From the NCBI RefSeq assembly GCF_013387455.1, contig NZ_VWNC01000001.1:434001-498000 (forward strand): a stretch of DNA of 64,000 bases, in the 5' to 3' direction. The notes under the pieces are model-generated. The model did not search any database and was not told the DNA's origin. It worked only from the letters and a program-made list of their open reading frames with translations. The DNA comes from Mariprofundus sp. NF. GTDB lineage: Bacteria; Pseudomonadota; Zetaproteobacteria; Mariprofundales; Mariprofundaceae. Positions 1-64,000 of this stretch are shown in pieces (positions within the stretch are counted from its first letter, which is position 1; each line of letters opens with the position of its first letter). A program made the position numbers and the translations under genes.

Positions 1-210
1 AATGAAGCAGCCAAGGATTTAGAGGCTGCTGGCGTATTAATTAATCTCGGTGATGCTAAGCTGGTCACAAATGAAAAGTTATCCTATGAAATTAGAAAGC
101 TTATGGAGGATGTGGAGTTGCGATATAAATTGTCAGTGGCCTCATTAAAGCTCGTACCTGTGTCAAAGCATAGTGGTGTCGTAGAGGTAGTGGTTGGTCA
201 CGATGTTTAA
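1..210 (+). CDS. PseG-like nucleotide-sugar hydrolase/glycosyltransferase, C-terminal end (partial)
   Basis: An open frame runs from base 1 to a TAA at 208-210 (69 codons), so the gene begins before the window. The visible tail has an L-E-A-A-G-V-L-I-N-L-G-D stretch and a helical end, as in the C-terminus of UDP-2,4-diacetamido-2,4,6-trideoxy-beta-L-altropyranose hydrolase (PseG), a GT-B-fold enzyme that removes UDP in pseudaminic acid synthesis. The identification rests mostly on the next two genes, which match PseH and PseI; the fragment alone would only say GT-B-like C-terminus. It overlaps the next gene's ATG by 8 bases, which suggests translational coupling. Confidence 0.6.
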   Translation, partial: NEAAKDLEAAGVLINLGDAKLVTNEKLSYEIRKLMEDVELRYKLSVASLKLVPVSKHSGVVEVVVGHDV

Positions 211-763
211 TTACGATAGTTTTTCAATTCGCCCAATTGAAATCAATGACAAAGATCGAATCTTGCAATGGCGTAATTCTGAAAGAGTGCGCTGCAATAT
301 GTATAACGATCATGTCATATCACAGCAAGAGCATGAAATATGGTTTGAGCATGTAGAGAAAGATGCTTCCGTCTGTAATTTGATCTTCTCTCATGAAGGT
401 GAAGCGATTGGTTTTGCCTCATTTACAGGTATTAGTACCGTTAACGGACGTTGTTATTGGGCTTTTTATTTGGGTGAAGGTGATGCGCCACGTGGTGCTG
501 GTTCGGTAATGGAGTTTTTTGCCCTTGATTATGCTTTTACTACTCTCGAAATAAGGAAGCTGTGTTGTGAGGTCTTTGCATTTAATGGGAGCGTAATAAA
601 ACTGCATGAAAAGTTTGGGTTTATTCAGGAGGGGCGATTCCTTAAACACTATTTGAAAAATGGTAAGTATGAAGACATTGTGTGCTTAGCAAAATTTGGT
701 GAAAATTGGATAGTTGAACGAGAGATATATAAAAAACGCCTGTTTGGCAAAAGGCATGGGTAG
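203..763 (+). CDS. pseH: PseH-like UDP-4-amino-sugar N-acetyltransferase (GNAT)
   Basis: A 186-residue GNAT-fold protein. The start S-I-R-P-I-E-I-N-D-K-D-R-I-L-Q-W-R-N and the later F-G-F-I-Q-E-G motif are typical of PseH, which N-acetylates C4 of UDP-4-amino-4,6-dideoxy-beta-L-AltNAc in the cytoplasmic pseudaminic acid pathway. A frame with a TTG start at 194 also exists, but ATG 203 places the protein directly at the conserved beta strand and overlaps the upstream stop by 8 bases. The order PseG-like, PseH, PseI-like supports the role. A RimJ-type acetyltransferase acting on another amino sugar is the main alternative. Confidence 0.8.
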   Translation: MFNYDSFSIRPIEINDKDRILQWRNSERVRCNMYNDHVISQQEHEIWFEHVEKDASVCNLIFSHEGEAIGFASFTGISTVNGRCYWAFYLGEGDAPRGAGSVMEFFALDYAFTTLEIRKLCCEVFAFNGSVIKLHEKFGFIQEGRFLKHYLKNGKYEDIVCLAKFGENWIVEREIYKKRLFGKRHG

Positions 764-765
764 AA

Positions 766-1815
766 ATGACATTGAATATTGGGAATAAAAATATTGGGCA
801 AAAGCACCCCCCTTTTATCATCGCTGAGATGTCCGGGAATCATAATCAGTCTCTGGAACGTGCGCTGGAGATCGTTGATGCTGCAGCAAAGACAGGGGCG
901 CATGCACTGAAAATCCAGACCTATACACCTGATACGATGACACTGGACCTGGATGAAGGTGAGTTTTTTATTTCTGATCCAAATTCTTTATGGAAGGGCA
1001 GTTCACTCTATAAGCTCTATCAGGAGGCCTATACACCATGGGAGTGGCATAAGCCGATTTTTGAGCGCTGTCGTGAGCTTGGCATGATCGGGTTTTCCAC
1101 ACCATTTGATGAAACCTCAGTGGACTTTCTCGAAGAGTTGGATGTGTCTTGTTACAAGATTGCTTCATTTGAGAACACCGATATTCCTCTGATTCGAAAA
1201 GTTGCGGCTACAGGTAAGCCAATGATTATTTCTACGGGCATGGCAACGGTCGCCGAAATGGATGAAACAGTCCGGGCAGCACGTGAGGCGGGCTGCAAGG
1301 ATTTGATTCTGCTTAAGTGCACCAGTACCTATCCAGCATCGCCGGAAAACACCAATATACTTACCATTCCACATATGCGCGAGCTCTTCGATTGCGAGGT
1401 TGGTTTGTCCGATCACACGATGGGGGTGGGGGTTTCCGTAGCGAGTGTTGCGCTAGGTGCGACGGTTATTGAGAAGCATTTTACCTTGAGCCGTGCTGAC
1501 GGCGGTGTAGATAGTGCATTTTCAATGGAGCCCGCAGAAATGAAATTGCTGGCTGTCGAGAGCGATCGTGCATGGCAAGCGCTGGGGAACATTCGCTATG
1601 GAACGACAGAGAAAGAGAAGCAGTCTCTCCTGTTTAGAAGATCGATTTATATTGCAGAGAATCTTAAGGCGGGGGATGTACTTACATCAAGAAACTTACG
1701 TTGTATACGCCCGGGAATGGGTCTGCCTCCGAAGTATTACGACGTGCTGTTAGGAAACAGGGTGAATCAAGATGTTAGACGAGGAACTCCCATGAGTTGG
1801 GATTTCCTGGGGTGA
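766..1815 (+). CDS. pseI: Pseudaminic acid synthase (NeuB family)
   Basis: A 349-residue NeuB/PseI family enzyme that condenses phosphoenolpyruvate with a 6-deoxy diacetamido hexose to make a nonulosonic acid. The N-terminal TIM-barrel shows F-I-I-A-E-M-S-G-N-H-N-Q and K-I-Q-T-Y-T-P-D. The centre has G-F-S-T-P-F-D-E and Y-K-I-A-S-F-E, followed by I-S-T-G-M-A-T. The C-terminal SAF (antifreeze-like) domain covers about residues 290-349 (K-A-G-D-V-L-T-S-R-N-L-R, R-G-T-P). Length and domain order are normal. The ATG at 766 lies 2 bases after pseH, so the genes are co-transcribed. Whether the product is pseudaminic or another nonulosonic acid depends on genes outside the window; the PseH neighbour favours pseudaminic. 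Confidence 0.88.
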   Translation: MTLNIGNKNIGQKHPPFIIAEMSGNHNQSLERALEIVDAAAKTGAHALKIQTYTPDTMTLDLDEGEFFISDPNSLWKGSSLYKLYQEAYTPWEWHKPIFERCRELGMIGFSTPFDETSVDFLEELDVSCYKIASFENTDIPLIRKVAATGKPMIISTGMATVAEMDETVRAAREAGCKDLILLKCTSTYPASPENTNILTIPHMRELFDCEVGLSDHTMGVGVSVASVALGATVIEKHFTLSRADGGVDSAFSMEPAEMKLLAVESDRAWQALGNIRYGTTEKEKQSLLFRRSIYIAENLKAGDVLTSRNLRCIRPGMGLPPKYYDVLLGNRVNQDVRRGTPMSWDFLG

Positions 1816-1819
1816 TTGG

Positions 1820-2566
1820 ATGAATTCAAGTTTCTCAAAACCCAAACGCATCGCTGCAATCATTGAAGCCCGCATGACTTCCAGTCGTCTGCCCGGAAAG
1901 GTATTGATGGATGTTTGTGGAAAGCCTGCTCTGCAGCATCTCGTTGATCGCTTGCGTCAGGTTGAAACTATCGATGATATTGTGATAGCGACAACATATA
2001 ACTTTGATGACGATCCGGTGCATGCTCTGGCAGAGCAGTTGGGAGTGCTCTGTTACAGGGGATCGGAATCCGATGTTCTTGGCAGGGTTCTTGGCGCTGC
2101 GAAGACCTTTTCTGTTGATGTGATTGTAGAGATAACAGCAGATTGTCCATTACTGGATCCACAAATTTCTGCGCGCTGTATTGATGCATATTTTGACTCA
2201 GGTTCTGATTATGTGTGCATTGATACCGGTTCTTATCCAAGCGGTTTGGAGACACAGGTTTTTGCAACCTCTGTACTCTCCGAGGTGGATGCCAGTCACC
2301 GGGATGACCCTGATGCCAGAGAGCATGTTTCCCTTCCCATTTACCAGCAGGGTAGCCCTTATAAGTTGCACTATCTGCAGCCGTCTGGTGAGCATCTCTG
2401 GCCAGGGTTGCGTCTGGACCTGGATACAGCCGAGGATTATGCATTTATCTCTGCAATCTATCAGGCTCTGTATGCAGAAGACCCATATTTTGGTCTTTCG
2501 AAGATATTAAAGCTGCTTGATGATCCGGGCTTTTCGATGCACAGGCATCGACCAGTAACTGGTTAG
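1820..2566 (+). CDS. SpsF/PseF-like sugar cytidylyltransferase
   Basis: A 248-residue nucleotidyltransferase of the COG1861/SpsF type. The signature A-A-I-I-E-A-R-M-T-S-S-R-L-P-G-K lies at residues 11-26, where the phosphate-binding loop of CMP-sugar synthetases sits, and E-I-T-A-D-C-P-L-L-D-P supplies the metal-binding aspartate region. Placed 4 bases after pseI, it probably activates the nonulosonic acid as its CMP form, the job of PseF. SpsF-type proteins are variably annotated as glycosyltransferases, so the exact substrate is inferred from context. Confidence 0.72.
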   Translation: MNSSFSKPKRIAAIIEARMTSSRLPGKVLMDVCGKPALQHLVDRLRQVETIDDIVIATTYNFDDDPVHALAEQLGVLCYRGSESDVLGRVLGAAKTFSVDVIVEITADCPLLDPQISARCIDAYFDSGSDYVCIDTGSYPSGLETQVFATSVLSEVDASHRDDPDAREHVSLPIYQQGSPYKLHYLQPSGEHLWPGLRLDLDTAEDYAFISAIYQALYAEDPYFGLSKILKLLDDPGFSMHRHRPVTG

Positions 2567-2570
2567 TCTG

Positions 2571-3560
2571 ATGTCGTATCAACTCTCGGCTGTTGTCATC
2601 GGATGTGGTTTTGTTGCTGGCGGATATGATCAGGAGCCAATCCCCGGAGTTATTCAGACTCATGCTATGGCATATCAAACATCTTCTGACGTAACACTGA
2701 TGGCTGTTGCCGATGCGGATAGTAAGAAGGCTGAATCCTTTGCCAAGCGTTGGGATGTAGCTGAAGTATATGATGATGTGCAGGAAATGCTGACAGTCGT
2801 ACAGCCTGATCTGGTGAGCATATGCTCACCCGATGAAACTCATGAAGATTATTTGCGTTTGTGCCTGGCTACACCTTCGGTCATGGGAGTATGGTGTGAA
2901 AAACCTCTTTCTCTTTTACCTAAAGGGTGTGAGGCGTTGGTTGAAGCGTTTCAGAAGGCAGGCAAAGTGTTGCTGGTGAACTTCCAGCGCAATTTCACTC
3001 CTGCATATAAGGCGTTGAAATCTGACCTGGTTTCCGGGGCTTATGGCGAGATACAGAAGGTGGTTGTGCACTATACAAAAGGCATTATTCATAATGGCTC
3101 TCATGCCATGGATTTGCTTATTGACTGGTTCGGGGTGCCGGATGATCTGCGCGTTCTTTCTGCCAAGGTGGATTATAAAGTAACTGATCCAACTGTAGAT
3201 GCGTTGCTGATGTTTGATGCCATGCCAGTTTATTTCCTGGGATTTAACGAAAACGATTACAGTATATTCGAACTTCATGTATATACTGAAACATCAATAC
3301 TATCCTTAACTGAAAGCGGTCAGATACTTCGCATTAGAAAAGTTAAAGATAAAAGTACAGCAAGTGGGCATAAAGAGCTCGAAAGATTGTCTGACCAAAA
3401 TATGGGGCTTGATATGGCCATGCTGGATGCATTGAATAGTTTGGTTGATGCCGTAAAGGATCGAGGTAGCTTGGTCGACGGAAAGCGCGCCCTTGCGGGG
3501 TTGAAAATTACGCATCAGTTGGCAGAAATGGGAATGAAAAGGATTGAGTGTGAATCGTAA
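2571..3560 (+). CDS. Gfo/Idh/MocA family sugar oxidoreductase
   Basis: A 329-residue NAD(P)-dependent oxidoreductase. The N-terminal Rossmann motif V-V-I-G-C-G-F-V-A-G-G-Y is followed by V-S-I-C-S-P-D-E-T-H and the E-K-P-L catalytic lysine motif (W-C-E-K-P-L-S-L), all typical of the Gfo/Idh/MocA family. The C-terminal alpha/beta domain is complete. Members oxidise or reduce sugars at C3 or C4. With the aminotransferase that overlaps its end it could form a keto-then-amino sugar module, in the manner of WlbA with a DegT partner. The substrate is not visible from sequence. Confidence 0.82.
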   Translation: MSYQLSAVVIGCGFVAGGYDQEPIPGVIQTHAMAYQTSSDVTLMAVADADSKKAESFAKRWDVAEVYDDVQEMLTVVQPDLVSICSPDETHEDYLRLCLATPSVMGVWCEKPLSLLPKGCEALVEAFQKAGKVLLVNFQRNFTPAYKALKSDLVSGAYGEIQKVVVHYTKGIIHNGSHAMDLLIDWFGVPDDLRVLSAKVDYKVTDPTVDALLMFDAMPVYFLGFNENDYSIFELHVYTETSILSLTESGQILRIRKVKDKSTASGHKELERLSDQNMGLDMAMLDALNSLVDAVKDRGSLVDGKRALAGLKITHQLAEMGMKRIECES

Positions 3561-4824
3561 TAGTTTGGCAATGTTTGGCGGTAGCCCCGCAGTGAAGCAT
3601 GAGTTGAAACGGTATAATGTGATTGGTGGTGAGGAGCTTGAGGCTGCTAAATCAGTGATTGAAACTGGTGTGCTTTCCCAGTTTCTTGGCTGTTGGGACG
3701 AAGACTTTTACGGCGGATCAAAAATCAGGGCTTTTGAGCATGCCTGGCGCCAGTATTTTAATGCTGAGCATGCAGTGACGGTCAATTCAAATACCTCAGG
3801 TTTGATGGCTTCTCTCGGAGCACTGGGGCTAGAGCCGGGTGATGAAGTGATCGTTAGTCCATGGACGATGTGTGCATCAGCCACGTCGATTCTTGTTTGG
3901 AATGCCATTCCAGTATTCGCCGATATTGAGGCGGATACATTTAATCTGGACCCGGTATCCATTGAAAAAAATATTAGCAAAAAAACCAAGGCGATTATGG
4001 TTACGGATATCTTCGGACATCCTGCGATGCTGGATGAAATCATGGCGATTGCTGCACGCAATAATTTAAAGGTGATTGAAGATGTGGCCCAGGCTCCCGG
4101 AGCATATTATAAAGGTCGCTTTGCTGGCACAGTGGCTGATGTTGGTGTGTTCAGTTTGAACTATCACAAACATATCCATACGGGTGAGGGGGGCGTCTGC
4201 GTCACCAATGATGCTTCTTTGGCAGAAAGGATGCAGTTGATCCGCAACCATGCAGAGGCTGTTGTGGAAGATAAAGGCGTAGACAACCTTGTGAATATGC
4301 TGGGTTTTAATTTCCGTATGGGTGAAATTGAGGCCGCCATTGGCATAGAGCAATTGAAGAAGCTGGATAAACAGGTTAATCGCAGTATTTATGTTGCAGA
4401 TCGAATGTCTGAGGGTCTTGCAGGCCTGAAAGGACTGCGCACGCCAGTAGTGAAGTCTGATTGTACACATGTCTATTATGTTTATCCGCTTGTATACGAT
4501 GCTGAGCTTACAGGCGTGTCCCGGACTCGTCTGGTTGAGGTGTTATCAGCTGAAGGGGTGAGTATTTCCGGTGGTTATCAAAACGTTCATCTGCTCCCGA
4601 TTTTTCAGAAGAAGATAGCTTACGGTAGCAGAGGCTTTCCGTGGCGGATGGATGGTGAAGAGTCTGATGTGAGTTATGACAAGGGTATTTGTCCTGTGGC
4701 TGAAAAGTTGCATGATGAATCTTTCCTGTGCCTGCCAATGTGTCTGTATGAATTTACTGATGAAGATGTTGATTCGGTTATTGAAGCTTTTCACAAGGTA
4801 TGGCGCCATATGGATGGCATATGA
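3550..4824 (+). CDS. DegT/DnrJ/EryC1/StrS family sugar aminotransferase
   Basis: A PLP-dependent sugar aminotransferase of about 424 residues. Visible features are the cofactor-binding region H-A-V-T-V-N-S-N-T-S-G, V-I-E-D-V-A-Q-A-P-G-A and the Schiff-base lysine motif F-S-L-N-Y-H-K-H-I-H-T-G-E-G-G. The preferred start is GTG 3550, because the AAGGA just upstream lies about 6 bases from it; a TTG at 3544 is in frame but too close. It overlaps the preceding oxidoreductase by 11 bases. It probably aminates the keto sugar made by that enzyme, and the acetyltransferase that follows could acylate the amine. Confidence 0.85.
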   Translation: MNRNSLAMFGGSPAVKHELKRYNVIGGEELEAAKSVIETGVLSQFLGCWDEDFYGGSKIRAFEHAWRQYFNAEHAVTVNSNTSGLMASLGALGLEPGDEVIVSPWTMCASATSILVWNAIPVFADIEADTFNLDPVSIEKNISKKTKAIMVTDIFGHPAMLDEIMAIAARNNLKVIEDVAQAPGAYYKGRFAGTVADVGVFSLNYHKHIHTGEGGVCVTNDASLAERMQLIRNHAEAVVEDKGVDNLVNMLGFNFRMGEIEAAIGIEQLKKLDKQVNRSIYVADRMSEGLAGLKGLRTPVVKSDCTHVYYVYPLVYDAELTGVSRTRLVEVLSAEGVSISGGYQNVHLLPIFQKKIAYGSRGFPWRMDGEESDVSYDKGICPVAEKLHDESFLCLPMCLYEFTDEDVDSVIEAFHKVWRHMDGI

Positions 4825-5384
4825 ATACGTCTGAAGAGCAGGCTGTGATAAGTGAAACAGACAGGCTTTATTTTCGAGGTCTCTGCAAAGCCGATATAGA
4901 TGGTCCCTATCTCCACTGGTTTAATGATCAGGAAGTGTGTCGCTTCAATTCGCATGGTGTCTTTCCCAGTACCCGCCAGCGTCTGGAGGAGTATATTGAT
5001 ATGCTTCAGTCCTCAGGCAGTCATCTTGTATGGGCAGTTTTTCTCAAAGAGGACCATCGGCATATTGGCAATATAAGCCTGCAATCTATTGACCGTTATA
5101 ATCGATGTGCAGAGTTTGCTATTATCATGGGAGACCGGAGCTGTTGGGGGCATGGCTATGCTGAAGAGGCTGCTCGCCTCTTATGTAGTCATGGGTTCAA
5201 TAAGGTAGGTTTGCACAGGATTCATTGTGGGACCTCTGAAAATAACGCTGGCATGATTGCTTTGGCGACAAAGCTTGGTATGAAGCAGGAAGGCGTGCGA
5301 AGGCAGGCGTTGTTTGAAAACGGATCATTCGTTGATGCGGTTGAGTTTGGTTTGCTGAAGGGAGAGTTGGATCCTGAACGTTGA
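4821..5384 (+). CDS. GNAT N-acetyltransferase (RimJ-like), probable amino-sugar acetyltransferase
   Basis: A 187-residue GNAT-fold protein (R-L-Y-F-R-G-L start, H-I-G-N-I-S-L-Q, W-G-H-G-Y-A-E-E-A acetyl-CoA loop, L-H-R-I-H-C-G-T-S-E-N-N, L-G-M-K-Q-E-G). The ATG at 4821 overlaps the aminotransferase stop as ATGA; an in-frame ATG at 4800 lies deep in the previous gene and is less likely. Position after an oxidoreductase and an aminotransferase suggests acylation of a newly formed amino sugar. A ribosomal-protein acetyltransferase role is possible by fold but not supported by context. Confidence 0.75.
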   Translation: MNTSEEQAVISETDRLYFRGLCKADIDGPYLHWFNDQEVCRFNSHGVFPSTRQRLEEYIDMLQSSGSHLVWAVFLKEDHRHIGNISLQSIDRYNRCAEFAIIMGDRSCWGHGYAEEAARLLCSHGFNKVGLHRIHCGTSENNAGMIALATKLGMKQEGVRRQALFENGSFVDAVEFGLLKGELDPER

Positions 5385-5397
5385 AAAGGGCAACGAT

Positions 5398-6306
5398 ATG
5401 CTGGTCATATGCTATGATGCGGGAGGGGCTGAAGTTGTCTCTGCATGGGTAAGGCGTAATCCGGATTACCATTACAGATTTATCCTTGATGGCCCCGCCA
5501 TTAAAGTTTTCAAGAGTAAAATCACAGGACTTGAATTTGCTGACTGCAGCAACCTGGTTCATCTTGTTGATCAGAGCACAATGGTCTTGACGGGAACAAG
5601 CTGGGCATCGGACCTGGAAAAAGAAGCCATCAGGTATTCAAAAGAGCGACAGGTTAAAGTTGCTTCCTTTCTTGATCATTGGTGCAACTACCTGGAGCGA
5701 TTCCAGCTTGATGATGTGTTGGTCCTTCCTGATGAAATATGGGTGGGTGATACCTATGCACAGCATATCGCCGAAGAGAAGTTTTCTGATGTTCCAGTTC
5801 GACTCATTGAGAACCCTTATATGATGGATATCAGAGAAGAGATCAATCAATGCCGTGATAAACAGGATACCGGGAAGGGCTGTTATAATATTCTGTATGT
5901 TTGTGAACCGGTTTCTGTTCATGCCCTCAAAGACAGTGGCAGAGAAGATGCGGTTGGTTATACCGAATTTGAGGCGATGGATTTGTTTATCTCTCACCTA
6001 AAGGTACTTGATCATTCGGACGGGGAAATTCAGGTGCGGATTCGTTCTCATCCATCTGAACCTGCGGACAAGTATGCCCATTATGCAAAATCGTACTCGT
6101 CAGGCCTGGGAATAACCCTATGTAGAGAAACTTCCCTGATTGAGGATTGCGTCTGGTCTGACATGGTTGTGGGTATGAATAGTATGGCACTTATTATTGC
6201 GCTTGAGGCTGGAAGAAAGGTCTTTTGCTGCATTCCGGGGCACTCGAAGCCAACCGGCTTGCCACATGAGGGTATTCTTAACTTTCTTGAGTTGAAAAAA
6301 ATATAA
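5398..6306 (+). CDS. Uncharacterised glycan-locus protein, possibly GT-B-like transferase
   Basis: A 302-residue protein that I do not recognise as a named family. It begins with a Rossmann-like strand (L-V-I-C-Y-D-A-G-G-A-E) followed by a possible nucleotide-sugar-binding layout, and has a later V-G-M-N-S-M-A-L-I-I-A-L-E-A-G segment. That segment resembles the second half of GT-B enzymes, where a conserved Glu near E-A-x-x-x-G contacts a nucleotide sugar. There is no signal peptide or transmembrane segment. It lies 13 bases after an acetyltransferase and just before another transferase-like gene, so a cytoplasmic role in nonulosonate or modified-sugar transfer is inferred. Confidence 0.5.
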   Translation: MLVICYDAGGAEVVSAWVRRNPDYHYRFILDGPAIKVFKSKITGLEFADCSNLVHLVDQSTMVLTGTSWASDLEKEAIRYSKERQVKVASFLDHWCNYLERFQLDDVLVLPDEIWVGDTYAQHIAEEKFSDVPVRLIENPYMMDIREEINQCRDKQDTGKGCYNILYVCEPVSVHALKDSGREDAVGYTEFEAMDLFISHLKVLDHSDGEIQVRIRSHPSEPADKYAHYAKSYSSGLGITLCRETSLIEDCVWSDMVVGMNSMALIIALEAGRKVFCCIPGHSKPTGLPHEGILNFLELKKI

Positions 6307-6334
6307 TGCATGTACAAGTGAGTATATAAAATCG

Positions 6335-7957
6335 ATGAATGCGCAGGGTTTCTTGAAGAGTATTTTACACAGGTTTAATTCTCTATTTGCTGATCAGCAA
6401 GAAGTGTTGTTCATGAAGCACAACCAGAGCGTATGGGGAAATAGAAATCACTCCCAGCAAGATGGTGAAGTTCTTCTCGAGTTGAATACTGCGCAAAGTG
6501 CAATAATCTCCTATAGCTATCTGGCAAATGTGCTGGCAGAGAAGCATCAGGCCAACGTGGTTGCCTATACCACAATTTATACACCGCATGGTAATGCGTT
6601 CGTGGCTGCGTTTATTAGAGCTTCGAGAGCTATCAGTACACGTGTGGTGAAAAACATATATGCTTCTTTTGGAGTTACATCGTTTGTTTCAGTGGATCCA
6701 AACAAGCAACAAATAGCCAGAGCGGCACAGCTCTTTAAGGAGATATACCCTTCACTGGCAAGTAAACAGGATGTTGAAAACCTAGTTGTGGAAGGCGTAT
6801 GGATTGGTGATTTGATCTACGATACTTTCCTCAGGAGATATTCACTACCGACAATTGACTTGAAGAGTGAACAATTCGCCCGTTTTATGCGTGAATCATT
6901 AGAGCTCTTTATTTATTGGCAGGATTATTTCATTACTCATAAGGTAAAAGCTGTAAATGTGAGTCACTGTGTTTACAACAATGCCATGCCTCTGCGTATT
7001 GCTGTGAAGCATAAAGTTTCTGCCTACCAGACAAATGCCACCCACGTGTACAGCATGGATGAAAATGATGTGTTTGCCTATGGTGACTATAAGTATTTCC
7101 CCGCTGTTTTTGCGGGGCTTCCCTCTCAACAGCAGCAGGCAGGCATAGAAGAAGCGAAAAGAAGGATAAACTTGCGATTTACCGGTGAGGTTGGCGTTGA
7201 TATGGCGTACTCGACTAAGTCAGCATACGGGAGAGCTATGGGGGAACCTGTTCTGCGGCAATCGAATAAGAAAAAAATACTGATTGCAGCGCATTGCTTT
7301 TTCGATAGCCCGCACAGCTATGGTAATAATCTATTCCCTGACTTTTATGAATGGTTTGATTTTCTCGGTAGAATTTCAAATGAGACAGATTACGACTGGT
7401 ACATCAAAACCCACCCTGATTTTTTGCCAGGCAATATCGAGATTATTGATTATTTTATCAACAAATACCCTCGCTTTACATTGATTGATGCCAGCACATC
7501 CCACCACCAGCTTATTGAGGAGGGGATCAGCTGTGCACTGACCACATATGGAACAATCGGGTTTGAGTATGCAGCGCTCGGAGTTCTGGTGGTGAATGCT
7601 TCAGATTGTAACCCGCATATTGCTTATGATTTCAATCTGCATCCAAAGACAGTGGATGAGTATGAGCAAATTGTCCGCAACCTTGATGTGCAATCACTGC
7701 AAATTAATCAGTCTGAAGTGTATGAATATTATTATATGAAGTTCATATATAATACTGAAAACTGGCTGTTTGAAGATTATGAAAAGATGACCGAAGAGCT
7801 CGGAGGTTATTACGGACAGTTCACTTCCAATGTATATGAGATATGGTTGCGAGAGTGGACAGAGGGAAAACATCTTGGGATCAGAAAATCATTGCGTAAC
7901 TTTACTGATTCCGGTGATTTTCGTTTAAACCATTCTCATATAGGGGGTGCAAAGTGA
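6335..7957 (+). CDS. Uncharacterised capsule/surface-polysaccharide transferase-like protein
   Basis: A 540-residue cytoplasmic protein. The C-terminal half has [14 protein letters not shown] followed by W-Y-I-K-T-H-P-D-F and then [15 protein letters not shown], a pattern found in capsule-polysaccharide synthesis proteins and CDP-glycerol-type transferases with a GT-B fold. The N-terminal 200 residues are unfamiliar. The ATG at 6335 follows a 28-base gap, and the stop overlaps the rfbF GTG. It may transfer the locus-specific sugar; no acceptor or donor can be named. Confidence 0.55.
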
Positions 7958-8721
7958 AGGCTGTTATTTTGGCTGGTGGTCTTGGTACAAGAATCAGTGA
8001 AGAGACGCATTTGAAACCCAAACCTATGATTGAAATTGGTGGGAAACCGGTTTTATGGCATATCATGAAGAGCTACAGCGCTTACGGTATCAACGATTTT
8101 ATCATCTGCCTTGGTTATAAGGGTTATATGATCAAGGAGTACTTCGCCAACTACTTCCTGCATACATCAGATGTTACCTTTGATATGAATGATAACTCCA
8201 TGAAGGTGCATCAGAATACGGCAGAACCCTGGAAAGTAACGTTGGTGGATACCGGTGATGCTTCGATGACAGGTGGTCGCTTGAAACGTGTGGCAGATTA
8301 TGTTGGCGATGAAGACTTTTGTTTTACCTATGGCGATGGTGTCAGTGATGTGAATATCTCTGAGTTGGTTCGCTTCCATGCCGAGCAGGGGGCTCTGGCA
8401 ACAGTGACAGCAGTTCAGCCGCCGGGCCGTTTCGGGTCTCTTGATTTGCAAGGGAAGAAGATTGTCGATTTTGAAGAGAAACCGCATGGTGATGGTGGTT
8501 GGGTCAACGGGGGTTACTTTGTGCTCTCACCCAGGGTGTTCGGGCGAATCGAAGGGGATGCAACCTCATGGGAATTAGCCCCTTTGAAGGGACTGGCAGC
8601 AGAAGGCGAGCTTGCGGCATTTAAACACGGTGGCTTCTGGCAGCCTATGGATACGCTGCGTGATAAAACGTATCTGGAAGAGTTGTGGGATTCAGGCAAG
8701 GCACCCTGGAAGGTTTGGTGA
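7954..8721 (+). CDS. rfbF: Glucose-1-phosphate cytidylyltransferase
   Basis: A 255-residue nucleotidyltransferase that makes CDP-glucose from CTP and glucose-1-phosphate. The N-terminal [13 protein letters not shown] loop (residues 5-17) with [12 protein letters not shown] is the RfbF signature, and [10 protein letters not shown] near residue 126 carries the metal-binding aspartate. Length matches the family. The GTG start overlaps the previous stop as GTGA, and the stop overlaps the rfbG start by one base. It feeds rfbG and the branched-sugar genes that follow. Confidence 0.93.
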
Positions 8722-9785
8722 TGAATCCAGCATTTTGGAAGGGTCGTCGGGTTTTTGTAACAGGTCATACTGGATTTAAAGGCAGTTGGCTCTGTCTGTG
8801 GCTAACTCAGCTTGGTGCAGAGGTTACCGGTTATGCACTGGAGCCAGTAACTGAACCGTCTCTTTTTGATGCAGCGAATGTCGCTTCCGGGATGAACTCT
8901 GTTATTGGGGATATTCGTGACCGCGAGAAGCTGACTCAGACTATGCTTGCAGCCAAACCAGAGGTAGTGATTCACATGGCTGCCCAGGCTTTGGTTAGAT
9001 ATTCATATCAGCACCCGGTTGAAACTTATGAAGTGAATGTGATGGGAACCGTCAACCTGCTGGAATCCATACGTAGTTGTGATTCAGTACGCAGTGTATT
9101 GGTTATTACCAGTGATAAATGTTATGAAAATAGAGAGCGCGATGTCGGTTATAAGGAAGATGAACCGATGGGTGGTTATGACCCTTACTCAAATAGCAAG
9201 GGCTGTACGGAACTTGTAGTGTCTGCTTACCGTCAGAGCTTTTTCTCCGCTGATCATTCTGTCGCTGTTGCCACGGCCAGAGCTGGTAACGTCATTGGTG
9301 GTGGTGACTGGTCGGCAGACCGACTATTGCCGGACATGGTGCGCTCTTTTCATGCAGGTGAAGCTGTGTCCATTCGCAATCCGGGTGCAGTACGTCCCTG
9401 GCAACATGTTCTTGAGGCTTTACATGGTTATTTACTGTTATTGGAGCACATGGACAGAGAGCCGCAAGACTTTGCTCAGGCGTGGAACTTCGGGCCTGAA
9501 GATGCTGACACTCAGGATGTCGCCTGGATTGTTGGGCATTTTGTGGAGCATTGGGGAAATGCATCATGGCATGTCGAGCCCGATGTTGAAAATATGCACG
9601 AGGCTCATACCCTGCGGCTTGATTGCAGCAAGGCCAGAAATGAGTTGAACTGGCGCCCAGCTATTGATCTTGAGCTTGCACTGAAATGGATCGCCGAATG
9701 GTATCGTTGCTATTATGATAGGGATGATGTGGCACTGTTGTCACAGAATCAGCTTGAAGAATTTCAGGGAATGGTGACAAGATGA
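8721..9785 (+). CDS. rfbG: CDP-glucose 4,6-dehydratase
   Basis: A 354-residue extended short-chain dehydrogenase. The NAD motif V-F-V-T-G-H-T-G-F-K-G is at residues 11-21, and the catalytic Y-x-x-x-K occurs as D-P-Y-S-N-S-K-G near residue 156. It converts CDP-glucose to CDP-4-dehydro-6-deoxy-glucose. The ATG at 8721 sits in TGATG with the rfbF stop; an upstream in-frame TTG at 8685 would add 12 residues inside rfbF and is rejected. No rfbH (3-dehydrase) follows, so the product is probably used for a branched or epimerised 6-deoxyhexose and not a 3,6-dideoxyhexose. Confidence 0.93.
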   Translation: MNPAFWKGRRVFVTGHTGFKGSWLCLWLTQLGAEVTGYALEPVTEPSLFDAANVASGMNSVIGDIRDREKLTQTMLAAKPEVVIHMAAQALVRYSYQHPVETYEVNVMGTVNLLESIRSCDSVRSVLVITSDKCYENRERDVGYKEDEPMGGYDPYSNSKGCTELVVSAYRQSFFSADHSVAVATARAGNVIGGGDWSADRLLPDMVRSFHAGEAVSIRNPGAVRPWQHVLEALHGYLLLLEHMDREPQDFAQAWNFGPEDADTQDVAWIVGHFVEHWGNASWHVEPDVENMHEAHTLRLDCSKARNELNWRPAIDLELALKWIAEWYRCYYDRDDVALLSQNQLEEFQGMVTR

Positions 9786-11017
9786 GTTTGAAATGTCGTT
9801 TTTGTAATGAGGAGCTTACGCAAAGCTTCTGTGATCTGGGCATGTCACCGTTATCCAATGCCAATGTCAGGCCTGAGAAGGCAAACCAGATGGAGCCATT
9901 TTACCCGCTGCATGCGTATGTTTGCAACTCCTGCTGGCTGGTGCAGTTGGACTCGTTTGAAGCTCCTGATCATATATTCGATGATCAGTACACCTATTTC
10001 TCATCCTATTCCGACAGCTGGCTTGCCCATGCGAAGAGCTATGTCAAAACGATGAGCGATCGCTGGAAGCTGGATTCAGCCAGTCATGTGGTTGAGATCG
10101 CCAGTAATGATGGTTATCTGCTGCAATACTTTGTTGAACAGGGCACGCCGGTGCTTGGAATTGAGCCGACAGCCAATACAGCTGCAGTAGCGAGAGAGAA
10201 AAATGTACCGACGCTGGAGAAGTTTTTTGGTGTTGAGACAGCAAACGCTCTGGCTGCAGAGGGTAAACATGCTGACCTGTTGCTTGGCAATAATGTGCTT
10301 GCTCATGTGCCGGATCTGAATGACTTTGTCGGTGGCATGAAGGTTCTACTCAAATCCGATGGTGTGATTACCATGGAGTTTCCGCACCTGTTGCAACAGA
10401 TTCGCAATAATCAGTTCGATACGATTTATCATGAACACTTCTCCTATCTCTCTTTTATTACGGTGGAGCAGATATTTGCTGCACATGGGCTAACCCTGTT
10501 TGATGTTGATGAGTTGCCAACCCATGGCGGTTCGCTGCGTATTTATGGTCGCCATGCAGCAGATCAATCCAAACCTGTTACACAGGCCGTCGTGGCTTTA
10601 AAAGCCAAAGAGATAGAAGCAGGGCTGAATGGAGCTGATGTTTACAGTGCTTTCGCTGAGCAGGTGCGCGAAACCAAGCGCGGCTTGCTGGAGTTCCTGA
10701 TCGAGGCCAAGCGAAGCGGTAAAATTATCGTTGGCTATGGCGCACCAGCCAAGGGTAATACCCTGTTGAATTATTGTGGTGTGCGCGTTGATTTTATCGA
10801 TTACACAGTGGATCGCAGCCCGCATAAACAGGGTACGCTTCTGCCGGGCACGCATATCCCTGTCTTGCATCCTGATCGCATTGCCGAGACAAAACCGGAT
10901 TATATTCTGATCCTGCCATGGAATCTGAAAGATGAACTGATCGGACAGCTTGCCTATGCACGGGAGTGGGGGGCGAAGTTTGTACTGCCGATTCCGCAGG
11001 TTGAGGTCATCGATTGA
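9782..11017 (+). CDS. Sugar C-methyltransferase (TylC3/NovU-type)
   Basis: A 411-residue SAM-dependent methyltransferase. It has an N-terminal zinc-binding domain (C-R-F-C at residues 4-7 and V-C-N-S-C near 43), a central class I SAM domain (V-V-E-I-A-S-N-D-G-Y-L-L), the conserved E-F-P-H and I-Y-H-E-H-F-S-Y-L motif containing the catalytic His/Glu region, and a C-terminal Rossmann-like domain (V-G-Y-G-A-P-A-K-G-N-T-L-L). This architecture belongs to enzymes that methylate C3 of 4-keto-6-deoxy sugars. It overlaps rfbG by ATGA. The inferred substrate is CDP-4-dehydro-6-deoxyhexose. Confidence 0.85.
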   Translation: MSLKCRFCNEELTQSFCDLGMSPLSNANVRPEKANQMEPFYPLHAYVCNSCWLVQLDSFEAPDHIFDDQYTYFSSYSDSWLAHAKSYVKTMSDRWKLDSASHVVEIASNDGYLLQYFVEQGTPVLGIEPTANTAAVAREKNVPTLEKFFGVETANALAAEGKHADLLLGNNVLAHVPDLNDFVGGMKVLLKSDGVITMEFPHLLQQIRNNQFDTIYHEHFSYLSFITVEQIFAAHGLTLFDVDELPTHGGSLRIYGRHAADQSKPVTQAVVALKAKEIEAGLNGADVYSAFAEQVRETKRGLLEFLIEAKRSGKIIVGYGAPAKGNTLLNYCGVRVDFIDYTVDRSPHKQGTLLPGTHIPVLHPDRIAETKPDYILILPWNLKDELIGQLAYAREWGAKFVLPIPQVEVID

Positions 11018-11544
11018 TTTTCCGCCAAACCAAACTGGCAGGTGCTTACCTCATCGATGTTGAGGCGATGAATGACGAGCGTGGTTTTTTTGCCCGCAGT
11101 TGGTGCAGGGATGAATTTGAAGAACATGGATTGAACAGCAATCTGGTGCAGTGCAATATCTCCTATAATAGCAGCAAGGGGACGCTGAGAGGCATGCATT
11201 TTCAGTTGCCGCCCCATGAAGAGGCCAAGCTGGTGCGTTGCATCCGTGGTGCGATTTACGATGTGATTGTTGATTTGCGTCCAGCCTCTCCCACCTATTG
11301 CCAATGGCAGGGTGTCGAATTGAACGAAAGCAATAGAAGTGCGCTGTATATTCCTGAAGGTTTCGCGCATGGATTTCTCACGCTTACTGATGATGCAGAA
11401 GTGTTCTATCAGATGTCGTCCGTGTTTGTGCCCGGTAGCGCAGCGGGTATTCGCTGGGATGATCCGACTTTTGCTATCCACTGGCCGGAGCAGCCGCAGT
11501 GTTTGTCGGACAAGGATCAGACTTATCCGGATTTTGTGAAATGA
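11014..11544 (+). CDS. rfbC: RmlC-like dTDP/CDP-4-dehydro-6-deoxyhexose 3,5-epimerase
   Basis: A 176-residue cupin of the RmlC family. The F-F-A-R-S-W-C, G-T-L-R-G-M-H-F-Q and L-Y-I-P-E-G-F-A-H-G-F-L-T-L motifs include the catalytic His. It starts at TTG 11014, overlapping the previous stop as TTGA; no ATG occurs before the first conserved strand, so the rare start is likely real. In this context it should epimerise a CDP-linked, possibly C-methylated 4-keto sugar, since no rmlA or rmlB gene is present. A 5-epimerase or single-position activity is possible. Confidence 0.85.
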   Translation: MIFRQTKLAGAYLIDVEAMNDERGFFARSWCRDEFEEHGLNSNLVQCNISYNSSKGTLRGMHFQLPPHEEAKLVRCIRGAIYDVIVDLRPASPTYCQWQGVELNESNRSALYIPEGFAHGFLTLTDDAEVFYQMSSVFVPGSAAGIRWDDPTFAIHWPEQPQCLSDKDQTYPDFVK

Positions 11545-12461
11545 AGCGGGTCCTTGTAACCGGTGCGGATGGATTTATCGGTCGTTATATATTGCCGTTG
11601 CTTGTTAAAGCTGGGTATGAAGTGCATGCGTTGTGCTGGTTAAGTGAAGCCCGGGGTGTTGAGGGGGTGATCTGGCACAAAGTCAATTTGATGGATTACC
11701 CGGCTGTGGATGCTCTGTTACATGAGTTACAAGTCACACACCTGCTGCATCTGGCCTGGTATACCGTGCATGGCAAGTTCTGGAACGCTGCTGAAAATTT
11801 ACATTGGGTCGGGTGCAGCCTGAATCTCCTGAAATCGTTTGTTGAGCATGGGGGTAAGCGTGTGCTTATGGCCGGTAGTTGTGCAGAATACGACTGGAGC
11901 AAAGGGCACTGCATCGAACAGGAAACATCATGTAATCCGGCGACACTGTATGGAACTGGCAAACATGCTTTGCATCAGGTTGCCCGGAGTTATTGCGTAC
12001 AACATCAGGTCAGTTTCTCCTGGGGGCGTATTTTCTTTCTCTATGGGCCCGGCGAAGTGGGCGGCCGCTTTGTTCCTGCTGTTATCAACGGTCTTTTGCG
12101 GCAGGAAACAGTACCTTGTTCAGATGGCAGGCAACTGCGTGACTTTATGTATGTGCAAGATGTGGCTTCTGCTTTTGCCGCATTGCTTGAAAGTGATCTG
12201 ACTGGTGCTGTGAATATTGCATCCGGCGTATCATGCACGCTGAGAGGGATTGGTGAAGAAATCATGCAGCAGATAGAAGGTCGTGGACGGATTGAATTTG
12301 GTGCCCTGCCAAATCGTGAGGATGACCCTGCAGTATTGACGGCCGATGTGAGCCGTTTGTGTGACGAATTAAACTGGCAGCCAGCGTTTTCACTGGAGCA
12401 GGGATTGTCTGAAACGATTGGGTGGTGGAAACAGAATCAGGGTGATTACAATGCCAGTTAA
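11541..12461 (+). CDS. NAD-dependent epimerase/dehydratase, probable 4-ketoreductase of a branched 6-deoxyhexose
   Basis: A 306-residue extended SDR. The NAD motif V-L-V-T-G-A-D-G-F-I-G lies at residues 4-14; the catalytic Ser region is L-M-A-G-S-C-A-E-Y, and Y-x-x-x-K appears as L-Y-G-T-G-K. The ATG at 11541 overlaps the RmlC-like stop (ATGA); an in-frame ATG at 11499 would extend deep into that gene. As the last SDR after dehydratase, C-methyltransferase and epimerase, it most likely reduces the C4 keto group and finishes the sugar nucleotide. Confidence 0.78.
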   Translation: MKRVLVTGADGFIGRYILPLLVKAGYEVHALCWLSEARGVEGVIWHKVNLMDYPAVDALLHELQVTHLLHLAWYTVHGKFWNAAENLHWVGCSLNLLKSFVEHGGKRVLMAGSCAEYDWSKGHCIEQETSCNPATLYGTGKHALHQVARSYCVQHQVSFSWGRIFFLYGPGEVGGRFVPAVINGLLRQETVPCSDGRQLRDFMYVQDVASAFAALLESDLTGAVNIASGVSCTLRGIGEEIMQQIEGRGRIEFGALPNREDDPAVLTADVSRLCDELNWQPAFSLEQGLSETIGWWKQNQGDYNAS

Positions 12462-13602
12462 AGCTTGCCCTTTGTGTAACTCGCAGCAGCTATCGAAGTT
12501 CCTGCATCGCCCGGCTGTGCCTGTACACCAGAATCTGCTGATGAGAAGCTACCAACAGGCTCAGGATATTGTGCGTGGTGATCTTGAGATGACAGTTTGT
12601 GCCGATTGTGGCTTTGTCTTCAATGCGGCATTTGATCCAGGTTTGCTCAATTATGGCGACAGCTATGATAATAATCAGGGTTGTTCATCCAGTTTTCAGA
12701 GTCATCTCAATGCCCTTATCTCACTGCTGATCGATAAGAAGGGTGTCAGGGGCAAACAGGTGGTTGAGGTTGGCTGTGGGCAGGGCCAATTTTTGCAGCG
12801 ACTTGTGCAAGAGGGTGGCAATAGCGGTGTAGGTTTTGATCCGAGTTATGCAGGTCCACCGTCACTGCTCGATGGCCGCATGTCTTTTGAATCCCGCTAT
12901 TATGATGAGAGTTGCACATCAGTGCCTGCCGACGTGGTGATTTGCCGGCATGTGATTGAACATGTTCCTGATCCGGTAATGTTGCTTAAATCGGTGCGGG
13001 CTGCAATTGGCGAGCGCACCAGTGCAAAGGTCTATTTTGAAACACCGTGCGTGGAGTGGATTTTACGTAACGGTGTCATCTGGGATTTCTTTTATGAGCA
13101 CTGTTCGCTGTTTACTGCCGCATCACTTTCCAGTGCATTTCAGATGGGCGGATTCAGGGTTGATGAAGTCAGACATGTATTTGGCGGTCAGTACCTGTGG
13201 ATTGAAGCAAGTCCGGTTGCCTCTGATGTGAAACTTAATGGTGGCGAAACCTATGCGTTGGCAACTGGCTATGCAGAGCACGAATTGACGCTTCTGCAGG
13301 ACTGGAAGCAAAGGGTGCTGGCCCTTGCAACTGATGGCCGGGTTGCGCTGTGGGGGGCTGGTGCAAAAGGTGTTACATTTGCTAACCTGATTGATCCCGA
13401 TTGTGAGCTGATCGACTGCCTGGTCGATCTGAACCCAAACAAGCAGGGTAAATATGTGGCGGGAAGTGGCCATGCTATTGTTGATCCACTTCAGCTTAAA
13501 GAACGCGGTGTGAGCGATGTGGTTCTGATGAATCCGAACTACCGTGATGAGAACAGGGAAATATTAAAACAGGCTGGAATGAGCCTGAATATGATAGAGT
13601 AG
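12451..13602 (+). CDS. Class I SAM methyltransferase with zinc-binding N-terminus
   Basis: A 383-residue protein with the same three-part plan as the C-methyltransferase at 9782. The N-terminal cysteines occur as C-P-L-C at residues 5-8 and C-A-D-C-G later; the SAM motif is V-V-E-V-G-C-G-Q-G-Q-F; the C-terminal Rossmann-like domain holds A-L-W-G-A-G-A-K-G-V-T-F. The middle has Y-F-E-T-P-C and F-Y-E-H-C-S-L-F, resembling the H-E-H-F catalytic strip. The ATG at 12451 overlaps the SDR by 11 bases. It may methylate another position of the sugar or another residue; the target is unknown. Confidence 0.72.
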   Translation: MPVKACPLCNSQQLSKFLHRPAVPVHQNLLMRSYQQAQDIVRGDLEMTVCADCGFVFNAAFDPGLLNYGDSYDNNQGCSSSFQSHLNALISLLIDKKGVRGKQVVEVGCGQGQFLQRLVQEGGNSGVGFDPSYAGPPSLLDGRMSFESRYYDESCTSVPADVVICRHVIEHVPDPVMLLKSVRAAIGERTSAKVYFETPCVEWILRNGVIWDFFYEHCSLFTAASLSSAFQMGGFRVDEVRHVFGGQYLWIEASPVASDVKLNGGETYALATGYAEHELTLLQDWKQRVLALATDGRVALWGAGAKGVTFANLIDPDCELIDCLVDLNPNKQGKYVAGSGHAIVDPLQLKERGVSDVVLMNPNYRDENREILKQAGMSLNMIE

Positions 13603-13608
13603 GTCGCT

Positions 13609-14373
13609 ATGAAATTAACTATTGATACCGATAACAAGACACTGATCCGCGAGGAGAATGGTGAATCGTTGGAGTTGCCGCTGTACAGCAAGAAGGCATT
13701 TGAAGAGATCAGTCGCCAGTGGGTACGCGTGGGCTGGAATGAGAAATACCAGTACAGTTTCAGCTGGATGGGACGACCGATCATTCAGTTGCCCGAAGAT
13801 ATGATCCGCACTCAGGAAGCCATCTGGCAGGTAAAACCGGATGTGATTATCGAAACCGGAATCGCTCATGGCGGCTCACTTATTTACAATGCCAGCCTGT
13901 GCAAGGCGATGGGTAAGGGGCGTGTGATTGGTGTGGATATTGAGATTCGCCCACACAACCGTGAAGCAGTTGAGGCGCATCCGATGTCTGAACTGATTAC
14001 CATGATCGAAGGCAGTTCTACTGCTCCTGAGATTGTGGCGCAGGTCAAAGCTCTGGTTCAACCGGGAGAGGTTGTACTGATCATTCTGGACTCCAATCAC
14101 ACCAAGCAGCACGTAGCTGATGAACTTGAGGCATATCACGATCTGGTGACACCCGGTTCCTACATCGTGGCAACTGATGGCATTATGTATGATCTGGCTG
14201 ATGTGCCGCGTGGCGAAGTCGACTGGGACTGGAATCACCCGACAGATGCTGCAAAGGAATTTGCTGAAGCTCATCCTGACTTTGTCGTTGAGCAGCCTGT
14301 GTGGCCATTCAATGAAAGCGATTTGACTGAAAACATCACGCACTGGCCTGGAGCATGGTTGAAGAAAAAATAA
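13609..14373 (+). CDS. Cephalosporin hydroxylase (CmcI)-family protein, probable sugar O-methyltransferase
   Basis: A 254-residue member of the CmcI/rhamnosyl O-methyltransferase family. The signature is W-M-G-R-P-I-I-Q-L-P-E-D then V-I-I-E-T-G-I-A-H-G-G-S (SAM-binding loop, residues about 85-96), V-I-G-V-D-I-E-I-R-P-H-N, and L-D-S-N-H-T-K-Q-H-V. Family members in polysaccharide loci are SAM-dependent O-methyltransferases; the hydroxylase name is historical. It lies 6 bases after the previous methyltransferase, so it probably completes decoration of the same sugar. The gene is full length. Confidence 0.8.
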   Translation: MKLTIDTDNKTLIREENGESLELPLYSKKAFEEISRQWVRVGWNEKYQYSFSWMGRPIIQLPEDMIRTQEAIWQVKPDVIIETGIAHGGSLIYNASLCKAMGKGRVIGVDIEIRPHNREAVEAHPMSELITMIEGSSTAPEIVAQVKALVQPGEVVLIILDSNHTKQHVADELEAYHDLVTPGSYIVATDGIMYDLADVPRGEVDWDWNHPTDAAKEFAEAHPDFVVEQPVWPFNESDLTENITHWPGAWLKKK

Positions 14374-14636
14374 CCACCCAATTTATGGAAGTGTATATCA
14401 GACAGGTTGCCAAATTTGATGTGCTAGACAGGGAGTGCTCGCGCTTAGGCGAGAGGCCGCTGACAGCAAAGAGGTGGTGACCCATCAATCGCGTTAGTGT
14501 GCATATGCTCATAGGTATTCCGATCGTTATCGAGGGTTGCCCGGTATCTGAGCAAAAAGAGTTCGCATAAGCTATTGTCAGAGTATCGGTGTTTGCGAAA
14601 ACGGTGCTGGGGGCAGCATATGTGGGGTAATCAATA

Positions 14637-15485
14637 GTGAATAAATTAGTAACTGCTCCTAAAGTTAGTATTGGAATGCCAGTATTTAATGGTGAACAAC
14701 TGGTAAGAACTGCGCTGGACTCGTTGCTAGCGCAATCGTTTGGCGACTTTGAATTAATCATCTCCGACAATGCATCTACGGATGGGACAGAGCAGGTTTG
14801 TCGAGAATATGCTGGTCGGGATGAACGGATCAGATACGTGCGGCAAACAACAAATATCGGGGCATCGGCTAATTTCAAAGTTGTGCTGGATGAGGCGCAT
14901 GGTGAATATTTCATGTGGGCTGCTTGTGATGATACGCGATCACCGGACTTTATAGACTTAAATGCCAAATTTCTGTCTGAAAATCCGGAATATGTTGCTT
15001 CGACATGCCCGAACGGATTTGATGATCGTCCACTGGGCCAGCAAAAACTTATAAACTTTGCCTTGGATGGTGAAAAGTTTGATCGATTTGTCCAGTTCTT
15101 TGAACATTGCTGGCTTTCGCATGGAATATTTTATTCCCTGATACGGACCGATGTGTTGCGAGGTTGCAATATGATTGGCCAATCATTTATTGCTGCAGAT
15201 TGGGCGATAGATTTGTATCTTGCCAGCAAGGGGAAAGTGAATCGGACAAAGAATGGGTACGAGATATTTGGAGTCAAAGGAATTAGTAGGGGCTCAGCTG
15301 CTTATAGCGAATTCAGAAACCATGTGATTGAGGTGCTATTACCTTTTTTCAGGCTGACAAAATACGTTGTCAATTTAACCGATGACCTGAGCTTTAAGCA
15401 AAGAAGCAGGATTTTATTGATTCTGATGAAGTTGAACTTATCTGTGGCATTTGTTCAGCTTCGGCGTACATTTTTTAAATCATGA
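14637..15485 (+). CDS. Glycosyltransferase family 2
   Basis: A 282-residue GT-A enzyme. The start V-S-I-G-M-P-V-F-N-G-E, then I-I-S-D-N-A-S-T-D-G-T and the metal-binding C-D-D motif near residue 100 are typical of GT2. The C-terminal part is long and basic. GTG 14637 is the first start before the conserved strand. The 263 bases upstream have no convincing gene, so this may be where a new transcriptional or acquired unit begins. Donor and acceptor are unknown; it probably adds a sugar to the lipid-linked repeat unit at the inner membrane. Confidence 0.85.
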   Translation: MNKLVTAPKVSIGMPVFNGEQLVRTALDSLLAQSFGDFELIISDNASTDGTEQVCREYAGRDERIRYVRQTTNIGASANFKVVLDEAHGEYFMWAACDDTRSPDFIDLNAKFLSENPEYVASTCPNGFDDRPLGQQKLINFALDGEKFDRFVQFFEHCWLSHGIFYSLIRTDVLRGCNMIGQSFIAADWAIDLYLASKGKVNRTKNGYEIFGVKGISRGSAAYSEFRNHVIEVLLPFFRLTKYVVNLTDDLSFKQRSRILLILMKLNLSVAFVQLRRTFFKS

Positions 15486-15527
15486 ATGGGAAAGGACACA
15501 CTTGATTGAATCGGGAACTGTATATTG

Positions 15528-16415
15528 ATGAAGAAATACATAAATAAAATAAAATCGACTGTTAAAATGATCAACGATTTTGATCAGCGTCTTGGATTCA
15601 TTCAGGAGGCCCTGGGAAGAATCGAAGCCAGACAGGATTGCAGTAATGAATCTCTTCGTATTGAAGATCATGAATTCAGGGTTTACTCGCAGTGGGGTGA
15701 AGATGGAATCATCCAACATCTAATCCGCCATGTGCCAATTGAAAATAAGACATTTGTCGAATTCGGTGCGTCGAATTATCTCGAGTCCAATACCCGTTTT
15801 CTGTTGATTAATAATAACTGGTCGGGTTTGGTCATGGATGGTGATCCGGAGAATATCGCATGTATCAAATCCGATCCGATTTACTGGCGTTACAATTTAA
15901 AAGCAGAGTGCTCTTTTATCACCAAAGAGAATATCAACGATCTTCTGAAAAGTAATGGCATGTCCGGTGATATCGGGTTGCTCTCCATTGATGTGGATGG
16001 CAATGATTATTGGGTTTGGAAAGCAATCGAGGGAGTCTCGCCGAGGATAGTTGTGCTTGAGTATAACTCGAGATTTGGCGCTGACAGAGCCGTGACTGTT
16101 CCTTATGATGCAAACTTTGTTCGTCATCAGGCGCACCATTCATTGCTTTATTTCGGGGCATCTCTGAAAGCGCTGGTGAATCTGGGCAAGCAAAAAGGTT
16201 ACTCCTTTGTCGGATGCAACAGCAACGGTGTGAATGCATTTTTTGTCCGATCGGATCTGCTTGCTGATCCATTGCAGGAGTTGTCTGTGGATGTCGGTTT
16301 CGTGGCCGGGAAATTTCGAGAAGCAAGAGATGCCGATGGAAAGCTGCTGTTTTTGAGTGCCGAAGATGAGAGGACAATCCTCGAATCACTACCATTGATT
16401 GAGCTTGACGATTGA
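15528..16415 (+). CDS. FkbM-like putative SAM-dependent methyltransferase
   Basis: A 295-residue protein with an N-terminal helical stretch (about residues 1-45), then Y-S-Q-W-G-E-D-G-I-I-Q and F-V-E-F-G-A-S-N-Y-L-E-S-N (a SAM-binding-like loop), W-S-G-L-V-M-D-G-D-P and L-S-I-D-V-D-G-N-D-Y-W. The last two resemble the FkbM methyltransferase pattern in which an aspartate follows beta strands of a class I fold. ATG 15528 is preferred over the TTG three bases earlier. It may O-methylate a terminal sugar. The family assignment is tentative. Confidence 0.55.
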   Translation: MKKYINKIKSTVKMINDFDQRLGFIQEALGRIEARQDCSNESLRIEDHEFRVYSQWGEDGIIQHLIRHVPIENKTFVEFGASNYLESNTRFLLINNNWSGLVMDGDPENIACIKSDPIYWRYNLKAECSFITKENINDLLKSNGMSGDIGLLSIDVDGNDYWVWKAIEGVSPRIVVLEYNSRFGADRAVTVPYDANFVRHQAHHSLLYFGASLKALVNLGKQKGYSFVGCNSNGVNAFFVRSDLLADPLQELSVDVGFVAGKFREARDADGKLLFLSAEDERTILESLPLIELDD

Positions 16416-17527
16416 GTGTGAATAGTAATTTGAAAGTAGTATTCGATGATCAGGTTTTCTGCTGGCAGGCGTTTGGTGGTATCTCCAGGTATTTCTATGA
16501 GCTGACTAGACGAATAGGGAATGATCCGGATTTTTCGGCTTCAGTTGTAGCTCCGATGCATGTTAACAGCTATCTGTCAGAGGGTGATGTGGATGTTAAA
16601 GGTATACGCATACCCAAATTCAAGCATAGTGGCCGAATAATCAGCGCCCTTAATAGTATAGTCGAGCCTATGATGATCAGGGCTGAGAAGCCGGATGTGC
16701 TGCATGAAACCCATTATTACCGTCGGCGCTCTCTTGCCCCTTCCGGTTGCCCAACGGTGTTGACAGTTTTTGACATGATTCACGAAAAGTTCCCGGAACA
16801 CTTTCTCGCACGTGATCGCACTTCTGAAACGAAGCGGGAAGCTGTTGAGCGGGCGGATCGAATAATCTGTATTTCTGCTAGCACACAGCGTGATTTGATA
16901 GACCTGTTTAACGTTCCGTTAGAAAAAACAGTCGTTGTGCACCTCGGGTTTTCGTTGACAAACAGTGGTGAAATACTCTCGAGCCAGGGCGAACAACATC
17001 CTTTTATACTGTATGTAGGGCCACGTGGCGGATACAAGAATTTTGATACATTGCTACAGGCCTTCGCTGCATCATCAGAGTTGAAAAATAATTTTTCTGT
17101 CGTTGCTTTTGGTGGTGGTGGTTTTTCTTCGGAAGAAGTTGATCGTATTCGTGCCTTGGGTTTGACTGACTCTATACGGCAGCTCTCAGGGGATGATGCA
17201 TTGTTATCCGGATTGTACAGGAAAGCTGAAGCATTTGTTTATCCGTCACTTTATGAAGGATTCGGCATCCCACCTTTGGAAGCTATGAGTTTCGATTGTC
17301 CCGTGATTTGCAGTAACACAAGTTCAATCCCTGAAGTAGTGGGCGATGCAGCCAGGTTGTTCGATCCGGATGATGTCGATGAATTGCGCACAAGTATCGA
17401 GGAGGTAGTCTCATCGAGTGAATTAAGTGATGAATTGATTCAACGCGGGCGAGAACGTATTCGCTGTTTTTCATGGGACCGAACTGCGAGTGAATCAATG
17501 GATGTTTACCGGGAGTTGTTGCAATGA
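16412..17527 (+). CDS. Glycosyltransferase family 1/4 (mannosyltransferase-like)
   Basis: A 371-residue GT-B glycosyltransferase. The N-terminus has F-G-G-I-S-R-Y-F-Y-E-L, as in mannosyltransferases of O-antigen loci, with H-E-T-H-Y-Y in the acceptor domain. The C-terminal donor domain shows F-I-L-Y-V-G-P-R-G-G-Y-K-N and the E-x7-E motif as S-L-Y-E-G-F-G-I-P-P-L-E-A-M. The start is TTG 16412 overlapping the previous stop (TTGA), or GTG 16418. Directly followed by gmd with ATGA overlap, it could use GDP-sugars. Confidence 0.87.
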   Translation: MSVNSNLKVVFDDQVFCWQAFGGISRYFYELTRRIGNDPDFSASVVAPMHVNSYLSEGDVDVKGIRIPKFKHSGRIISALNSIVEPMMIRAEKPDVLHETHYYRRRSLAPSGCPTVLTVFDMIHEKFPEHFLARDRTSETKREAVERADRIICISASTQRDLIDLFNVPLEKTVVVHLGFSLTNSGEILSSQGEQHPFILYVGPRGGYKNFDTLLQAFAASSELKNNFSVVAFGGGGFSSEEVDRIRALGLTDSIRQLSGDDALLSGLYRKAEAFVYPSLYEGFGIPPLEAMSFDCPVICSNTSSIPEVVGDAARLFDPDDVDELRTSIEEVVSSSELSDELIQRGRERIRCFSWDRTASESMDVYRELLQ

Positions 17528-18498
17528 AACGTGCTTTGATTTGTGGTATCGGCGGGCAGGATGGTGCCTACTTGGCCAAGTTTCTTTTGGAAAAAGGATA
17601 TGAAGTGGTTGGAACATCCCGAGATGCCATGGCCACACCTTTTACGAACTTGACGAAACTAGGTATTCGCGAACAGGTGCGAACAGTATCTATGGCCATT
17701 AACGATTTTCGTAGTGTGTTTTCAGCCCTCAAGAATGAAGAACCAGACGAGGTTTACAATTTGGCCGGACAGAGCTCGGTTGGCTTGTCATTTGATCAAC
17801 CTGTGGAGACCATGGAAAGCATCGCCATAGGTACACTGAATATGCTTGAGGCAATTCGATTTATCGAGAGACCAATTCACTTCTACAATGCTGGGTCCAG
17901 CGAATGTTTCGGCGATACGGGTAATGAAAAAGCCCATGAAAATACGCCATTTCACCCTCGTAGTCCCTATGCAGTGGCGAAGGTTTCGGCCCATGGCCTG
18001 GTCGTAAACTACCGAGAATCGTATGGTCTGTTTGCCTGTACTGGAATTTTGTTTAACCATGAGTCGAGTTTGCGCCCTGAACGTTTTGTTACTCAAAAAA
18101 TAATTAAAGCTGCTGCGAGAATTGCCAATGGCAGCAAAGAAAAGCTGGCGTTGGGAAACCTTGATATTCATAGGGACTGGGGCTGGGCTCCGGAATATGT
18201 TGAGGCGATGTGGCTTCTCATGCAGCGGGATATAGCAGAGGATTTTGTTATTGCTACTGGTCGAACTGTCTCTTTACAGTATTTTGTAGGGCGCGCTTTT
18301 GAACATTTTGGTTTGGATTGGCAATGCTATGTTGAATCGGAAGCCGCACTGTTGCGACCATCGGATATTCAATATGGGCGTGCCGATGCAAGTAAGGCTG
18401 GTAAAATTCTCAATTGGCATCATAAAACGGATGTGGATGGTGTAGTTGAGAAGATGTGTGATGCAGCATTTAATGAGCTGACAGGCGTGTCAGCCTAG
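17524..18498 (+). CDS. gmd: GDP-mannose 4,6-dehydratase
   Basis: A 324-residue extended SDR. Residues 5-14 give the NADP motif as I-C-G-I-G-G-Q-D-G-A; V-Y-N-L-A-G-Q-S-S-V and Y-N-A-G-S-S-E-C-F-G are Gmd signatures; Y-x-x-x-K occurs as S-P-Y-A-V-A-K near residue 150; F-N-H-E-S and R-D-W-G-W-A-P-E-Y-V complete the set. It forms GDP-4-dehydro-6-deoxy-D-mannose. A dedicated Rmd, Fcl or Per gene is not obvious next to it; the SDR at 19329 could serve as the partner reductase, but this is inference. Confidence 0.92.
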   Translation: MKRALICGIGGQDGAYLAKFLLEKGYEVVGTSRDAMATPFTNLTKLGIREQVRTVSMAINDFRSVFSALKNEEPDEVYNLAGQSSVGLSFDQPVETMESIAIGTLNMLEAIRFIERPIHFYNAGSSECFGDTGNEKAHENTPFHPRSPYAVAKVSAHGLVVNYRESYGLFACTGILFNHESSLRPERFVTQKIIKAAARIANGSKEKLALGNLDIHRDWGWAPEYVEAMWLLMQRDIAEDFVIATGRTVSLQYFVGRAFEHFGLDWQCYVESEAALLRPSDIQYGRADASKAGKILNWHHKTDVDGVVEKMCDAAFNELTGVSA

Positions 18499-18567
18499 CT
18501 GCCTGAGCAGTAGAGTGTTGATAACCAATATGATGCGCAAATCTCGTTGCATATGTGATTCTTAGAC

Positions 18568-18590
18568 ATAGTGACTATTTGTGTCGCTAT
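18568..18590 (+). other. Hairpin just upstream of a GT2 start
   Basis: ATAGTGAC (18568-18575) pairs with GTCGCTAT (18583-18590) with one G-U pair and a 7-base loop. It lies 10 bases before the ATG at 18601 and next to its GTGAGAG ribosome-binding region, so it could damp translation of that gene. There is no U tract, so it is not a clear terminator. Confidence 0.35.
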
Positions 18591-18600
18591 ATAGTGAGAG

Positions 18601-19332
18601 ATGATTTTGACCGAAAAGAAAAAGAAAAAACGAGCAACGATCAGTATTATTACGGCAACTTTTAATGCGGAAGAGCATTTGCCACGGCTGATTAAAAGTT
18701 TGCGTTCACAAACAGACAGGGACTTTGAATGGGTTGTTACGGATGGTGCATCAAATGATGCTACGCTTGAGATACTGAACACCATCACAGATCTTAATAT
18801 TGTCATTTCCTCACAGCCGGATTTCGGCATCTACGATGCACTTAACCGCGCCATTCAACACTCTTCAGGTGAGTATTATATCGTAGCCGGGGCTGATGAT
18901 TTCTTTGAGAGTGATGCAATTGCTAATTTTCGGCATGCCGCTGAAGCATCTGATGCAGATATTATAGTTGCCAATGCGAAGTACGGTGAGCGCCGCATGA
19001 AAATCAGGAGCGGCCTAGCATGGTTGTATGGCCATATCGCATTCATTGCATCGCATACACTGGCGACAGCATTTAAAAAAGATCTGCATCAGAAGTATGG
19101 AGATTATTCCAGAAAATTCCCGATTGCGGCTGACCAGTTGTTTGTGATGAAGGCATGTGAAGGTGGTGCCAAGCGTTATGAGAGTGATTTCATTGCTGGA
19201 GAGATTGGGTTTGGTGGTGTCAGCACGGTTGATTTATTAGGCAATGCAACGGAGGTATTTCGTGTGCAACTGATGCTTGGGCGATCAAGAGTGGTGCAAA
19301 GTATATTGCTGCTGCTGCGACTGCTGAAATGA
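18601..19332 (+). CDS. Glycosyltransferase family 2
   Basis: A 243-residue GT-A glycosyltransferase of the WcaA type. I-S-I-I-T-A-T-F-N-A-E at residues 14-24, V-V-T-D-G-A-S-N-D-A-T and the A-G-A-D-D metal motif near residue 98 are clear. The first ten residues are strongly basic (five lysines in a row), which is odd but precedes the first strand. The gene follows a 102-base gap after gmd that contains a small hairpin. It overlaps the next SDR by ATGA. The sugar transferred is unknown. Confidence 0.85.
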   Translation: MILTEKKKKKRATISIITATFNAEEHLPRLIKSLRSQTDRDFEWVVTDGASNDATLEILNTITDLNIVISSQPDFGIYDALNRAIQHSSGEYYIVAGADDFFESDAIANFRHAAEASDADIIVANAKYGERRMKIRSGLAWLYGHIAFIASHTLATAFKKDLHQKYGDYSRKFPIAADQLFVMKACEGGAKRYESDFIAGEIGFGGVSTVDLLGNATEVFRVQLMLGRSRVVQSILLLLRLLK

Positions 19333-20270
19333 TCGTTGCGATCACTGGTGGCACCGGTTTTATTGGTAATAAACTGGCTTTGGCGCATCTTGCCAGAGGA
19401 GATGAGGTGCGCATCCTTTCGCGGAGTTCTCCTGCCTTGCCTGTTAACAGGGTTAAATATTTCTCAGGGGATTTGATTGCAAAAGACAACAGTCTCCAGC
19501 CGTTTGTTGATGGCGTGGACCTGCTCTACCACTGTGCTGGTCAGTTAACAGATGAAAATGCGATGCGTTCATTGCACGTGGAGGGCACGCAGAAGTTGGT
19601 TGAGGCGGCTACCTGTAGCGGTATCGGGCATTGGGTGCAGCTTAGCAGCGTGGGGGTTTATGGCCCGGTTTCGGATGGTATGATAACTGAAAGTTTTCCC
19701 ATTAAGCCGGTCGGTGAGTATGAAGTGACCAAGGCAGAATCAGATGCAATTGTATTAGCTGCTGTAAAAAATGGTGCATTCAGTTGCTCAGTACTGAGGC
19801 CTTCGAATGTTTTTGCATCGGATATGAAAAATCAGTCACTGTTCAGTATGATCAATATGATTGATCGAGGTTTATTCTTTTTTATTGGTAAACCGGGTGC
19901 ATCTGCAAATTATATTCATGTCGATAATGTTGTTGAGGGACTTATTCAATGCGGTACCAATCCGGCTGCAAAGGGCAAGATCTATAACCTTTCAGATCAC
20001 TCTGCATTAGAAGCCTTCGTTCAGATCATTGCATCAGAACTCGGTCGCCGTTCTCCTTCACTTCGATTGCCTGAAGGATTTATGCGATGGGCATGTAAAG
20101 TGACGTCAGGCATCCCTGGCTTGCCTCTTACTCAGGCAAGGGTTGATGCATTAACCAATCGTTCTGTTTATTCCATTGCCCGGATTCAGAAAGAATTAGG
20201 TTATGAACATGTGATCTCCATGGAGAATGGCTTGAAGGATCTGGTTTCCGGATATCAGAGGCGACAGTGA
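19329..20270 (+). CDS. NAD-dependent epimerase/dehydratase (extended SDR)
   Basis: A 313-residue SDR. The NAD motif I-T-G-G-T-G-F-I-G is at residues 5-13; Y-H-C-A-G-Q and L-S-S-V-G-V-Y-G-P contain the catalytic Ser/Thr; the Y-x-x-x-K motif is Y-E-V-T-K. The sequence belongs to the broad UDP-sugar epimerase/4-ketoreductase family found beside PglC-type transferases. It could reduce a 4-keto sugar for the initiating residue, or act after gmd. It overlaps both neighbours by 4 bases. Confidence 0.78.
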   Translation: MIVAITGGTGFIGNKLALAHLARGDEVRILSRSSPALPVNRVKYFSGDLIAKDNSLQPFVDGVDLLYHCAGQLTDENAMRSLHVEGTQKLVEAATCSGIGHWVQLSSVGVYGPVSDGMITESFPIKPVGEYEVTKAESDAIVLAAVKNGAFSCSVLRPSNVFASDMKNQSLFSMINMIDRGLFFFIGKPGASANYIHVDNVVEGLIQCGTNPAAKGKIYNLSDHSALEAFVQIIASELGRRSPSLRLPEGFMRWACKVTSGIPGLPLTQARVDALTNRSVYSIARIQKELGYEHVISMENGLKDLVSGYQRRQ

Positions 20271-21409
20271 GCAGTAATGTGAAAAGGCTCTGTATCGTTG
20301 TTAGCTCTGAGATGACCATCAAGGCATTCCTGGAAGAGCATATTATTGCCTTGAGTGAAAAATATGACGTGACGCTGGTGTTGAATACCACGCAGGAAGA
20401 TTTTGCAGTCCGGAATGGCCTGCCGGTAAAGGTTATGCCGCTAGCTATTGAGCGAGCAATCACCCCATTGGCAGATCTGCGCGCACTATGGCAACTATAC
20501 CGGTTATTTCGCAAAGCCGGCTTTGATCTGATCCATTCGGTGACACCAAAAGCCGGGCTGCTGGCGATGTTGGCAGGAAAGATGGCCGGAGTGGCTTTGC
20601 GTATCCACACCTTCACGGGTCAGGTTTGGGCAACGCGATCCGGTTTTTCTCGAATGCTGCTCAAAGGTATGGATCGTTTGCTGGCAAGCTCTGCCACACA
20701 CCTTCTGGCTGATAGCGACTCCCAGAAAGGGTTCTTGATCGACCAGGGCATTTGCCGTTCAGGGAAGTTGGCAGTGCTTGCTGATGGTTCGATCAGTGGC
20801 GTCGATACAGAACGTTTCAGGCCTGATGAGAACCGGCGAGTAGAGGTAAGGGATGTACTGAATATTGGTGATAATGATGTTCTGCTGCTTTTTCTTGGGC
20901 GTTTGAATCGGGATAAAGGCGTGCTTGATCTGGCATCTGCTTTTGTTGCAGCTGCAGCAAGGTGTGAGGCATTGCATCTGCTATTTGTTGGGCCTGATGA
21001 GGGTGGTTTGAAGGAGCAGATCAGAGCGCTTTCAGCAGCTTATGATCAGCAACTTCATTTTGTCGACTATACAGATCAACCGGAGTCCTATTTTGCAGCT
21101 GCTGATCTGTTTTGTCTGCCGAGCTATCGCGAGGGTTTTGGCAGTGTGGTTATCGAAGCCGCAGCGTGCGGAATTCCGGCCATTGGTTCTAGGATTTATG
21201 GTCTGTCAGATGCGATTCGTGACGGGGAGACAGGATTGTTGTTTGAGGCAGGCAATATAGATGAACTCACGCAGGCGATCACCATGATGACGACGAATTC
21301 GGAAATGCGTCACAGTATGGGTGAAGCAGCGCTACAGCGGGCCAGAGATGATTTTCCTACCAAACGTCTGGTTCAGGCGTGGTTGAATTACTATGATGGC
21401 CTGCCATGA
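20267..21409 (+). CDS. Glycosyltransferase family 4
   Basis: A 380-residue GT-B glycosyltransferase. The donor domain has [12 protein letters not shown], then [21 protein letters not shown] with the E-x7-E pair, and G-L-L-F-E-A-G-N after it. This resembles PglA/WbpL-associated GT4 enzymes that add the second sugar to a lipid-linked bacillosamine. GTG 20267 overlaps the SDR stop and the gene ends in ATGA with the sugar transferase, so stoichiometric expression is likely. Confidence 0.87.
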
Positions 21410-21999
21410 AACGACTCTTTGACCTTGTTGTAGCGATCATCGGCATACTGTTATTGTGGCCGCTGCTACTGCTGCTTGCTCTGCTGGTGAGAATCAAACT
21501 TGGTTCACCAGTGCTGTTCAGGCAGCAGCGCCCCGGTCTGCATGGCAAACCGTTCTATATCTATAAGTTTCGCAGTATGACCGATGCCAGAGATGCTAGC
21601 GGTGAGCTATTGCCTGATGAAGAGAGATTGCCACCTTTTGGCCAGTTGTTGCGATGGCTGAGTTTGGATGAGTTGCCACAGCTGTTGAATGTTTTAAAGG
21701 GTGACATCAGTCTGGTTGGGCCAAGAGCACTGTTGATGGAGTATCTGCCGCTCTATAGTGATGAGCAGGCTAGACGCCATGATGTGAGACCGGGTATCAC
21801 CGGCTGGGCGCAGGTGAACGGGCGCAATGCCATCAGTTGGGAAGAGAAGTTCCGTTGTGATGTCTGGTATGTGGAGAACCGGTCAATGCTGCTGGATCTG
21901 AGAATCCTCTGGATGACACTGCTGAAGGTGTTGCGTTCAGAGGGTGTGTCACAGTCCGGGCATGTGACAATGGAAAAGTTTCGGGGGAGTTCCAAATGA
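21406..21999 (+). CDS. pglC: PglC-type undecaprenyl-phosphate sugar phosphotransferase
   Basis: A 197-residue monotopic phosphoglycosyl transferase. One membrane-inserting helix spans residues 6-30 and is followed by the [13 protein letters not shown] motif and Y-K-F-R-S-M, then [20 protein letters not shown] and [13 protein letters not shown]. It moves a sugar-1-phosphate from UDP to undecaprenyl phosphate and so starts the repeat unit. Its PglD- and PglE-like neighbours indicate a diNAcBac-type first sugar. Confidence 0.9.
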
Positions 22000-22634
22000 A
22001 TCATCAGCTACTCATTCTTGGTGCCGGTGGGCACGGTAAAGTGATGGCCGAGGTGGCTGAAGCCAGAGGTGATTGGCAATCCATTGCCCTGCTTGATGAC
22101 AGGTTTGCCATGCTCAATGGTTCAATGCGTTGGCCTGTATTGGGGGCAGTTGAGCAGGCTGGTGAGTTTGTATCGCAATTTTCCCATGCCGCTGTGGCGG
22201 TGGGTGATTACAGCTTGCGACTGCAGTGGCTTGAGCAGTTGATCGCTTGCGGATTCAAGATTCCTACGCTGACTCATCCCACTGCCTGGGTAAGCCCATC
22301 GGCCAGGCTGGATGCCGGCTGTGTAGTGATGGCCAATGCCACGGTGCAGGCAGATGCCAGGCTCGGTCGAGGTTGCATTGTGAATACTGGTGCAAGTGTG
22401 GATCACGACTGTCGTCTGGATGATGGTGTGCATGTCTGTCCGGGAGCCAGTATTGGTGGTGGTGTTAAGGTGGGTAGAGGTAGCTGGCTTGGGATTGGCT
22501 GTTCGGTGATTCAGGGTATTCGAATTGGTAGCCACGTTACCGTTGGTGCAGGAGCAGCGGTGATCGGTGATATTCTGGACTGCTCAACGGTTGTCGGTGT
22601 GCCGGCAAGAGGGATCTCCGGAGGTATGGAGTAG
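21996..22634 (+). CDS. pglD: PglD-like sugar O/N-acetyltransferase
   Basis: A 212-residue NeuD/PglD family enzyme. The N-terminal Rossmann-like part has [11 protein letters not shown], which binds the UDP-sugar, and the C-terminal left-handed beta helix shows repeated hexapeptides from about residue 90, with the catalytic His in V-D-H-D-C. It acetylates the C4 amine of UDP-4-amino-6-deoxy-GlcNAc using acetyl-CoA. The order PglC, PglD, PglE followed downstream by a WbpM/PglF dehydratase supports this substrate. Confidence 0.86.
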
Positions 22635-22636
22635 CG

Positions 22637-23800
22637 ATGGATTTCCCTCTCTGGCCTGAGTATCAGGATGATGAAATCGCTGCTGTCGAAGCGGTGCTGC
22701 GATCTGGTAAGGTGAATTACTGGGGTGGAGAGCAGGGCGACTGCTTTGAGCGAGAGTTTGCAGCGTATATCGGAGCCTCCCATGCCGTTGCACTTGCCAA
22801 TGGAACACTGGCACTGGAGGCCGCTCTCTATGGTTTGGGGATAGGGGCTGGAGATGAGGTGATCGTGCCAGCCAAAACCTTTATTGCTACAGCCAGCAGC
22901 GTGGTGATGCGCGGGGCAGTTCCTGTGGTGGCAGATATCGATCTGAGCAGTGGCAATATCACTGTTGATGCTATTGATGCGGCGCGCAGTGAAAAAACAC
23001 GGGCGATCATTGTCGTGCATCTTGCCGGCTGGCCCTGTGATATGCCTGCAATTATGGCCTATGCCCAAAAATATGATCTAAAGGTGATCGAGGATTGTGC
23101 ACAGGCTCATGGCGCTGAGATCGATGGACGCAAAGTCGGTTCATTTGGTCACGCCGCAGCCTTCTCGTTTTGTCAGGATAAAATTATCTCTACCGGTGGA
23201 GAAGGCGGTATGCTGGTTACCAGTGATAAGGATGTGTGGCATAAGGTGTGGGCTTTCAAGGATCATGGTCGTGATTATGATGAGGTGTTCCATCGCGAGC
23301 ATGGTCCTGGCCATCGCTGGTTCTGCACCAGTTTTGGCAGCAACTGGCGGCTGACAGAGATGCAGTCGGCCATCGGCAGGATACAGCTGAAGAAGTTGCC
23401 ACAGTGGTTGGCTATTAGACGTAGCCATGCAGCGATGCTGATCGATGGGCTCAGCGATCTGCCAGGATTGAATCTTCATCGTCCTGATCAGAATGTTCTG
23501 CATGCCTATTATCGCTTCTATGCATCTATCGATGCAGCGGCTCTAAATAGTAAATGGAATCAGGATCGCATCATTGAAGCGATTAATGCTGAAGGTGTTC
23601 CCTGTTTTCACGGTAGTTGCAGCGAGATCTATCGTGAAAAAGCCTTTATACCGTTTATGCGAGATAGCTATCCACTGCCTAATGCCGAGTGTTCCGGGCA
23701 GCGTAGTCTGGTACTGCTCGTGCATCCAACACTTGAAAAGCAGCACATTGAAAAAACCATTGCAGCGGTAAGGGTGGTATTTCAACGTGCCGTTGCCTGA
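22637..23800 (+). CDS. pglE: PglE-like UDP-4-amino-sugar aminotransferase
   Basis: A 387-residue DegT/PglE aminotransferase. V-I-V-P-A-K-T-F-I-A-T-A, V-I-E-D-C-A-Q-A-H-G-A and the Schiff-base lysine motif F-S-F-C-Q-D-K-I-I-S-T-G-G-E-G-G are all present. It uses glutamate to aminate UDP-4-keto-6-deoxy-GlcNAc made by the WbpM/PglF dehydratase. The ATG at 22637 lies 2 bases after pglD. Its end overlaps the ligase gene by 14 bases. The F-C-Q-D-K form is typical of enzymes acting on GlcNAc-derived sugars. Confidence 0.87.
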   Translation: MDFPLWPEYQDDEIAAVEAVLRSGKVNYWGGEQGDCFEREFAAYIGASHAVALANGTLALEAALYGLGIGAGDEVIVPAKTFIATASSVVMRGAVPVVADIDLSSGNITVDAIDAARSEKTRAIIVVHLAGWPCDMPAIMAYAQKYDLKVIEDCAQAHGAEIDGRKVGSFGHAAAFSFCQDKIISTGGEGGMLVTSDKDVWHKVWAFKDHGRDYDEVFHREHGPGHRWFCTSFGSNWRLTEMQSAIGRIQLKKLPQWLAIRRSHAAMLIDGLSDLPGLNLHRPDQNVLHAYYRFYASIDAAALNSKWNQDRIIEAINAEGVPCFHGSCSEIYREKAFIPFMRDSYPLPNAECSGQRSLVLLVHPTLEKQHIEKTIAAVRVVFQRAVA

Positions 23801-25058
23801 TCTATTACCTGCCTGGCAGGGAGCAAAATCTGTAACACTGCTGTTTCTCTGCATAGCGATACTCTGCTTTCCCTTCTCAGTGGCGGCTACTAATGTCGCT
23901 CTTGGTATTGTGCTGGCATTGGGTTTGTTAAGTGGCATCTGGTGGCAAGGCCTGATGGCTCTGTGGCAGGCTCACAGAGGATTGGTGCTGGCACTGATTG
24001 CTTATCTTGCACTGGTGGTTATCGGCCTGATCTGGAGTATTGATTATGCTTGGGGTCTGAAGATTTTGGGTAGACACTGGTTCTGGTTATTGTTGCCCAT
24101 TGTTGTTTCGGTGCTTTCTATGCAAGGGAACAGACAGGTGTTCCTTGCAGTTGCAAGCGTTGGATTTACAGCAAACCTGCTGTTTTGTGTTTTACAGGCC
24201 AACGGTTTGGCTGACGGTCATTCTGCATCTGGCTCATCAGCAGAGAATGCGACTGGCCATATCGGCCATACTAGCTTTGGATTTATATATGGTATTTGGG
24301 CTGCTTGGCTAATTCATCTTGGTCTTCTGTGTCGAAACAGGTATAGCTGGTTATTATGGGGGCTGAGCCTGTGGGCTCTAGTCATGGTGTTTATGGCACA
24401 GGGAAAAAGTGGTTACATCGTAACACTGGCCGTCATGTTGTTTGTAATGGTGAAGTGGTTGCAGGAGGGGAGTAGCAGGAGAATGCTCATCTCCTTAGCC
24501 TCGATACTGTTTCTGGTGGGTTTGACGATTTCTTTTGGCCCTGGCAAGGATCGACTTCTAGGCACATGGCATGCTCTTACTGGCAATGTGAATAGCCAAT
24601 CAGAGCTTAATTGGGATCAGACTTCAGCAATCTCTTCTGCAACGGCGCGACTTGAGTGGTGGAAGGTGAGTTACGAGACGTGGCTGAATAAACCGATTAT
24701 AGGCTTTGGAACAGGCAGCTTTCCGAAAGCAGTTGCTGACTGGAAAGCAAACCATGTTGATGAGTGGAGTTATGATGTACCTATTGTACATCCCCATAAC
24801 CAGTATCTGTTATCCATGGTTCGATGGGGAGTGATCGGCTTGGTCTTACTCCTAACGCTACTCTACTTCTGGGTCCGGGAGGGGATTTCCAAGCCATGGC
24901 GCAATTCAACCGTGATGCCACTGATAACTTTGACAGGGGCTGCATTGTTGGTGCATGGATTGTCATCCGCCAGTATGGAAGAGCATTTCTCGACTATATT
25001 TGCTGTACTGATGTTAAGCGCAGGCTTGTCTGAGACTTTGGGTGAGAAGGATACTTAA
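23787..25058 (+). CDS. O-antigen ligase (WaaL/Wzy_C family)
   Basis: A 423-residue polytopic inner-membrane protein with about ten or more hydrophobic segments. The conserved periplasmic motif V-H-P-H-N-Q-Y-L-L-S-M lies near residue 334, the O-antigen ligase (Wzy_C) signature. It likely joins the finished polymer from undecaprenyl diphosphate to lipid A-core or to a protein. The GTG at 23787 overlaps pglE by 14 bases. A Wzy polymerase or PglL-type oligosaccharyltransferase is the alternative, because these share the motif. Confidence 0.85.
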   Translation: MPLPDLLPAWQGAKSVTLLFLCIAILCFPFSVAATNVALGIVLALGLLSGIWWQGLMALWQAHRGLVLALIAYLALVVIGLIWSIDYAWGLKILGRHWFWLLLPIVVSVLSMQGNRQVFLAVASVGFTANLLFCVLQANGLADGHSASGSSAENATGHIGHTSFGFIYGIWAAWLIHLGLLCRNRYSWLLWGLSLWALVMVFMAQGKSGYIVTLAVMLFVMVKWLQEGSSRRMLISLASILFLVGLTISFGPGKDRLLGTWHALTGNVNSQSELNWDQTSAISSATARLEWWKVSYETWLNKPIIGFGTGSFPKAVADWKANHVDEWSYDVPIVHPHNQYLLSMVRWGVIGLVLLLTLLYFWVREGISKPWRNSTVMPLITLTGAALLVHGLSSASMEEHFSTIFAVLMLSAGLSETLGEKDT

Positions 25059-25146
25059 GGTTGATTAGCGAATAGCAATGTCTTCATTCTTGAATTAAGT
25101 GGTGAATGATCATTCTGATGATGGGATTCTGCTCTGAATTGTATAG

Positions 25147-25299
25147 GAAAAGACTGTTGCTTATCGTGGTGAACACGGCGCTTTTGCCAGCGTGGATGAT
25201 CTGCTCAATATCAAAGGACTTAGCGAGAAAAAACTGGCGAGAATCAAAGGCTCTGTCGAAGTCGGCGGAGATAATGATAAGGATATGGCCAGTCACTAG
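25147..25299 (+). pseudogene. ComEA-like helix-hairpin-helix remnant
   Basis: A frame bounded by TAG at 25144 and TAG at 25297 encodes about 50 residues: V-A-Y-R-G-E-H-G-A-F, S-V-D-D-L-L-N-I-K-G-L and S-E-K-K-L-A-R-I-K. This is the second half of a ComEA-type helix-hairpin-helix DNA-binding domain. The first half (usually N-I-N-T-A, L-P-G-I-G) and any signal peptide are missing, and there is no start codon with a ribosome binding site. ComEA-like genes next to wbpM are known in Pseudomonas O-antigen loci, so this is probably a decayed copy left by recombination at that spot. Confidence 0.7.
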
Positions 25300-25314
25300 T
25301 ATATTCTTAACGAT

Positions 25315-25360
25315 ATGGTGCGGCAGTTTTACGGATAGAGATTGCCGCGCCATCTTTTTT
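25315..25360 (+). terminator. Rho-independent terminator
   Basis: ATGGTGCGGCA (25315-25325) pairs with TGCCGCGCCAT (25343-25353) with a single G-U pair. C and six T bases follow. It should end the glycan operon transcript or the ComEA remnant, and wbpM starts 18 bases after the T tract, so wbpM would need a promoter within this gap or read-through. Confidence 0.85.
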
Positions 25361-25377
25361 GTGAAGCATGGCTGGCT

Positions 25378-27243
25378 ATGAATAAGTTGCTGACATTGCG
25401 GAATCCTCTTCTGGTAATGATCCACGATCTCTTGTGGATTCCTCTTGCGATTTGGTTTGCCTTCTGGCTTCGATTCAACCTCGATGTAATTCCTTTTGAA
25501 TATATTAAATCACTTCAGCTCTTGATCGTAATTGCGCTGCCAGTTCATGCGGTTGCATTTTGGTTTCTCGGACTCTACCGAGGGGTCTGGCGTTTTGCTT
25601 CTCTTCCTGATCTTGTTCGAATATTTAAAGCTGTACTCCTTGCTGCATTGGTCAGTTTTGTTGTGATGTTTATTTGGCAGCGACTGGAGAGTTTGCCACG
25701 TTCTGTGTTGGTGTTGTATCCCGCCATATTAGCTTTTGGCTTAGCTGCACCGAGGCTGCTATATCGCTGGATCAAGGATCGCCATCTTAATTTTCGATCT
25801 TATGGACGAAAACGTGCGTTAATTGTCGGTGCTGAGCAGGCCGGTGAACTGCTTGTCCGTGATCTGCTGAAATCCGGTCCTTACGAGCCGATAGGCTTTC
25901 TTGATGATGGTGACCGTAGGCAGGGGCAAGAGATTCATGGTGTCCGTGTTATCGGAACACTGGAAGATCTTGGTTTGGCAATAGGGCAGCGCGATATCGA
26001 GGTTGTGTTACTGGCATTGCCATCTGCTTCGCACCAACTAATTAAATCAGTCGTAGAGCAGTGCCAGGCACAAGGGGTGACCTGTCGCATTCTACCTTCA
26101 GTTGCTGATCTGGCCGATGGCAAGGTTGAGGTTTCCCGTTTGCGACAGGTTCAGATTGAAGATCTGCTCGGGCGCAAGAGTGTTGAGCTGGATCATTCCG
26201 GTATCCACCAGCTACTGACCGGCCGCAGTGTTCTGGTCACCGGTGCCGGTGGTTCGATTGGCTCAGAGCTTTGCCGTCAGGTTGTTCGTCTGCAACCAGC
26301 GCAACTGATTCTTCTCGATCATGGCGAGTTCAACCTCTATAGCATTGAACAGGAGATACGTTCTCTGCTTGCCTCTGAAACGCGTTTGTATGCCCTGCTC
26401 GGTGATATCCGGGACGTTTCGCGCATGAGCTGGGTGTTTGAAGAGTTTAAACCTGATGTGGTGTTTAATGCGGCGGCTTATAAACATGTACCGCTGGTGG
26501 AGGAGAATCCTGCAGAAGGGGTAAAAACGAATGTTTTCGGCACCTGCAGCATTGCCGATCTGGCGGTGCAGTTTGGGGTTGAAAAGTTTGTGCAGGTATC
26601 TACCGATAAAGCGGTGAATCCGACCAACGTCATGGGCGCAACCAAACGCACCGCTGAGATCTACTGCCAGAACCTGAACCTGCGTGCCGATCACACCGCT
26701 TTTATCACCACCCGCTTTGGCAATGTGCTGGCATCTGCCGGTTCTGTTGTGCCACTGTTTCGCAAGCAGATCGAAGCAGGTGGCCCGGTCACTGTGACCC
26801 ACCCCGATATCACCCGATATTTTATGACCATCCCTGAAGCGGCAAGCCTGATTCTGCAGGCTGGAAGCATGGGTGAAGGTGGTGAGATCTTTGTGCTTGA
26901 TATGGGTGAGCCGGTGAAAATTGTTGATCTGGCTGAGCAGATGATCCGCCTTACCGGTCTTGAGCCGGGCAGGGATATTGAGATCAGCTTCACAGGCCTT
27001 AGGCCCGGTGAGAAGCTCTATGAAGAGCTGTTCCACGAATCCGAACACCTCAGTGCCACCACCCATCCCAAGATCATGCTGTCGGGAAGTCGGGTGGTTG
27101 CATGGGATGAGATGAAGGTGGTGATGGATGAACTTCGCTCCGCCTGTGGTAAGCGTGATGTGCAGCTTATCTATGACGGTTTGCAGCAGCTTGTACCCGA
27201 GGCTGATTTCACAGCAGCCGATGGGGATGGACGCGCTGAGTAG
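25378..27243 (+). CDS. wbpM: WbpM/PglF-type nucleoside-diphosphate-sugar 4,6-dehydratase
   Basis: A 621-residue inner-membrane enzyme. About four transmembrane helices fall in residues 10-115; a CoA-binding-like Rossmann domain follows (A-L-I-V-G-A-E-Q-A-G-E), then the catalytic SDR domain with V-L-V-T-G-A-G-G-S-I-G-S-E near residue 287 and V-S-T-D-K-A-V-N-P-T-N-V-M-G-A-T-K-R, the altered triad of UDP-GlcNAc 4,6-dehydratases. It makes UDP-4-keto-6-deoxy-GlcNAc for PglE. ATG 25378 is chosen because the longer frame from 25342 begins inside the terminator. The 3' end overlaps priA by 23 bases. Confidence 0.92.
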   Translation: MNKLLTLRNPLLVMIHDLLWIPLAIWFAFWLRFNLDVIPFEYIKSLQLLIVIALPVHAVAFWFLGLYRGVWRFASLPDLVRIFKAVLLAALVSFVVMFIWQRLESLPRSVLVLYPAILAFGLAAPRLLYRWIKDRHLNFRSYGRKRALIVGAEQAGELLVRDLLKSGPYEPIGFLDDGDRRQGQEIHGVRVIGTLEDLGLAIGQRDIEVVLLALPSASHQLIKSVVEQCQAQGVTCRILPSVADLADGKVEVSRLRQVQIEDLLGRKSVELDHSGIHQLLTGRSVLVTGAGGSIGSELCRQVVRLQPAQLILLDHGEFNLYSIEQEIRSLLASETRLYALLGDIRDVSRMSWVFEEFKPDVVFNAAAYKHVPLVEENPAEGVKTNVFGTCSIADLAVQFGVEKFVQVSTDKAVNPTNVMGATKRTAEIYCQNLNLRADHTAFITTRFGNVLASAGSVVPLFRKQIEAGGPVTVTHPDITRYFMTIPEAASLILQAGSMGEGGEIFVLDMGEPVKIVDLAEQMIRLTGLEPGRDIEISFTGLRPGEKLYEELFHESEHLSATTHPKIMLSGSRVVAWDEMKVVMDELRSACGKRDVQLIYDGLQQLVPEADFTAADGDGRAE

Positions 27244-29389
27244 TTTGCAGGGTCAGCATGTTGCAGTTGAGGTTGCGGTGTTTGCACCCCTTCCCGGCAG
27301 CTTCACCTACCTCTGGCCGCAATCGCTTGGTCAACCTCTCTGCGGTATCCGTGTTCAGATTCCGTTCGGTAAAGGGACGCGCTTCGGATTGCTGCTCTCG
27401 ATTACAGAAGTCTCTGATGAGAAACGCGAGACACTAAAAGTGGTATCTGACCGACTCGATCTTACTCCGCTACTGGATCAGTCACGTCTGGCATGGCTTG
27501 AACGGGTAGGGCGCTACTATCTTGCCGCACCCGGTGAGCTCTGGAGCAGTGCGTTGGGCTGGGCACTGCAGGATGATCTGCGCCGCTTTCGCTGCAGTGA
27601 ACCCACCCAGCTAGCCGACCATCCTCTGCTTGCCAATCTGTTCACAACCCGTGCCGCAGTTACCCTGAAAACCGTTCTGAAACGTGCGGCAGAGCAGGGG
27701 CTGACGTCAGGTGTTCGCTATGCGCTTCTGAGCGCTGTGGCATCGGGGTCTGTAGAGATTGTAGCGACTGAACCGTTCCAGCCGGTAGAGCAGGCTCCAT
27801 CTGTTGGATTTGCAGCTACTACAGATCAGCAGAAGGCGATCGATTCGCTAATTTCGCATCTTGACGCATTTAAGCCCTACCTGCTTTTTGGCCGCACCGG
27901 ATCGGGTAAAACCGAGGTCTATCTTAAAGCCGCCGAAACGGTGGTGGCCAAGGGTGGGCAGGTGCTGGTACTGGTGCCGGAGATAGGCCTTACGCCGATG
28001 TGGCTCTCACGCCTGACCAATCGCTTTAAACATGTATCGATCTGGCATTCTGCGCTTAGTGGTGGTGATCGACTGGCTGTACGCCAGCATCTGGATAAGG
28101 CCGATGTGTTGATCGGTACGCGCTCAGCTCTGTTTCTGCCGCTGCCAAGGCTGAAGATGATCGTTGTTGATGAGGAGCATGATGCCAGCTTTAAACAGCA
28201 GGAGGGCATGACCTATTCAGCCCGTGATATGGCTGTGCTGCTGGCGCAGGAGTTGAACATTCCGATTGTACTCGGTTCAGCAACACCGAGCCTTGAGAGC
28301 TGGGCTCAGGTTGAGGCAGGTCGCTATAGCCGCCTTGATCTTCCGCTGCGTGTCGCTTCCCATGATATGCCGATGCAGAGCCGGATCATTGATATGCGCG
28401 GCATCGACAACCCTCTCTCCGAGCCACTGCTTGAAGCCATGCGTGAAAATCTGGAGCGCGGTGATCAGACTATTCTGTTTCTCAATCGGCGCGGTTATGC
28501 TCCTGCTTTGCAGTGCACGGCCTGTGGTGATGTGCCGGAGTGTCCCGGCTGCTCAATCCGGCTCACCCTGCACAGGCGGGCAGGCCAGCTGCGTTGCCAC
28601 ACCTGCGGTTTCCGCAGGCGTGTACCCAAAACCTGTGAGTCGTGTGGCGAAGATGCCTTTATGCCGCTGGGTGAAGGCACGGAGAAGCTTGAGGAGTACC
28701 TGCAAGCCTCGATCCCCGATCTGCGCTTCAGCCGTTTTGATCGTGATGTCATTACCAGCCACTCACGCCTGACCGAAACACTCGCCGCCTTTGAGGGAGG
28801 AGAACTTGATTGCCTGATCGGCACGCAGATGCTGGTGAAGGGCCATGATTTCCCTAATGTGACACTGGTGGGCGTGGTGAATGCTGATCTCGGTGTCAGT
28901 CTGCCCGATTTCAGGGCCGGAGAGCGCTGGTGGCAGCAGATGACGCAGGTGACAGGCAGGGCAGGGCGTGGTCATAAAGCCGGTCGCGTAATTATTCAGA
29001 CTCGCATGCCCGAGGCTGACTGGCTGACGCGCATCTCTGAAGATGATGCTATTCAGACCCTTGGCGAAGAGTTGAAGCTGCGCGAAATGCTCAGCTACCC
29101 ACCCTATGCCCGCTGGGTGCGGCTGGTCTTCTCATCGAGCAAGCTGGAGCGGGCAACCGAGATTGCCATGCTCTTTGCCGGTCACTGTGAAAAGTTGGAA
29201 GGGGTAAACGTTACCGGCCCGATGCCGTGCCCATTGGAGCGGATGGCAGGCAAATATCGAATCGAAGTTCTGCTGCGTGATGCCTCACGCAAGCTGTTGC
29301 CATGGAAGCTGCAGCCACTTCTTTCTGGCATGGTGCCTCCGCGTGATGTCCGCATAAGAGTGGATGTTGACCCGCAGGATATGATGTAG
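27221..29389 (+). CDS. priA: Primosomal protein N' (replication restart helicase PriA)
   Basis: A 722-residue superfamily 2 helicase, normal length for PriA. An N-terminal DNA-binding domain (V-A-V-F-A-P-L-P-G-S-F-T-Y) precedes Walker A G-R-T-G-S-G-K-T at about 224-231 and the D-E-E-H box near 317. Zinc-binding cysteines (C-T-A-C-G, C-P-G-C, C-H-T-C-G, C-E-S-C-G) lie around 431-475, with T-G-R-A-G-R-G near 580. It reloads the replisome at stalled forks. ATG 27221 or 27227 fits the family; an upstream TTG frame start at 27128 lies inside wbpM. Confidence 0.95.
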   Translation: MGMDALSSLQGQHVAVEVAVFAPLPGSFTYLWPQSLGQPLCGIRVQIPFGKGTRFGLLLSITEVSDEKRETLKVVSDRLDLTPLLDQSRLAWLERVGRYYLAAPGELWSSALGWALQDDLRRFRCSEPTQLADHPLLANLFTTRAAVTLKTVLKRAAEQGLTSGVRYALLSAVASGSVEIVATEPFQPVEQAPSVGFAATTDQQKAIDSLISHLDAFKPYLLFGRTGSGKTEVYLKAAETVVAKGGQVLVLVPEIGLTPMWLSRLTNRFKHVSIWHSALSGGDRLAVRQHLDKADVLIGTRSALFLPLPRLKMIVVDEEHDASFKQQEGMTYSARDMAVLLAQELNIPIVLGSATPSLESWAQVEAGRYSRLDLPLRVASHDMPMQSRIIDMRGIDNPLSEPLLEAMRENLERGDQTILFLNRRGYAPALQCTACGDVPECPGCSIRLTLHRRAGQLRCHTCGFRRRVPKTCESCGEDAFMPLGEGTEKLEEYLQASIPDLRFSRFDRDVITSHSRLTETLAAFEGGELDCLIGTQMLVKGHDFPNVTLVGVVNADLGVSLPDFRAGERWWQQMTQVTGRAGRGHKAGRVIIQTRMPEADWLTRISEDDAIQTLGEELKLREMLSYPPYARWVRLVFSSSKLERATEIAMLFAGHCEKLEGVNVTGPMPCPLERMAGKYRIEVLLRDASRKLLPWKLQPLLSGMVPPRDVRIRVDVDPQDMM

Positions 29390-29406
29390 GCACATCCTGT
29401 GCCTAC
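29386..29406 (+). repeat. Perfect inverted repeat at the priA stop codon
   Basis: GTAGGCACA (29386-29394) and TGTGCCTAC (29398-29406) form a perfect 9-bp stem with a 3-base loop, overlapping the priA TAG. No T tract follows, so it may stabilise the 3' end of the mRNA or act as a weak terminator. Confidence 0.55.
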
Positions 29407-29571
29407 ACCCGATGGGCGGCTATTCGCGTCCATTATTCTGCAGTCCTGCAGATTTGTGATGTAAACTCATCTTGGGCTGAGGGATGAGGGGTTTTTAAAG
29501 CATGATTTTATGGACTGCTGCTGAAATCTGAACTGGCGTTAGTATCGGCCGCCGATGAATCAGGAGCAGTG

Positions 29572-30237
29572 ATGAAAAAAAGTTTCATGAAGTTGGTTAA
29601 CGATGTAACCGCTGCTCGCCAAGCGTGGGATCATTTGTCGCTGAAGTTTGCGCTGAGCATGGTGCTGGGTGTTGTGGTCTGTGAAATGGCAGCAGGCTCT
29701 TTGCTGGCCGGTTTTGAGTTGCAGACACAACTGCTGATTCTTCGTCTGGCCGAACTGATTGTGATCGGACTGCTTATTATCTATTTTAAAATGGGGGATA
29801 ACCTCGGACTGGGTAGACCAGGTGCTGATGGAGTGCGGGTATTTGCGCTACTGGCTGCTATTACACTGGTTCTGTTCACCATCCTGCTGCTGGTTTTCTG
29901 GCTTTTTGACTACTCCCTGCTTGCACATCTGACTGCTCCACCATGGCTTTCTGGTCTGGCTGGTCTGCTGCTTATGGTGCTGCTGGCGCCTGTGGTGGAG
30001 GAGCTGCTGTTTCGTGGTTTGATCTTTCGTCTGCTGCGCCAATCTTTCGGCATGCTGCTCTCCGTACTGTTGAGTGCAGGCTGTTTTGCCCTGATGCACG
30101 GTCAGCCGGAGTGGCCGCAAATTTTCGGCGGCCTTGTGTTTGCGCTGGCCTATGAGTGGAGTCGCAACCTATGGATTGCAATCGCTCTGCACGCTGCCGG
30201 TAATACTGCTATTCTGCTGTTTGCTCTTCTAAACTAA
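29572..30237 (+). CDS. CPBP family intramembrane metalloprotease
   Basis: A 221-residue polytopic protein with about six hydrophobic segments. The CPBP (CAAX protease and bacteriocin-processing, ABI) motif E-E-L-L-F-R-G-L-I-F-R lies near residues 143-153 and the second motif has F-A-L-M-H-G, giving the glutamate and histidine that bind the metal. The ATG at 29572 has AGGAG 5 bases upstream; a GTG overlaps just before. Family members cleave within membranes and can process peptides or give bacteriocin immunity. No partner gene adjoins it, so the substrate is unknown. Confidence 0.82.
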   Translation: MKKSFMKLVNDVTAARQAWDHLSLKFALSMVLGVVVCEMAAGSLLAGFELQTQLLILRLAELIVIGLLIIYFKMGDNLGLGRPGADGVRVFALLAAITLVLFTILLLVFWLFDYSLLAHLTAPPWLSGLAGLLLMVLLAPVVEELLFRGLIFRLLRQSFGMLLSVLLSAGCFALMHGQPEWPQIFGGLVFALAYEWSRNLWIAIALHAAGNTAILLFALLN

Positions 30238-30552
30238 AACAACGCACTGAATTTTCCGACCATTCCTGTTATCTCACTTTAGAGAGACACATGATCTGTT
30301 ATCTCACTTTAGAGAGACACATGATCTGTTTCTCATCTGTCTGCTCCTGCCATCGTTACTTGGGCTATGAGCAGGTGGCTTGTTCTTAAGTGAATATCTT
30401 ATCTCCAAATGGTATCTCTACCTATTACGCGCCTGTTTTCCTGTGGATATATTTCTGCATCTACGGGGGCATTGAACCAATACATCGGTCTGTTCTCGTA
30501 ACTCAGGTTGCGAAAAACGGCAATCTGAAGCGCTGCTTCCAGGGGGGAAACA
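30238..30552 (+). other. Intergenic region with a 30-bp tandem duplication
   Basis: This 315-base stretch contains a 30-bp unit repeated twice (30267-30330). A 60-codon frame at 30390-30572 has no ribosome binding site and no family features, so no gene is called there. The downstream end carries the strong ribosome binding site of the small ORF at 30553. Confidence 0.6.
30267..30330 (+). repeat. 30-bp tandem direct repeat, two copies plus four bases
   Basis: The unit starting TGTTATCTCACTTTAGAGAG is present twice without mismatch, followed by the first four bases of a third copy. Each unit contains TCTC-N6-GAGA, a small self-complementary segment. The identical copies imply a recent duplication or a maintained regulatory repeat. 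Confidence 0.9.
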
Positions 30553-30645
30553 ATGCATGGTATGAAGTCTGATCAGTTCAAGGTGATTGCAGGTGTGTTC
30601 TTTATTGTAGTTCTGTTGGTTGTTATGGAAGTTATCTCAGGTTAG
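30553..30645 (+). CDS. Putative 30-residue single-span membrane peptide
   Basis: A short frame begins at ATG 30553 with an excellent ribosome binding site (AGGGGGGAAACA) directly upstream. The peptide has a polar start M-H-G-M-K-S-D-Q-F-K followed by a hydrophobic stretch V-I-A-G-V-F-F-I-V-V-L-L-V-V-M (residues 11-25) and a short E-V-I-S-G tail. This fits a single transmembrane helix with the N-terminus in the cytoplasm. I recognise no family. It may be a membrane microprotein or a leader peptide; it lies upstream of uvrA, and a 182-base gap separates them. The call rests on the ribosome binding site and the hydropathy pattern only. Confidence 0.5.
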   Translation: MHGMKSDQFKVIAGVFFIVVLLVVMEVISG

Positions 30646-30827
30646 AGCAGGCATGGGCTGGTGGGCAGAACTATCATCTCCTGCTGGCAATCAATCCTTA
30701 TCCATTCACTGTAACATCTCCATCTCTACTATTATCTACTCTTTAGCTTAAGGGGCGGCGACAGGTCGTTTCTTTTTTTGTGGCCGCTTCATAGAGTGGG
30801 TCGTCTGAAGTTACAGCTGGAGTAGTG

Positions 30828-33653
30828 ATGAGTGAACCGGTCATTCGCGTCGAAGGGGCGCGGGTACATAATCTGAAAAACATCAGTCTGGAGATCCCCC
30901 GCGAGAAGCTGGTGGTGATCACCGGCGTATCCGGTTCCGGCAAATCTTCCCTGGCTTTTGATACCCTCTATGCCGAGGGGCAGCGGCGTTATGTTGAGTC
31001 GCTCTCAGCCTATGCGCGTCAGTTTCTCGGCATGATGGAACGCCCTGATGTTGATGCCATTGAGGGACTCTCTCCTGCCATCTCCATTGAGCAGAAGACC
31101 ACCAGCCGTAATCCGCGCTCCACGGTTGGCACTATCACCGAAGTTTATGACTACCTGCGCCTGCTCTTTGCCCGTATCGGCCAGCCCTACTGTCATGGCT
31201 GTGGTAAACCGATCACCTCGCAAGCGGCCAGTGTGATTATTGATCAACTTGAGAGTCTGGAGCAGGGGGCAAAGGTGCAGCTGCTGGCCCCGATTGCACG
31301 CGGTAAAAAGGGTGAGTTCCGCAAGGAGCTGGAGAAGGCGGGCAAAGATGGTTTTGTGCGCGTGCGTATCGATGGTGAAGTGATGCCAATTGAAGATGCG
31401 CCGGAGCTGAAGAAACATATCAAACACAATATCGAGCTGGTGATTGACCGGCTGGTGATCCGCGATGGTATCCGCACCCGCTTGGCCGATTCGGTGGAGA
31501 CCGCCCTGCGTTATGGCGAAGGCATGATGATCGCCCTGATAGCCCAGGCTTCAAAGAAACCCGAAGAGCAGCTCTTCTCTGAACGCTTTGCCTGCCCGGA
31601 TTGCAATATCTCCTATCCCGATATTGAGCCGCGCCTCTTCTCGTTCAACTCACCGGTCGGTGCCTGCCCCGCCTGTGACGGACTGGGCAGTAAAACGGTG
31701 TTTGATCCGGCGCTGGTGGTACCTGATCACTCACTCTCGGTGGCTGATGGCGCGATTGAGCCGTGGGCCGGGCGTGAAACCTTTATGTATCGCCAGACAC
31801 TGGAAGCGGTCGCGACGTTTGTCAGCAGTGATATGGACACCCCGTTTAACCAGCTCTCCGAGGGCGCCCGCAAGGCCTTTCTCTACGGCAGTGGTCGTGA
31901 AAAGATCCGGTTTGTTTATGAGACACCGGGACAGAATCGTACGGTTGAGCGCCCCTTTGAAGGGGTGATTCCCAACCTTGAACGGCGCTATCGCGAGTCG
32001 AGCTCTGATGATGTGCGCGAAGCGTTATCCAAATATATCGACACCATCGCTTGCCCGAGTTGTGCCGGATCACGATTGACCCGAGCTGCACGCCATGTGC
32101 GCATTAACGACAAATCACTGCCTGAAATTGTGGCCATGCCGCTGCGTGAAGGGGTGAAGTGGATCAATGCACTGACACTCACTGAACAGCAGCAGGCGAT
32201 TGCCGAGAAGGTGCTGGAGGAGATCTCTGCACGCCTCGGGTTTATGATTGAGGTGGGACTGGATTATCTCTCGCTGGAGCGCACATCAGGCACCCTCTCA
32301 GGTGGTGAGGCGCAGCGTATCCGGCTGGCCACGCAGATCGGTTCGGCGTTGGTTGGTGTGTTATACATTCTTGATGAGCCCTCTATTGGCCTGCATCAGC
32401 GCGATAATGATCGCCTGCTGGCCACACTCAGACGTCTGCGTGACCTCGGTAACTCAGTGATTGTTGTTGAACATGATGAGGATGCGATCCGCAGTGCTGA
32501 CTGGGTGATCGATATGGGACCACTGGCCGGCGAACATGGTGGTGAGGTGGTCGCGCAGGGTAAACTTGAAGATATTCTCAAAGCCAAAACACTTACCTCC
32601 GATTACCTCTCCGGGCGCAAGAAAATCAAGGTTCCCAAACGCCGCAAGGTGCTGAAAAAGCATGATATGATCGGTGTTGAGGGTGCCAGTGAGCATAACC
32701 TGAAACAGGTCACAGCTCAGTTCCCGATTGCCCGTTTCTCATGCGTGACAGGTGTATCCGGTTCCGGAAAATCCACCCTGACTAATGATACCCTGTTTCG
32801 TGCTTTTGCCCGTGCCAAGGGCTTGAAAACCGAACGGGTTGGCAGCCATGGGCGACTGATCGGTGACAGTCTGGTCGACAAAATTATCGATATCGATCAG
32901 GGGCCGATCGGTCGCACGCCACGCTCCAATCCGGCCACCTATACCGGCATCTTCACTCCGATTCGTGAGCTATTTGCGCATGTGCCTGAATCACGTGCCC
33001 GGGGTTATAAGCCGGGTCGTTTCTCTTTTAATGTCAAAGGGGGGCGCTGTGAGGCGTGTCAGGGTGATGGCATCATCAAGGTGGAAATGCATTTTCTGCC
33101 TGATGTCTATGTGCACTGTGAAACCTGTCAGGGTAAACGTTATAACCGTGAAACCCTCGATATCCGCTACAAGGGCAAAACCATCGATGAGGTGCTACAT
33201 ATGACGGTGGAGGAGGGGCTTGAGTTCTTTGCCGCCATTCCATCCCTGAAAAACCGGCTGACCACGCTCTCTCAGGTGGGGCTGGGTTACATTCAGCTCG
33301 GGCAATCGGCCACCACCCTCTCCGGTGGCGAAGCCCAGCGTGTCAAACTCTCCAAAGAACTGGCCCGTAAAGCGACCGGAGACACCCTCTATCTACTTGA
33401 TGAGCCGACCACAGGCCTGCATTTCCATGATGTCGCCAAGCTGCTGGATGTGCTGCATGCACTGGTGGATCGGGGCAATACGGTGATTGTCATTGAACAC
33501 AATCTGGATGTGATCAAAACCGCCGACTGGATTGTTGATATGGGGCCGGAGGGTGGCGATAAGGGTGGTACGGTTGTGGTTGCCGGAACCCCTGAGCAGG
33601 TCGCTGCCTGTGAGGCCTCCCATACCGGACATTATCTAAAGGCATCATTGTAA
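30828..33653 (+). CDS. uvrA: Excinuclease ABC subunit A
   Basis: A 941-residue UvrA, the damage-recognition ATPase of nucleotide excision repair. There are two ABC cassettes: Walker A G-V-S-G-S-G-K-S near residues 34 and 642, and signature L-S-G-G-E-A-Q-R near 492 and 830. Zinc-binding cysteine pairs occur as C-H-G-C-G, C-P-D-C / C-P-A-C and C-E-A-C / C-E-T-C. ATG 30828 has GGAG 5 bases upstream; a GTG three bases earlier is less likely. No CTGT-N8-ACAG type LexA box was seen just upstream, so SOS control is not evident. Confidence 0.97.
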
Positions 33654-33695
33654 TTCTGAATGGATTGAACATCACCTCGCTGCTAGGTTGCTGGC

Positions 33696-34847
33696 ATGGG
33701 TGATCTGGAAGAGAAACTGAACGAATTACGTGTAGCGATTGATGCGGTTGATGATGAGGTGCTGGATCTGATCCGCAAGCGTGCGCAACTTGCCACGCAG
33801 GTGGGTGAGGCCAAGCAGAACAAGGGTAATGCGCCATTTTATGTGCCGAGCCGTGAGGCCTCTATTATCCGCCGACTGCTGGCACGCAATGCTGTTGCGG
33901 CAGATGCATCACACGAAACCAAAATTTCCGATGAGGCGATCCACGGCATCTATCGCGAGATTATCGGTGCCTGTCTGGCGCTTGAACATCCGATGACCAT
34001 CGCCTATCTCGGTCCTGAAGGCACATTCAGCCATACCGCGGCCACGCGTCAGTTCGGTGCAACACCGAAGTATCTGCCATGCAGTTCGCTGGAGCTGGTA
34101 TTTGATGAGGTTGAAGCAGGGCGCGCCACCTATGGCGTCGTGCCTGTTGAGAACGCATTTGAGGGGGCGGTAACGCCTACGCTTGATCTCTTTGCCGATA
34201 TGGAGCGCGATGTGTTCATCTGTGCTGAAGTGCAGCTCTCGATCCACCACCACCTTTTCACCTATGCCGACTCACTTGATGAGATTGAGGTGGTGCTTTC
34301 GCATCCACAGCCATTGGGTCAGTGCCGCAACTGGCTGGCATCACATCTGCCGAACGCGCAGATGATGGACTCATCCTCCACCATCCGTGCCGCACAGATT
34401 GTTGAAGATGCAAAAGCCCACGGTTCCGGTTCGCTGGACTGGAAAAAGTGTGCTGTGATTGGCCCCTACTCGATTGTTGATCAGTCGGAGCTGCCACTGG
34501 TAGAGCGTAATATTGAAGACTTTCATGATAACACGACCCGTTTTTATGTGATCGGTCAGCATGATTCACCTGCTTCAGGTGAAGACAAAACATCACTGGT
34601 GATGTCGATCAAGGATGAGCCGGGAGTGTTGCATAATCTGATCTCATCCTTTGCCGGTCGCGGCATCGGCCTGACCCGTATCGAGTCCAGACCATCCAAG
34701 AAGAAGCTCTGGGAGTATGTCTTCTTTGTTGATGTGCAGGGCCATCGTGACGATGCCAATGTGGCTGAAGCGATAGCTGAGATTCAGGCTAAACCGGGTG
34801 GATTTATTAAGGTGCTGGGTTCCTATCCGGTCTCCAAGCCGCTGTAG
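33696..34847 (+). CDS. pheA: Bifunctional chorismate mutase/prephenate dehydratase (P-protein)
   Basis: A 383-residue enzyme of phenylalanine synthesis. An AroQ chorismate mutase covers residues 1-90 (L-R-V-A-I-D-A-V-D-D-E, R-K-R-A-Q-L-A). Prephenate dehydratase follows from about 100 (I-A-Y-L-G-P-E-G-T-F-S-H-T-A-A), with F-H-D-N-T-T-R-F containing the catalytic Thr. The C-terminal ACT domain starts near 305 and carries G-L-T-R-I-E-S-R-P for phenylalanine feedback. It heads the aromatic/housekeeping cluster; the normal next gene hisC is separated by an inserted GxxExxY element. Confidence 0.95.
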   Translation: MGDLEEKLNELRVAIDAVDDEVLDLIRKRAQLATQVGEAKQNKGNAPFYVPSREASIIRRLLARNAVAADASHETKISDEAIHGIYREIIGACLALEHPMTIAYLGPEGTFSHTAATRQFGATPKYLPCSSLELVFDEVEAGRATYGVVPVENAFEGAVTPTLDLFADMERDVFICAEVQLSIHHHLFTYADSLDEIEVVLSHPQPLGQCRNWLASHLPNAQMMDSSSTIRAAQIVEDAKAHGSGSLDWKKCAVIGPYSIVDQSELPLVERNIEDFHDNTTRFYVIGQHDSPASGEDKTSLVMSIKDEPGVLHNLISSFAGRGIGLTRIESRPSKKKLWEYVFFVDVQGHRDDANVAEAIAEIQAKPGGFIKVLGSYPVSKPL

Positions 34848-34860
34848 CTAAAAGCATTAA

Positions 34861-34886
34861 CCACGAAGGACACAGAGGGCTCGAAG
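34861..34886 (+). repeat. Left inverted repeat flanking the GxxExxY gene
   Basis: A 26-base segment starting CCACGAAGGAC is the imperfect inverted copy of 35357-35382 (first 11 bases identical, about 20 of 26 in all). It lies 13 bases after the pheA stop. The pair brackets a single gene. Confidence 0.8.
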
Positions 34887-34975
34887 AAAAACATGCATCT
34901 AAAATATGAGAACCATAGATTCTGGCTGTATCTGACCGGATTGTTTATGGAAAATTTGGATTAGGCATTTTACAC

Positions 34976-35347
34976 ATGGAGTTTGATGCGTTATCAAAAA
35001 AAGTGATTGGTTGTGCAATTGAGGTGCATCGTAATCTTGGCCCGGGGTTGCTCGAGTCAGCCTATGAAAAATGTTTGGCTTATGAGCTTGAATGTAATGG
35101 AATACCTTATGCTGTACAGGCTCCCGTTTCGGTGGAATATAAAAGTATTCGACTTGATTGCGGGTATCGTATTGATCTGTTGGTGGACAATAGATTAATT
35201 GTCGAATTAAAGAGCGTGGATAAATTACTGAATATTCATCAGGCACAATTACTGACCTATATGAAGCTGTCAGAGGTGAACACTGGTTTGCTAATAAATT
35301 TCAACGTACAAATTTTAAAGGACGGACTGAAACGTGTTATTTTGTAA
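34976..35347 (+). CDS. GxxExxY family protein (PD-(D/E)XK-like)
   Basis: A 123-residue protein with the family-defining motif in [12 protein letters not shown] (G-x-x-E-x-x-Y, residues 20-28). A PD-(D/E)XK-like core follows: Y-R-I-D-L-L-V-D, then I-V-E-L-K-S-V-D, with the D and E-x-K metal-binding residues of a nuclease fold. Function is not established for the family. The A+T-rich codon use differs from pheA and hisC, and inverted repeats bracket the gene, so it is probably a mobile or recently acquired insert. The ribosome binding site is weak. Confidence 0.85.
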
Positions 35348-35356
35348 TATGAAGAA

Positions 35357-35382
35357 CTTCGTGCTCTTCGCGTCCTTCGTGG
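35357..35382 (+). repeat. Right inverted repeat flanking the GxxExxY gene
   Basis: The segment ends in GTCCTTCGTGG, the exact reverse complement of the first 11 bases of the left repeat at 34861. It ends 13 bases before the hisC ATG, so it now forms the leader of hisC. Confidence 0.8.
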
Positions 35383-35395
35383 TAATTAAAAGATT

Positions 35396-36502
35396 ATGAC
35401 TATTAACTGGTTGGCACGGGCTGTGCCGCAAACTTCCGGGTTGTATCCCTATGTGCCGGGTAAACCGGTGGAGACACTGCTGCGCGAAAAGGGACTCTCC
35501 CACGCGGTGAAACTGGCTTCCAATGAAAATCCCTATGGCCCCTCTCCCAAGGCTGTCATTGCTATGCAAAATGCCGCGGCAGGTGTGAACCGCTATCCCG
35601 ATGGTGATGCCAACGTTTTGAAAGAGGCGCTGGCAGCATTTCACCATGTGAACCGTAATCGGTTTCTGATCGGTAATGGCTCCAATGAAGTGCTGGATAT
35701 TCTGATCCGTACCTTTGCCGGTGCCGGTGATGAGGTGATCTTCTCCAGTCGCGGTTTTATCGTTTATGCACTGGCGACGCAGGCGGCAGGTGCCACATTG
35801 GTCTCTGTGCCCGAGGCAGATGGCCTGAGCCACGATCTGGATGCTATGGCTGCCGCAGTGAGTGAGAAGACCAAGGTGGTCTGTGTTGCCAATCCGAACA
35901 ATCCAACCGGCACCCTGCATGGCAACAGCGCACTGCAGGCATTTCTCGATAAGTTGCCACGAGATGTGGTGGTGATTATTGATGAGGCCTATTACGAGTT
36001 CGTTGCCGAAACACAGGGTGATTCGGTGCATGAGCTTTCGCATCCGGGACTGGTGATCAGTCGCACCTTCTCCAAAGCCTACGGGCTGGCAGGATGTCGG
36101 GTCGGATATGCCATTGCTGATGCCCAGATCGTGGCACTGGCCAACCGTTACCGTGAACCATTTAATCTTAATCTGCTGGCTCAGGTTGCAGCTGTAGCAG
36201 CACTGGATGATCGTGACTGGGTGATGGCACGCGTGGCAGATAACAATAGCGAGAGAAAGCGGCTGGAGTCTGCCCTTGATGCATTGGGGCTGCTTGGGGG
36301 CCGCTGTTTCGGCAACTTTGTACTGCTGCAGCACAGTCAATGCGCTGAAATTTTGCGCAGACTGGAAGATAGAGGCATCATCCCACGCCCGCTGGCACCT
36401 TATGGTATGGCGGATTATCTGCGCATCTCGGTAGGCAGCGCAGAAGAGAATAGCGAATTCCTGCAGGCACTGAATGCCATTCTTGCAGAGATTCAGGAGT
36501 AG
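35396..36502 (+). CDS. hisC: Histidinol-phosphate/aromatic aminotransferase
   Basis: A 368-residue fold-type I PLP aminotransferase. S-N-E-N-P-Y-G-P-S-P, A-N-P-N-N-P-T-G-T, I-I-D-E-A-Y-Y-E-F and the Schiff-base lysine motif T-F-S-K-A-Y-G-L-A-G (K227) define HisC. In this cluster, between pheA and tyrA, it likely also transaminates phenylpyruvate/4-hydroxyphenylpyruvate or arogenate precursors, as in pseudomonads. No good ribosome binding site precedes ATG 35396: the leader is the right inverted repeat of the GxxExxY element followed by an A-rich stretch. Confidence 0.93.
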   Translation: MTINWLARAVPQTSGLYPYVPGKPVETLLREKGLSHAVKLASNENPYGPSPKAVIAMQNAAAGVNRYPDGDANVLKEALAAFHHVNRNRFLIGNGSNEVLDILIRTFAGAGDEVIFSSRGFIVYALATQAAGATLVSVPEADGLSHDLDAMAAAVSEKTKVVCVANPNNPTGTLHGNSALQAFLDKLPRDVVVIIDEAYYEFVAETQGDSVHELSHPGLVISRTFSKAYGLAGCRVGYAIADAQIVALANRYREPFNLNLLAQVAAVAALDDRDWVMARVADNNSERKRLESALDALGLLGGRCFGNFVLLQHSQCAEILRRLEDRGIIPRPLAPYGMADYLRISVGSAEENSEFLQALNAILAEIQE

Positions 36503-36505
36503 TTT

Positions 36506-37402
36506 GTGTCCCATGCTGAAAAGCCATTGATTGGTCATCTTGTTATTATCGGCGTCGGTCTTATCGGCGGCTCGGTGAGTCTTGCCCTGAAAAGAGCGGG
36601 TATCGTCGGTCGTGTTACCGGTGTTGGCCGTAGTCGCGACAATCTGGAGCTGGCTCAGAAGCTCGGCATCATCGATGCCTGGAGCCACGATATATGTGAG
36701 GCAGTGCGTGATGCCGATGTTGTGCTGCTGGCTGTGCCGATGAATGCCTATGCCTCGGTTTTCTCTGCCATGGCCGATAGCCTGCCAGCATCAGCTGTGG
36801 TTACCGATGCCGGAAGCACCAAACAGACAGCTATAACCGCTGCCCATCAATGCCTGCCAAAACCTGAGCGTTTTATCGCGGCCCACCCGATTGCCGGAAC
36901 CGAGCAGTCCGGTGCCGGTGCCGCTTTTGCCGAACTGTTTGATAAACGATTGACTGTGATTACACCAGAGCAGGGTTCTGATACAGCTGCATTGGCACTG
37001 GTTCAACAGCTTTGGGAGCAGACAGGTAGCCGGGTGGTCACCATGGATGCAGCAGAGCATGATGATTTTCTCGCTTCGGTCAGCCATCTGCCGCATCTGG
37101 CAGCATTTGCGCTGGTCAATGCTGTCAGCAGGCAGAAGTCTGACGGGCATGACCCGTTCTGTTTTGCGGCAGGAGGGTTCCGTGATTTTACCCGTATCGC
37201 CTCATCCTCACCTGAGATGTGGCGCGATATTGCCCTGAGTAACCGTGATGCACTGCTCGGGCAGCTGGATGCCTTTCAGCAGGAGTTAGATGGATTGCGT
37301 GAAGCGCTGTTGGCTGATGATGCTGAGCGACTATTGAAAGAGTTTGCTGCGGCCAGAGAAGCACGTGAAACGTGGCTGGCCAAACATGGAGAAGGTTTAT
37401 AA
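36506..37402 (+). CDS. tyrA: Prephenate/arogenate dehydrogenase
   Basis: A 298-residue NAD(P)-dependent enzyme of tyrosine synthesis. The N-terminal dinucleotide motif I-I-G-V-G-L-I-G-G-S is at residues 13-22; D-A-G-S-T-K, F-I-A-A-H-P-I-A-G-T-E and D-D-F-L-A-S-V-S-H-L-P-H carry the catalytic His region. GTG 36506 has AGGAG about 6 bases upstream, which overlaps the hisC stop. No ACT or chorismate mutase fusion is present. Confidence 0.93.
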   Translation: MSHAEKPLIGHLVIIGVGLIGGSVSLALKRAGIVGRVTGVGRSRDNLELAQKLGIIDAWSHDICEAVRDADVVLLAVPMNAYASVFSAMADSLPASAVVTDAGSTKQTAITAAHQCLPKPERFIAAHPIAGTEQSGAGAAFAELFDKRLTVITPEQGSDTAALALVQQLWEQTGSRVVTMDAAEHDDFLASVSHLPHLAAFALVNAVSRQKSDGHDPFCFAAGGFRDFTRIASSSPEMWRDIALSNRDALLGQLDAFQQELDGLREALLADDAERLLKEFAAAREARETWLAKHGEGL

Positions 37403-38745
37403 TGGAGATCGGTGGAACACTGATTGCAGGGCCTGCCAAAGGGCCACTGAAAGGGGATATTGTTGTTCCCGGAGATAAATCGATGTCACATCGCTCGGTG
37501 ATGCTCGCATCGCTTGCTGATGGCGTCACCGAGATTCACGGCTTTCTACCCGGCGATGATAATGTGGCTACTGCCCAGATGTTTATCGATATGGGTGTGA
37601 AGATTGAGTGGCTGAACAGTGAGAAAACTGCACTGCGTCTGTTTGGTGTGGGGCTGCACGGATTGCAAAAACCTGAGAAGATGCTTGATGCTGGCAATGC
37701 CGGCACCTGTGTGCGCCTGATGACCGGTATTCTGGCTGGCCAGAATTTTGAGAGCACCGTGACCGGTGATGCCAGCCTCTGCAAACGCCCGATGCAGCGC
37801 GTGGCTGATCCCGTACGCAAGATGGGCGCAACAGTCACAGGCAAAGATGGTGGCAATCTGCTGCCGATCACTATCTCCGGAGGCAAGCTGAAGGCGATTC
37901 ACCATGTTTCCGAGGTGGCCAGTGCACAGGTGAAGTCGTGTGTGCTGTTGGCGGGCCTCTATGCCGATGGCGTAACCTATGTGAATGAACCGAAACCGAC
38001 GCGTGATCATACCGAGCGTATGCTGCCGTTGTTTGGACAGCCGGTGGATGTGGCCTTGGATGGCACCATCTCAATTTTTCCCAATAACAGACTGACTGCC
38101 CCTGAGGGCGTGGTCGATATCCCTGCTGACCCGTCATCGGCCTGTTTCTTCGCCGTGGCGGCAAGTCTTGTTGAGGGATCGGATGTGACGCTGAAATCGA
38201 TTGGTATCAACCCGCGTCGTGATGGCTGGCGACGGGTGATGGCGGATATGGGTGCTGATCTATCGCTTGAGAATGAGGCGAATGTGGGTGAAGAGCCGGT
38301 TGCTGATGTGCGTGTTCGCTCCGGTGGGCTGCACGGTATGCATGTGGATGCCAATGATGTGCCGGATGCGATTGATGAGTTTCCGGTGATTTTTGCTGCG
38401 GCGGCACTGGCCGATGGTAAGTTTGTGCTTGAAGATGCTGAAGAGTTAAGGGTGAAAGAGTCTGATCGCATCTCCGCCATGGCCAATGCCCTGACTGCTG
38501 CCGGTGCTGATCTCGATGAGCAGCCTGATGGCGTAATCATTCGCGGCCTGAGCAGTCTTAAAGGCGGTGCTGATGTGGATGCGCTGGGAGATCACCGCAT
38601 TGCCATGGCGATGGCCGTGGCGGCACAGCGGGCTGAGGGTGAGATTCGCATCCACAATGCGGCGGCGATCGCTACCAGTTTCCCCAATTTTGTAGCACTG
38701 GCTCAGAGCATTGGCATGAACGTGCGCTGGCAGGATGAGGTTTAA
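37402..38745 (+). CDS. aroA: 3-phosphoshikimate 1-carboxyvinyltransferase (EPSP synthase)
   Basis: A 447-residue EPSP synthase of the shikimate pathway. G-D-K-S-M-S-H-R-S near the start, L-D-A-G-N-A-G-T-C-V-R-L-M-T-G, D-A-S-L-C-K-R-P-M, E-P-K-P-T-R-D-H-T-E and R-V-K-E-S-D-R are the family signatures. L-D-A-G-N-A-G-T is close to the G-N-A-G-T-A/S class motif, with A before the T, as in class II-like enzymes. ATG 37402 overlaps the tyrA stop by one base (TAATG). An in-frame ATG at 37372 is rejected because it lies within tyrA. Confidence 0.95.
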   Translation: MEIGGTLIAGPAKGPLKGDIVVPGDKSMSHRSVMLASLADGVTEIHGFLPGDDNVATAQMFIDMGVKIEWLNSEKTALRLFGVGLHGLQKPEKMLDAGNAGTCVRLMTGILAGQNFESTVTGDASLCKRPMQRVADPVRKMGATVTGKDGGNLLPITISGGKLKAIHHVSEVASAQVKSCVLLAGLYADGVTYVNEPKPTRDHTERMLPLFGQPVDVALDGTISIFPNNRLTAPEGVVDIPADPSSACFFAVAASLVEGSDVTLKSIGINPRRDGWRRVMADMGADLSLENEANVGEEPVADVRVRSGGLHGMHVDANDVPDAIDEFPVIFAAAALADGKFVLEDAEELRVKESDRISAMANALTAAGADLDEQPDGVIIRGLSSLKGGADVDALGDHRIAMAMAVAAQRAEGEIRIHNAAAIATSFPNFVALAQSIGMNVRWQDEV

Positions 38746-38748
38746 AGC

Positions 38749-39435
38749 GTGAGCCAGTGGCAATTGATACCGGGTCTGCAGCTTGCCCTTGATGGACCGT
38801 CGGGTTCAGGCAAAGGTACGGTTGCCAAAATGGTGGCTGAAGAGCTCGGCTTGCCGGTGCTTGATACCGGACTACTCTATCGCCTGATTGGTGGCCTTGC
38901 ACTGCAGCGCACTGTTGCGCTGGATGATGAGCAGGCGCTGGTGGCATTGGTGGAAGAGATGCTGCAAAAGGTGGCGTGGACGGTAGATGGCATCTCTTTT
39001 GATGGTGAGAACTGGACTGGTCGCCTGCGCAGTGAAGCGGTTGGTAATGCGGCTTCAACGGTGGCAGCTCTGCAGCCGGTACGTGATTTGCTGCTCGGGT
39101 TGCAGCGGAAAATCGCCGAATCCGGTTGTGTGATGGACGGGCGAGACGTGGGTACGGTTGTACTTCCCAATGCACAGGCGAAGTTCTTTTTGACCGCTTC
39201 TGTGCGTGAGCGGGCGCGGCGGCGCTGGGCACAATTGAAAGATGATGGTGGAAGCTCTCTTGAGGCGGTGATTGATGAGCTTAAAGTGCGTGACCAACGC
39301 GATAGAGAGCGTCAGCATGCACCACTTAGGCAGGCTGATGATGCGATTGTCATCGACTCGACAACCATGCGGGTGGATGAGGTGGTAGATCGGATGCTGG
39401 GGGTTCTGGAGCGGCGAGGTTTGATCCGCTCCTGA
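38749..39435 (+). CDS. cmk: Cytidylate kinase
   Basis: A 228-residue nucleoside monophosphate kinase that phosphorylates CMP and dCMP. The P-loop is D-G-P-S-G-S-G-K-G-T (residues 15-24); L-D-T-G-L-L-Y-R, M-D-G-R-D-V-G-T-V and R-D-Q-R-D-R-E-R form the NMP-binding and LID parts. GTG 38749 is 3 bases after aroA. It precedes rpsA as in many proteobacteria. Confidence 0.94.
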   Translation: MSQWQLIPGLQLALDGPSGSGKGTVAKMVAEELGLPVLDTGLLYRLIGGLALQRTVALDDEQALVALVEEMLQKVAWTVDGISFDGENWTGRLRSEAVGNAASTVAALQPVRDLLLGLQRKIAESGCVMDGRDVGTVVLPNAQAKFFLTASVRERARRRWAQLKDDGGSSLEAVIDELKVRDQRDRERQHAPLRQADDAIVIDSTTMRVDEVVDRMLGVLERRGLIRS

Positions 39436-39498
39436 AATGGAAAACGAACACAATACTGAATAACAATTCGAATGAATTGAACTAGGATGGATAACGAC

Positions 39499-41322
39499 AT
39501 GAGTGAAGCCAAAACATTGGAAGTAGCAGCTGAAGTAGCTGAAGTAGCTGAAGTAGCTGAAGTAGCTGAAGTAGCTGAAGTAGCTGAAGTGGCTGAAGTG
39601 GCTGAAGTGGCTGAAGTGGCTGAAGTGGCTGAAGTGGCTGAAGATGAAAATGAAGAAGAGTCATTCAAGCAGATGTTTGAGGCTTCACTGAAAGAGCATC
39701 CTGAGGTTCGCCGTGGTGAGATGGTCAACGGCATGGTCGTAAGCATCAATTCTGATGCTGTGATTATGGATGTGGGGGCCAAGAATGAAGGTTCGATTCC
39801 GTTAGCTGAATTTTCCGAGGCTGGTCTGGAACTGCCTGCCGTTGGCGATATGATCAACGCCATGGTGCAGTCGGCTAGTGGTTCAGCTGGTGTAAAACTC
39901 TCCGTGCTCTCGGCAAGAAAGATCGAAGCATGGGTTGCAATTGAAGCGGCAGCAGCCAGTGGTGAAGCGATCGATGCAGTGATTACTGCCGAGATAAAAG
40001 GTGGCTTCCGTGTTAATCTGAACGGCCTCTCTGCATTCATGCCGCGCTCCGAAGCTGATACCGATATGCATGTTAATTCCGAAGCACTTGTGGGTCAGGC
40101 TTGTAAAGTCGCTGTACTTGAGGCTCGTCGTAAACCTGAGAATGTTGTGGTCTCCCGCAAGAAGCCGATGGCTGTTGAGGTTGAAGCACAGCGTGAGAAG
40201 TTTTTCGAAGGCAAAGCGGTTGGTGACAAGCTCTCCGGTGTTGTTCGTCGAATGACCGATTTTGGTGCATTTATTGATCTGGGTGGCGTTGATGCGCTGC
40301 TGCATGTCTCTGATATATCATGGCGTCGTATCCAGAAACCTTCTGAGATGCTCACTGTTGGCCAGAGTGTAACTGTTGAAATTGTTAAGCTGAATGCCGA
40401 AACCGGTAAAGTATCTGTATCGATGAAAGCGCTGCAGTCTGATCCGTGGGAGAGCGTGGCAAACACCTATGAAACAGGTATGCGCCTGACAGGCACTGTG
40501 CGCCGTCTTCTCGATTTCGGCGCAGTGATCGAACTTGAGCCCGGCATTGAAGGCATGATTCACCGCTCTGAACTGAGCTGGACCAAGAAAGATGTCAAGC
40601 CTGCCCAGGTTCTCGCTGAAGGCGATGTGGTTGATGTGGCAGTACTGGAAGTGGATGCGGATGCACGTCGTATTCGTCTGAGTCTGAAAGCTGTAAGTGA
40701 CAATCCGTGGCAGAGCTGGTTGGCTGATAATCCGATCGGTTCTCATGTAAAGGGTAAGATCAAGAATGTTACCGATTTCGGTTTCTTTGTGCCGGTGGGC
40801 TCTGATCTTGATGGTCTGGTACATATGGAGAATCTCTCTTGGGAGAAACGTGGTTCCGAGGCGCTGGCGGATTTCAGTAAAGGTCAGGAAGTCGAGTGTG
40901 TTGTGTTGGGTGTGGATGTTGAGAAGCAGCGTATTGCGCTGGGTATCAAACAGCTCTCAAGTGATCCTTTTGAGCTCTTCCTTGAAAATGTAAAACGTGG
41001 TGACAGCGTCAATGGTAAAGTCCTTGAGATTAAACCAAGCGGTGCGGTTATATCACTAACCGAGCATGTGACTGCATACCTGCCCAAGCGTGAAATCCCG
41101 CGTGATCATGCAGAGCTGAAAGAGGGAAGTGAGATCGAGGCGAAAGTGATTGAAGTCAATCGCAAACGCAGGCAGGTGGATCTCTCCATCAGTCAGCAGA
41201 TTCGTGATGAAGAGCGTGACGCCATGCGCAACTATTCACAACAGGCTGCCAGCAACTCAGCACCTTCAGCGCTGGCGCTGGAGCTGCAGCGTAAACTGTT
41301 GGGTAAAATTGACACAAAATAA
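39499..41322 (+). CDS. rpsA: 30S ribosomal protein S1 with N-terminal AEV repeat extension
   Basis: A protein of about 607 residues with six S1 (OB-fold) domains, recognisable by G-M-V-V-S-I-N-S-D, A-V-I-T-A-E-I-K-G-G-F, G-V-V-R-R-M-T-D-F-G-A-F, G-T-V-R-R-L-L-D-F-G-A-V, G-K-I-K-N-V-T-D-F-G-F-F and G-K-V-L-E-I-K-P-S-G. S1 binds mRNA on the 30S subunit. The N-terminus carries twelve tandem Ala-Glu-Val units (39529-39636) and an acidic D-E-N-E-E-E before domain 1, making it about 50 residues longer than usual. The start may be ATG 39487 or 39499; 39499 is preferred because AGGA at 39484-39487 would be too close to the first. Confidence 0.95.
   Translation: MSEAKTLEVAAEVAEVAEVAEVAEVAEVAEVAEVAEVAEVAEVAEVAEDENEEESFKQMFEASLKEHPEVRRGEMVNGMVVSINSDAVIMDVGAKNEGSIPLAEFSEAGLELPAVGDMINAMVQSASGSAGVKLSVLSARKIEAWVAIEAAAASGEAIDAVITAEIKGGFRVNLNGLSAFMPRSEADTDMHVNSEALVGQACKVAVLEARRKPENVVVSRKKPMAVEVEAQREKFFEGKAVGDKLSGVVRRMTDFGAFIDLGGVDALLHVSDISWRRIQKPSEMLTVGQSVTVEIVKLNAETGKVSVSMKALQSDPWESVANTYETGMRLTGTVRRLLDFGAVIELEPGIEGMIHRSELSWTKKDVKPAQVLAEGDVVDVAVLEVDADARRIRLSLKAVSDNPWQSWLADNPIGSHVKGKIKNVTDFGFFVPVGSDLDGLVHMENLSWEKRGSEALADFSKGQEVECVVLGVDVEKQRIALGIKQLSSDPFELFLENVKRGDSVNGKVLEIKPSGAVISLTEHVTAYLPKREIPRDHAELKEGSEIEAKVIEVNRKRRQVDLSISQQIRDEERDAMRNYSQQAASNSAPSALALELQRKLLGKIDTK
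39529..39636 (+). repeat. 9-bp tandem repeat, twelve units, encoding Ala-Glu-Val in S1
   Basis: The unit GCTGAAGTN occurs twelve times in a row and in frame. The first six units end in GTA and the last six in GTG, so the array grew from two variant units. A partial GCTGAA follows. Each unit adds one A-E-V tripeptide. Confidence 0.97.
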
Positions 41323-41358
41323 GATTGGGGGCCTGCTAACACTAATTTAGGTACTGGC

Positions 41359-41458
41359 GCTGCTGCTCCAAATGAGGCCAATCAAGGCGCGAGGAATGAA
41401 GTTTGGTGATTCCAAATGAATTCTGAGCAACGCTGAGTGGCCTCATTTGAAGCGCAGC
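41359..41458 (+). repeat. Imperfect inverted repeat, possible MITE or structured RNA element
   Basis: The left arm (41359-41380) contains AAATGAGGCCA, matched exactly by TGGCCTCATTT in the right arm (41438-41458). With one mismatch and one small gap the pairing extends to about 21 bases through GCTGC-type sequence. The 57-base interior also has partial self-complementarity. A short GCCT...AGGC stem and a T6 run follow (to about 41481), which could end rpsA transcription. Confidence 0.7.
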
Positions 41459-41611
41459 CTTTCAGGATAGGCCATTTTTTCCGTCCTGCTGCGTTATTGC
41501 AGGCTTATGTGCACCAAGCACACAGCGCCTGCTCTGCCTTGCAGGGACACAAAAAATGACCGTATCGCCAGCATCAAAATTAGTTTTAACAGGCCCAGAC
41601 AAAAGCGAAAC

Positions 41612-41639
41612 TTGCGAATCGCGATTGATCTCTTATGCT
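41612..41639 (+). promoter_or_regulatory. Candidate sigma70 promoter for ihfB
   Basis: TTGCGA (41612-41617) and TATGCT (41634-41639) are separated by 16 bases; each matches the consensus at four of six positions. It lies 24 bases before the ihfB ATG and downstream of the rpsA-ihfB repeat. Confidence 0.35.
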
Positions 41640-41662
41640 CATGGGTTCAATTGGAGGGTGTT

Positions 41663-41947
41663 ATGACGAAATCGGAACTGGTAGAGATTATTGCTGAGAA
41701 GCAGGGCGGTATAACACGTCGTGAAGCTGAGGTGGTGGTCAATACCATTCTGTCGGTCATTGGTGATGCGCTGGCCACAGGTGGTCATGTAGAGCTGCGC
41801 GGTTTTGGCAGCTTCTCCACCAAGCAGCGTAATGCCCGACTGGGCCGCAATCCGAAAACCGGTGATTCAGTCGTCGTGCCCGCCAAAACAGTACCCCACT
41901 TCAAACCGGGTAAAGAGCTGCGTGAGCGTGTCGGAAGCGCTGCCTGA
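41663..41947 (+). CDS. ihfB: Integration host factor subunit beta
   Basis: A 94-residue DNABII protein. M-T-K-S-E-L-V-E-I-I-A, G-H-V-E-L-R-G-F-G-S-F and the DNA-intercalating arm R-N-A-R-L-G-R-N-P-K-T-G-D with P-H-F-K-P-G-K-E-L-R match IhfB closely. With IHF alpha it bends DNA in recombination and transcription. ATG 41663 follows a GGAGG ribosome binding site (spacing about 5). The location after rpsA is the usual proteobacterial one. Confidence 0.95.
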   Translation: MTKSELVEIIAEKQGGITRREAEVVVNTILSVIGDALATGGHVELRGFGSFSTKQRNARLGRNPKTGDSVVVPAKTVPHFKPGKELRERVGSAA

Positions 41948-41964
41948 GGATTGATCGCTTAACC

Positions 41965-42276
41965 ATGCAGAGCCTTAACTCTGTAAACTGGATCAACGTC
42001 CTGCTGGTGATCGTGCTGACATCGTTTGCAACGATGTTTGCCATGGCTAATCTGACGCCGATTCAGCTTCACTTCCTCGGGGTCAGTAGTGGCTCTGTTC
42101 CACTCTATATCCCTGTCTTTACTGCTTTCATGCTTGGCTTCTTTGGCGGCGTGCTGGCGCTGACCTTTTCACGACGCAAACATAAACATGAGATATCCAG
42201 GCTTAAGCAGGAGAATGAGCGCCTGCAGCGTGAAGTGGATAATCTGCGGAATATCCCGCTGCAAGACGACGTATGA
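41965..42276 (+). CDS. lapA: LapA-like (DUF1049) inner-membrane protein
   Basis: A 103-residue protein. Two hydrophobic helices lie at about residues 10-30 and 48-70 and a charged coiled-coil tail at 75-103 (E-I-S-R-L-K-Q-E-N-E-R-L-Q-R-E). This is the DUF1049/LapA layout. In E. coli LapA is made with LapB, which controls LpxC turnover and lipopolysaccharide synthesis. It overlaps the lapB start as ATGA. Confidence 0.85.
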   Translation: MQSLNSVNWINVLLVIVLTSFATMFAMANLTPIQLHFLGVSSGSVPLYIPVFTAFMLGFFGGVLALTFSRRKHKHEISRLKQENERLQREVDNLRNIPLQDDV

Positions 42277-43412
42277 ATACACTGCTGTTAGCCATTACCG
42301 CCATTGCGCTGGTGGTGCTGGTGGCGCTGGTGCTGCGGCCGCTACAGGAGCAGGAGCAGCCTGAACCTGAAGAGGATGAGCGTATCTCGCCACTGCTGCG
42401 CGGCATCAATTATCTTCTCTCCGATGAACCCGACCTTGCCCTGCAGGAGATGGTGCAGGTGGCACGACTGCGCTCTGAAGCGGCCGATGTCTATATGGCG
42501 CTCGGTGAGATGTTTCGCTCCAAAGGTGAGATTGGACGTGCGGTTCGTATCCATCAGAATCTGTTGGCACGACCTGATCTGCCGCGCTCCCTGCATCTGC
42601 AAGCGCATCTGGCACTTGCTCTGGATTTCCAGACAGGAGGCTTGCTTGATCGTGCCCTGATGCAGTATCAGAAGGCGCTGGATATTCGCTCTGATCATGC
42701 CGGAGCCCTTGAGGCGAGCCTGAGGATTCGGGAGCAGAGTAGTGAGTGGCTGCTGGCTGAAGAGCTGCTCTCCCGACTTGAACGGGTTCGTAATACCTCC
42801 TATAGCTCACACCGTGCATACCTTTTTTCAGAGATGGCCAGCCAGTGTTGCCAAGACAGAGATCAGGATGGCGCGGCAGAGTATGCAGCCAGAGCGCTGG
42901 AACTTGATTCGGCCTGCGCACCTGCCCGTATGGTTGAGATTGAGCTGGCACTGCAGGCGACTGATGATCAGGCCGCAGAGACGGGTATTCATGCCTTATG
43001 GGAGCACTCCCGCGAACATTTTCCGCTGGTGATATCCCTGCTGCTTGAATATGAAAAATTCTATAAAAAACGCGCTGTCGATCTGTTGCGGGCGTTTAGT
43101 CTGCAGGGCAGAGATGCTGAATTGGTGCTGGCATGGCTGGAAGCGGTGGCCAACAGTTTTTCACGTCAGCAGGCGATAGAGCTCTGTAGTGAGCTGGCCT
43201 TTGTGCCGGGCACACTGCGGGAGTCTCTCAGGCTGCAGGCGTTGATGGGTGAAGAGGCTGATCCACATGCCGAATTTTCGCGGCAGTGGCGTTTGACCGC
43301 CAAGAACTACAGTTGTGAAGAGTGCGGTGTTGAAGTGGTTGCGGTGCGCTGGCAGTGCCCGCAGTGCCATGCATGGGGAACACTGCACCCGAAACAGAAG
43401 GAGAAGGTTTGA
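42273..43412 (+). CDS. lapB: Lipopolysaccharide assembly protein LapB (YciM)
   Basis: A 379-residue protein with one N-terminal membrane helix (residues 3-20), a long series of TPR-like helices in the middle (for example A-D-V-Y-M-A-L-G-E-M-F) and a C-terminal rubredoxin-like zinc ribbon (C-E-E-C, C-P-Q-C near residues 350-370). LapB acts with FtsH to regulate LpxC degradation and so balances lipopolysaccharide with phospholipid. It overlaps pyrF by a TGATG. Confidence 0.9.
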   Translation: MNTLLLAITAIALVVLVALVLRPLQEQEQPEPEEDERISPLLRGINYLLSDEPDLALQEMVQVARLRSEAADVYMALGEMFRSKGEIGRAVRIHQNLLARPDLPRSLHLQAHLALALDFQTGGLLDRALMQYQKALDIRSDHAGALEASLRIREQSSEWLLAEELLSRLERVRNTSYSSHRAYLFSEMASQCCQDRDQDGAAEYAARALELDSACAPARMVEIELALQATDDQAAETGIHALWEHSREHFPLVISLLLEYEKFYKKRAVDLLRAFSLQGRDAELVLAWLEAVANSFSRQQAIELCSELAFVPGTLRESLRLQALMGEEADPHAEFSRQWRLTAKNYSCEECGVEVVAVRWQCPQCHAWGTLHPKQKEKV

Positions 43413-44083
43413 TGCAGGATCGGTTGATGGTCGCACTTGATGTGGATGATCGTGAGAAAGCAATGCTTATGCGTGACAGGGTAGGTGATTCGGTGGGCTG
43501 GTTGAAGGTGGGTCTGCGCCTGTTTGTTGCTGAAGGGCCTGAGCTTGTACGCGAGTTGAACCGGACCCATAAACTGTTTCTCGATCTGAAATTTCATGAT
43601 ATCCCCAATACCGTTGCGCAAGCCATTGAGAGTGCCGGTGGTCTGGGTGTGGATATGGTCAATGTGCATGCCGGTGGTGGTGAAGAGATGCTGGCTGCCG
43701 CAGCAAATGCTGCCAAAGCGTTCCCGAACATGAAGTTGATTGCTGTGACCGTGTTAACCAGTGATCCGATGCCCAAGGCTCAGGCGCGGGAAGTCGCGTT
43801 GCAGCGTGCGAAGATGGCGCTGGATGCAGGGCTTGATGGCGTTGTGTGCAGTGTGCATGAAGCCCAAGCCATCAAAGATCTCTGTGGCGAAGATTTTATT
43901 ACTGTCACCCCGGGCATCCGCTGGGGCGGTCAGGATGTGCAGGATCAGAAGCGGGTTGCAGACCCGGCCTCTGCTATCGCCAATGGTTCCGACTACCTGG
44001 TAGTTGGTCGTCCTATACTGCATGCAGAAAACCCTGCTCAGGCTGCTCAGGAAGCTGTGGCGATGATGCAGTCTGCGGCCTGA
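43412..44083 (+). CDS. pyrF: Orotidine 5'-phosphate decarboxylase
   Basis: A 223-residue TIM-barrel enzyme of UMP synthesis. M-V-A-L-D-V-D, W-L-K-V-G-L-R-L-F, L-D-L-K-F-H-D-I-P-N-T-V (the D-x-K-x-x-D catalytic set), V-N-V-H-A-G-G-G and V-T-P-G-I-R are the family motifs. ATG 43412 overlaps the lapB stop (TGATG); an in-frame ATG at 43355 lies inside lapB's zinc-ribbon code and is rejected. Confidence 0.95.
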   Translation: MQDRLMVALDVDDREKAMLMRDRVGDSVGWLKVGLRLFVAEGPELVRELNRTHKLFLDLKFHDIPNTVAQAIESAGGLGVDMVNVHAGGGEEMLAAAANAAKAFPNMKLIAVTVLTSDPMPKAQAREVALQRAKMALDAGLDGVVCSVHEAQAIKDLCGEDFITVTPGIRWGGQDVQDQKRVADPASAIANGSDYLVVGRPILHAENPAQAAQEAVAMMQSAA

Positions 44084-44087
44084 ATTT

Positions 44088-45269
44088 GTGAATGTTCCTG
44101 CTGATTACGAATCGATTCTTGCCCCCTATGCCTGCCGTAGCATCCATTCGCGAGGCCGGGTTTATGATGAGCCTGAATCACCGCATCGAAATGCTTATCA
44201 GCGCGATCGTGACCGCATTATTCACTCCGCCTCATTTCGCAGGCTGGAGTACAAAACCCAGGTCTTTGTTAATCATGAAGGCGACCACTACCGCACACGC
44301 CTGACCCACTCCATTGAGGTGGCACAGATAGCCCGTTCGGTCTGTCGTTCGATGCATCTGCACGAAGATCTGGCAGAGGCAGTCGCACTTGCTCACGATC
44401 TCGGCCATACCCCGTTCGGTCACTCCGGTCAGGATGCACTCGATGAGATGATGAAACCCTATGGTGGTTTTGAGCATAATCGTCAGTCACTACGGGTGGT
44501 AGAGCAGCTGGAACATAAATATGCCGCTTTTACAGGCCTGAATCTCAGCTACGAAACCCGCGAAGGCATCGTTAAACATCACTCGGCCTACGACACCCCC
44601 AAAAATCGCGATCTGGCCCATTTCAATCTGCATGAGCAGCCACCACTTGAGGCGCAGATCGGTAATCTGGCCGATGAGATCGCCTACAATAACCACGATA
44701 TCGATGATGGCTATCGCGCTGGCATGCTCACTGTTGATGGCCTTCTGCAGCTGGAGTTGTTTCGCATCCACTACGAGCAGGCGGAGCAGGAGTGCCCCGG
44801 TGTCAGTGAACGATTGAAGGTGAATGAGACGGTTCGCCATATGATCAACTTTCTCATTGTTGATGTGATTAAAGAGACGTTGCGACGCATAGATGAGGCT
44901 GGCGTAAAGAGTTTTGATGATGTGCGCGCCGCTGCAAAACCACTGGTAAGTTTGAGCAAGCCGGTTCGCCAGATGAACGGTGAGATGAAAAAGTTCCTCT
45001 TCAAAAATATGTATCGCCACTACCGTGTCGCACGCATGTCCAACAAGGCAGAGCGGGTCATTCGCGAAATTTTTGAAGTCTACATGTTGCATCCCGCCAT
45101 GTTGCCGGAGAATCAGCAGTTTGAACTTGAGGCTGCAACTGCACTGGCAGATGGTGGTCTGACTCCCAAACGGCAGGCAAGAATCATCGCCGATTACATC
45201 GCAGGCATGACAGACCGCTATGCACTCGAAGAGTACGAACGCCTCTTCAACGTCAGCGCCCGCCCGTAG
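44088..45269 (+). CDS. dgt: dGTPase-like deoxyguanosinetriphosphate triphosphohydrolase
   Basis: A 393-residue HD-domain phosphohydrolase. R-T-R-L-T-H-S-I-E-V-A near residues 66-76, H-D-L-G-H-T-P-F-G-H from residue 103 and N-L-A-D-E-I-A-Y-N-N-H-D supply the metal ligands. It splits dGTP to deoxyguanosine and triphosphate and keeps dNTP pools in balance. GTG 44088 is 4 bases after pyrF; the family usually starts close to this point (Y-E-S-I-L-A-P-Y). Confidence 0.92.
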   Translation: MNVPADYESILAPYACRSIHSRGRVYDEPESPHRNAYQRDRDRIIHSASFRRLEYKTQVFVNHEGDHYRTRLTHSIEVAQIARSVCRSMHLHEDLAEAVALAHDLGHTPFGHSGQDALDEMMKPYGGFEHNRQSLRVVEQLEHKYAAFTGLNLSYETREGIVKHHSAYDTPKNRDLAHFNLHEQPPLEAQIGNLADEIAYNNHDIDDGYRAGMLTVDGLLQLELFRIHYEQAEQECPGVSERLKVNETVRHMINFLIVDVIKETLRRIDEAGVKSFDDVRAAAKPLVSLSKPVRQMNGEMKKFLFKNMYRHYRVARMSNKAERVIREIFEVYMLHPAMLPENQQFELEAATALADGGLTPKRQARIIADYIAGMTDRYALEEYERLFNVSARP

Positions 45270-45305
45270 TTCACTTCGTTTAGCGTTTCAACGGGAACTT
45301 ACTCC

Positions 45306-46367
45306 ATGGAATTGATTGCACTTGGTTTTGATGGTTGGTTTGAAGAACAGGCCAACGAGCTGTCTGAGCCGGGGCAGAGCATTGCTCGGGTGATCGCGGT
45401 AGATAGAGAGAGGTGCATCGTCAATGATGGGCAGAGAGATACTCCTGCAGTTCTGCCGGGCAAGTTCCTGCATGAGATTGAATCACCCGTTGATTATCCG
45501 TGTGTTGGCGATTGGGTCAGCATAGAACAGCATGACGAAGGTGATTTCGCGACTATTCACTCCATTCTGAAAAGAAAGACGCTGTTGCGTCGGCAGGCTG
45601 CGGGCAGGGATATCGAGGCCCAGATGATCGCTGCCAATATTGATGCGGCCTTCATAGTCCAGTCATGCCACTTCGATTTTAATATCCGCAGGCTTGAACG
45701 ATACCTGGTGATGGTTAACGAAGGTCAAATTGAGCCGGTGATTCTTCTTAGTAAGACAGACCTGATAAGTGCAGATGAGTTGGAGCTATTGATTGCTAAC
45801 ATTCGCACTGCAGGCATTCACACTGAAATCATTGCCCTGAGCAGTGTGACCGGCAGCGGTATTGAGCAGGTCAGGGAGCTTATGGCCACCGGGAAAACCT
45901 ACTGCCTGCTTGGCTCTTCCGGTGTAGGCAAAACCACACTGATCAATCAACTTTTAGGCAATGCTGAACTGGAAACCAGAGCGGTTAGCGGCACAGGTGA
46001 AGGTCGACATACAACGACGCGCCGTCAACTTATAATGCTTGAAGACGGTGCGATGTTGATCGATATGCCCGGCATGCGAGAGCTGGGCATGATCAGTGGC
46101 GGTGACGGCATAGATAACAGTTTTAGTGATGTTGTGGCACTTTCAGTAAATTGTCGCTTTGCAAACTGTAGCCATAGCAATGAACCCGGTTGCGCGATAT
46201 TAACGGCAATAGAGCGTGGTGAGTTGAGTGAAGAGCGCTTTCAGAGCTACCTGAAGCTCAATAAAGAGTCAGATTTTTATGAGATGTCTAATCTCGAAAA
46301 GCGCAACAGGGACAAGGCCTTCGGTCGAATGGTCAAATCAGCAAAGAAGCATAAAGCTAAGCATTGA
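45306..46367 (+). CDS. rsgA: Ribosome small subunit-dependent GTPase A
   Basis: A 353-residue circularly permuted GTPase in 30S maturation. An N-terminal OB fold precedes the G4 motif L-S-K-T-D; the P-loop G-S-S-G-V-G-K-T is at 203-210, G3 is D-M-P-G-M-R, and the C-terminal zinc motif C-R-F-A-N-C-S-H-S-N-E-P-G-C lies near 283-296. ATG 45306 has no strong ribosome binding site. It faces the PP2C gene from the opposite strand. Confidence 0.95.
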   Translation: MELIALGFDGWFEEQANELSEPGQSIARVIAVDRERCIVNDGQRDTPAVLPGKFLHEIESPVDYPCVGDWVSIEQHDEGDFATIHSILKRKTLLRRQAAGRDIEAQMIAANIDAAFIVQSCHFDFNIRRLERYLVMVNEGQIEPVILLSKTDLISADELELLIANIRTAGIHTEIIALSSVTGSGIEQVRELMATGKTYCLLGSSGVGKTTLINQLLGNAELETRAVSGTGEGRHTTTRRQLIMLEDGAMLIDMPGMRELGMISGGDGIDNSFSDVVALSVNCRFANCSHSNEPGCAILTAIERGELSEERFQSYLKLNKESDFYEMSNLEKRNRDKAFGRMVKSAKKHKAKH

Positions 46368-46422
46368 ATGTCAGCTACTGCTGTCAGTTCAAATGTGCAT
46401 TCGAAACAGTGAAGCTGTGCGT

Positions 46423-47238
46423 CTATTTCCCTAATATGCGAGAGAAGAAACCGCCGGATTTTTTGGGTTCGGCTTTCTTGCTTGCTTCGATAAGGATGAC
46501 CGAGATGTTGTCCGGGCCACCGGCTGCGTTGGCGAGGCGAATCAGTTCATCGGCTGCTTTGTTCATGTCTTTGCCGTGGCGGGTGAGGGTCTGCTCAATA
46601 ATCTCATCGGAAACCACATCGGTGAGGCCATCGGAACACATCAGATAGAGATCACCGGAAAATACTGTGTCTTCCACAATGTCGGGATCGACACCTTTGC
46701 CTACACCAAGGGCGCGGGTAACCAGGTTTTTGATGGTGGAGTTGCGGGCATCTTGAGCGGTAACAAGGCCGCGACGCACCTGTTCATGGATCAGTGAGTG
46801 ATCTTCGGTGACATGGGTCAGTTCACCATCACGCTGACGGTACATGCGCGAATCACCAACATGGGCTGCGGTGATGCGGTCACTGTAGAAAACGGCAACC
46901 AGAACGGTGGTGCCCATGCCTGCGCATCCAGCTTTTTTCTGCGCTGTGTCGTAGATCGAGTCGTTGGCATGGCGGATAGCGTTGCGCACCAGAATCGATT
47001 CGCTGGTGAAGCCGGTCTCACTATCAATCTGGGCGGCAGGGATATCGAGAACTTTGGCTTTAACTTCATTGGTGATGATCTCAACAGCCATGGCGCTGGC
47101 TACTTCACCGGCACTGTAGCCGCCCATACCATCAGCCAGTACGGCGATGCCATGCGTAGGCGTGGTGCCGACAAAATCTTCGTTATGTTTGCGCCGGATA
47201 CCGACATCGGTTTTGGCTAACATCTTTAATTTCATCAT
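46423..47238 (-). CDS. PP2C family serine/threonine phosphatase
   Basis: A 271-residue metal-dependent phosphatase. The metal-binding motifs are D-G-M-G-G-Y-S-A-G-E, H-V-G-D-S-R-M-Y and G-P-D-N-I-S-V-I-L; R-K-H-N-E-D precedes them. Start ATG at 47238 has GGGAGG upstream (spacing 6) and overlaps the kinase stop as TGATG. The short Lys-rich tail F-F-S-R-I-L-G-K is of unknown purpose. It most likely reverses phosphorylation by the neighbouring kinase, as in PrpC/PrkC and Stp1/Stk pairs. Confidence 0.9.
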   Translation of the reverse strand: MMKLKMLAKTDVGIRRKHNEDFVGTTPTHGIAVLADGMGGYSAGEVASAMAVEIITNEVKAKVLDIPAAQIDSETGFTSESILVRNAIRHANDSIYDTAQKKAGCAGMGTTVLVAVFYSDRITAAHVGDSRMYRQRDGELTHVTEDHSLIHEQVRRGLVTAQDARNSTIKNLVTRALGVGKGVDPDIVEDTVFSGDLYLMCSDGLTDVVSDEIIEQTLTRHGKDMNKAADELIRLANAAGGPDNISVILIEASKKAEPKKSGGFFSRILGK

Positions 47239-49631
47239 CAGCTGCCTCCCTGGCTTCTGCTCTCTTGCAGGCACTGCTGGATGCGATCAAGTGCCTCACC
47301 GGCTGAACCGATACGCTGGTCAGCTTTTTTGGCGAGCAGGCTGTTAATAAGATCTGCGACACTGTCGGGTGTGTCAGTATTGAGCTTGCGCACATCCACA
47401 TGAGGCTCTTTAGCGATTTTGAACATCAGTTTGGAAATTGATTCGGCCTTAAAGGGGCGAGCACCTGCCACCATCTCATAGAGCATTACACCAAGGGAGA
47501 AGAGGTCGGAGCGGCCATCAATCGGTTTGCCGGAGAGCTGTTCCGGAGACATATAGGATGGGGTGCCAAGCACGGTACCCGCCTTACTTTTGCTTGATTC
47601 GGTAATGTGGGCGATGCCGAAGTCGGTCACCTTCACCGCTTTGTTTTTCAGAATCATGATGTTGGCCGGTTTAATGTCACGGTGAATGACGCCGTTATTG
47701 TGGGCGTATTGCAGTGCTTCGGCGACCTTGGCGATGATTTTCAGGGTCGTGGGAATCGGCAGGGTTTTGCCCTCTTTGGTGTAGGGGATGAGATCGATGC
47801 CATCGAGATACTCCATGGCGATATAAGCCAGATCATGTTCATCACCGGCATCAAAGATGGTGACAATATTGGGATGATTGAGCATGCCGGCAATCTCAGC
47901 CTCGTGGAAGAAGCGCTCTTTCACCTCTTCCAGCTGATCAGGTTCAAACTCTTTGGAGAGTGCGAGTGTTTTGATGGCAACCTGACGATTGATTTTAGGG
48001 TCTCTGCCCAGATAGACAGTGCCCATCGCACCTTTACCCAGCTCGCTGAGAATCTCATAGCGGCCAAGGGTCGGTTTATTATCACCGCTTGCCAGCAGGC
48101 TCGATATACCGGCATTGGAGCCTTTGTCGGAGAGGGTGTCGCGAGCATTTTTGGCGCTGATAATGCGGGTCTGAATATCGCGGAAGGTGCTGTTGTGCGT
48201 TGCCATATGCTGGTAGACGCTGATGGCATCATCAAACTGGCGTTTACGTTCAAAGGCCAGACCGAGATCATAAAGAATGGCGAGCATATCTTCATTCATC
48301 GGGCAGGTGAGGAACTTCGCATAGGCATTTTCCAGCATGCCCTGACTCTGAAAGGAGAGTCCCAGCATCTTATTGGTTTCATTGGGGTCGCTTGCCGAGG
48401 TTGGCTGCTTCTCTTTGATCACCAGATACTGTTTAAGGCTGATGCCGAGCTGCCCGACAATTAGTAGCAGGCAGCTGATGGCCATGTGAATCCAGAGGCT
48501 GAGCGCAGATATGAAAATATAGCCTGTTATCAGCAGGGTTAAGCTTATCGCAACGGTGGCAATGACACCGACCAGTGGTGTGAGGCGTGGCAGTAGCAGG
48601 GTCAGGTAGAGGCCGACCAGCAGCAGAAGTGCCAACTCGGCATAGGTCGACCAGTCCGGGCGAATAACAGACTCCTCTTTGAGGATGCTCTGCAGGGCGT
48701 GGGCGGTAAATTCACTGCGGGACATATTCTCTTTCAGTGGCGTATCTACGCTGTTGGCCGAGCTGCCAATCAGAACGATTTTACCTTTAAAAAGATTGCC
48801 AGGGATGCTGCCGGAAAGAAGCTGCGAGATTTTGTAGCTGGTGAAGCTGGTGCCGCTGTTGTCTGCATGGAAGGCAGGAAAAATGCGCAGTTGCTTGTCG
48901 GTCGTCACATTTATTGCACCAAGTTCGATATCGGTGCCGAGATTCAAGCGTACGTCACTCAACGGAATATTCATCGCACCTGCAGCCAGTGAAAGCGCCA
49001 TGGATGGATAATATTGACTGGAAAAGGCTACAGCCAGAGGTAAGGAGCGAAGTGTCTCATTCTGGTCGACTGGAAGATTAAAGTGGCCAAAGCCCGCCGC
49101 GCCTTCTGATAAGCTGTTATAAGGATGGCGAAGCATGAATGCATTCAATGGCGAAGCACTGCTGTTGCTGAAATTGATCTGTCTGATAGCCGAACGCCGG
49201 ATATAGTTAGGGGCAAGGATGTTGCTTTGGCTCTCTTCGCTGGAAAAGTCAAAATAGAGTGGCAGCAGGATATTGCCTGCCAGATGAACCTTTTCGGCCA
49301 GAATATCTTTTTGAGCGCCCTCGCTGGCGGGTTTGAATTCGGCTTCACTGTAGAGCATATCCAGTGCAATCAGTTTCGTGCCGGCATTGGAGAGCTTTTC
49401 TATCGCGGAGGCTAGACTGCTCTGGGGTAGCTGGTCGCTGCCTTTCTGATCAACGTCGATAAGTACAATGCGATCATCTACCGGCAGCCTGTTTGTGCTG
49501 GCGGTGAAATCATAAAGGACGTTATCGAAGCTCTGAAAAGGGGAGAGCTGGCTGCTGTATCCGATCAGTGTGAGTAGAGAAACCAGAAGACCAATAAACC
49601 AGTCTGATTTCCAGATAGTGCCATAGCTCAA
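47238..49631 (-). CDS. CHASE2 sensor serine/threonine protein kinase
   Basis: A 797-residue membrane kinase. One helix near residues 12-30 is followed by a periplasmic CHASE2 domain (about 35-310), three helices at about 325-400, a TPR-like stretch (415-490) and a Hanks kinase domain. The kinase runs from L-G-R-Y-E-I-L-S-E-L-G-K-G-A-M-G near 520, with V-A-I-K, catalytic H-R-D-I-K-P-A-N (H at 650) and D-F-G-I-A-H. It probably senses a periplasmic signal. The start is TTG at 49631 with AGGGGA about 8 bases upstream; no ATG precedes the first helix. Confidence 0.9.
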   Translation of the reverse strand: MSYGTIWKSDWFIGLLVSLLTLIGYSSQLSPFQSFDNVLYDFTASTNRLPVDDRIVLIDVDQKGSDQLPQSSLASAIEKLSNAGTKLIALDMLYSEAEFKPASEGAQKDILAEKVHLAGNILLPLYFDFSSEESQSNILAPNYIRRSAIRQINFSNSSASPLNAFMLRHPYNSLSEGAAGFGHFNLPVDQNETLRSLPLAVAFSSQYYPSMALSLAAGAMNIPLSDVRLNLGTDIELGAINVTTDKQLRIFPAFHADNSGTSFTSYKISQLLSGSIPGNLFKGKIVLIGSSANSVDTPLKENMSRSEFTAHALQSILKEESVIRPDWSTYAELALLLLVGLYLTLLLPRLTPLVGVIATVAISLTLLITGYIFISALSLWIHMAISCLLLIVGQLGISLKQYLVIKEKQPTSASDPNETNKMLGLSFQSQGMLENAYAKFLTCPMNEDMLAILYDLGLAFERKRQFDDAISVYQHMATHNSTFRDIQTRIISAKNARDTLSDKGSNAGISSLLASGDNKPTLGRYEILSELGKGAMGTVYLGRDPKINRQVAIKTLALSKEFEPDQLEEVKERFFHEAEIAGMLNHPNIVTIFDAGDEHDLAYIAMEYLDGIDLIPYTKEGKTLPIPTTLKIIAKVAEALQYAHNNGVIHRDIKPANIMILKNKAVKVTDFGIAHITESSKSKAGTVLGTPSYMSPEQLSGKPIDGRSDLFSLGVMLYEMVAGARPFKAESISKLMFKIAKEPHVDVRKLNTDTPDSVADLINSLLAKKADQRIGSAGEALDRIQQCLQESRSQGGS

Positions 49632-49690
49632 AAACAGTTCCCCTTAATGGTATTCGCGCACTGGGAGTGCTGATCTGGTCATGATTTCCC

Positions 49691-49739
49691 GGCAATCCAC
49701 GGATGGATTGCCAAACCGGACAGAGTAAGTGTCTGGTTT
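49691..49739 (-). promoter_or_regulatory. Tandem hairpins in the kinase leader
   Basis: GGCAATCC-N6-GGATTGCC (49691-49712) is perfect. It is followed by AAACCGGACA-N7-TGTCTGGTTT (49713-49739) with one wobble pair. They lie 60-108 bases upstream of the kinase start and have no T tract on the kinase strand. They could be operator sites or a structured 5' leader. Confidence 0.55.
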
Positions 49740-49912
49740 GTAAGCAACAATAAAACCACGGCAATGATTCTTGCAAAATGATTTTTTGGCATAAGCCAAT
49801 TAATCAGTATCTCCCTAGCGATCAGGCATATTGGCGATAATGGCTAACTGATGCAATAGCGAGGGTAATATTCCCTGCACAACGGCCTCTGAAATTATCG
49901 TTGATTATGCTG

Positions 49913-49941
49913 TTGACAGGGCAGGGGTCGCTCACTACGGT
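49913..49941 (+). promoter_or_regulatory. Promoter for tRNA-Asn
   Basis: TTGACA (49913-49918), 17 bases, then TACGGT (49936-49941), 13 bases before the mature tRNA. The weak -10 after a perfect -35 is common for stable-RNA promoters with stringent control. Confidence 0.6.
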
Positions 49942-49954
49942 TCGGCCTCGATTT

Positions 49955-50030
49955 TCCCTGATAGTTCAGTTGGTAGAACGGTGGACTGTTAATCCATATG
50001 TCGCAGGTTCGAGTCCTGCTCAGGGAGCCA
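49955..50030 (+). tRNA. tRNA-Asn (anticodon GTT)
   Basis: The acceptor stem TCCCTGA (49955-49961) pairs with TCAGGGA (50020-50026), then G and an encoded CCA. D-arm AGTTCAGTTGGTAGAAC, anticodon stem GGACT-loop with GTT, and T-arm GCAGG-TTCGAGT-CCTGC are all normal. It is the likely integration target of the island, whose integrase starts 200 bases downstream. Confidence 0.96.
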
Positions 50031-50035
50031 TATAA

Positions 50036-50116
50036 GAGTCTCATAACGACTCATGAAGCCTGTAAGCCTTGTGTTTGCAGGCTTTTTTTATTTACCCAAA
50101 GTCTCAGAAAGTCTCA
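50036..50116 (+). repeat. Repeated AGTCTCA motifs after tRNA-Asn
   Basis: AGTCTCA occurs at 50037-50043, and AAAGTCTCA at 50098-50106 and 50108-50116. GAGTC-N7-GACTC (50036-50052) is a palindrome over the first. Such short repeats between a tRNA and an integrase could be arm-type binding sites for the integrase or its directionality factor; this is inference. Confidence 0.5.
50057..50089 (+). terminator. Terminator after tRNA-Asn
   Basis: AGCCTG (50057-50062) pairs with CAGGCT (50078-50083); a run of seven T bases (50083-50089) follows. It ends the tRNA transcript. Confidence 0.8.
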
Positions 50117-50145
50117 CACCGTCACAGGAAATGCCGTAAAAACGA

Positions 50146-50212
50146 CGGTACAAAGCACGGTATATGATTCTAATTCGGTTTAGAGACTAAATTTATACCG
50201 TGTATCGTACCG
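50146..50212 (+). repeat. Interrupted inverted repeat upstream of the integrase
   Basis: CGGTAC-AAAG-CACGGTATA (50146-50164) is mirrored by TATACCGTG-TATC-GTACCG (50194-50212): 15 of 19 bases pair with a mismatch block of 4. The interior is 29 bases. It ends 18 bases before the integrase ATG, so it may hold an operator or integrase-binding sites. Confidence 0.7.
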
Positions 50213-50230
50213 CCCATTCAGAGGTGTGAT

Positions 50231-51496
50231 ATGCTATTAACTGACAAAGAAGTGCAAAACAAAAGGCTGCCTGAAGGTAAAAAACAGCTAAAATTGAGAG
50301 ATGGAAATGGCTTATATTTGTTGATCAATAAGTCAGGTAAATATTGGCATTATGACTATAAGATAAATGGCAATAGAAAGACCTATTCATTTGGCACATA
50401 TCCGGCAATTCCACTGGCTGGTAAGAAGGTCAGTGCTGGGTACTCAAAAGGTGCGAGAGATTTCCTTGTTGAGGTCAAAGCATTAATCAAACAAGGCATT
50501 GATCCGAGTTTGAAGAAGCAAGAGGACAGGCAGCTTGAGGTTGCAAAAGCCACAGCCAAGAAGAAACAGGCGAAGGCTGAAAAAGATACTTTTGAGAAAG
50601 TCGCAAGACGGTGGTGGAAGCTCCAAACGTATTGGTCATCTAAACATGCACGGACGGTCTTGGGGCGATTAGAAAGCCACACGTTTCCGTGGATAGGTAA
50701 TATACCTGTTAATCAGTTAACCAAAGGTAATATTACAGAATCACTTCAACATATGGTTGATGCTAATGTATATGTGGTTGCGGACAGAGTTCATGGTTAC
50801 ATCACGAATGTCTTAGAGTTCGCAGAGGATCATGATCTTATCGAAGCTGCCAAGATTCCGAAAAAGCGAAATATTATTCCTGCCCGCAAAGCAAAACCAA
50901 CTAAGGCGATCACTGAATCCAAACGGATCGGTGAACTCATGAGGGCCATTGATGGATATAAGGGTACTACTGTTGTTTGTGCGGCATTGAAGCTATTGCC
51001 TTTGCTTGCTGTGAGGACTGGTGAACTCAGGCATGCACACTGGGCCGAAATGGACCTTGGTAATGCCTTGTGGACTGTTCCTGCTCCCAATAGAAAATTG
51101 AAAGAAGAATTCAAGTTAAATCCAGAGAATGTTCACTATGTCCCTTTGTCGAAACAGGCTGTCGAGTTGCTAAAGGAACTATGGCACTGGACAGGGCGCG
51201 GTAATCACGTTTTCCCAAGCAACAGGGGTGATAGCCGCCCGATGAGTGAAAATACGATTAACGGGGCTCTGAGTGCGCTTGGATTTAAAGAAGAGATGAC
51301 CGGTCATGGTACGCGTACGATGTTCAGTACCATCCTTAATGCTGATGGCTTCAATCCCGATGCGATTGAAACGCAATTGCAGCACAAGAGTAAGGATTCA
51401 ATCCGTGCAACATACAACCGCGCAACATACAGAGAAGAGCGCGAAATGATGATGCAATATTGGGCCGATTGGCTGGACGGAATCAGAAAAAAATGA
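50231..51496 (+). CDS. P4-type tyrosine recombinase (phage/island integrase)
   Basis: A 421-residue integrase. The N-terminal DUF4102-like domain has L-R-D-G-N-G-L-Y-L-L and S-F-G-T-Y-P-A-I-P-L; a SAM-like core-binding domain follows. Catalytic residues are R262 in A-V-R-T-G-E-L-R, H359 and R362 in H-G-T-R, H385 in L-Q-H-K-S-K and the nucleophile Y395 in A-T-Y-N-R. Its position directly after tRNA-Asn marks the start of an integrative element. No downstream copy of the tRNA 3' end was found inside the window, so the island probably extends past 64000 or has a degenerate end. Confidence 0.92.
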   Translation: MLLTDKEVQNKRLPEGKKQLKLRDGNGLYLLINKSGKYWHYDYKINGNRKTYSFGTYPAIPLAGKKVSAGYSKGARDFLVEVKALIKQGIDPSLKKQEDRQLEVAKATAKKKQAKAEKDTFEKVARRWWKLQTYWSSKHARTVLGRLESHTFPWIGNIPVNQLTKGNITESLQHMVDANVYVVADRVHGYITNVLEFAEDHDLIEAAKIPKKRNIIPARKAKPTKAITESKRIGELMRAIDGYKGTTVVCAALKLLPLLAVRTGELRHAHWAEMDLGNALWTVPAPNRKLKEEFKLNPENVHYVPLSKQAVELLKELWHWTGRGNHVFPSNRGDSRPMSENTINGALSALGFKEEMTGHGTRTMFSTILNADGFNPDAIETQLQHKSKDSIRATYNRATYREEREMMMQYWADWLDGIRKK

Positions 51497-51618
51497 ACAC
51501 TTCAATCATGCGCCTCATAAAAGCCCCGCTTTGTCGCATGACTACTGACAGCCGGAACAGGCCGTTCGTTTTGGTTTATTAGTGCGGAATCAGCAATGCA
51601 AAAAACACCTTAATTTAT

Positions 51619-51641
51619 AAAACCGATTGACAGTCGGTTTT
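51619..51641 (+). promoter_or_regulatory. 23-bp palindrome, probable BlaI-type operator
   Basis: AAAACCGA-N7-TCGGTTTT is symmetric over its full 23 bases except one T-G pair. Its centre contains TTGACA, the likely -35 of the promoter for the BlaI-type gene, so repressor binding would block RNA polymerase. Confidence 0.7.
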
Positions 51642-51657
51642 ATGTTCTCATTATAGG
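51627..51657 (+). promoter_or_regulatory. Promoter of the blaI-type/M56 operon
   Basis: TTGACA at 51627-51632 matches the -35 consensus. Candidate -10 boxes are CATTAT (49-54 region, spacing 16) or TATAGG (51652-51657, spacing 19). It overlaps the palindromic operator. Confidence 0.55.
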
Positions 51658-51696
51658 CAATCAGCAAGATGCATGTCCTACAAGGAGAACTCATCA

Positions 51697-52083
51697 GTGA
51701 AACGACAAAACCTTGGCGAATTAGAAATGGCTGTCTTGGAGCACCTTTGGGTTGCGGAATCAGGAGATGCTAAGGGTGTTCATAAAAGTATAGGCACTGA
51801 GCGAGGGATTTCGCTAAATACTATTCAGTCCACCTTAGAACGATTATTCAGAAAGCAGCTTTTAAGTCGTGAGAAGGTCAGTCATTCATATATTTATACG
51901 CCATCGGTTCAACGCGGTGAGCTCATGACTCAACTCATCGGTGATGTGGTTGAAACGCTGTCTGATGGAAAAACTGATTATTTATTGTCCGCGTTTATCG
52001 ATTATGCTGCACGGGAAGATGAATCCAGTCTTGACCGTTTGGAGCAATTGATCGCACAACGTCGAGCGGAAATAGAAAAATGA
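51697..52083 (+). CDS. BlaI/MecI/CopY family repressor
   Basis: A 128-residue winged-helix regulator: L-G-E-L-E-M-A-V-L-E-H-L-W at residues 5-17, I-S-L-N-T-I-Q-S-T-L-E-R-L recognition region, and a C-terminal helical dimer part ending in L-E-Q-L-I-A-Q-R-R. GTG 51697 is preferred because AAGGAG lies 9 bases upstream; ATG 51673 in the same frame lies before that site. Family members are cleaved or released by a membrane M56 peptidase or respond to copper. The M56 gene overlaps the stop (ATGA). Confidence 0.85.
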   Translation: MKRQNLGELEMAVLEHLWVAESGDAKGVHKSIGTERGISLNTIQSTLERLFRKQLLSREKVSHSYIYTPSVQRGELMTQLIGDVVETLSDGKTDYLLSAFIDYAAREDESSLDRLEQLIAQRRAEIEK

Positions 52084-53075
52084 GCAACTACGTTGGGGTG
52101 CTCCAACTTGGACTTTTTGCAAGCATAGGCTTTGCTGTTCTGGTAGCTGTTGTTAGTGCGGTCATCTACCCGTTTGCCAGACAGCGACTGGCGAAGTTGC
52201 CACCTCAATTACGCTCTAACATCCTGCTTGGCTGGTTGGTTGCACCGGCCTTCATAGGGGGAGTGCTGAGTCTTCTAAGCTTCATGCCCTCACTTATTAG
52301 CCTTTTTGGTTTTGTTCCCGATCATTGCAGTGTCCATGATGGGCACTTACACCTTTGCTTGATTCACCCACCTCTACCAGTAGATAGCAGTATTCTTCAG
52401 TTCTTTCTTGTCACATTGGTTGGAGTAACTATTTATTTTATTGGAATTTCAATTTTTGATCTCTTACGTGCACATAAGTTTCAACGGACACTGATGGCGG
52501 CAAGTTATCCTCATGAAACGTATCCTATTCGTATAGTCGATTGGGACATGCCATTAGCCTTATCAGCGGGAATTCGCCGTATGAGGGTATTCATATCTTC
52601 TCAACTTGTGGAAACCTTATCTCCGAAACAGTTGGAGGTAGTGATTGCTCATGAGCAAGCTCATTTAAGTCGTAGAGATCCATTGCGGCATTTTATTGCG
52701 CATGCTTTCTCTTTCGCCCATATCCCCTGGCTGCGAAAAGGCCTGTTGATGGACTTTGATCTTGCCACGGAACAAACATGTGATGACCTGGCTGCAACTA
52801 AAACAGGTGGAAGGTTACATGTCGCTGACACTATTCTTGCTGTTGAGCGTTTATTCATTATGCGGCGACTTCCATCCATGGTGATGTCAATTTCGGGCAG
52901 TAATATTACTGCACGCGTGGAATCTCTTTTGGCTCAGCCTCCTGTTTATAGATCGGTATCAAGAAGTTATATGAACATCCTTGGTATAGGAGTCATGATT
53001 GGGGCGTTTGCCATAATGAATGACCTTCATCATTTCACTGAATCAATTCTCCAACTCATGACAGGGCATATGTAA
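52080..53075 (+). CDS. M56 family membrane metallopeptidase (BlaR1/MecR1-like, without sensor domain)
   Basis: A 331-residue protein with hydrophobic segments near residues 12-35, 50-70, 105-125 and the C-terminus. The zinc site is H-E-Q-A-H at 191-195 in V-I-A-H-E-Q-A-H-L-S-R-R-D, with a later E-Q-T-C-D region. It lacks the C-terminal penicillin-binding domain of BlaR1, so the trigger is not a beta-lactam bound to that domain. It likely cleaves or inactivates the overlapping BlaI-type repressor. The downstream genes concern metals, so a metal or envelope signal is plausible. Confidence 0.82.
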   Translation: MSNYVGVLQLGLFASIGFAVLVAVVSAVIYPFARQRLAKLPPQLRSNILLGWLVAPAFIGGVLSLLSFMPSLISLFGFVPDHCSVHDGHLHLCLIHPPLPVDSSILQFFLVTLVGVTIYFIGISIFDLLRAHKFQRTLMAASYPHETYPIRIVDWDMPLALSAGIRRMRVFISSQLVETLSPKQLEVVIAHEQAHLSRRDPLRHFIAHAFSFAHIPWLRKGLLMDFDLATEQTCDDLAATKTGGRLHVADTILAVERLFIMRRLPSMVMSISGSNITARVESLLAQPPVYRSVSRSYMNILGIGVMIGAFAIMNDLHHFTESILQLMTGHM

Positions 53076-53142
53076 ATGTCACTAATAAAAAGAGCACTGC
53101 CGATCAATATAGCGCTAACTCTCACTCTACGGAGAAATATGC

Positions 53143-53454
53143 ATGAAGAGCTTAACAATAATAATCCACACAGATGATCAACAGGATTTGACTAATCAAC
53201 TGCGTACGATTGAACAGGTAGAAGGGTTTACGCTAAACCATATAGAAGGTCATGGGATTGAATCCGAACGTGACCCCTTTCTGTCGGCGCGTGATGATGT
53301 GGTAGGAGCCAGCCCACGAGTGCGGGTAGACATCGTTCTGGAAGACAGTGATTTAGACACTGTGCTTAATGTCCTTCGAGATGCGAAAGAGAATGGCAAG
53401 ATGAATGATGCCTATTATTGGGTTTCACCCGTAGAACAAGAGGGGCATCTATAA
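53143..53454 (+). CDS. DUF3240/P-II-like protein of metal-efflux loci
   Basis: A 103-residue ferredoxin-like-fold protein related to DUF3240 and GlnB/P-II proteins. I-I-I-H-T-D-D-Q-Q-D-L near the start, F-T-L-N-H-I-E-G-H-G, P-F-L-S-A-R-D-D-V-V-G and R-V-D-I-V-L-E-D-S-D are the visible matches to copies beside Czc/Cus operons. It probably binds a metal or nucleotide and tunes efflux. The ATG has GGAG 8 bases upstream; the stop overlaps the HupE gene by TAATG. Confidence 0.75.
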   Translation: MKSLTIIIHTDDQQDLTNQLRTIEQVEGFTLNHIEGHGIESERDPFLSARDDVVGASPRVRVDIVLEDSDLDTVLNVLRDAKENGKMNDAYYWVSPVEQEGHL

Positions 53455-54599
53455 TGGGTTTAAACATCAGAAATATATTTTCTAGCCCTAAGCTCATGTC
53501 TCTATTGGTGGGTATGCTAACAGTCGGCCTGATATCACAAGTAGCATACGCTCACGGCATGTCTGAAGCTGATAAGCAGGCAATTATTGATGGTGGGAAC
53601 TTACTCTATATGTGGATTGGTGCGACACATATGCTATCGGGTTATGACCACCTTGCCTTTGTGTTTGGCATCATCTTTTTCCTGAGTAATTTCCGCGACA
53701 TTGTTAAATATGTCTCTGCATTTACCATCGGCCATAGCATCACCCTGATCTATGCCACTTTTAATGGGGTTCAGCTCAATTACTTTCTCATCGATGCAGT
53801 GATTGCCTTGAGTGTCTGTTATATTGCCTTTGCCAACATTGATGGCTTCCGTAAGTACCTGAATATTAATCCACCGAACATGATGTTAATGATTGTAGGT
53901 TTGGGCTTGATTCATGGGTTTGGCTTATCCACTCGTTTGCAGGAACTGCCACTAAGTGAAGATAGTCTGTTACTCAACATCATCTCGTTTAATGTGGGGA
54001 TTGAGTTTGGACAAATTACAGCACTTGCGGTTATGTTGCTGCTCATCGCTGCATGGCGTAAAAGACACTCATTCAAAGCTTTTAGCCTGATTGCAAACTA
54101 CAGTCTCATCATAGCGGGGGGACTACTATTCCTTATGCAAATGCATGATTTCTCGCATGATGGTGAAAAGGGCAATGTTGCTGTCGCGGCTGAATTGACT
54201 CAGCCCATTAAAAGCAATCAAATGAATGCTAAACAAGACACTATTACGGTCACCGTCCCTGCCAGAGGTGATGTTGAATACAAACTTATACTTACTAAAG
54301 GCGCATCGCTGCAATATTCATGGAAAACAGATGGTGCCGAGCTTTTCTTTGATTTTCATGGCGAGCCGAAAGGTGATGAGACTGGTTACTTTGAAAGCTA
54401 CAGTAAGAGTACAGAGAGTGTTTTAAGTGGTTCTTTGGTAGCACCCTTTGAGGGAACCCATGGCTGGTATTGGAAAAACAACACTCAGTCACCTGTTCGT
54501 GTCGTACTGGAAATCAAAGGGGCTTATCAACTAAAGCAGAAACCAATGCCAATTTTGCCAGAAGAGATTCCGGCTCCAAAAGTCCACGATAGTCTTTGA
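53454..54599 (+). CDS. HupE/UreJ-type membrane protein fused to a C-terminal periplasmic anchor-like domain
   Basis: A 381-residue protein. A signal-like helix is at residues 13-32 (cleavage near A-Y-A-H). The HupE/UreJ part has G-Y-D-H-L-A-F-V-F-G and I-G-H-S-I-T-L with 6-7 helices to about residue 228. A hydrophilic C-terminal domain (about 255-375) has V-P-A-R-G-D-V-E-Y-K-L, G-T-H-G-W-Y-W-K-N-N and V-V-L-E-I-K-G, which resembles a separate transmembrane-anchor protein found in metal-efflux clusters. The join is in frame with no sign of frameshift. HupE proteins move nickel or cobalt; the role here is unproven. Confidence 0.72.
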   Translation: MGLNIRNIFSSPKLMSLLVGMLTVGLISQVAYAHGMSEADKQAIIDGGNLLYMWIGATHMLSGYDHLAFVFGIIFFLSNFRDIVKYVSAFTIGHSITLIYATFNGVQLNYFLIDAVIALSVCYIAFANIDGFRKYLNINPPNMMLMIVGLGLIHGFGLSTRLQELPLSEDSLLLNIISFNVGIEFGQITALAVMLLLIAAWRKRHSFKAFSLIANYSLIIAGGLLFLMQMHDFSHDGEKGNVAVAAELTQPIKSNQMNAKQDTITVTVPARGDVEYKLILTKGASLQYSWKTDGAELFFDFHGEPKGDETGYFESYSKSTESVLSGSLVAPFEGTHGWYWKNNTQSPVRVVLEIKGAYQLKQKPMPILPEEIPAPKVHDSL

Positions 54600-54621
54600 T
54601 TAAGGATAGGAGAGCTACTAC

Positions 54622-54792
54622 ATGCACTTAAAAGCACTATTGATAGGTTTCATCGCATTATTATTTTCACTCTCCATTACGGCATGCTCCGATCATGGGC
54701 ATGACCATGGAGATCCTCACGGCCATAGCCATGAATCAGCGACTCAACAGCAACCAGAACTAAGCCCCACAACTCACGATAACATTGATTAA
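54622..54792 (+). CDS. Small His-rich putative lipoprotein
   Basis: A 56-residue secreted peptide. The N-terminal hydrophobic signal (L-I-G-F-I-A-L-L-F-S-L-S) ends in lipobox I-T-A-C, so Cys22 is likely lipidated. The mature part holds D-H-G-H-D-H-G-D-P-H-G-H-S-H-E, a strong metal-binding His cluster, and a short polar tail. AGGAG lies about 11 bases upstream of ATG 54622. It lies 22 bases after the HupE gene. It probably buffers or delivers metal ions in the periplasm. Confidence 0.75.
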   Translation: MHLKALLIGFIALLFSLSITACSDHGHDHGDPHGHSHESATQQQPELSPTTHDNID

Positions 54793-54807
54793 TAACAGGA
54801 GAAGCAT

Positions 54808-55152
54808 ATGAACATAAAAACATTTATTTTTGCACTTTCGTTAATATTGTCACCATTGACTGCTTTGGCAGGCGGTGGCCATGGTCACTCTCATGGGCCA
54901 GCTCTAATCAGCCAAAGCCAAGCAGAGTCGGTTGCAGCAGGCCGTGTTATGATGCTAATCGAACAAGAGAAAATTGATAAAAACTGGAAGTCAGCAAAAG
55001 CTTCATCGGCTGAAAAGAAAATGAATGGTAATCAAACTGAGTGGTTAGTCACATTTAAAAATAGCCAAGTAGCGGATTCAGCCAAGGATACACTTTATAT
55101 CTTCCTAAGCTCTACAGGCGATTATATTGCGGCAAACTTTACGGGCAAATAG
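54808..55152 (+). CDS. DUF6488-like secreted His-rich protein
   Basis: A 114-residue secreted protein. The signal peptide I-F-A-L-S-L-I-L-S-P-L-T-A-L-A-G (residues 6-22) is followed by G-G-H-G-H-S-H-G-P and a compact domain with W-L-V-T-F-K-N and L-Y-I-F-L-S-S-T-G-D-Y-I-A-A-N. I associate this pattern with DUF6488 proteins of metal-efflux clusters, not with a tested function. It follows the His-rich lipoprotein by 15 bases with AGGAG upstream of ATG 54808. A periplasmic metal-binding role is inferred. Confidence 0.65.
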   Translation: MNIKTFIFALSLILSPLTALAGGGHGHSHGPALISQSQAESVAAGRVMMLIEQEKIDKNWKSAKASSAEKKMNGNQTEWLVTFKNSQVADSAKDTLYIFLSSTGDYIAANFTGK

Positions 55153-55334
55153 AACATGAGCGCTCAATCAGATTGGGATGCCTCTATATTTGAGGTGCCT
55201 CAACCTTACTTATGTAAGGCGATAAATGAATTTGATGTTTATTAAGTCATTTGGCCAGGATATCTGGAACATGATACTGACTAGAAATTCTAAGTGTTCT
55301 TGCTTCAGCTAACATCAGTCATTACCTTGTCTGC

Positions 55335-55655
55335 ATGCGCTCGTTAGCACTTATGGCCTTCTTGGCTCTGCAGTTGTCCGTTTTTACATGTGGATTCGAT
55401 ATCCATGTGCATGCAGCGGGTATCGATGAGGGACATGTTGCTGAACATCTCCATGATGATGGTGCAGATCATGAAGAAGAGTCTCATGACCATGGATGCC
55501 ATGTTCATGCGTCGCATTCGTTCACAATGACTAAAGTTGAAAAGGTTGACTCGGTTTTAGACGTTTCAATAATTCAACAGTTCAAATTGGCAGGATTTCA
55601 TATGAAAGACCTGTCGTTCTTAATAGAGCACCCCCCAAAGCTACAGTACTGCTGA
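55335..55655 (+). CDS. CzcI-like His-rich periplasmic protein
   Basis: A 106-residue protein with an N-terminal hydrophobic signal (L-A-L-M-A-F-L-A-L-Q-L-S-V-F) and a mature part dense in His and acidic residues (H-V-H-A, H-V-A-E-H-L-H-D-D, D-H-E-E-E-S-H-D-H-G-C-H-V-H). CzcI-type proteins precede czcC in metal-efflux operons and are thought to regulate them. No strong ribosome binding site is visible, so the exact start is uncertain. It is separated from DUF6488 by 182 bases with no clear gene. Confidence 0.6.
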   Translation: MRSLALMAFLALQLSVFTCGFDIHVHAAGIDEGHVAEHLHDDGADHEEESHDHGCHVHASHSFTMTKVEKVDSVLDVSIIQQFKLAGFHMKDLSFLIEHPPKLQYC

Positions 55656-55747
55656 TTATCTGATTTAGTGGCATAAGACAGTCTAAATAGGCTGTGCCTG
55701 TTTCATTCAAATTAGAGATCAGCCTTCCCCAATCAATTCAATAATAA

Positions 55748-55764
55748 CACAGGGGGAAACTGTG
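55748..55764 (+). promoter_or_regulatory. Ribosome binding site inside a small hairpin at the czcC-like start
   Basis: CACAG and CTGTG can pair, with the GGGGAAA loop between; the Shine-Dalgarno GGGGG is partly in the loop and GTG is part of the stem. It may reduce initiation. The stem is only 5 bp. Confidence 0.35.
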
Positions 55765-57000
55765 CGAATACGTTTTTTAATAACAGGAATGCTGTTATGC
55801 ATTTACCCGTCACATGCGAATGCTGTGACGTTGAACGAAGCAATGGATACTGCCCTTGAGCAGCATCCCTTGTTGAGGATCTCAAATACCCAAATTGAAG
55901 GGGCACAAGGCGAGCTACAGGAGCAGAGGGCTTATGCATACAACCCTGAGCTTTCAGTGGAGCCTCAACGACGGAGACTCAATGGAGGTGGCTCATCTAA
56001 TGATTATTACGTCACCCTGTCTCAGGGTATTGAATTAGGTGGAAAGCAAGGATATCGGGAGAGATCAGCTCAAGCTGCATTAGAGGCTACAAAGCTCGAA
56101 TTCGGAGTAAACCGCCATCGTATCATGGTAGATGCAGCAAGGGCATTGGTTGCACTGTATTTCTCCAAACGAGAACTGTTGTGGCGAAACCAGCAGTCGT
56201 TAACACTACTGCAGTTAAATAAAGCTGTGAGTAGACAGATGGAGGTTGGAGAGGCTAACCAACTGGATGTAAATCTGGCCAAGTCTTCTTTGACTCAAGC
56301 TATTCATGCCGAAGCTTTGGCAAAACAGCAGCACGCAATGAACGTGTCCAAATATCTAATGGCAACAGGTGAATCCAGCGTGCCAAATGATATACAGGTT
56401 GAATTACCTAAACTTTTGGTTGGGTGGGAGCCTTTATCTGACCCGATAGAAACTGCTATGAACTCTCGGTCAGAAATCAAAGCCAAGAGGCAGCGCCTAG
56501 CCCAATACTCAGCCAAATCAGATTTAGCAAAGGCCCAACGTATTCCTGATGTAACTGTAGGCATAACTGCCGGACGTGAATCGGGAGATCAGCTCTATTC
56601 TCTAGGTTTTACGGTGCCGATTCCTGTTCTGAATAACCATAATGGAGCTTATAGGGCTGCAATGTCTCAAGCTACTGCGCAACAAGCTGAACTGGAATGG
56701 CTTGAGAAACGCGTGAAGCTCGAAGTGCAGGAAGCGATATACAATCATGGTACAGCCATGCGGGCTGTCTTAGCGGTCAATGAAGTAGAAAAAACTGATG
56801 TCTCCAAGGATAATATTTCTTTGGCCAAAGCTGCATTTGATTCTGGTGAACTTAATATCGAAGAGCTTGTTGTACACATTAATCAAATCCTTGAATCACG
56901 TATCAACTCTGCAGCCATTCTTCAACAAGGTTGGATGGCACGCATCCGCCTTGCAGAAGTGCTTGGACATCCAGAATATATTCTCGAAGGAAACAAATAA
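55762..57000 (+). CDS. czcC: CzcC/CusC-type outer-membrane efflux protein
   Basis: A 412-residue TolC-family protein. A signal peptide covers residues 1-22 (F-L-I-T-G-M-L-L-C-I-Y-P-S-H-A-N-A). The long helical repeats include the typical S-Q-G-I-E-L-G-G-K and P-V-L-N-N-H-N-G-A-Y segments, as in CzcC. It forms the outer-membrane channel of the RND tripartite pump. GTG 55762 has AGGGGG just upstream. The stop overlaps the czcB-like ATG by one base (TAATG). Confidence 0.88.
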   Translation: MRIRFLITGMLLCIYPSHANAVTLNEAMDTALEQHPLLRISNTQIEGAQGELQEQRAYAYNPELSVEPQRRRLNGGGSSNDYYVTLSQGIELGGKQGYRERSAQAALEATKLEFGVNRHRIMVDAARALVALYFSKRELLWRNQQSLTLLQLNKAVSRQMEVGEANQLDVNLAKSSLTQAIHAEALAKQQHAMNVSKYLMATGESSVPNDIQVELPKLLVGWEPLSDPIETAMNSRSEIKAKRQRLAQYSAKSDLAKAQRIPDVTVGITAGRESGDQLYSLGFTVPIPVLNNHNGAYRAAMSQATAQQAELEWLEKRVKLEVQEAIYNHGTAMRAVLAVNEVEKTDVSKDNISLAKAAFDSGELNIEELVVHINQILESRINSAAILQQGWMARIRLAEVLGHPEYILEGNK

Positions 57001-58205
57001 TGAAAACTCTAATCACTTTAATTGCGACATTCACATTGTTGTTGAGTGTTCCCGTATTTGCTGAAGATGATGGACACAATCATGATGAAGCTGGTCACAC
57101 CCAAAATGGAGATGGCGGCCACAAAGAAGATGGTCAGCATGAAGAAGATGGAGATGTTATCAAGCTGACGCCTACTCAGATTAAACAGGCAGGCATTGAA
57201 TCAAAAGCAGTTTTTCTCCGACCTAAATTACAAGCTATAAAAGCTCCTGGAAGTGTAACTTTCAATGAGTATAAATTGGCTGATGTCACAACATTGGTTG
57301 ATGGAGTTGTTCATGCTCGTCATGTGCGCTTAGGAGATGAAGTCAAAAAAGGTAAAAAACTTGTAACTATCACCAGTTCAACTCTGGCGCAGGCAGAAGC
57401 TGAATACCTAAGAGCTGAAGCAGAACATCGTAAAAGTAAACTTGATCTAAAACGCATTGAAGGTTTAGCAAAAGAAAAGATTGTTTCTCAGGCACGCCTT
57501 CAACAGTCAACAAGTATTCATCAGGCTGCACATGCAAATTTGGCTGCAGCTCGCGCTACACTGGCATCCAACGGATTATCCAGTGGGAAGATTGATGCGC
57601 TTATTAATTTAAAACAATATGGTCAGCTAACACTTTATGCCCCAAGCTCAGGAACGATTGTCTCCGATGATTTTCGTTTAGGGCAGCACATTGCTGCGGG
57701 GACACTTCTACTTCAGGTCGCTGATGAATCAACGGTCTGGGTTGAAGTGAAATTTTCCCAATCTCAAATGAGTGGTATCAAAGTTGGGCAGTCTGCAGTC
57801 GTTACACTGAAAAACAGCCATGCTCGGTTTAAAGGCCGAGTCATCAATATTCGTCATCAGCTTGATCAAACAACACGAACTGTAGGTGTACGCCTTGAAG
57901 TTCAGAACTACGAAGATGGTTTGCATCCTGGTATGTTTGTAAATGCAGAGATTGAAGCCGCTAGTGGTGAAGATGCATTGCTATTACCTGATGAGGCCAT
58001 TCAGAGACAAGGTAGTGAGTTGATTGTGTTTGTTGAGGAAGAACCAGGTCACTTTGAACGCAGAGAGGTCCGAGTTGGTAAGTCAGTAATGGGACTTACC
58101 CCTGTCATTGAGGGTATTAAAGAAGGTGATCCTGTTGTTGTGAAGGGTGCATTTGTCCTTTCTTCAGAACTGGCGAAATCCGGTTTTGAAGTCCACAACC
58201 ATTGA
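57000..58205 (+). CDS. czcB: CzcB/CusB-type membrane fusion protein
   Basis: A 401-residue periplasmic adaptor. A signal helix to about residue 18 (A-E-D-D) precedes an N-terminal His/Asp-rich stretch at 19-48 (G-H-N-H-D-E-A-G-H, G-G-H-K-E-D-G-Q-H) that probably binds metal. The lipoyl and beta-barrel parts follow (R-H-V-R-L-G-D-E-V-K-K-G-K, L-Y-A-P-S-S-G-T-I). ATG 57000 overlaps the previous stop; a longer frame from 56931 is rejected. It links the inner-membrane pump to CzcC. Confidence 0.9.
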   Translation: MKTLITLIATFTLLLSVPVFAEDDGHNHDEAGHTQNGDGGHKEDGQHEEDGDVIKLTPTQIKQAGIESKAVFLRPKLQAIKAPGSVTFNEYKLADVTTLVDGVVHARHVRLGDEVKKGKKLVTITSSTLAQAEAEYLRAEAEHRKSKLDLKRIEGLAKEKIVSQARLQQSTSIHQAAHANLAAARATLASNGLSSGKIDALINLKQYGQLTLYAPSSGTIVSDDFRLGQHIAAGTLLLQVADESTVWVEVKFSQSQMSGIKVGQSAVVTLKNSHARFKGRVINIRHQLDQTTRTVGVRLEVQNYEDGLHPGMFVNAEIEAASGEDALLLPDEAIQRQGSELIVFVEEEPGHFERREVRVGKSVMGLTPVIEGIKEGDPVVVKGAFVLSSELAKSGFEVHNH

Positions 58206-58216
58206 GGTAATGCCAG

Positions 58217-61200
58217 ATGTTTTCAAAATTAATTGATGCGGCGGTAAATAACCGCCTTCTGATTCTATTGTTGTTGCTGGGTTCAATGACTTATGCACTG
58301 TTAGTTGTGCCGAAATTGAATCTCGATGCATTTCCTGATGTGACCAATGTTCAGGTACAGATTAATACCGAAGCTGAGGGCTTGGCTTCAGAAGAAGTGG
58401 AGCAGTTGATTACCTATCCAATTGAGGCAGTCATGTATGCACTGCCTGAGGTGGAAGAAGTTCGCTCAATTTCCAGAACAGGTCTTTCTATTGTCACAGT
58501 TGTATTTAAAGAAGGCACCGATATCTATTTTGCCAGACAGTTAGTGTTCCAAAAACTTCAGGATGCTAGTCAGACTGTACCATCGTGGGCGGGTACTCCA
58601 AAAATTGGGCCGAACACTTCAGGCCTTGGCCAGGTATTCCAGTATATTATCAAGTCCTCTCCTGATGCCGATTTTGATGCCCTGACACTTAGGGCGCTTA
58701 ATGACTGGGTGGTGAAGTTAATGCTAATGCCAGTTGAAGGTGTGACTGACATCCTCTCTTATGGTGGTGAAGTGCGTCAGTACCAGGTGCATGTGAACCC
58801 TGAACAACTGCTTTCCTACAGCTTGCATGTAGATGATGTGGCAAAAGCCATTGAGGCTAATAATCGCAATGCTGGTGGCTGGTATTTGCCGCAAGGTGAT
58901 GAGCAGTTAGTGATTCGCGGTGTGGGCTGGATTCCTGGTGGCGAAAGGGGACTAAAAGCAATTGCCTCAATTCCGGTTAAAACAATAAATGGTACATCTG
59001 TTCGAGTGTCTGATGTTGCGACAGTAGCCTTTGGTGGTGAAATTCGTCAGGGCGCAGTCACTATGACTGAGCGAGATGAAGATGGGAAAATAACCTCGCT
59101 TGGCGAAGTCGTAGTTGGCATTGTACTAAAGCGCTTTGGTGCCAATACGAAGAACACGATTGATGATGTTAAATCACGATTGGAGATTGTTCAGAAGGCG
59201 CTTCCTAATGGCGTTACCATTGAACCATTTTATGATCAGTCTAATTTGATAAACAAGGCAGTCTGGACTGTTGAAAAAGCTCTACTGGAAGCCTTTGTAC
59301 TGATTATCATAGTACTGTTCCTGTTTTTGATGAATATGCGAGCAGCGACTCTGGTATTGTTATCTGTCCCGCTTTCAGTTCTGGCTGCTTTAGGTGCTAT
59401 GCAACATTACGGCATTTCAGCCAACCTTATGAGCCTTGGTGGCCTGGCCATTGCCATTGGTATGATGGTCGATGGTTCTGTTGTAATGGTGGAGAACATT
59501 TTTAAACATTTAGAAAAACTGCCGGATGAAAACCGTGGTGTTGCACTGCGAATTACTGAGGCTTCGAAAGAAGTCGCTCGTCCAGTGCTGTTTGCCGTAC
59601 TCATAATCCTCTTGGTATTTACACCTCTGTTTGCCCTTGAGGGTGTGGAAGGGAAAATGTTTACACCAATGGCGCTTTCAATTTCCTTTGCCATGTTTGC
59701 TTCATTACTGGTGGCCCTGTTTGTGATGCCAGTATTGGCGACCTATGTGTTTACCAAGGGAGTGGCTCACAAAGAAAGCCCAGTGTTGGCTCCTATTGCT
59801 CGTGCTTATCATGGGATGCTTGAATCTGCTCTGAAAGCTCGCAAAGCAGTTGTTGGCGGTGCAGCTATGGCCTTTGTGGTAACTCTTGCCACTGTCCCAT
59901 TATTGGGCACTGAGTTTGTGCCTGAGTTAGAGGAAGGGACATTAGCCATTCGCATTACATTGGCACCATCATCTTCGCTTGATTATGCCAAGGGCGTTGG
60001 TGAAAAGCTGGAACGGGTATTGATCGAGAAATTTCCGGAGGTCACTTATGTTTCGGCTCGAACAGGCCGATCAGAAATTGGTGGCGATCCGGAGCCTGTT
60101 TCTAATGTGGAACTGTTCGTTGGTCTTCAGTCTGTTTCAGAGTGGTCAAGTGCCAGTGACAGGGAAGAGCTGCAACAGTTGATGCGTGAGAAGATGGAAG
60201 TGGTGCCTGGCATTTTGGTTTCTTTCACCCAACCTATTGCGATGCGAGTGGATGAACTTCTATCCGGGGTTAAGGCAGCACTTGCGATTAAACTATTCGG
60301 TCCTGATCTGAAAGTACTTGCAGAAATGGGCAAGAAAATCGAAGTGGTTGCGAAAAGTGTTGAAGGTACCCGCGATGTGGAGATGGAACAAATTGAGGGT
60401 GAAGCTCAGCTAGTAGTTCGTCCTGATCGCAGTAAGCTGGATCGTTATGGCATCCCTGTAGATGATGTAATGAGTCTGGTTGCAGATGCTATTGGTGGTG
60501 CATCTGCGGGGCAGGTGATTCAGGGCAATGAGCGATATGACATCTATGTACGACTGGCAAAAAACTACCGTCACAATACAGAGTCGATTGGTGGTCTAAT
60601 TTTACATTCGCCAAGCGGCGCATGGGTGCGCCTTGAAGATGTGGCCTCCATTGGAGTGGAACAAGGTCCCCCCATGATCAAGCGAGATGATGTGCAGCGT
60701 CGAGTTGTGATTCAGAGTAATGTGGAAGGTCGTGATATGGGTGGCCTTGTGGCTGAACTAGATCAACGCATTCAAAGTGAAATCGAGTTACCTCCTGGTT
60801 ATACAGTAGTGTTTGGTGGCCAGTTTGAAAATCAGCAGCGGGCGCAGGCAAAGCTGATGGTCGTGGTGCCTTTATCGTTGTTAATGATCTTCCTGCTGCT
60901 TTATTTCGCTTTTCATTCCGTCGGGCAGGCGGCGTTGATTATGCTCAATGTGCCAATGGCTTTGATTGGAGGCATTCTGGCTTTGTTAGTTTCAGGTCAA
61001 TATCTGTCTGTACCATCTAGTATCGGCTTTATTGCCCTGTTTGGTGTAGCTGTGCTTAATGGCGTTGTGCTGGTTGATGCGATTAATCGCCACCTTGATG
61101 AGCATGAACTGAATGATGCTATTCGACATGGTGCTGAGAGCCGTTTAAGACCTGTGCTAATGACAGCCATGATTGCGGCGTTGGGTTTGATCCCATTACT

Positions 61201-61351
61201 CCTAGCTACAGGTATTGGCTCTGAAATTCAAAGGCCATTAGCAACAGTAGTGGTGGGCGGTCTCATTTCATCGACGCTATTAACACTGTTTGTTTTGCCA
61301 TGTCTCTATGAACGGTTCAGTTGTAATCGTATTTCATCTAGGAAGCGATGA
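58217..61351 (+). CDS. czcA: CzcA/CusA-type heavy-metal RND efflux pump
   Basis: A 1044-residue HME-RND transporter with 12 predicted helices and two large periplasmic loops. N-terminal L-N-L-D-A-F-P-D-V-T-N-V-Q, and A-I-A-I-G-M-M-V-D-G-S-V-V-M-V-E-N in TM4 are the family signatures; the C-terminal half repeats the fold. TM4 lacks the first aspartate of the classical Czc D-F-G-x3-D-G motif (it has A-I-G), so substrate class is uncertain between the divalent (Co/Zn/Cd/Ni) and Cu/Ag groups. His-rich accessory proteins favour divalent metals. Confidence 0.9.
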   Translation: MFSKLIDAAVNNRLLILLLLLGSMTYALLVVPKLNLDAFPDVTNVQVQINTEAEGLASEEVEQLITYPIEAVMYALPEVEEVRSISRTGLSIVTVVFKEGTDIYFARQLVFQKLQDASQTVPSWAGTPKIGPNTSGLGQVFQYIIKSSPDADFDALTLRALNDWVVKLMLMPVEGVTDILSYGGEVRQYQVHVNPEQLLSYSLHVDDVAKAIEANNRNAGGWYLPQGDEQLVIRGVGWIPGGERGLKAIASIPVKTINGTSVRVSDVATVAFGGEIRQGAVTMTERDEDGKITSLGEVVVGIVLKRFGANTKNTIDDVKSRLEIVQKALPNGVTIEPFYDQSNLINKAVWTVEKALLEAFVLIIIVLFLFLMNMRAATLVLLSVPLSVLAALGAMQHYGISANLMSLGGLAIAIGMMVDGSVVMVENIFKHLEKLPDENRGVALRITEASKEVARPVLFAVLIILLVFTPLFALEGVEGKMFTPMALSISFAMFASLLVALFVMPVLATYVFTKGVAHKESPVLAPIARAYHGMLESALKARKAVVGGAAMAFVVTLATVPLLGTEFVPELEEGTLAIRITLAPSSSLDYAKGVGEKLERVLIEKFPEVTYVSARTGRSEIGGDPEPVSNVELFVGLQSVSEWSSASDREELQQLMREKMEVVPGILVSFTQPIAMRVDELLSGVKAALAIKLFGPDLKVLAEMGKKIEVVAKSVEGTRDVEMEQIEGEAQLVVRPDRSKLDRYGIPVDDVMSLVADAIGGASAGQVIQGNERYDIYVRLAKNYRHNTESIGGLILHSPSGAWVRLEDVASIGVEQGPPMIKRDDVQRRVVIQSNVEGRDMGGLVAELDQRIQSEIELPPGYTVVFGGQFENQQRAQAKLMVVVPLSLLMIFLLLYFAFHSVGQAALIMLNVPMALIGGILALLVSGQYLSVPSSIGFIALFGVAVLNGVVLVDAINRHLDEHELNDAIRHGAESRLRPVLMTAMIAALGLIPLLLATGIGSEIQRPLATVVVGGLISSTLLTLFVLPCLYERFSCNRISSRKR

Positions 61352-61426
61352 TGAATTGAATGGATTGTGGATAAGAGGTGTACCCTTTGTGTGCATGAAA
61401 ACACCTTGTATATTAATTACTTACGA

Positions 61427-61454
61427 TTGACATTCGAGATTTCTTTGATATACT
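61427..61454 (+). promoter_or_regulatory. Strong sigma70 promoter for the exonuclease/AAA unit
   Basis: TTGACA (61427-61432), 16 bases, then TATACT (61449-61454): 6 of 6 and 5 of 6 matches. It lies about 105 bases before the exonuclease GTG, so this pair has its own transcript, separate from the metal pump. Confidence 0.75.
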
Positions 61455-61558
61455 GATTAAACGATAATCAATGGTCAGATTCGCCAGCATTAATAATTTA
61501 CAGAGAAATGATTTTACTTATTCCTTTTTGGAAGCGGTATGGGTGGAGGTGTCTTTGC

Positions 61559-62077
61559 GTGATTACTATTCTTGATTTTGAGGCTTCAGGATTAGAACCG
61601 GATAGCTATCCAATCCAGGTGGCTTGGAATGTAGGTGATGAAATTACGTCATTCTTGATTAATCCAATGACAGCAGATGATTGGGATTGGTGGAGCAGTG
61701 AGTCTGAACTAGTTCACGGGATCCCACGGGATTTTTTAATTGAACATGGGAGTCATATTCAGGATGTGGCTGCAGCTATGGTAGAGCATCTTTCAGGTAC
61801 ACTGGTTTATTCTGATGCCGTTTCTTTCGATTCATTTTGGTGTCGTCGCTTGTTTGATGCAGCGGGTGTCCAGGATAAGCTATTGTGGCGTGATTTCTGG
61901 TTTCGGATCAATGAGGGAAGGCCCGATTCAATACCAAGCTCTATTTCTTGGGAGTGCGGTGAGTGGAGACGACAGTTAAAGCAAGAGGCTTTAAGAAATG
62001 TTATTTTACCGGAGCATAAGGCGGATAACGATGTTCGTATTCGGATGGAGATCTTCAGACTAGCCACATCAGGTTGA
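61559..62077 (+). CDS. DEDDh 3'-5' exonuclease (RNase T/DnaQ-like)
   Basis: A 172-residue DnaQ-fold exonuclease. D6 and E8 in I-L-D-F-E-A-S-G form the first metal site, Y-S-D-A-V-S-F-D-S-F carries the second, and H153-x4-D158 (E-H-K-A-D-N-D-V) the third, giving the DEDDh set. GTG 61559 has GGAGGT about 10 bases upstream; an in-frame ATG at 61508 would add 17 residues of unlikely sequence. It stands as the first gene of a two-gene unit with an AAA+ ATPase. It may cut RNA or DNA ends; substrate unknown. Confidence 0.82.
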   Translation: MITILDFEASGLEPDSYPIQVAWNVGDEITSFLINPMTADDWDWWSSESELVHGIPRDFLIEHGSHIQDVAAAMVEHLSGTLVYSDAVSFDSFWCRRLFDAAGVQDKLLWRDFWFRINEGRPDSIPSSISWECGEWRRQLKQEALRNVILPEHKADNDVRIRMEIFRLATSG

Positions 62078-62153
62078 TGTTTTGTAGCCGAGGCACCAGC
62101 AACCAGTAGTAACTTAATGCTTTATTGTACCTTAATTGCGTAAGGGAGATGTT

Positions 62154-63866
62154 ATGTCTTATGAGCAGAAATTAAATGAATTCATCAAACACGTTGAAAG
62201 GCTGAGGCGTGTGAATCGAGTTGCAGTGATTAAGCAAAATAAAATCATGGACCAGCTCATGAAGAAAGTTGCTAAAATGGATGATGGGTTCCTCGTCAAC
62301 GATCAGGTTATAAGTGAATTTTCCTCCCTGATTCCAAGTCGTCTGTATATCAGTTCAAAACATGATTTTGATTCAGCCTCTAAAGCTTTATGCCAAAAGA
62401 TATTTAAAGACCGGATGCATATGCTCAATACGAGGCTAGAAACTCTATGGGATGGTGAGGGATGTTATCCCATCGCATCGCTTTTTGTAGTAATGCAAGC
62501 AAGTGAATTAGTTAGCATCTCAGCTAAACGGATTACTGCAGATACTGTGTCTAAAGGTGATAGAGCCTATATGAATTTGCTTGATGCTTTCAGAGATAAT
62601 TTTGAAAGCTATAAATCATTTTTGGTAAGAGAAATTAAGAATTCGGAATATAAGGGGAAAGAAGACCTTATTTATGATGCGATATTATCAGAATATGAAT
62701 TGTTTATGTATGAGTTAGAATGTCTTTGGTGCAAATCCGAGGTGAAAAATAAGAGGCAATTTCAGGGAGGCTTCAGAGCTCGTAAGGATACCTCAATTGC
62801 TCATAAGAAGGTTAAATGTAAAGAGCCCTCTATTCAGCTTTGTGATTCAAAAGAAGTTAAAAAGCTGGTTGATTTATTGAGAAACTCACAAAAGAAAAAT
62901 CATGAGGTCTACATACCTTTGTTAGAAGATCTGCTCACCACTAACGGCCGGGCCTCTTTAGCAATGGTTCCAAAAAACTACAAAGATGTGCTGGTCAAAT
63001 TCAGATTAAGGTTTCCGCACCTTTCGACTCTGGCCGACGAAATCGAAATGAATTTATGTCTATCTATGTTGGGTGGTTCTAAAGCACCTCTGAAACTCTT
63101 TGATTCAATGTATATCTTTGATGGTCCACCAGGGGTAGGGAAGACTGCGGCGCTACACTATTTGGCTAAAGAGTTTGGAGTAAAGCATAGGATCATCGGC
63201 GCTGCGGAGCTGACAAATGGGTTTGATATTTCCGGTCAATCACGTGGGTGGGGGACGGGAAAGCCGGGCCATGTTGCAAACCTTCTTATAGAAAACCGGA
63301 TGCCAAATTGTTTAATTATAATGGATGAAATTGATAAAATGATTGAGGGGTCAAACAACTTTCCGCCAGCCCAACCGCTGTATACTTTACTGGAACGGAT
63401 GAGTGCTAAACGGTTCAGGGATGAATTCTACGACTTTGAAATTGATGCGAGTTTCATAAATTGGGCCGCTACGTCAAATAACATTAAAAGGGTGCCTGAG
63501 CCGATTAGAGATAGAGCACACGTTATCAATGTTTCTTGTCCAAGTTTAGAGCAAAGAATCCAGATTTCATCGATCTTGTATGAAGATTTACTGGCAGAAA
63601 ATAAGCAGGGGTGGGGCAAGTGTTTTTTTTCTGAAATAGGTGGTGATATCCCTTTTATAGTTGCGTCAGTAGATGGGATCTCAATCAGAGGGATGCAGCA
63701 GATCATTATGAGGTCCATTTCATTAGTAGCTAATCGCGTTGAAGGACAAAAGATCACTTCAGAACAGTTAGAACTGAAAGACACAGATGTGTTGGCAGCT
63801 ATCCAAATGTTAGGGATGAAGGGCGACTCTAAATCTCAAAATGGGATTGGGTTTATTCTTAATTAG
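62154..63866 (+). CDS. AAA+ family ATPase
   Basis: A 570-residue protein. The first 300 residues are mostly helical with no recognised domain; R-G-G-F-R-A-R-K near 225 is basic. The AAA+ module has Walker A G-P-P-G-V-G-K-T at 324-331, Walker B I-I-M-D-E-I-D-K with D391 and E392, sensor 1 A-T-S-N-N near 440 and an arginine finger in P-I-R-D-R near 450; its sequence is nearest to Lon-type AAA modules, without a protease domain. ATG 62154 has AAGGGAG upstream. It follows the exonuclease by 76 bases, and the pair could act together. Confidence 0.8.
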   Translation: MSYEQKLNEFIKHVERLRRVNRVAVIKQNKIMDQLMKKVAKMDDGFLVNDQVISEFSSLIPSRLYISSKHDFDSASKALCQKIFKDRMHMLNTRLETLWDGEGCYPIASLFVVMQASELVSISAKRITADTVSKGDRAYMNLLDAFRDNFESYKSFLVREIKNSEYKGKEDLIYDAILSEYELFMYELECLWCKSEVKNKRQFQGGFRARKDTSIAHKKVKCKEPSIQLCDSKEVKKLVDLLRNSQKKNHEVYIPLLEDLLTTNGRASLAMVPKNYKDVLVKFRLRFPHLSTLADEIEMNLCLSMLGGSKAPLKLFDSMYIFDGPPGVGKTAALHYLAKEFGVKHRIIGAAELTNGFDISGQSRGWGTGKPGHVANLLIENRMPNCLIIMDEIDKMIEGSNNFPPAQPLYTLLERMSAKRFRDEFYDFEIDASFINWAATSNNIKRVPEPIRDRAHVINVSCPSLEQRIQISSILYEDLLAENKQGWGKCFFSEIGGDIPFIVASVDGISIRGMQQIIMRSISLVANRVEGQKITSEQLELKDTDVLAAIQMLGMKGDSKSQNGIGFILN

Positions 63867-64000
63867 GCTGCCAGCAAAGTGCCAGCACTTTTTCCAGCAG
63901 ACACGAATCAGGTGCTGGCACCTTATTTTCCAACGTTTCTTGGGGGGTGAGGGTTCTCTCAGAAGTTGCATCGTGAAGGGCTGCCAGCAAAGTGCCAGCA
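63866..64000 (+). repeat. TGCCAGCA repeat cluster at the window end
   Basis: A 22-bp sequence is repeated perfectly at 63866-63887 and 63979-64000. Each copy contains two TGCCAGCA motifs 11 bases apart (63869, 63880, 63982, 63993). A fifth copy is inverted at 63913-63920, and GTGCCAGCAC (63879-63888) and GTGCTGGCAC (63912-63921) form a perfect 10-bp stem with a 23-base loop. The first repeat overlaps the AAA stop codon. The array may continue past the window. Confidence 0.85.

Follow-up and report, generated by a model that had tools for sequence, protein, structure and literature searches.

How did a perfect tandem repeat come to lie inside the gene for ribosomal protein S1 in Mariprofundus sp. 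NF, an iron-oxidising bacterium of the class Zetaproteobacteria, and does it have a role there? In E. coli, S1 is termed an essential ribosomal protein, and it binds the 30S subunit via S2, with its N-terminal domain D1 binding the coiled coil of S2 (PMC3296737). The initial annotation of this locus had described twelve Ala-Glu-Val (AEV) units in the S1 gene, six GTA-ending units followed by six GTG-ending ones, and this description proved exact. The host genome (2.53 Mb) is assembled in 24 contigs, and the array lies within a 594-kb contig. Positions given below refer to the window, which is the whole stretch of 64,000 nucleotides that was analysed, and the features concerned are the following:

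38749–39435, + strand, cytidylate-kinase-like ORF (cmk) upstream of rpsA, judged by eye from sequence
39448–39498, + strand, strongly conserved rpsA leader with a hairpin CAATTC/GAATTG (39464–39479) and a GGATGG motif
39499–41322, + strand, rpsA, ribosomal protein S1, 607 aa (MSEAK start)
39499–39651, + strand, acidic low-complexity N-terminal tail of S1 (residues 1–51), containing the array
39520–39528, + strand, degenerate permuted unit GAAGTAGCA (Glu-Val-Ala)
39529–39636, + strand, array (GCTGAAGTA)6(GCTGAAGTG)6, encoding (Ala-Glu-Val)12, from TRF and unit counting
39652–39693, + strand, conserved N-terminal helix (residues 52–65), counterpart of the S2-docking helix of E. coli S1

The S1 gene and its leader

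The assignment of the gene as rpsA is based on its match to NCBIfam NF004952 (554 bits, the cut-off being 524), on PF00575 S1 domains and on the six OB domains predicted by AlphaFold2. The longest ORF starts at ATG 39487, but this start is disfavoured, as the codon is part of the conserved GGATGG motif, which reads GGACGG in several relatives. Since these relatives have ACG in place of ATG 39487, the sequence comparison indicates ATG 39499 as the most likely start of S1 translation. The leader, ACACAATACTGAATAACAATTC...GAATTGA...GGATGG, is kept with small changes in 16 aligned genomes. Its hairpin is nearly invariant in the genus (97.9% of aligned cells pair, with one double change), and the exact core motif has a single occurrence in the genome. 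An Rfam search around rpsA matched no family. From its sequence, the leader is a candidate S1 autoregulation site or DNA element. Directly 3′ of rpsA, at 41329–41596, lies an element of ∼270 bp with imperfect terminal inverted repeats (31 nt, 84%), which has seven further matches in the genome, four of them near full-length at 76–85% identity, and which looks like a MITE-type element.

A two-block array of 9-bp units

The array near the 5′ end of rpsA comprises exactly 12 perfect 9-bp units, all in frame. With A standing for GCTGAAGTA and G for GCTGAAGTG, its structure is A6G6, and its final bases are AAAAAAGGGGGG. Twelve perfect units in one array are far more than chance gives, and the two-block order is improbable if six A and six G units are placed at random (exact runs test, p = 0.002). 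The corresponding TRF call (39528–39643, period 9, 12.9 copies, 99% matches) is the top-scoring array within the window, and its surplus 0.9 copy is flanking sequence (GCTGAA 3′ of the array). The degenerate unit that precedes the array, of which Mariprofundus sp. KV also has one, is a possible seed.

The repeat background was scanned in 464 kb, consisting of the window and 400 kb of other stretches of the same genome, and tandem arrays scoring 50 or more were found in about a dozen places. In-frame arrays in low-complexity gene parts are present in infB (RPGDRPQGQ type), a yajC-like ORF (AKPA), a SPOR-like ORF (KVETA) and a FliK-like ORF (57 bp), all of which were named by eye. Among the 464 kb scanned, the S1 array is distinctive by its purity and host gene, not by its score. 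The N-terminal part of the infB gene (IF-2; L130, 16160–19204, − strand) contains in-frame repeats of 39 bp, RPGDRPQGQRPQG, and a 30-bp tandem repeat with 2.4 copies, CTGTTATCTCACTTTAGAGAGACACATGAT, is located at 30266–30335 of the window.

A dispersed repeat was rejected as the nature of the array, which within the genus Mariprofundus is confined to S1, in three genomes. G023, a Zetaproteobacterium of another genus, has AEV arrays, (GCCGAAGTA)n, in an unrelated GTPase-like gene (L100 1597–1768 and L101 1–117). They are encoded mostly with GCC codons, are the sole AEV case met outside S1 in the class, and were taken as convergent. Two contigs end inside them, and the G023 assembly probably broke at these arrays. 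In G001, a relative within the genus, 24 one-strand matches to the reversed control pattern suggest that a further long array of 9-bp units is present.

The array lies in an acidic, predicted disordered tail

The 51-residue tail that contains the array has a net charge of about −19 (measured up to the docking motif). In the AlphaFold2 model, which was built from an alignment of 19 rows only and in which low pLDDT serves as a proxy for disorder, residues 1–50 have pLDDT values under 50, mostly about 26–32, and lack secondary structure. The tail thus has the biased composition, predicted disorder and terminal position of a ribosomal-protein low-complexity region. Tails measured in 32 Zetaproteobacteria S1 proteins comprise 12–125 aa ahead of the ESFKQMFEASLKE motif or its equivalent, and every one of the 32 is net-negative (range −4 to −29); a single aromatic or Cys residue is found in the 29 tails scored. 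In 20 genomes from other classes, the stretch before the helix is mostly short (from 2 up to some 30 residues in cases with a visible start, some starts being uncertain). The array therefore occupies a non-conserved segment whose variability and acidity extend across the class, and the initial suggestion that a conserved part of S1 is affected is not supported. The few papers brought up by the literature searches do not describe an acidic tail of this kind, shared by a whole class, in front of the S2-docking helix.

The model also predicts a helix at residues 52–65 and six OB-like sets of strands, and phmmer matched the protein to 4toi, an S2–S1 fusion structure that includes the N-terminal helix of E. 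coli S1 (E = 2.9e-11), and to 6h4n. With six tandem S1/OB domains and an N-terminal S2-docking helix, the protein is a six-domain bS1. The array ends only 15 nt before the docking-helix codons, and this proximity gives some ground for the idea, put forward in the initial annotation, that the acidic extension alters docking on the 30S subunit, with docking changing as a function of repeat number. However, the helix (EESFKQMFEASLKE) is conserved and predicted to be intact, and the same helix is found in relatives that lack the array or have quite different tails. Because the docking helix is intact, the proposal is unsupported and we regard such an effect as very unlikely.

Copy number in related species

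Mariprofundus sp. NF belongs to a four-species clade (support 100/99) in which, with one genome compared per species so that differences are between species, the array has 12 units in NF, 18 in KV, 22 in G011 and none in G007. The order of the blocks also differs: A6G6 in NF, G4A3G3A8 in KV and A1G21 in G011, where one unit contains GCC. The variation in repeat number that the initial annotation anticipated is thus present among related species. When the arrays are pooled, Ala is encoded by GCT in 51 of 52 units and Glu by GAA in all 52; in the core of NF rpsA, these codons account for 16 of 55 Ala and 27 of 55 Glu residues. The NF and KV proteins are 94% identical (query residues 59–611), with a dS of about 0.62 in the rpsA core, and dS exceeds 1.3 in the other pairs. 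As the units are near-uniform while the gene cores have diverged, the units are either much younger than the species or homogenised by exchange, in agreement with the young, frame-preserving expansion that had been proposed at the outset. The tree, which gives no firm branching order inside the clade, is compatible with a single gain followed by a loss in G007 as well as with two independent gains.

An error of assembly would be another source of apparent copy-number differences, and the fragmentation of the NF genome, together with the two G023 contigs that end inside such an array, shows why it has to be considered. However, the array is short (108 bp) and internal to its large contig, and two further assemblies have arrays at the corresponding site. 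One of these two, G011, is a single contig, as is the G007 assembly, and the presence of 22 units in G011 indicates that the array is not an obvious artefact. We consider an artefactual copy number extremely improbable.

Origin and possible roles of the array

The array is probably a frame-preserving minisatellite that expanded recently within the disordered acidic tail at the N-terminus of S1, with near-neutral turnover of its units. Replication slippage or unequal exchange would add and remove units of 9 bp. Mismatch repair usually corrects loops smaller than 9 nt. A 9-nt loop would be beyond this usual range, and each step keeps the frame, the acidity and the disorder, so a change of copy number would be nearly neutral. 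The tail would extend freely in front of the S2-docking helix, acting at most as a solvent-exposed acidic tether, and no switch or regulatory role would be required to account for the array. DNA hairpins were rejected as drivers of the expansion, as single-strand DNA folding is no better than that of shuffles (z −0.4 and −1.0). Weak selection could be an alternative account of the retention of the array in three species.

Roles at the level of protein or mRNA were weighed against this reading. As has been described for acidic tails in certain other proteins that bind RNA or DNA, the S1 tail might be a selected autoinhibitory or tuning element, the tail and RNA competing for the OB domains and repeat number tuning S1. 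The negative charge of all 32 tails measured, although their sequence is free, suggests that composition is constrained. Against this, the wide range of tail lengths in one class, and of unit numbers in one clade, indicates that no length is held, and Ala/Glu-rich composition is common in low-complexity segments of ribosomal proteins (PMC6821194); we therefore judge such a role unlikely. A broader version, in which the class-wide tail would be a selected disordered shield or tuner of the RNA-binding domains and one Mariprofundus clade would evolve its length fast by slippage, giving a heritable dial for translation, is speculative and quite improbable. It is also most doubtful that the array acts in the mRNA, as a regular hairpin immediately downstream of the start codon that tunes S1 synthesis. 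The 5′ region does fold better than shuffles (z −4.2), but this is expected from the repeated AGCU palindrome (AGCT in the DNA); moreover, G007 lacks any array, and the conserved regulatory candidate is the upstream leader.

In summary, the near-neutral minisatellite reading describes a real and fairly ordinary expansion of a repeat within an essential gene, in a part that tolerates it. An essential ribosomal protein thus tolerates the fast expansion of a repeat located in a disordered tail, and the array offers a length marker that is easy to score in one Mariprofundus clade.

Comparison with known systems

Low-complexity segments rich in Ala and Glu occur commonly among bacterial ribosomal proteins, with slippage named as one source, and IF-2 heads the list of bacterial proteins richest in low-complexity regions (PMC6821194). 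The S1 array resembles these cases in being Ala- and Glu-rich and terminal and in belonging to an abundant translation protein, and IF-2 has repeats here too. It differs from them in that they are mostly C-terminal, whereas the S1 array is N-terminal and is a perfect tandem array at the DNA level with species-specific copy number. In the literature searched, which covers few subscription journals, no paper on point was found for a tandem array, repeats or N-terminal extensions in S1.

The array qualifies as a coding minisatellite (VNTR), as its near-identical units are arranged head-to-tail, the frame is kept and copy number is unequal among related lineages (between species). It shares with bacterial coding VNTR loci a unit that is a multiple of 3, uniform blocks and a number that varies between lineages; the variation of the S1 array is seen between species, and it has no known role in phase variation. 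It is not a phase-variable contingency locus, in which repeats switch a gene on or off, because the gain or loss of 9-bp units never shifts the frame. With E. coli bS1, the protein shares the same docking helix and six S1 domains. However, E. coli-like S1 proteins begin almost at the helix (MTENF/MSESF), whereas in Mariprofundus sp. NF the 51-residue acidic tail comes first.
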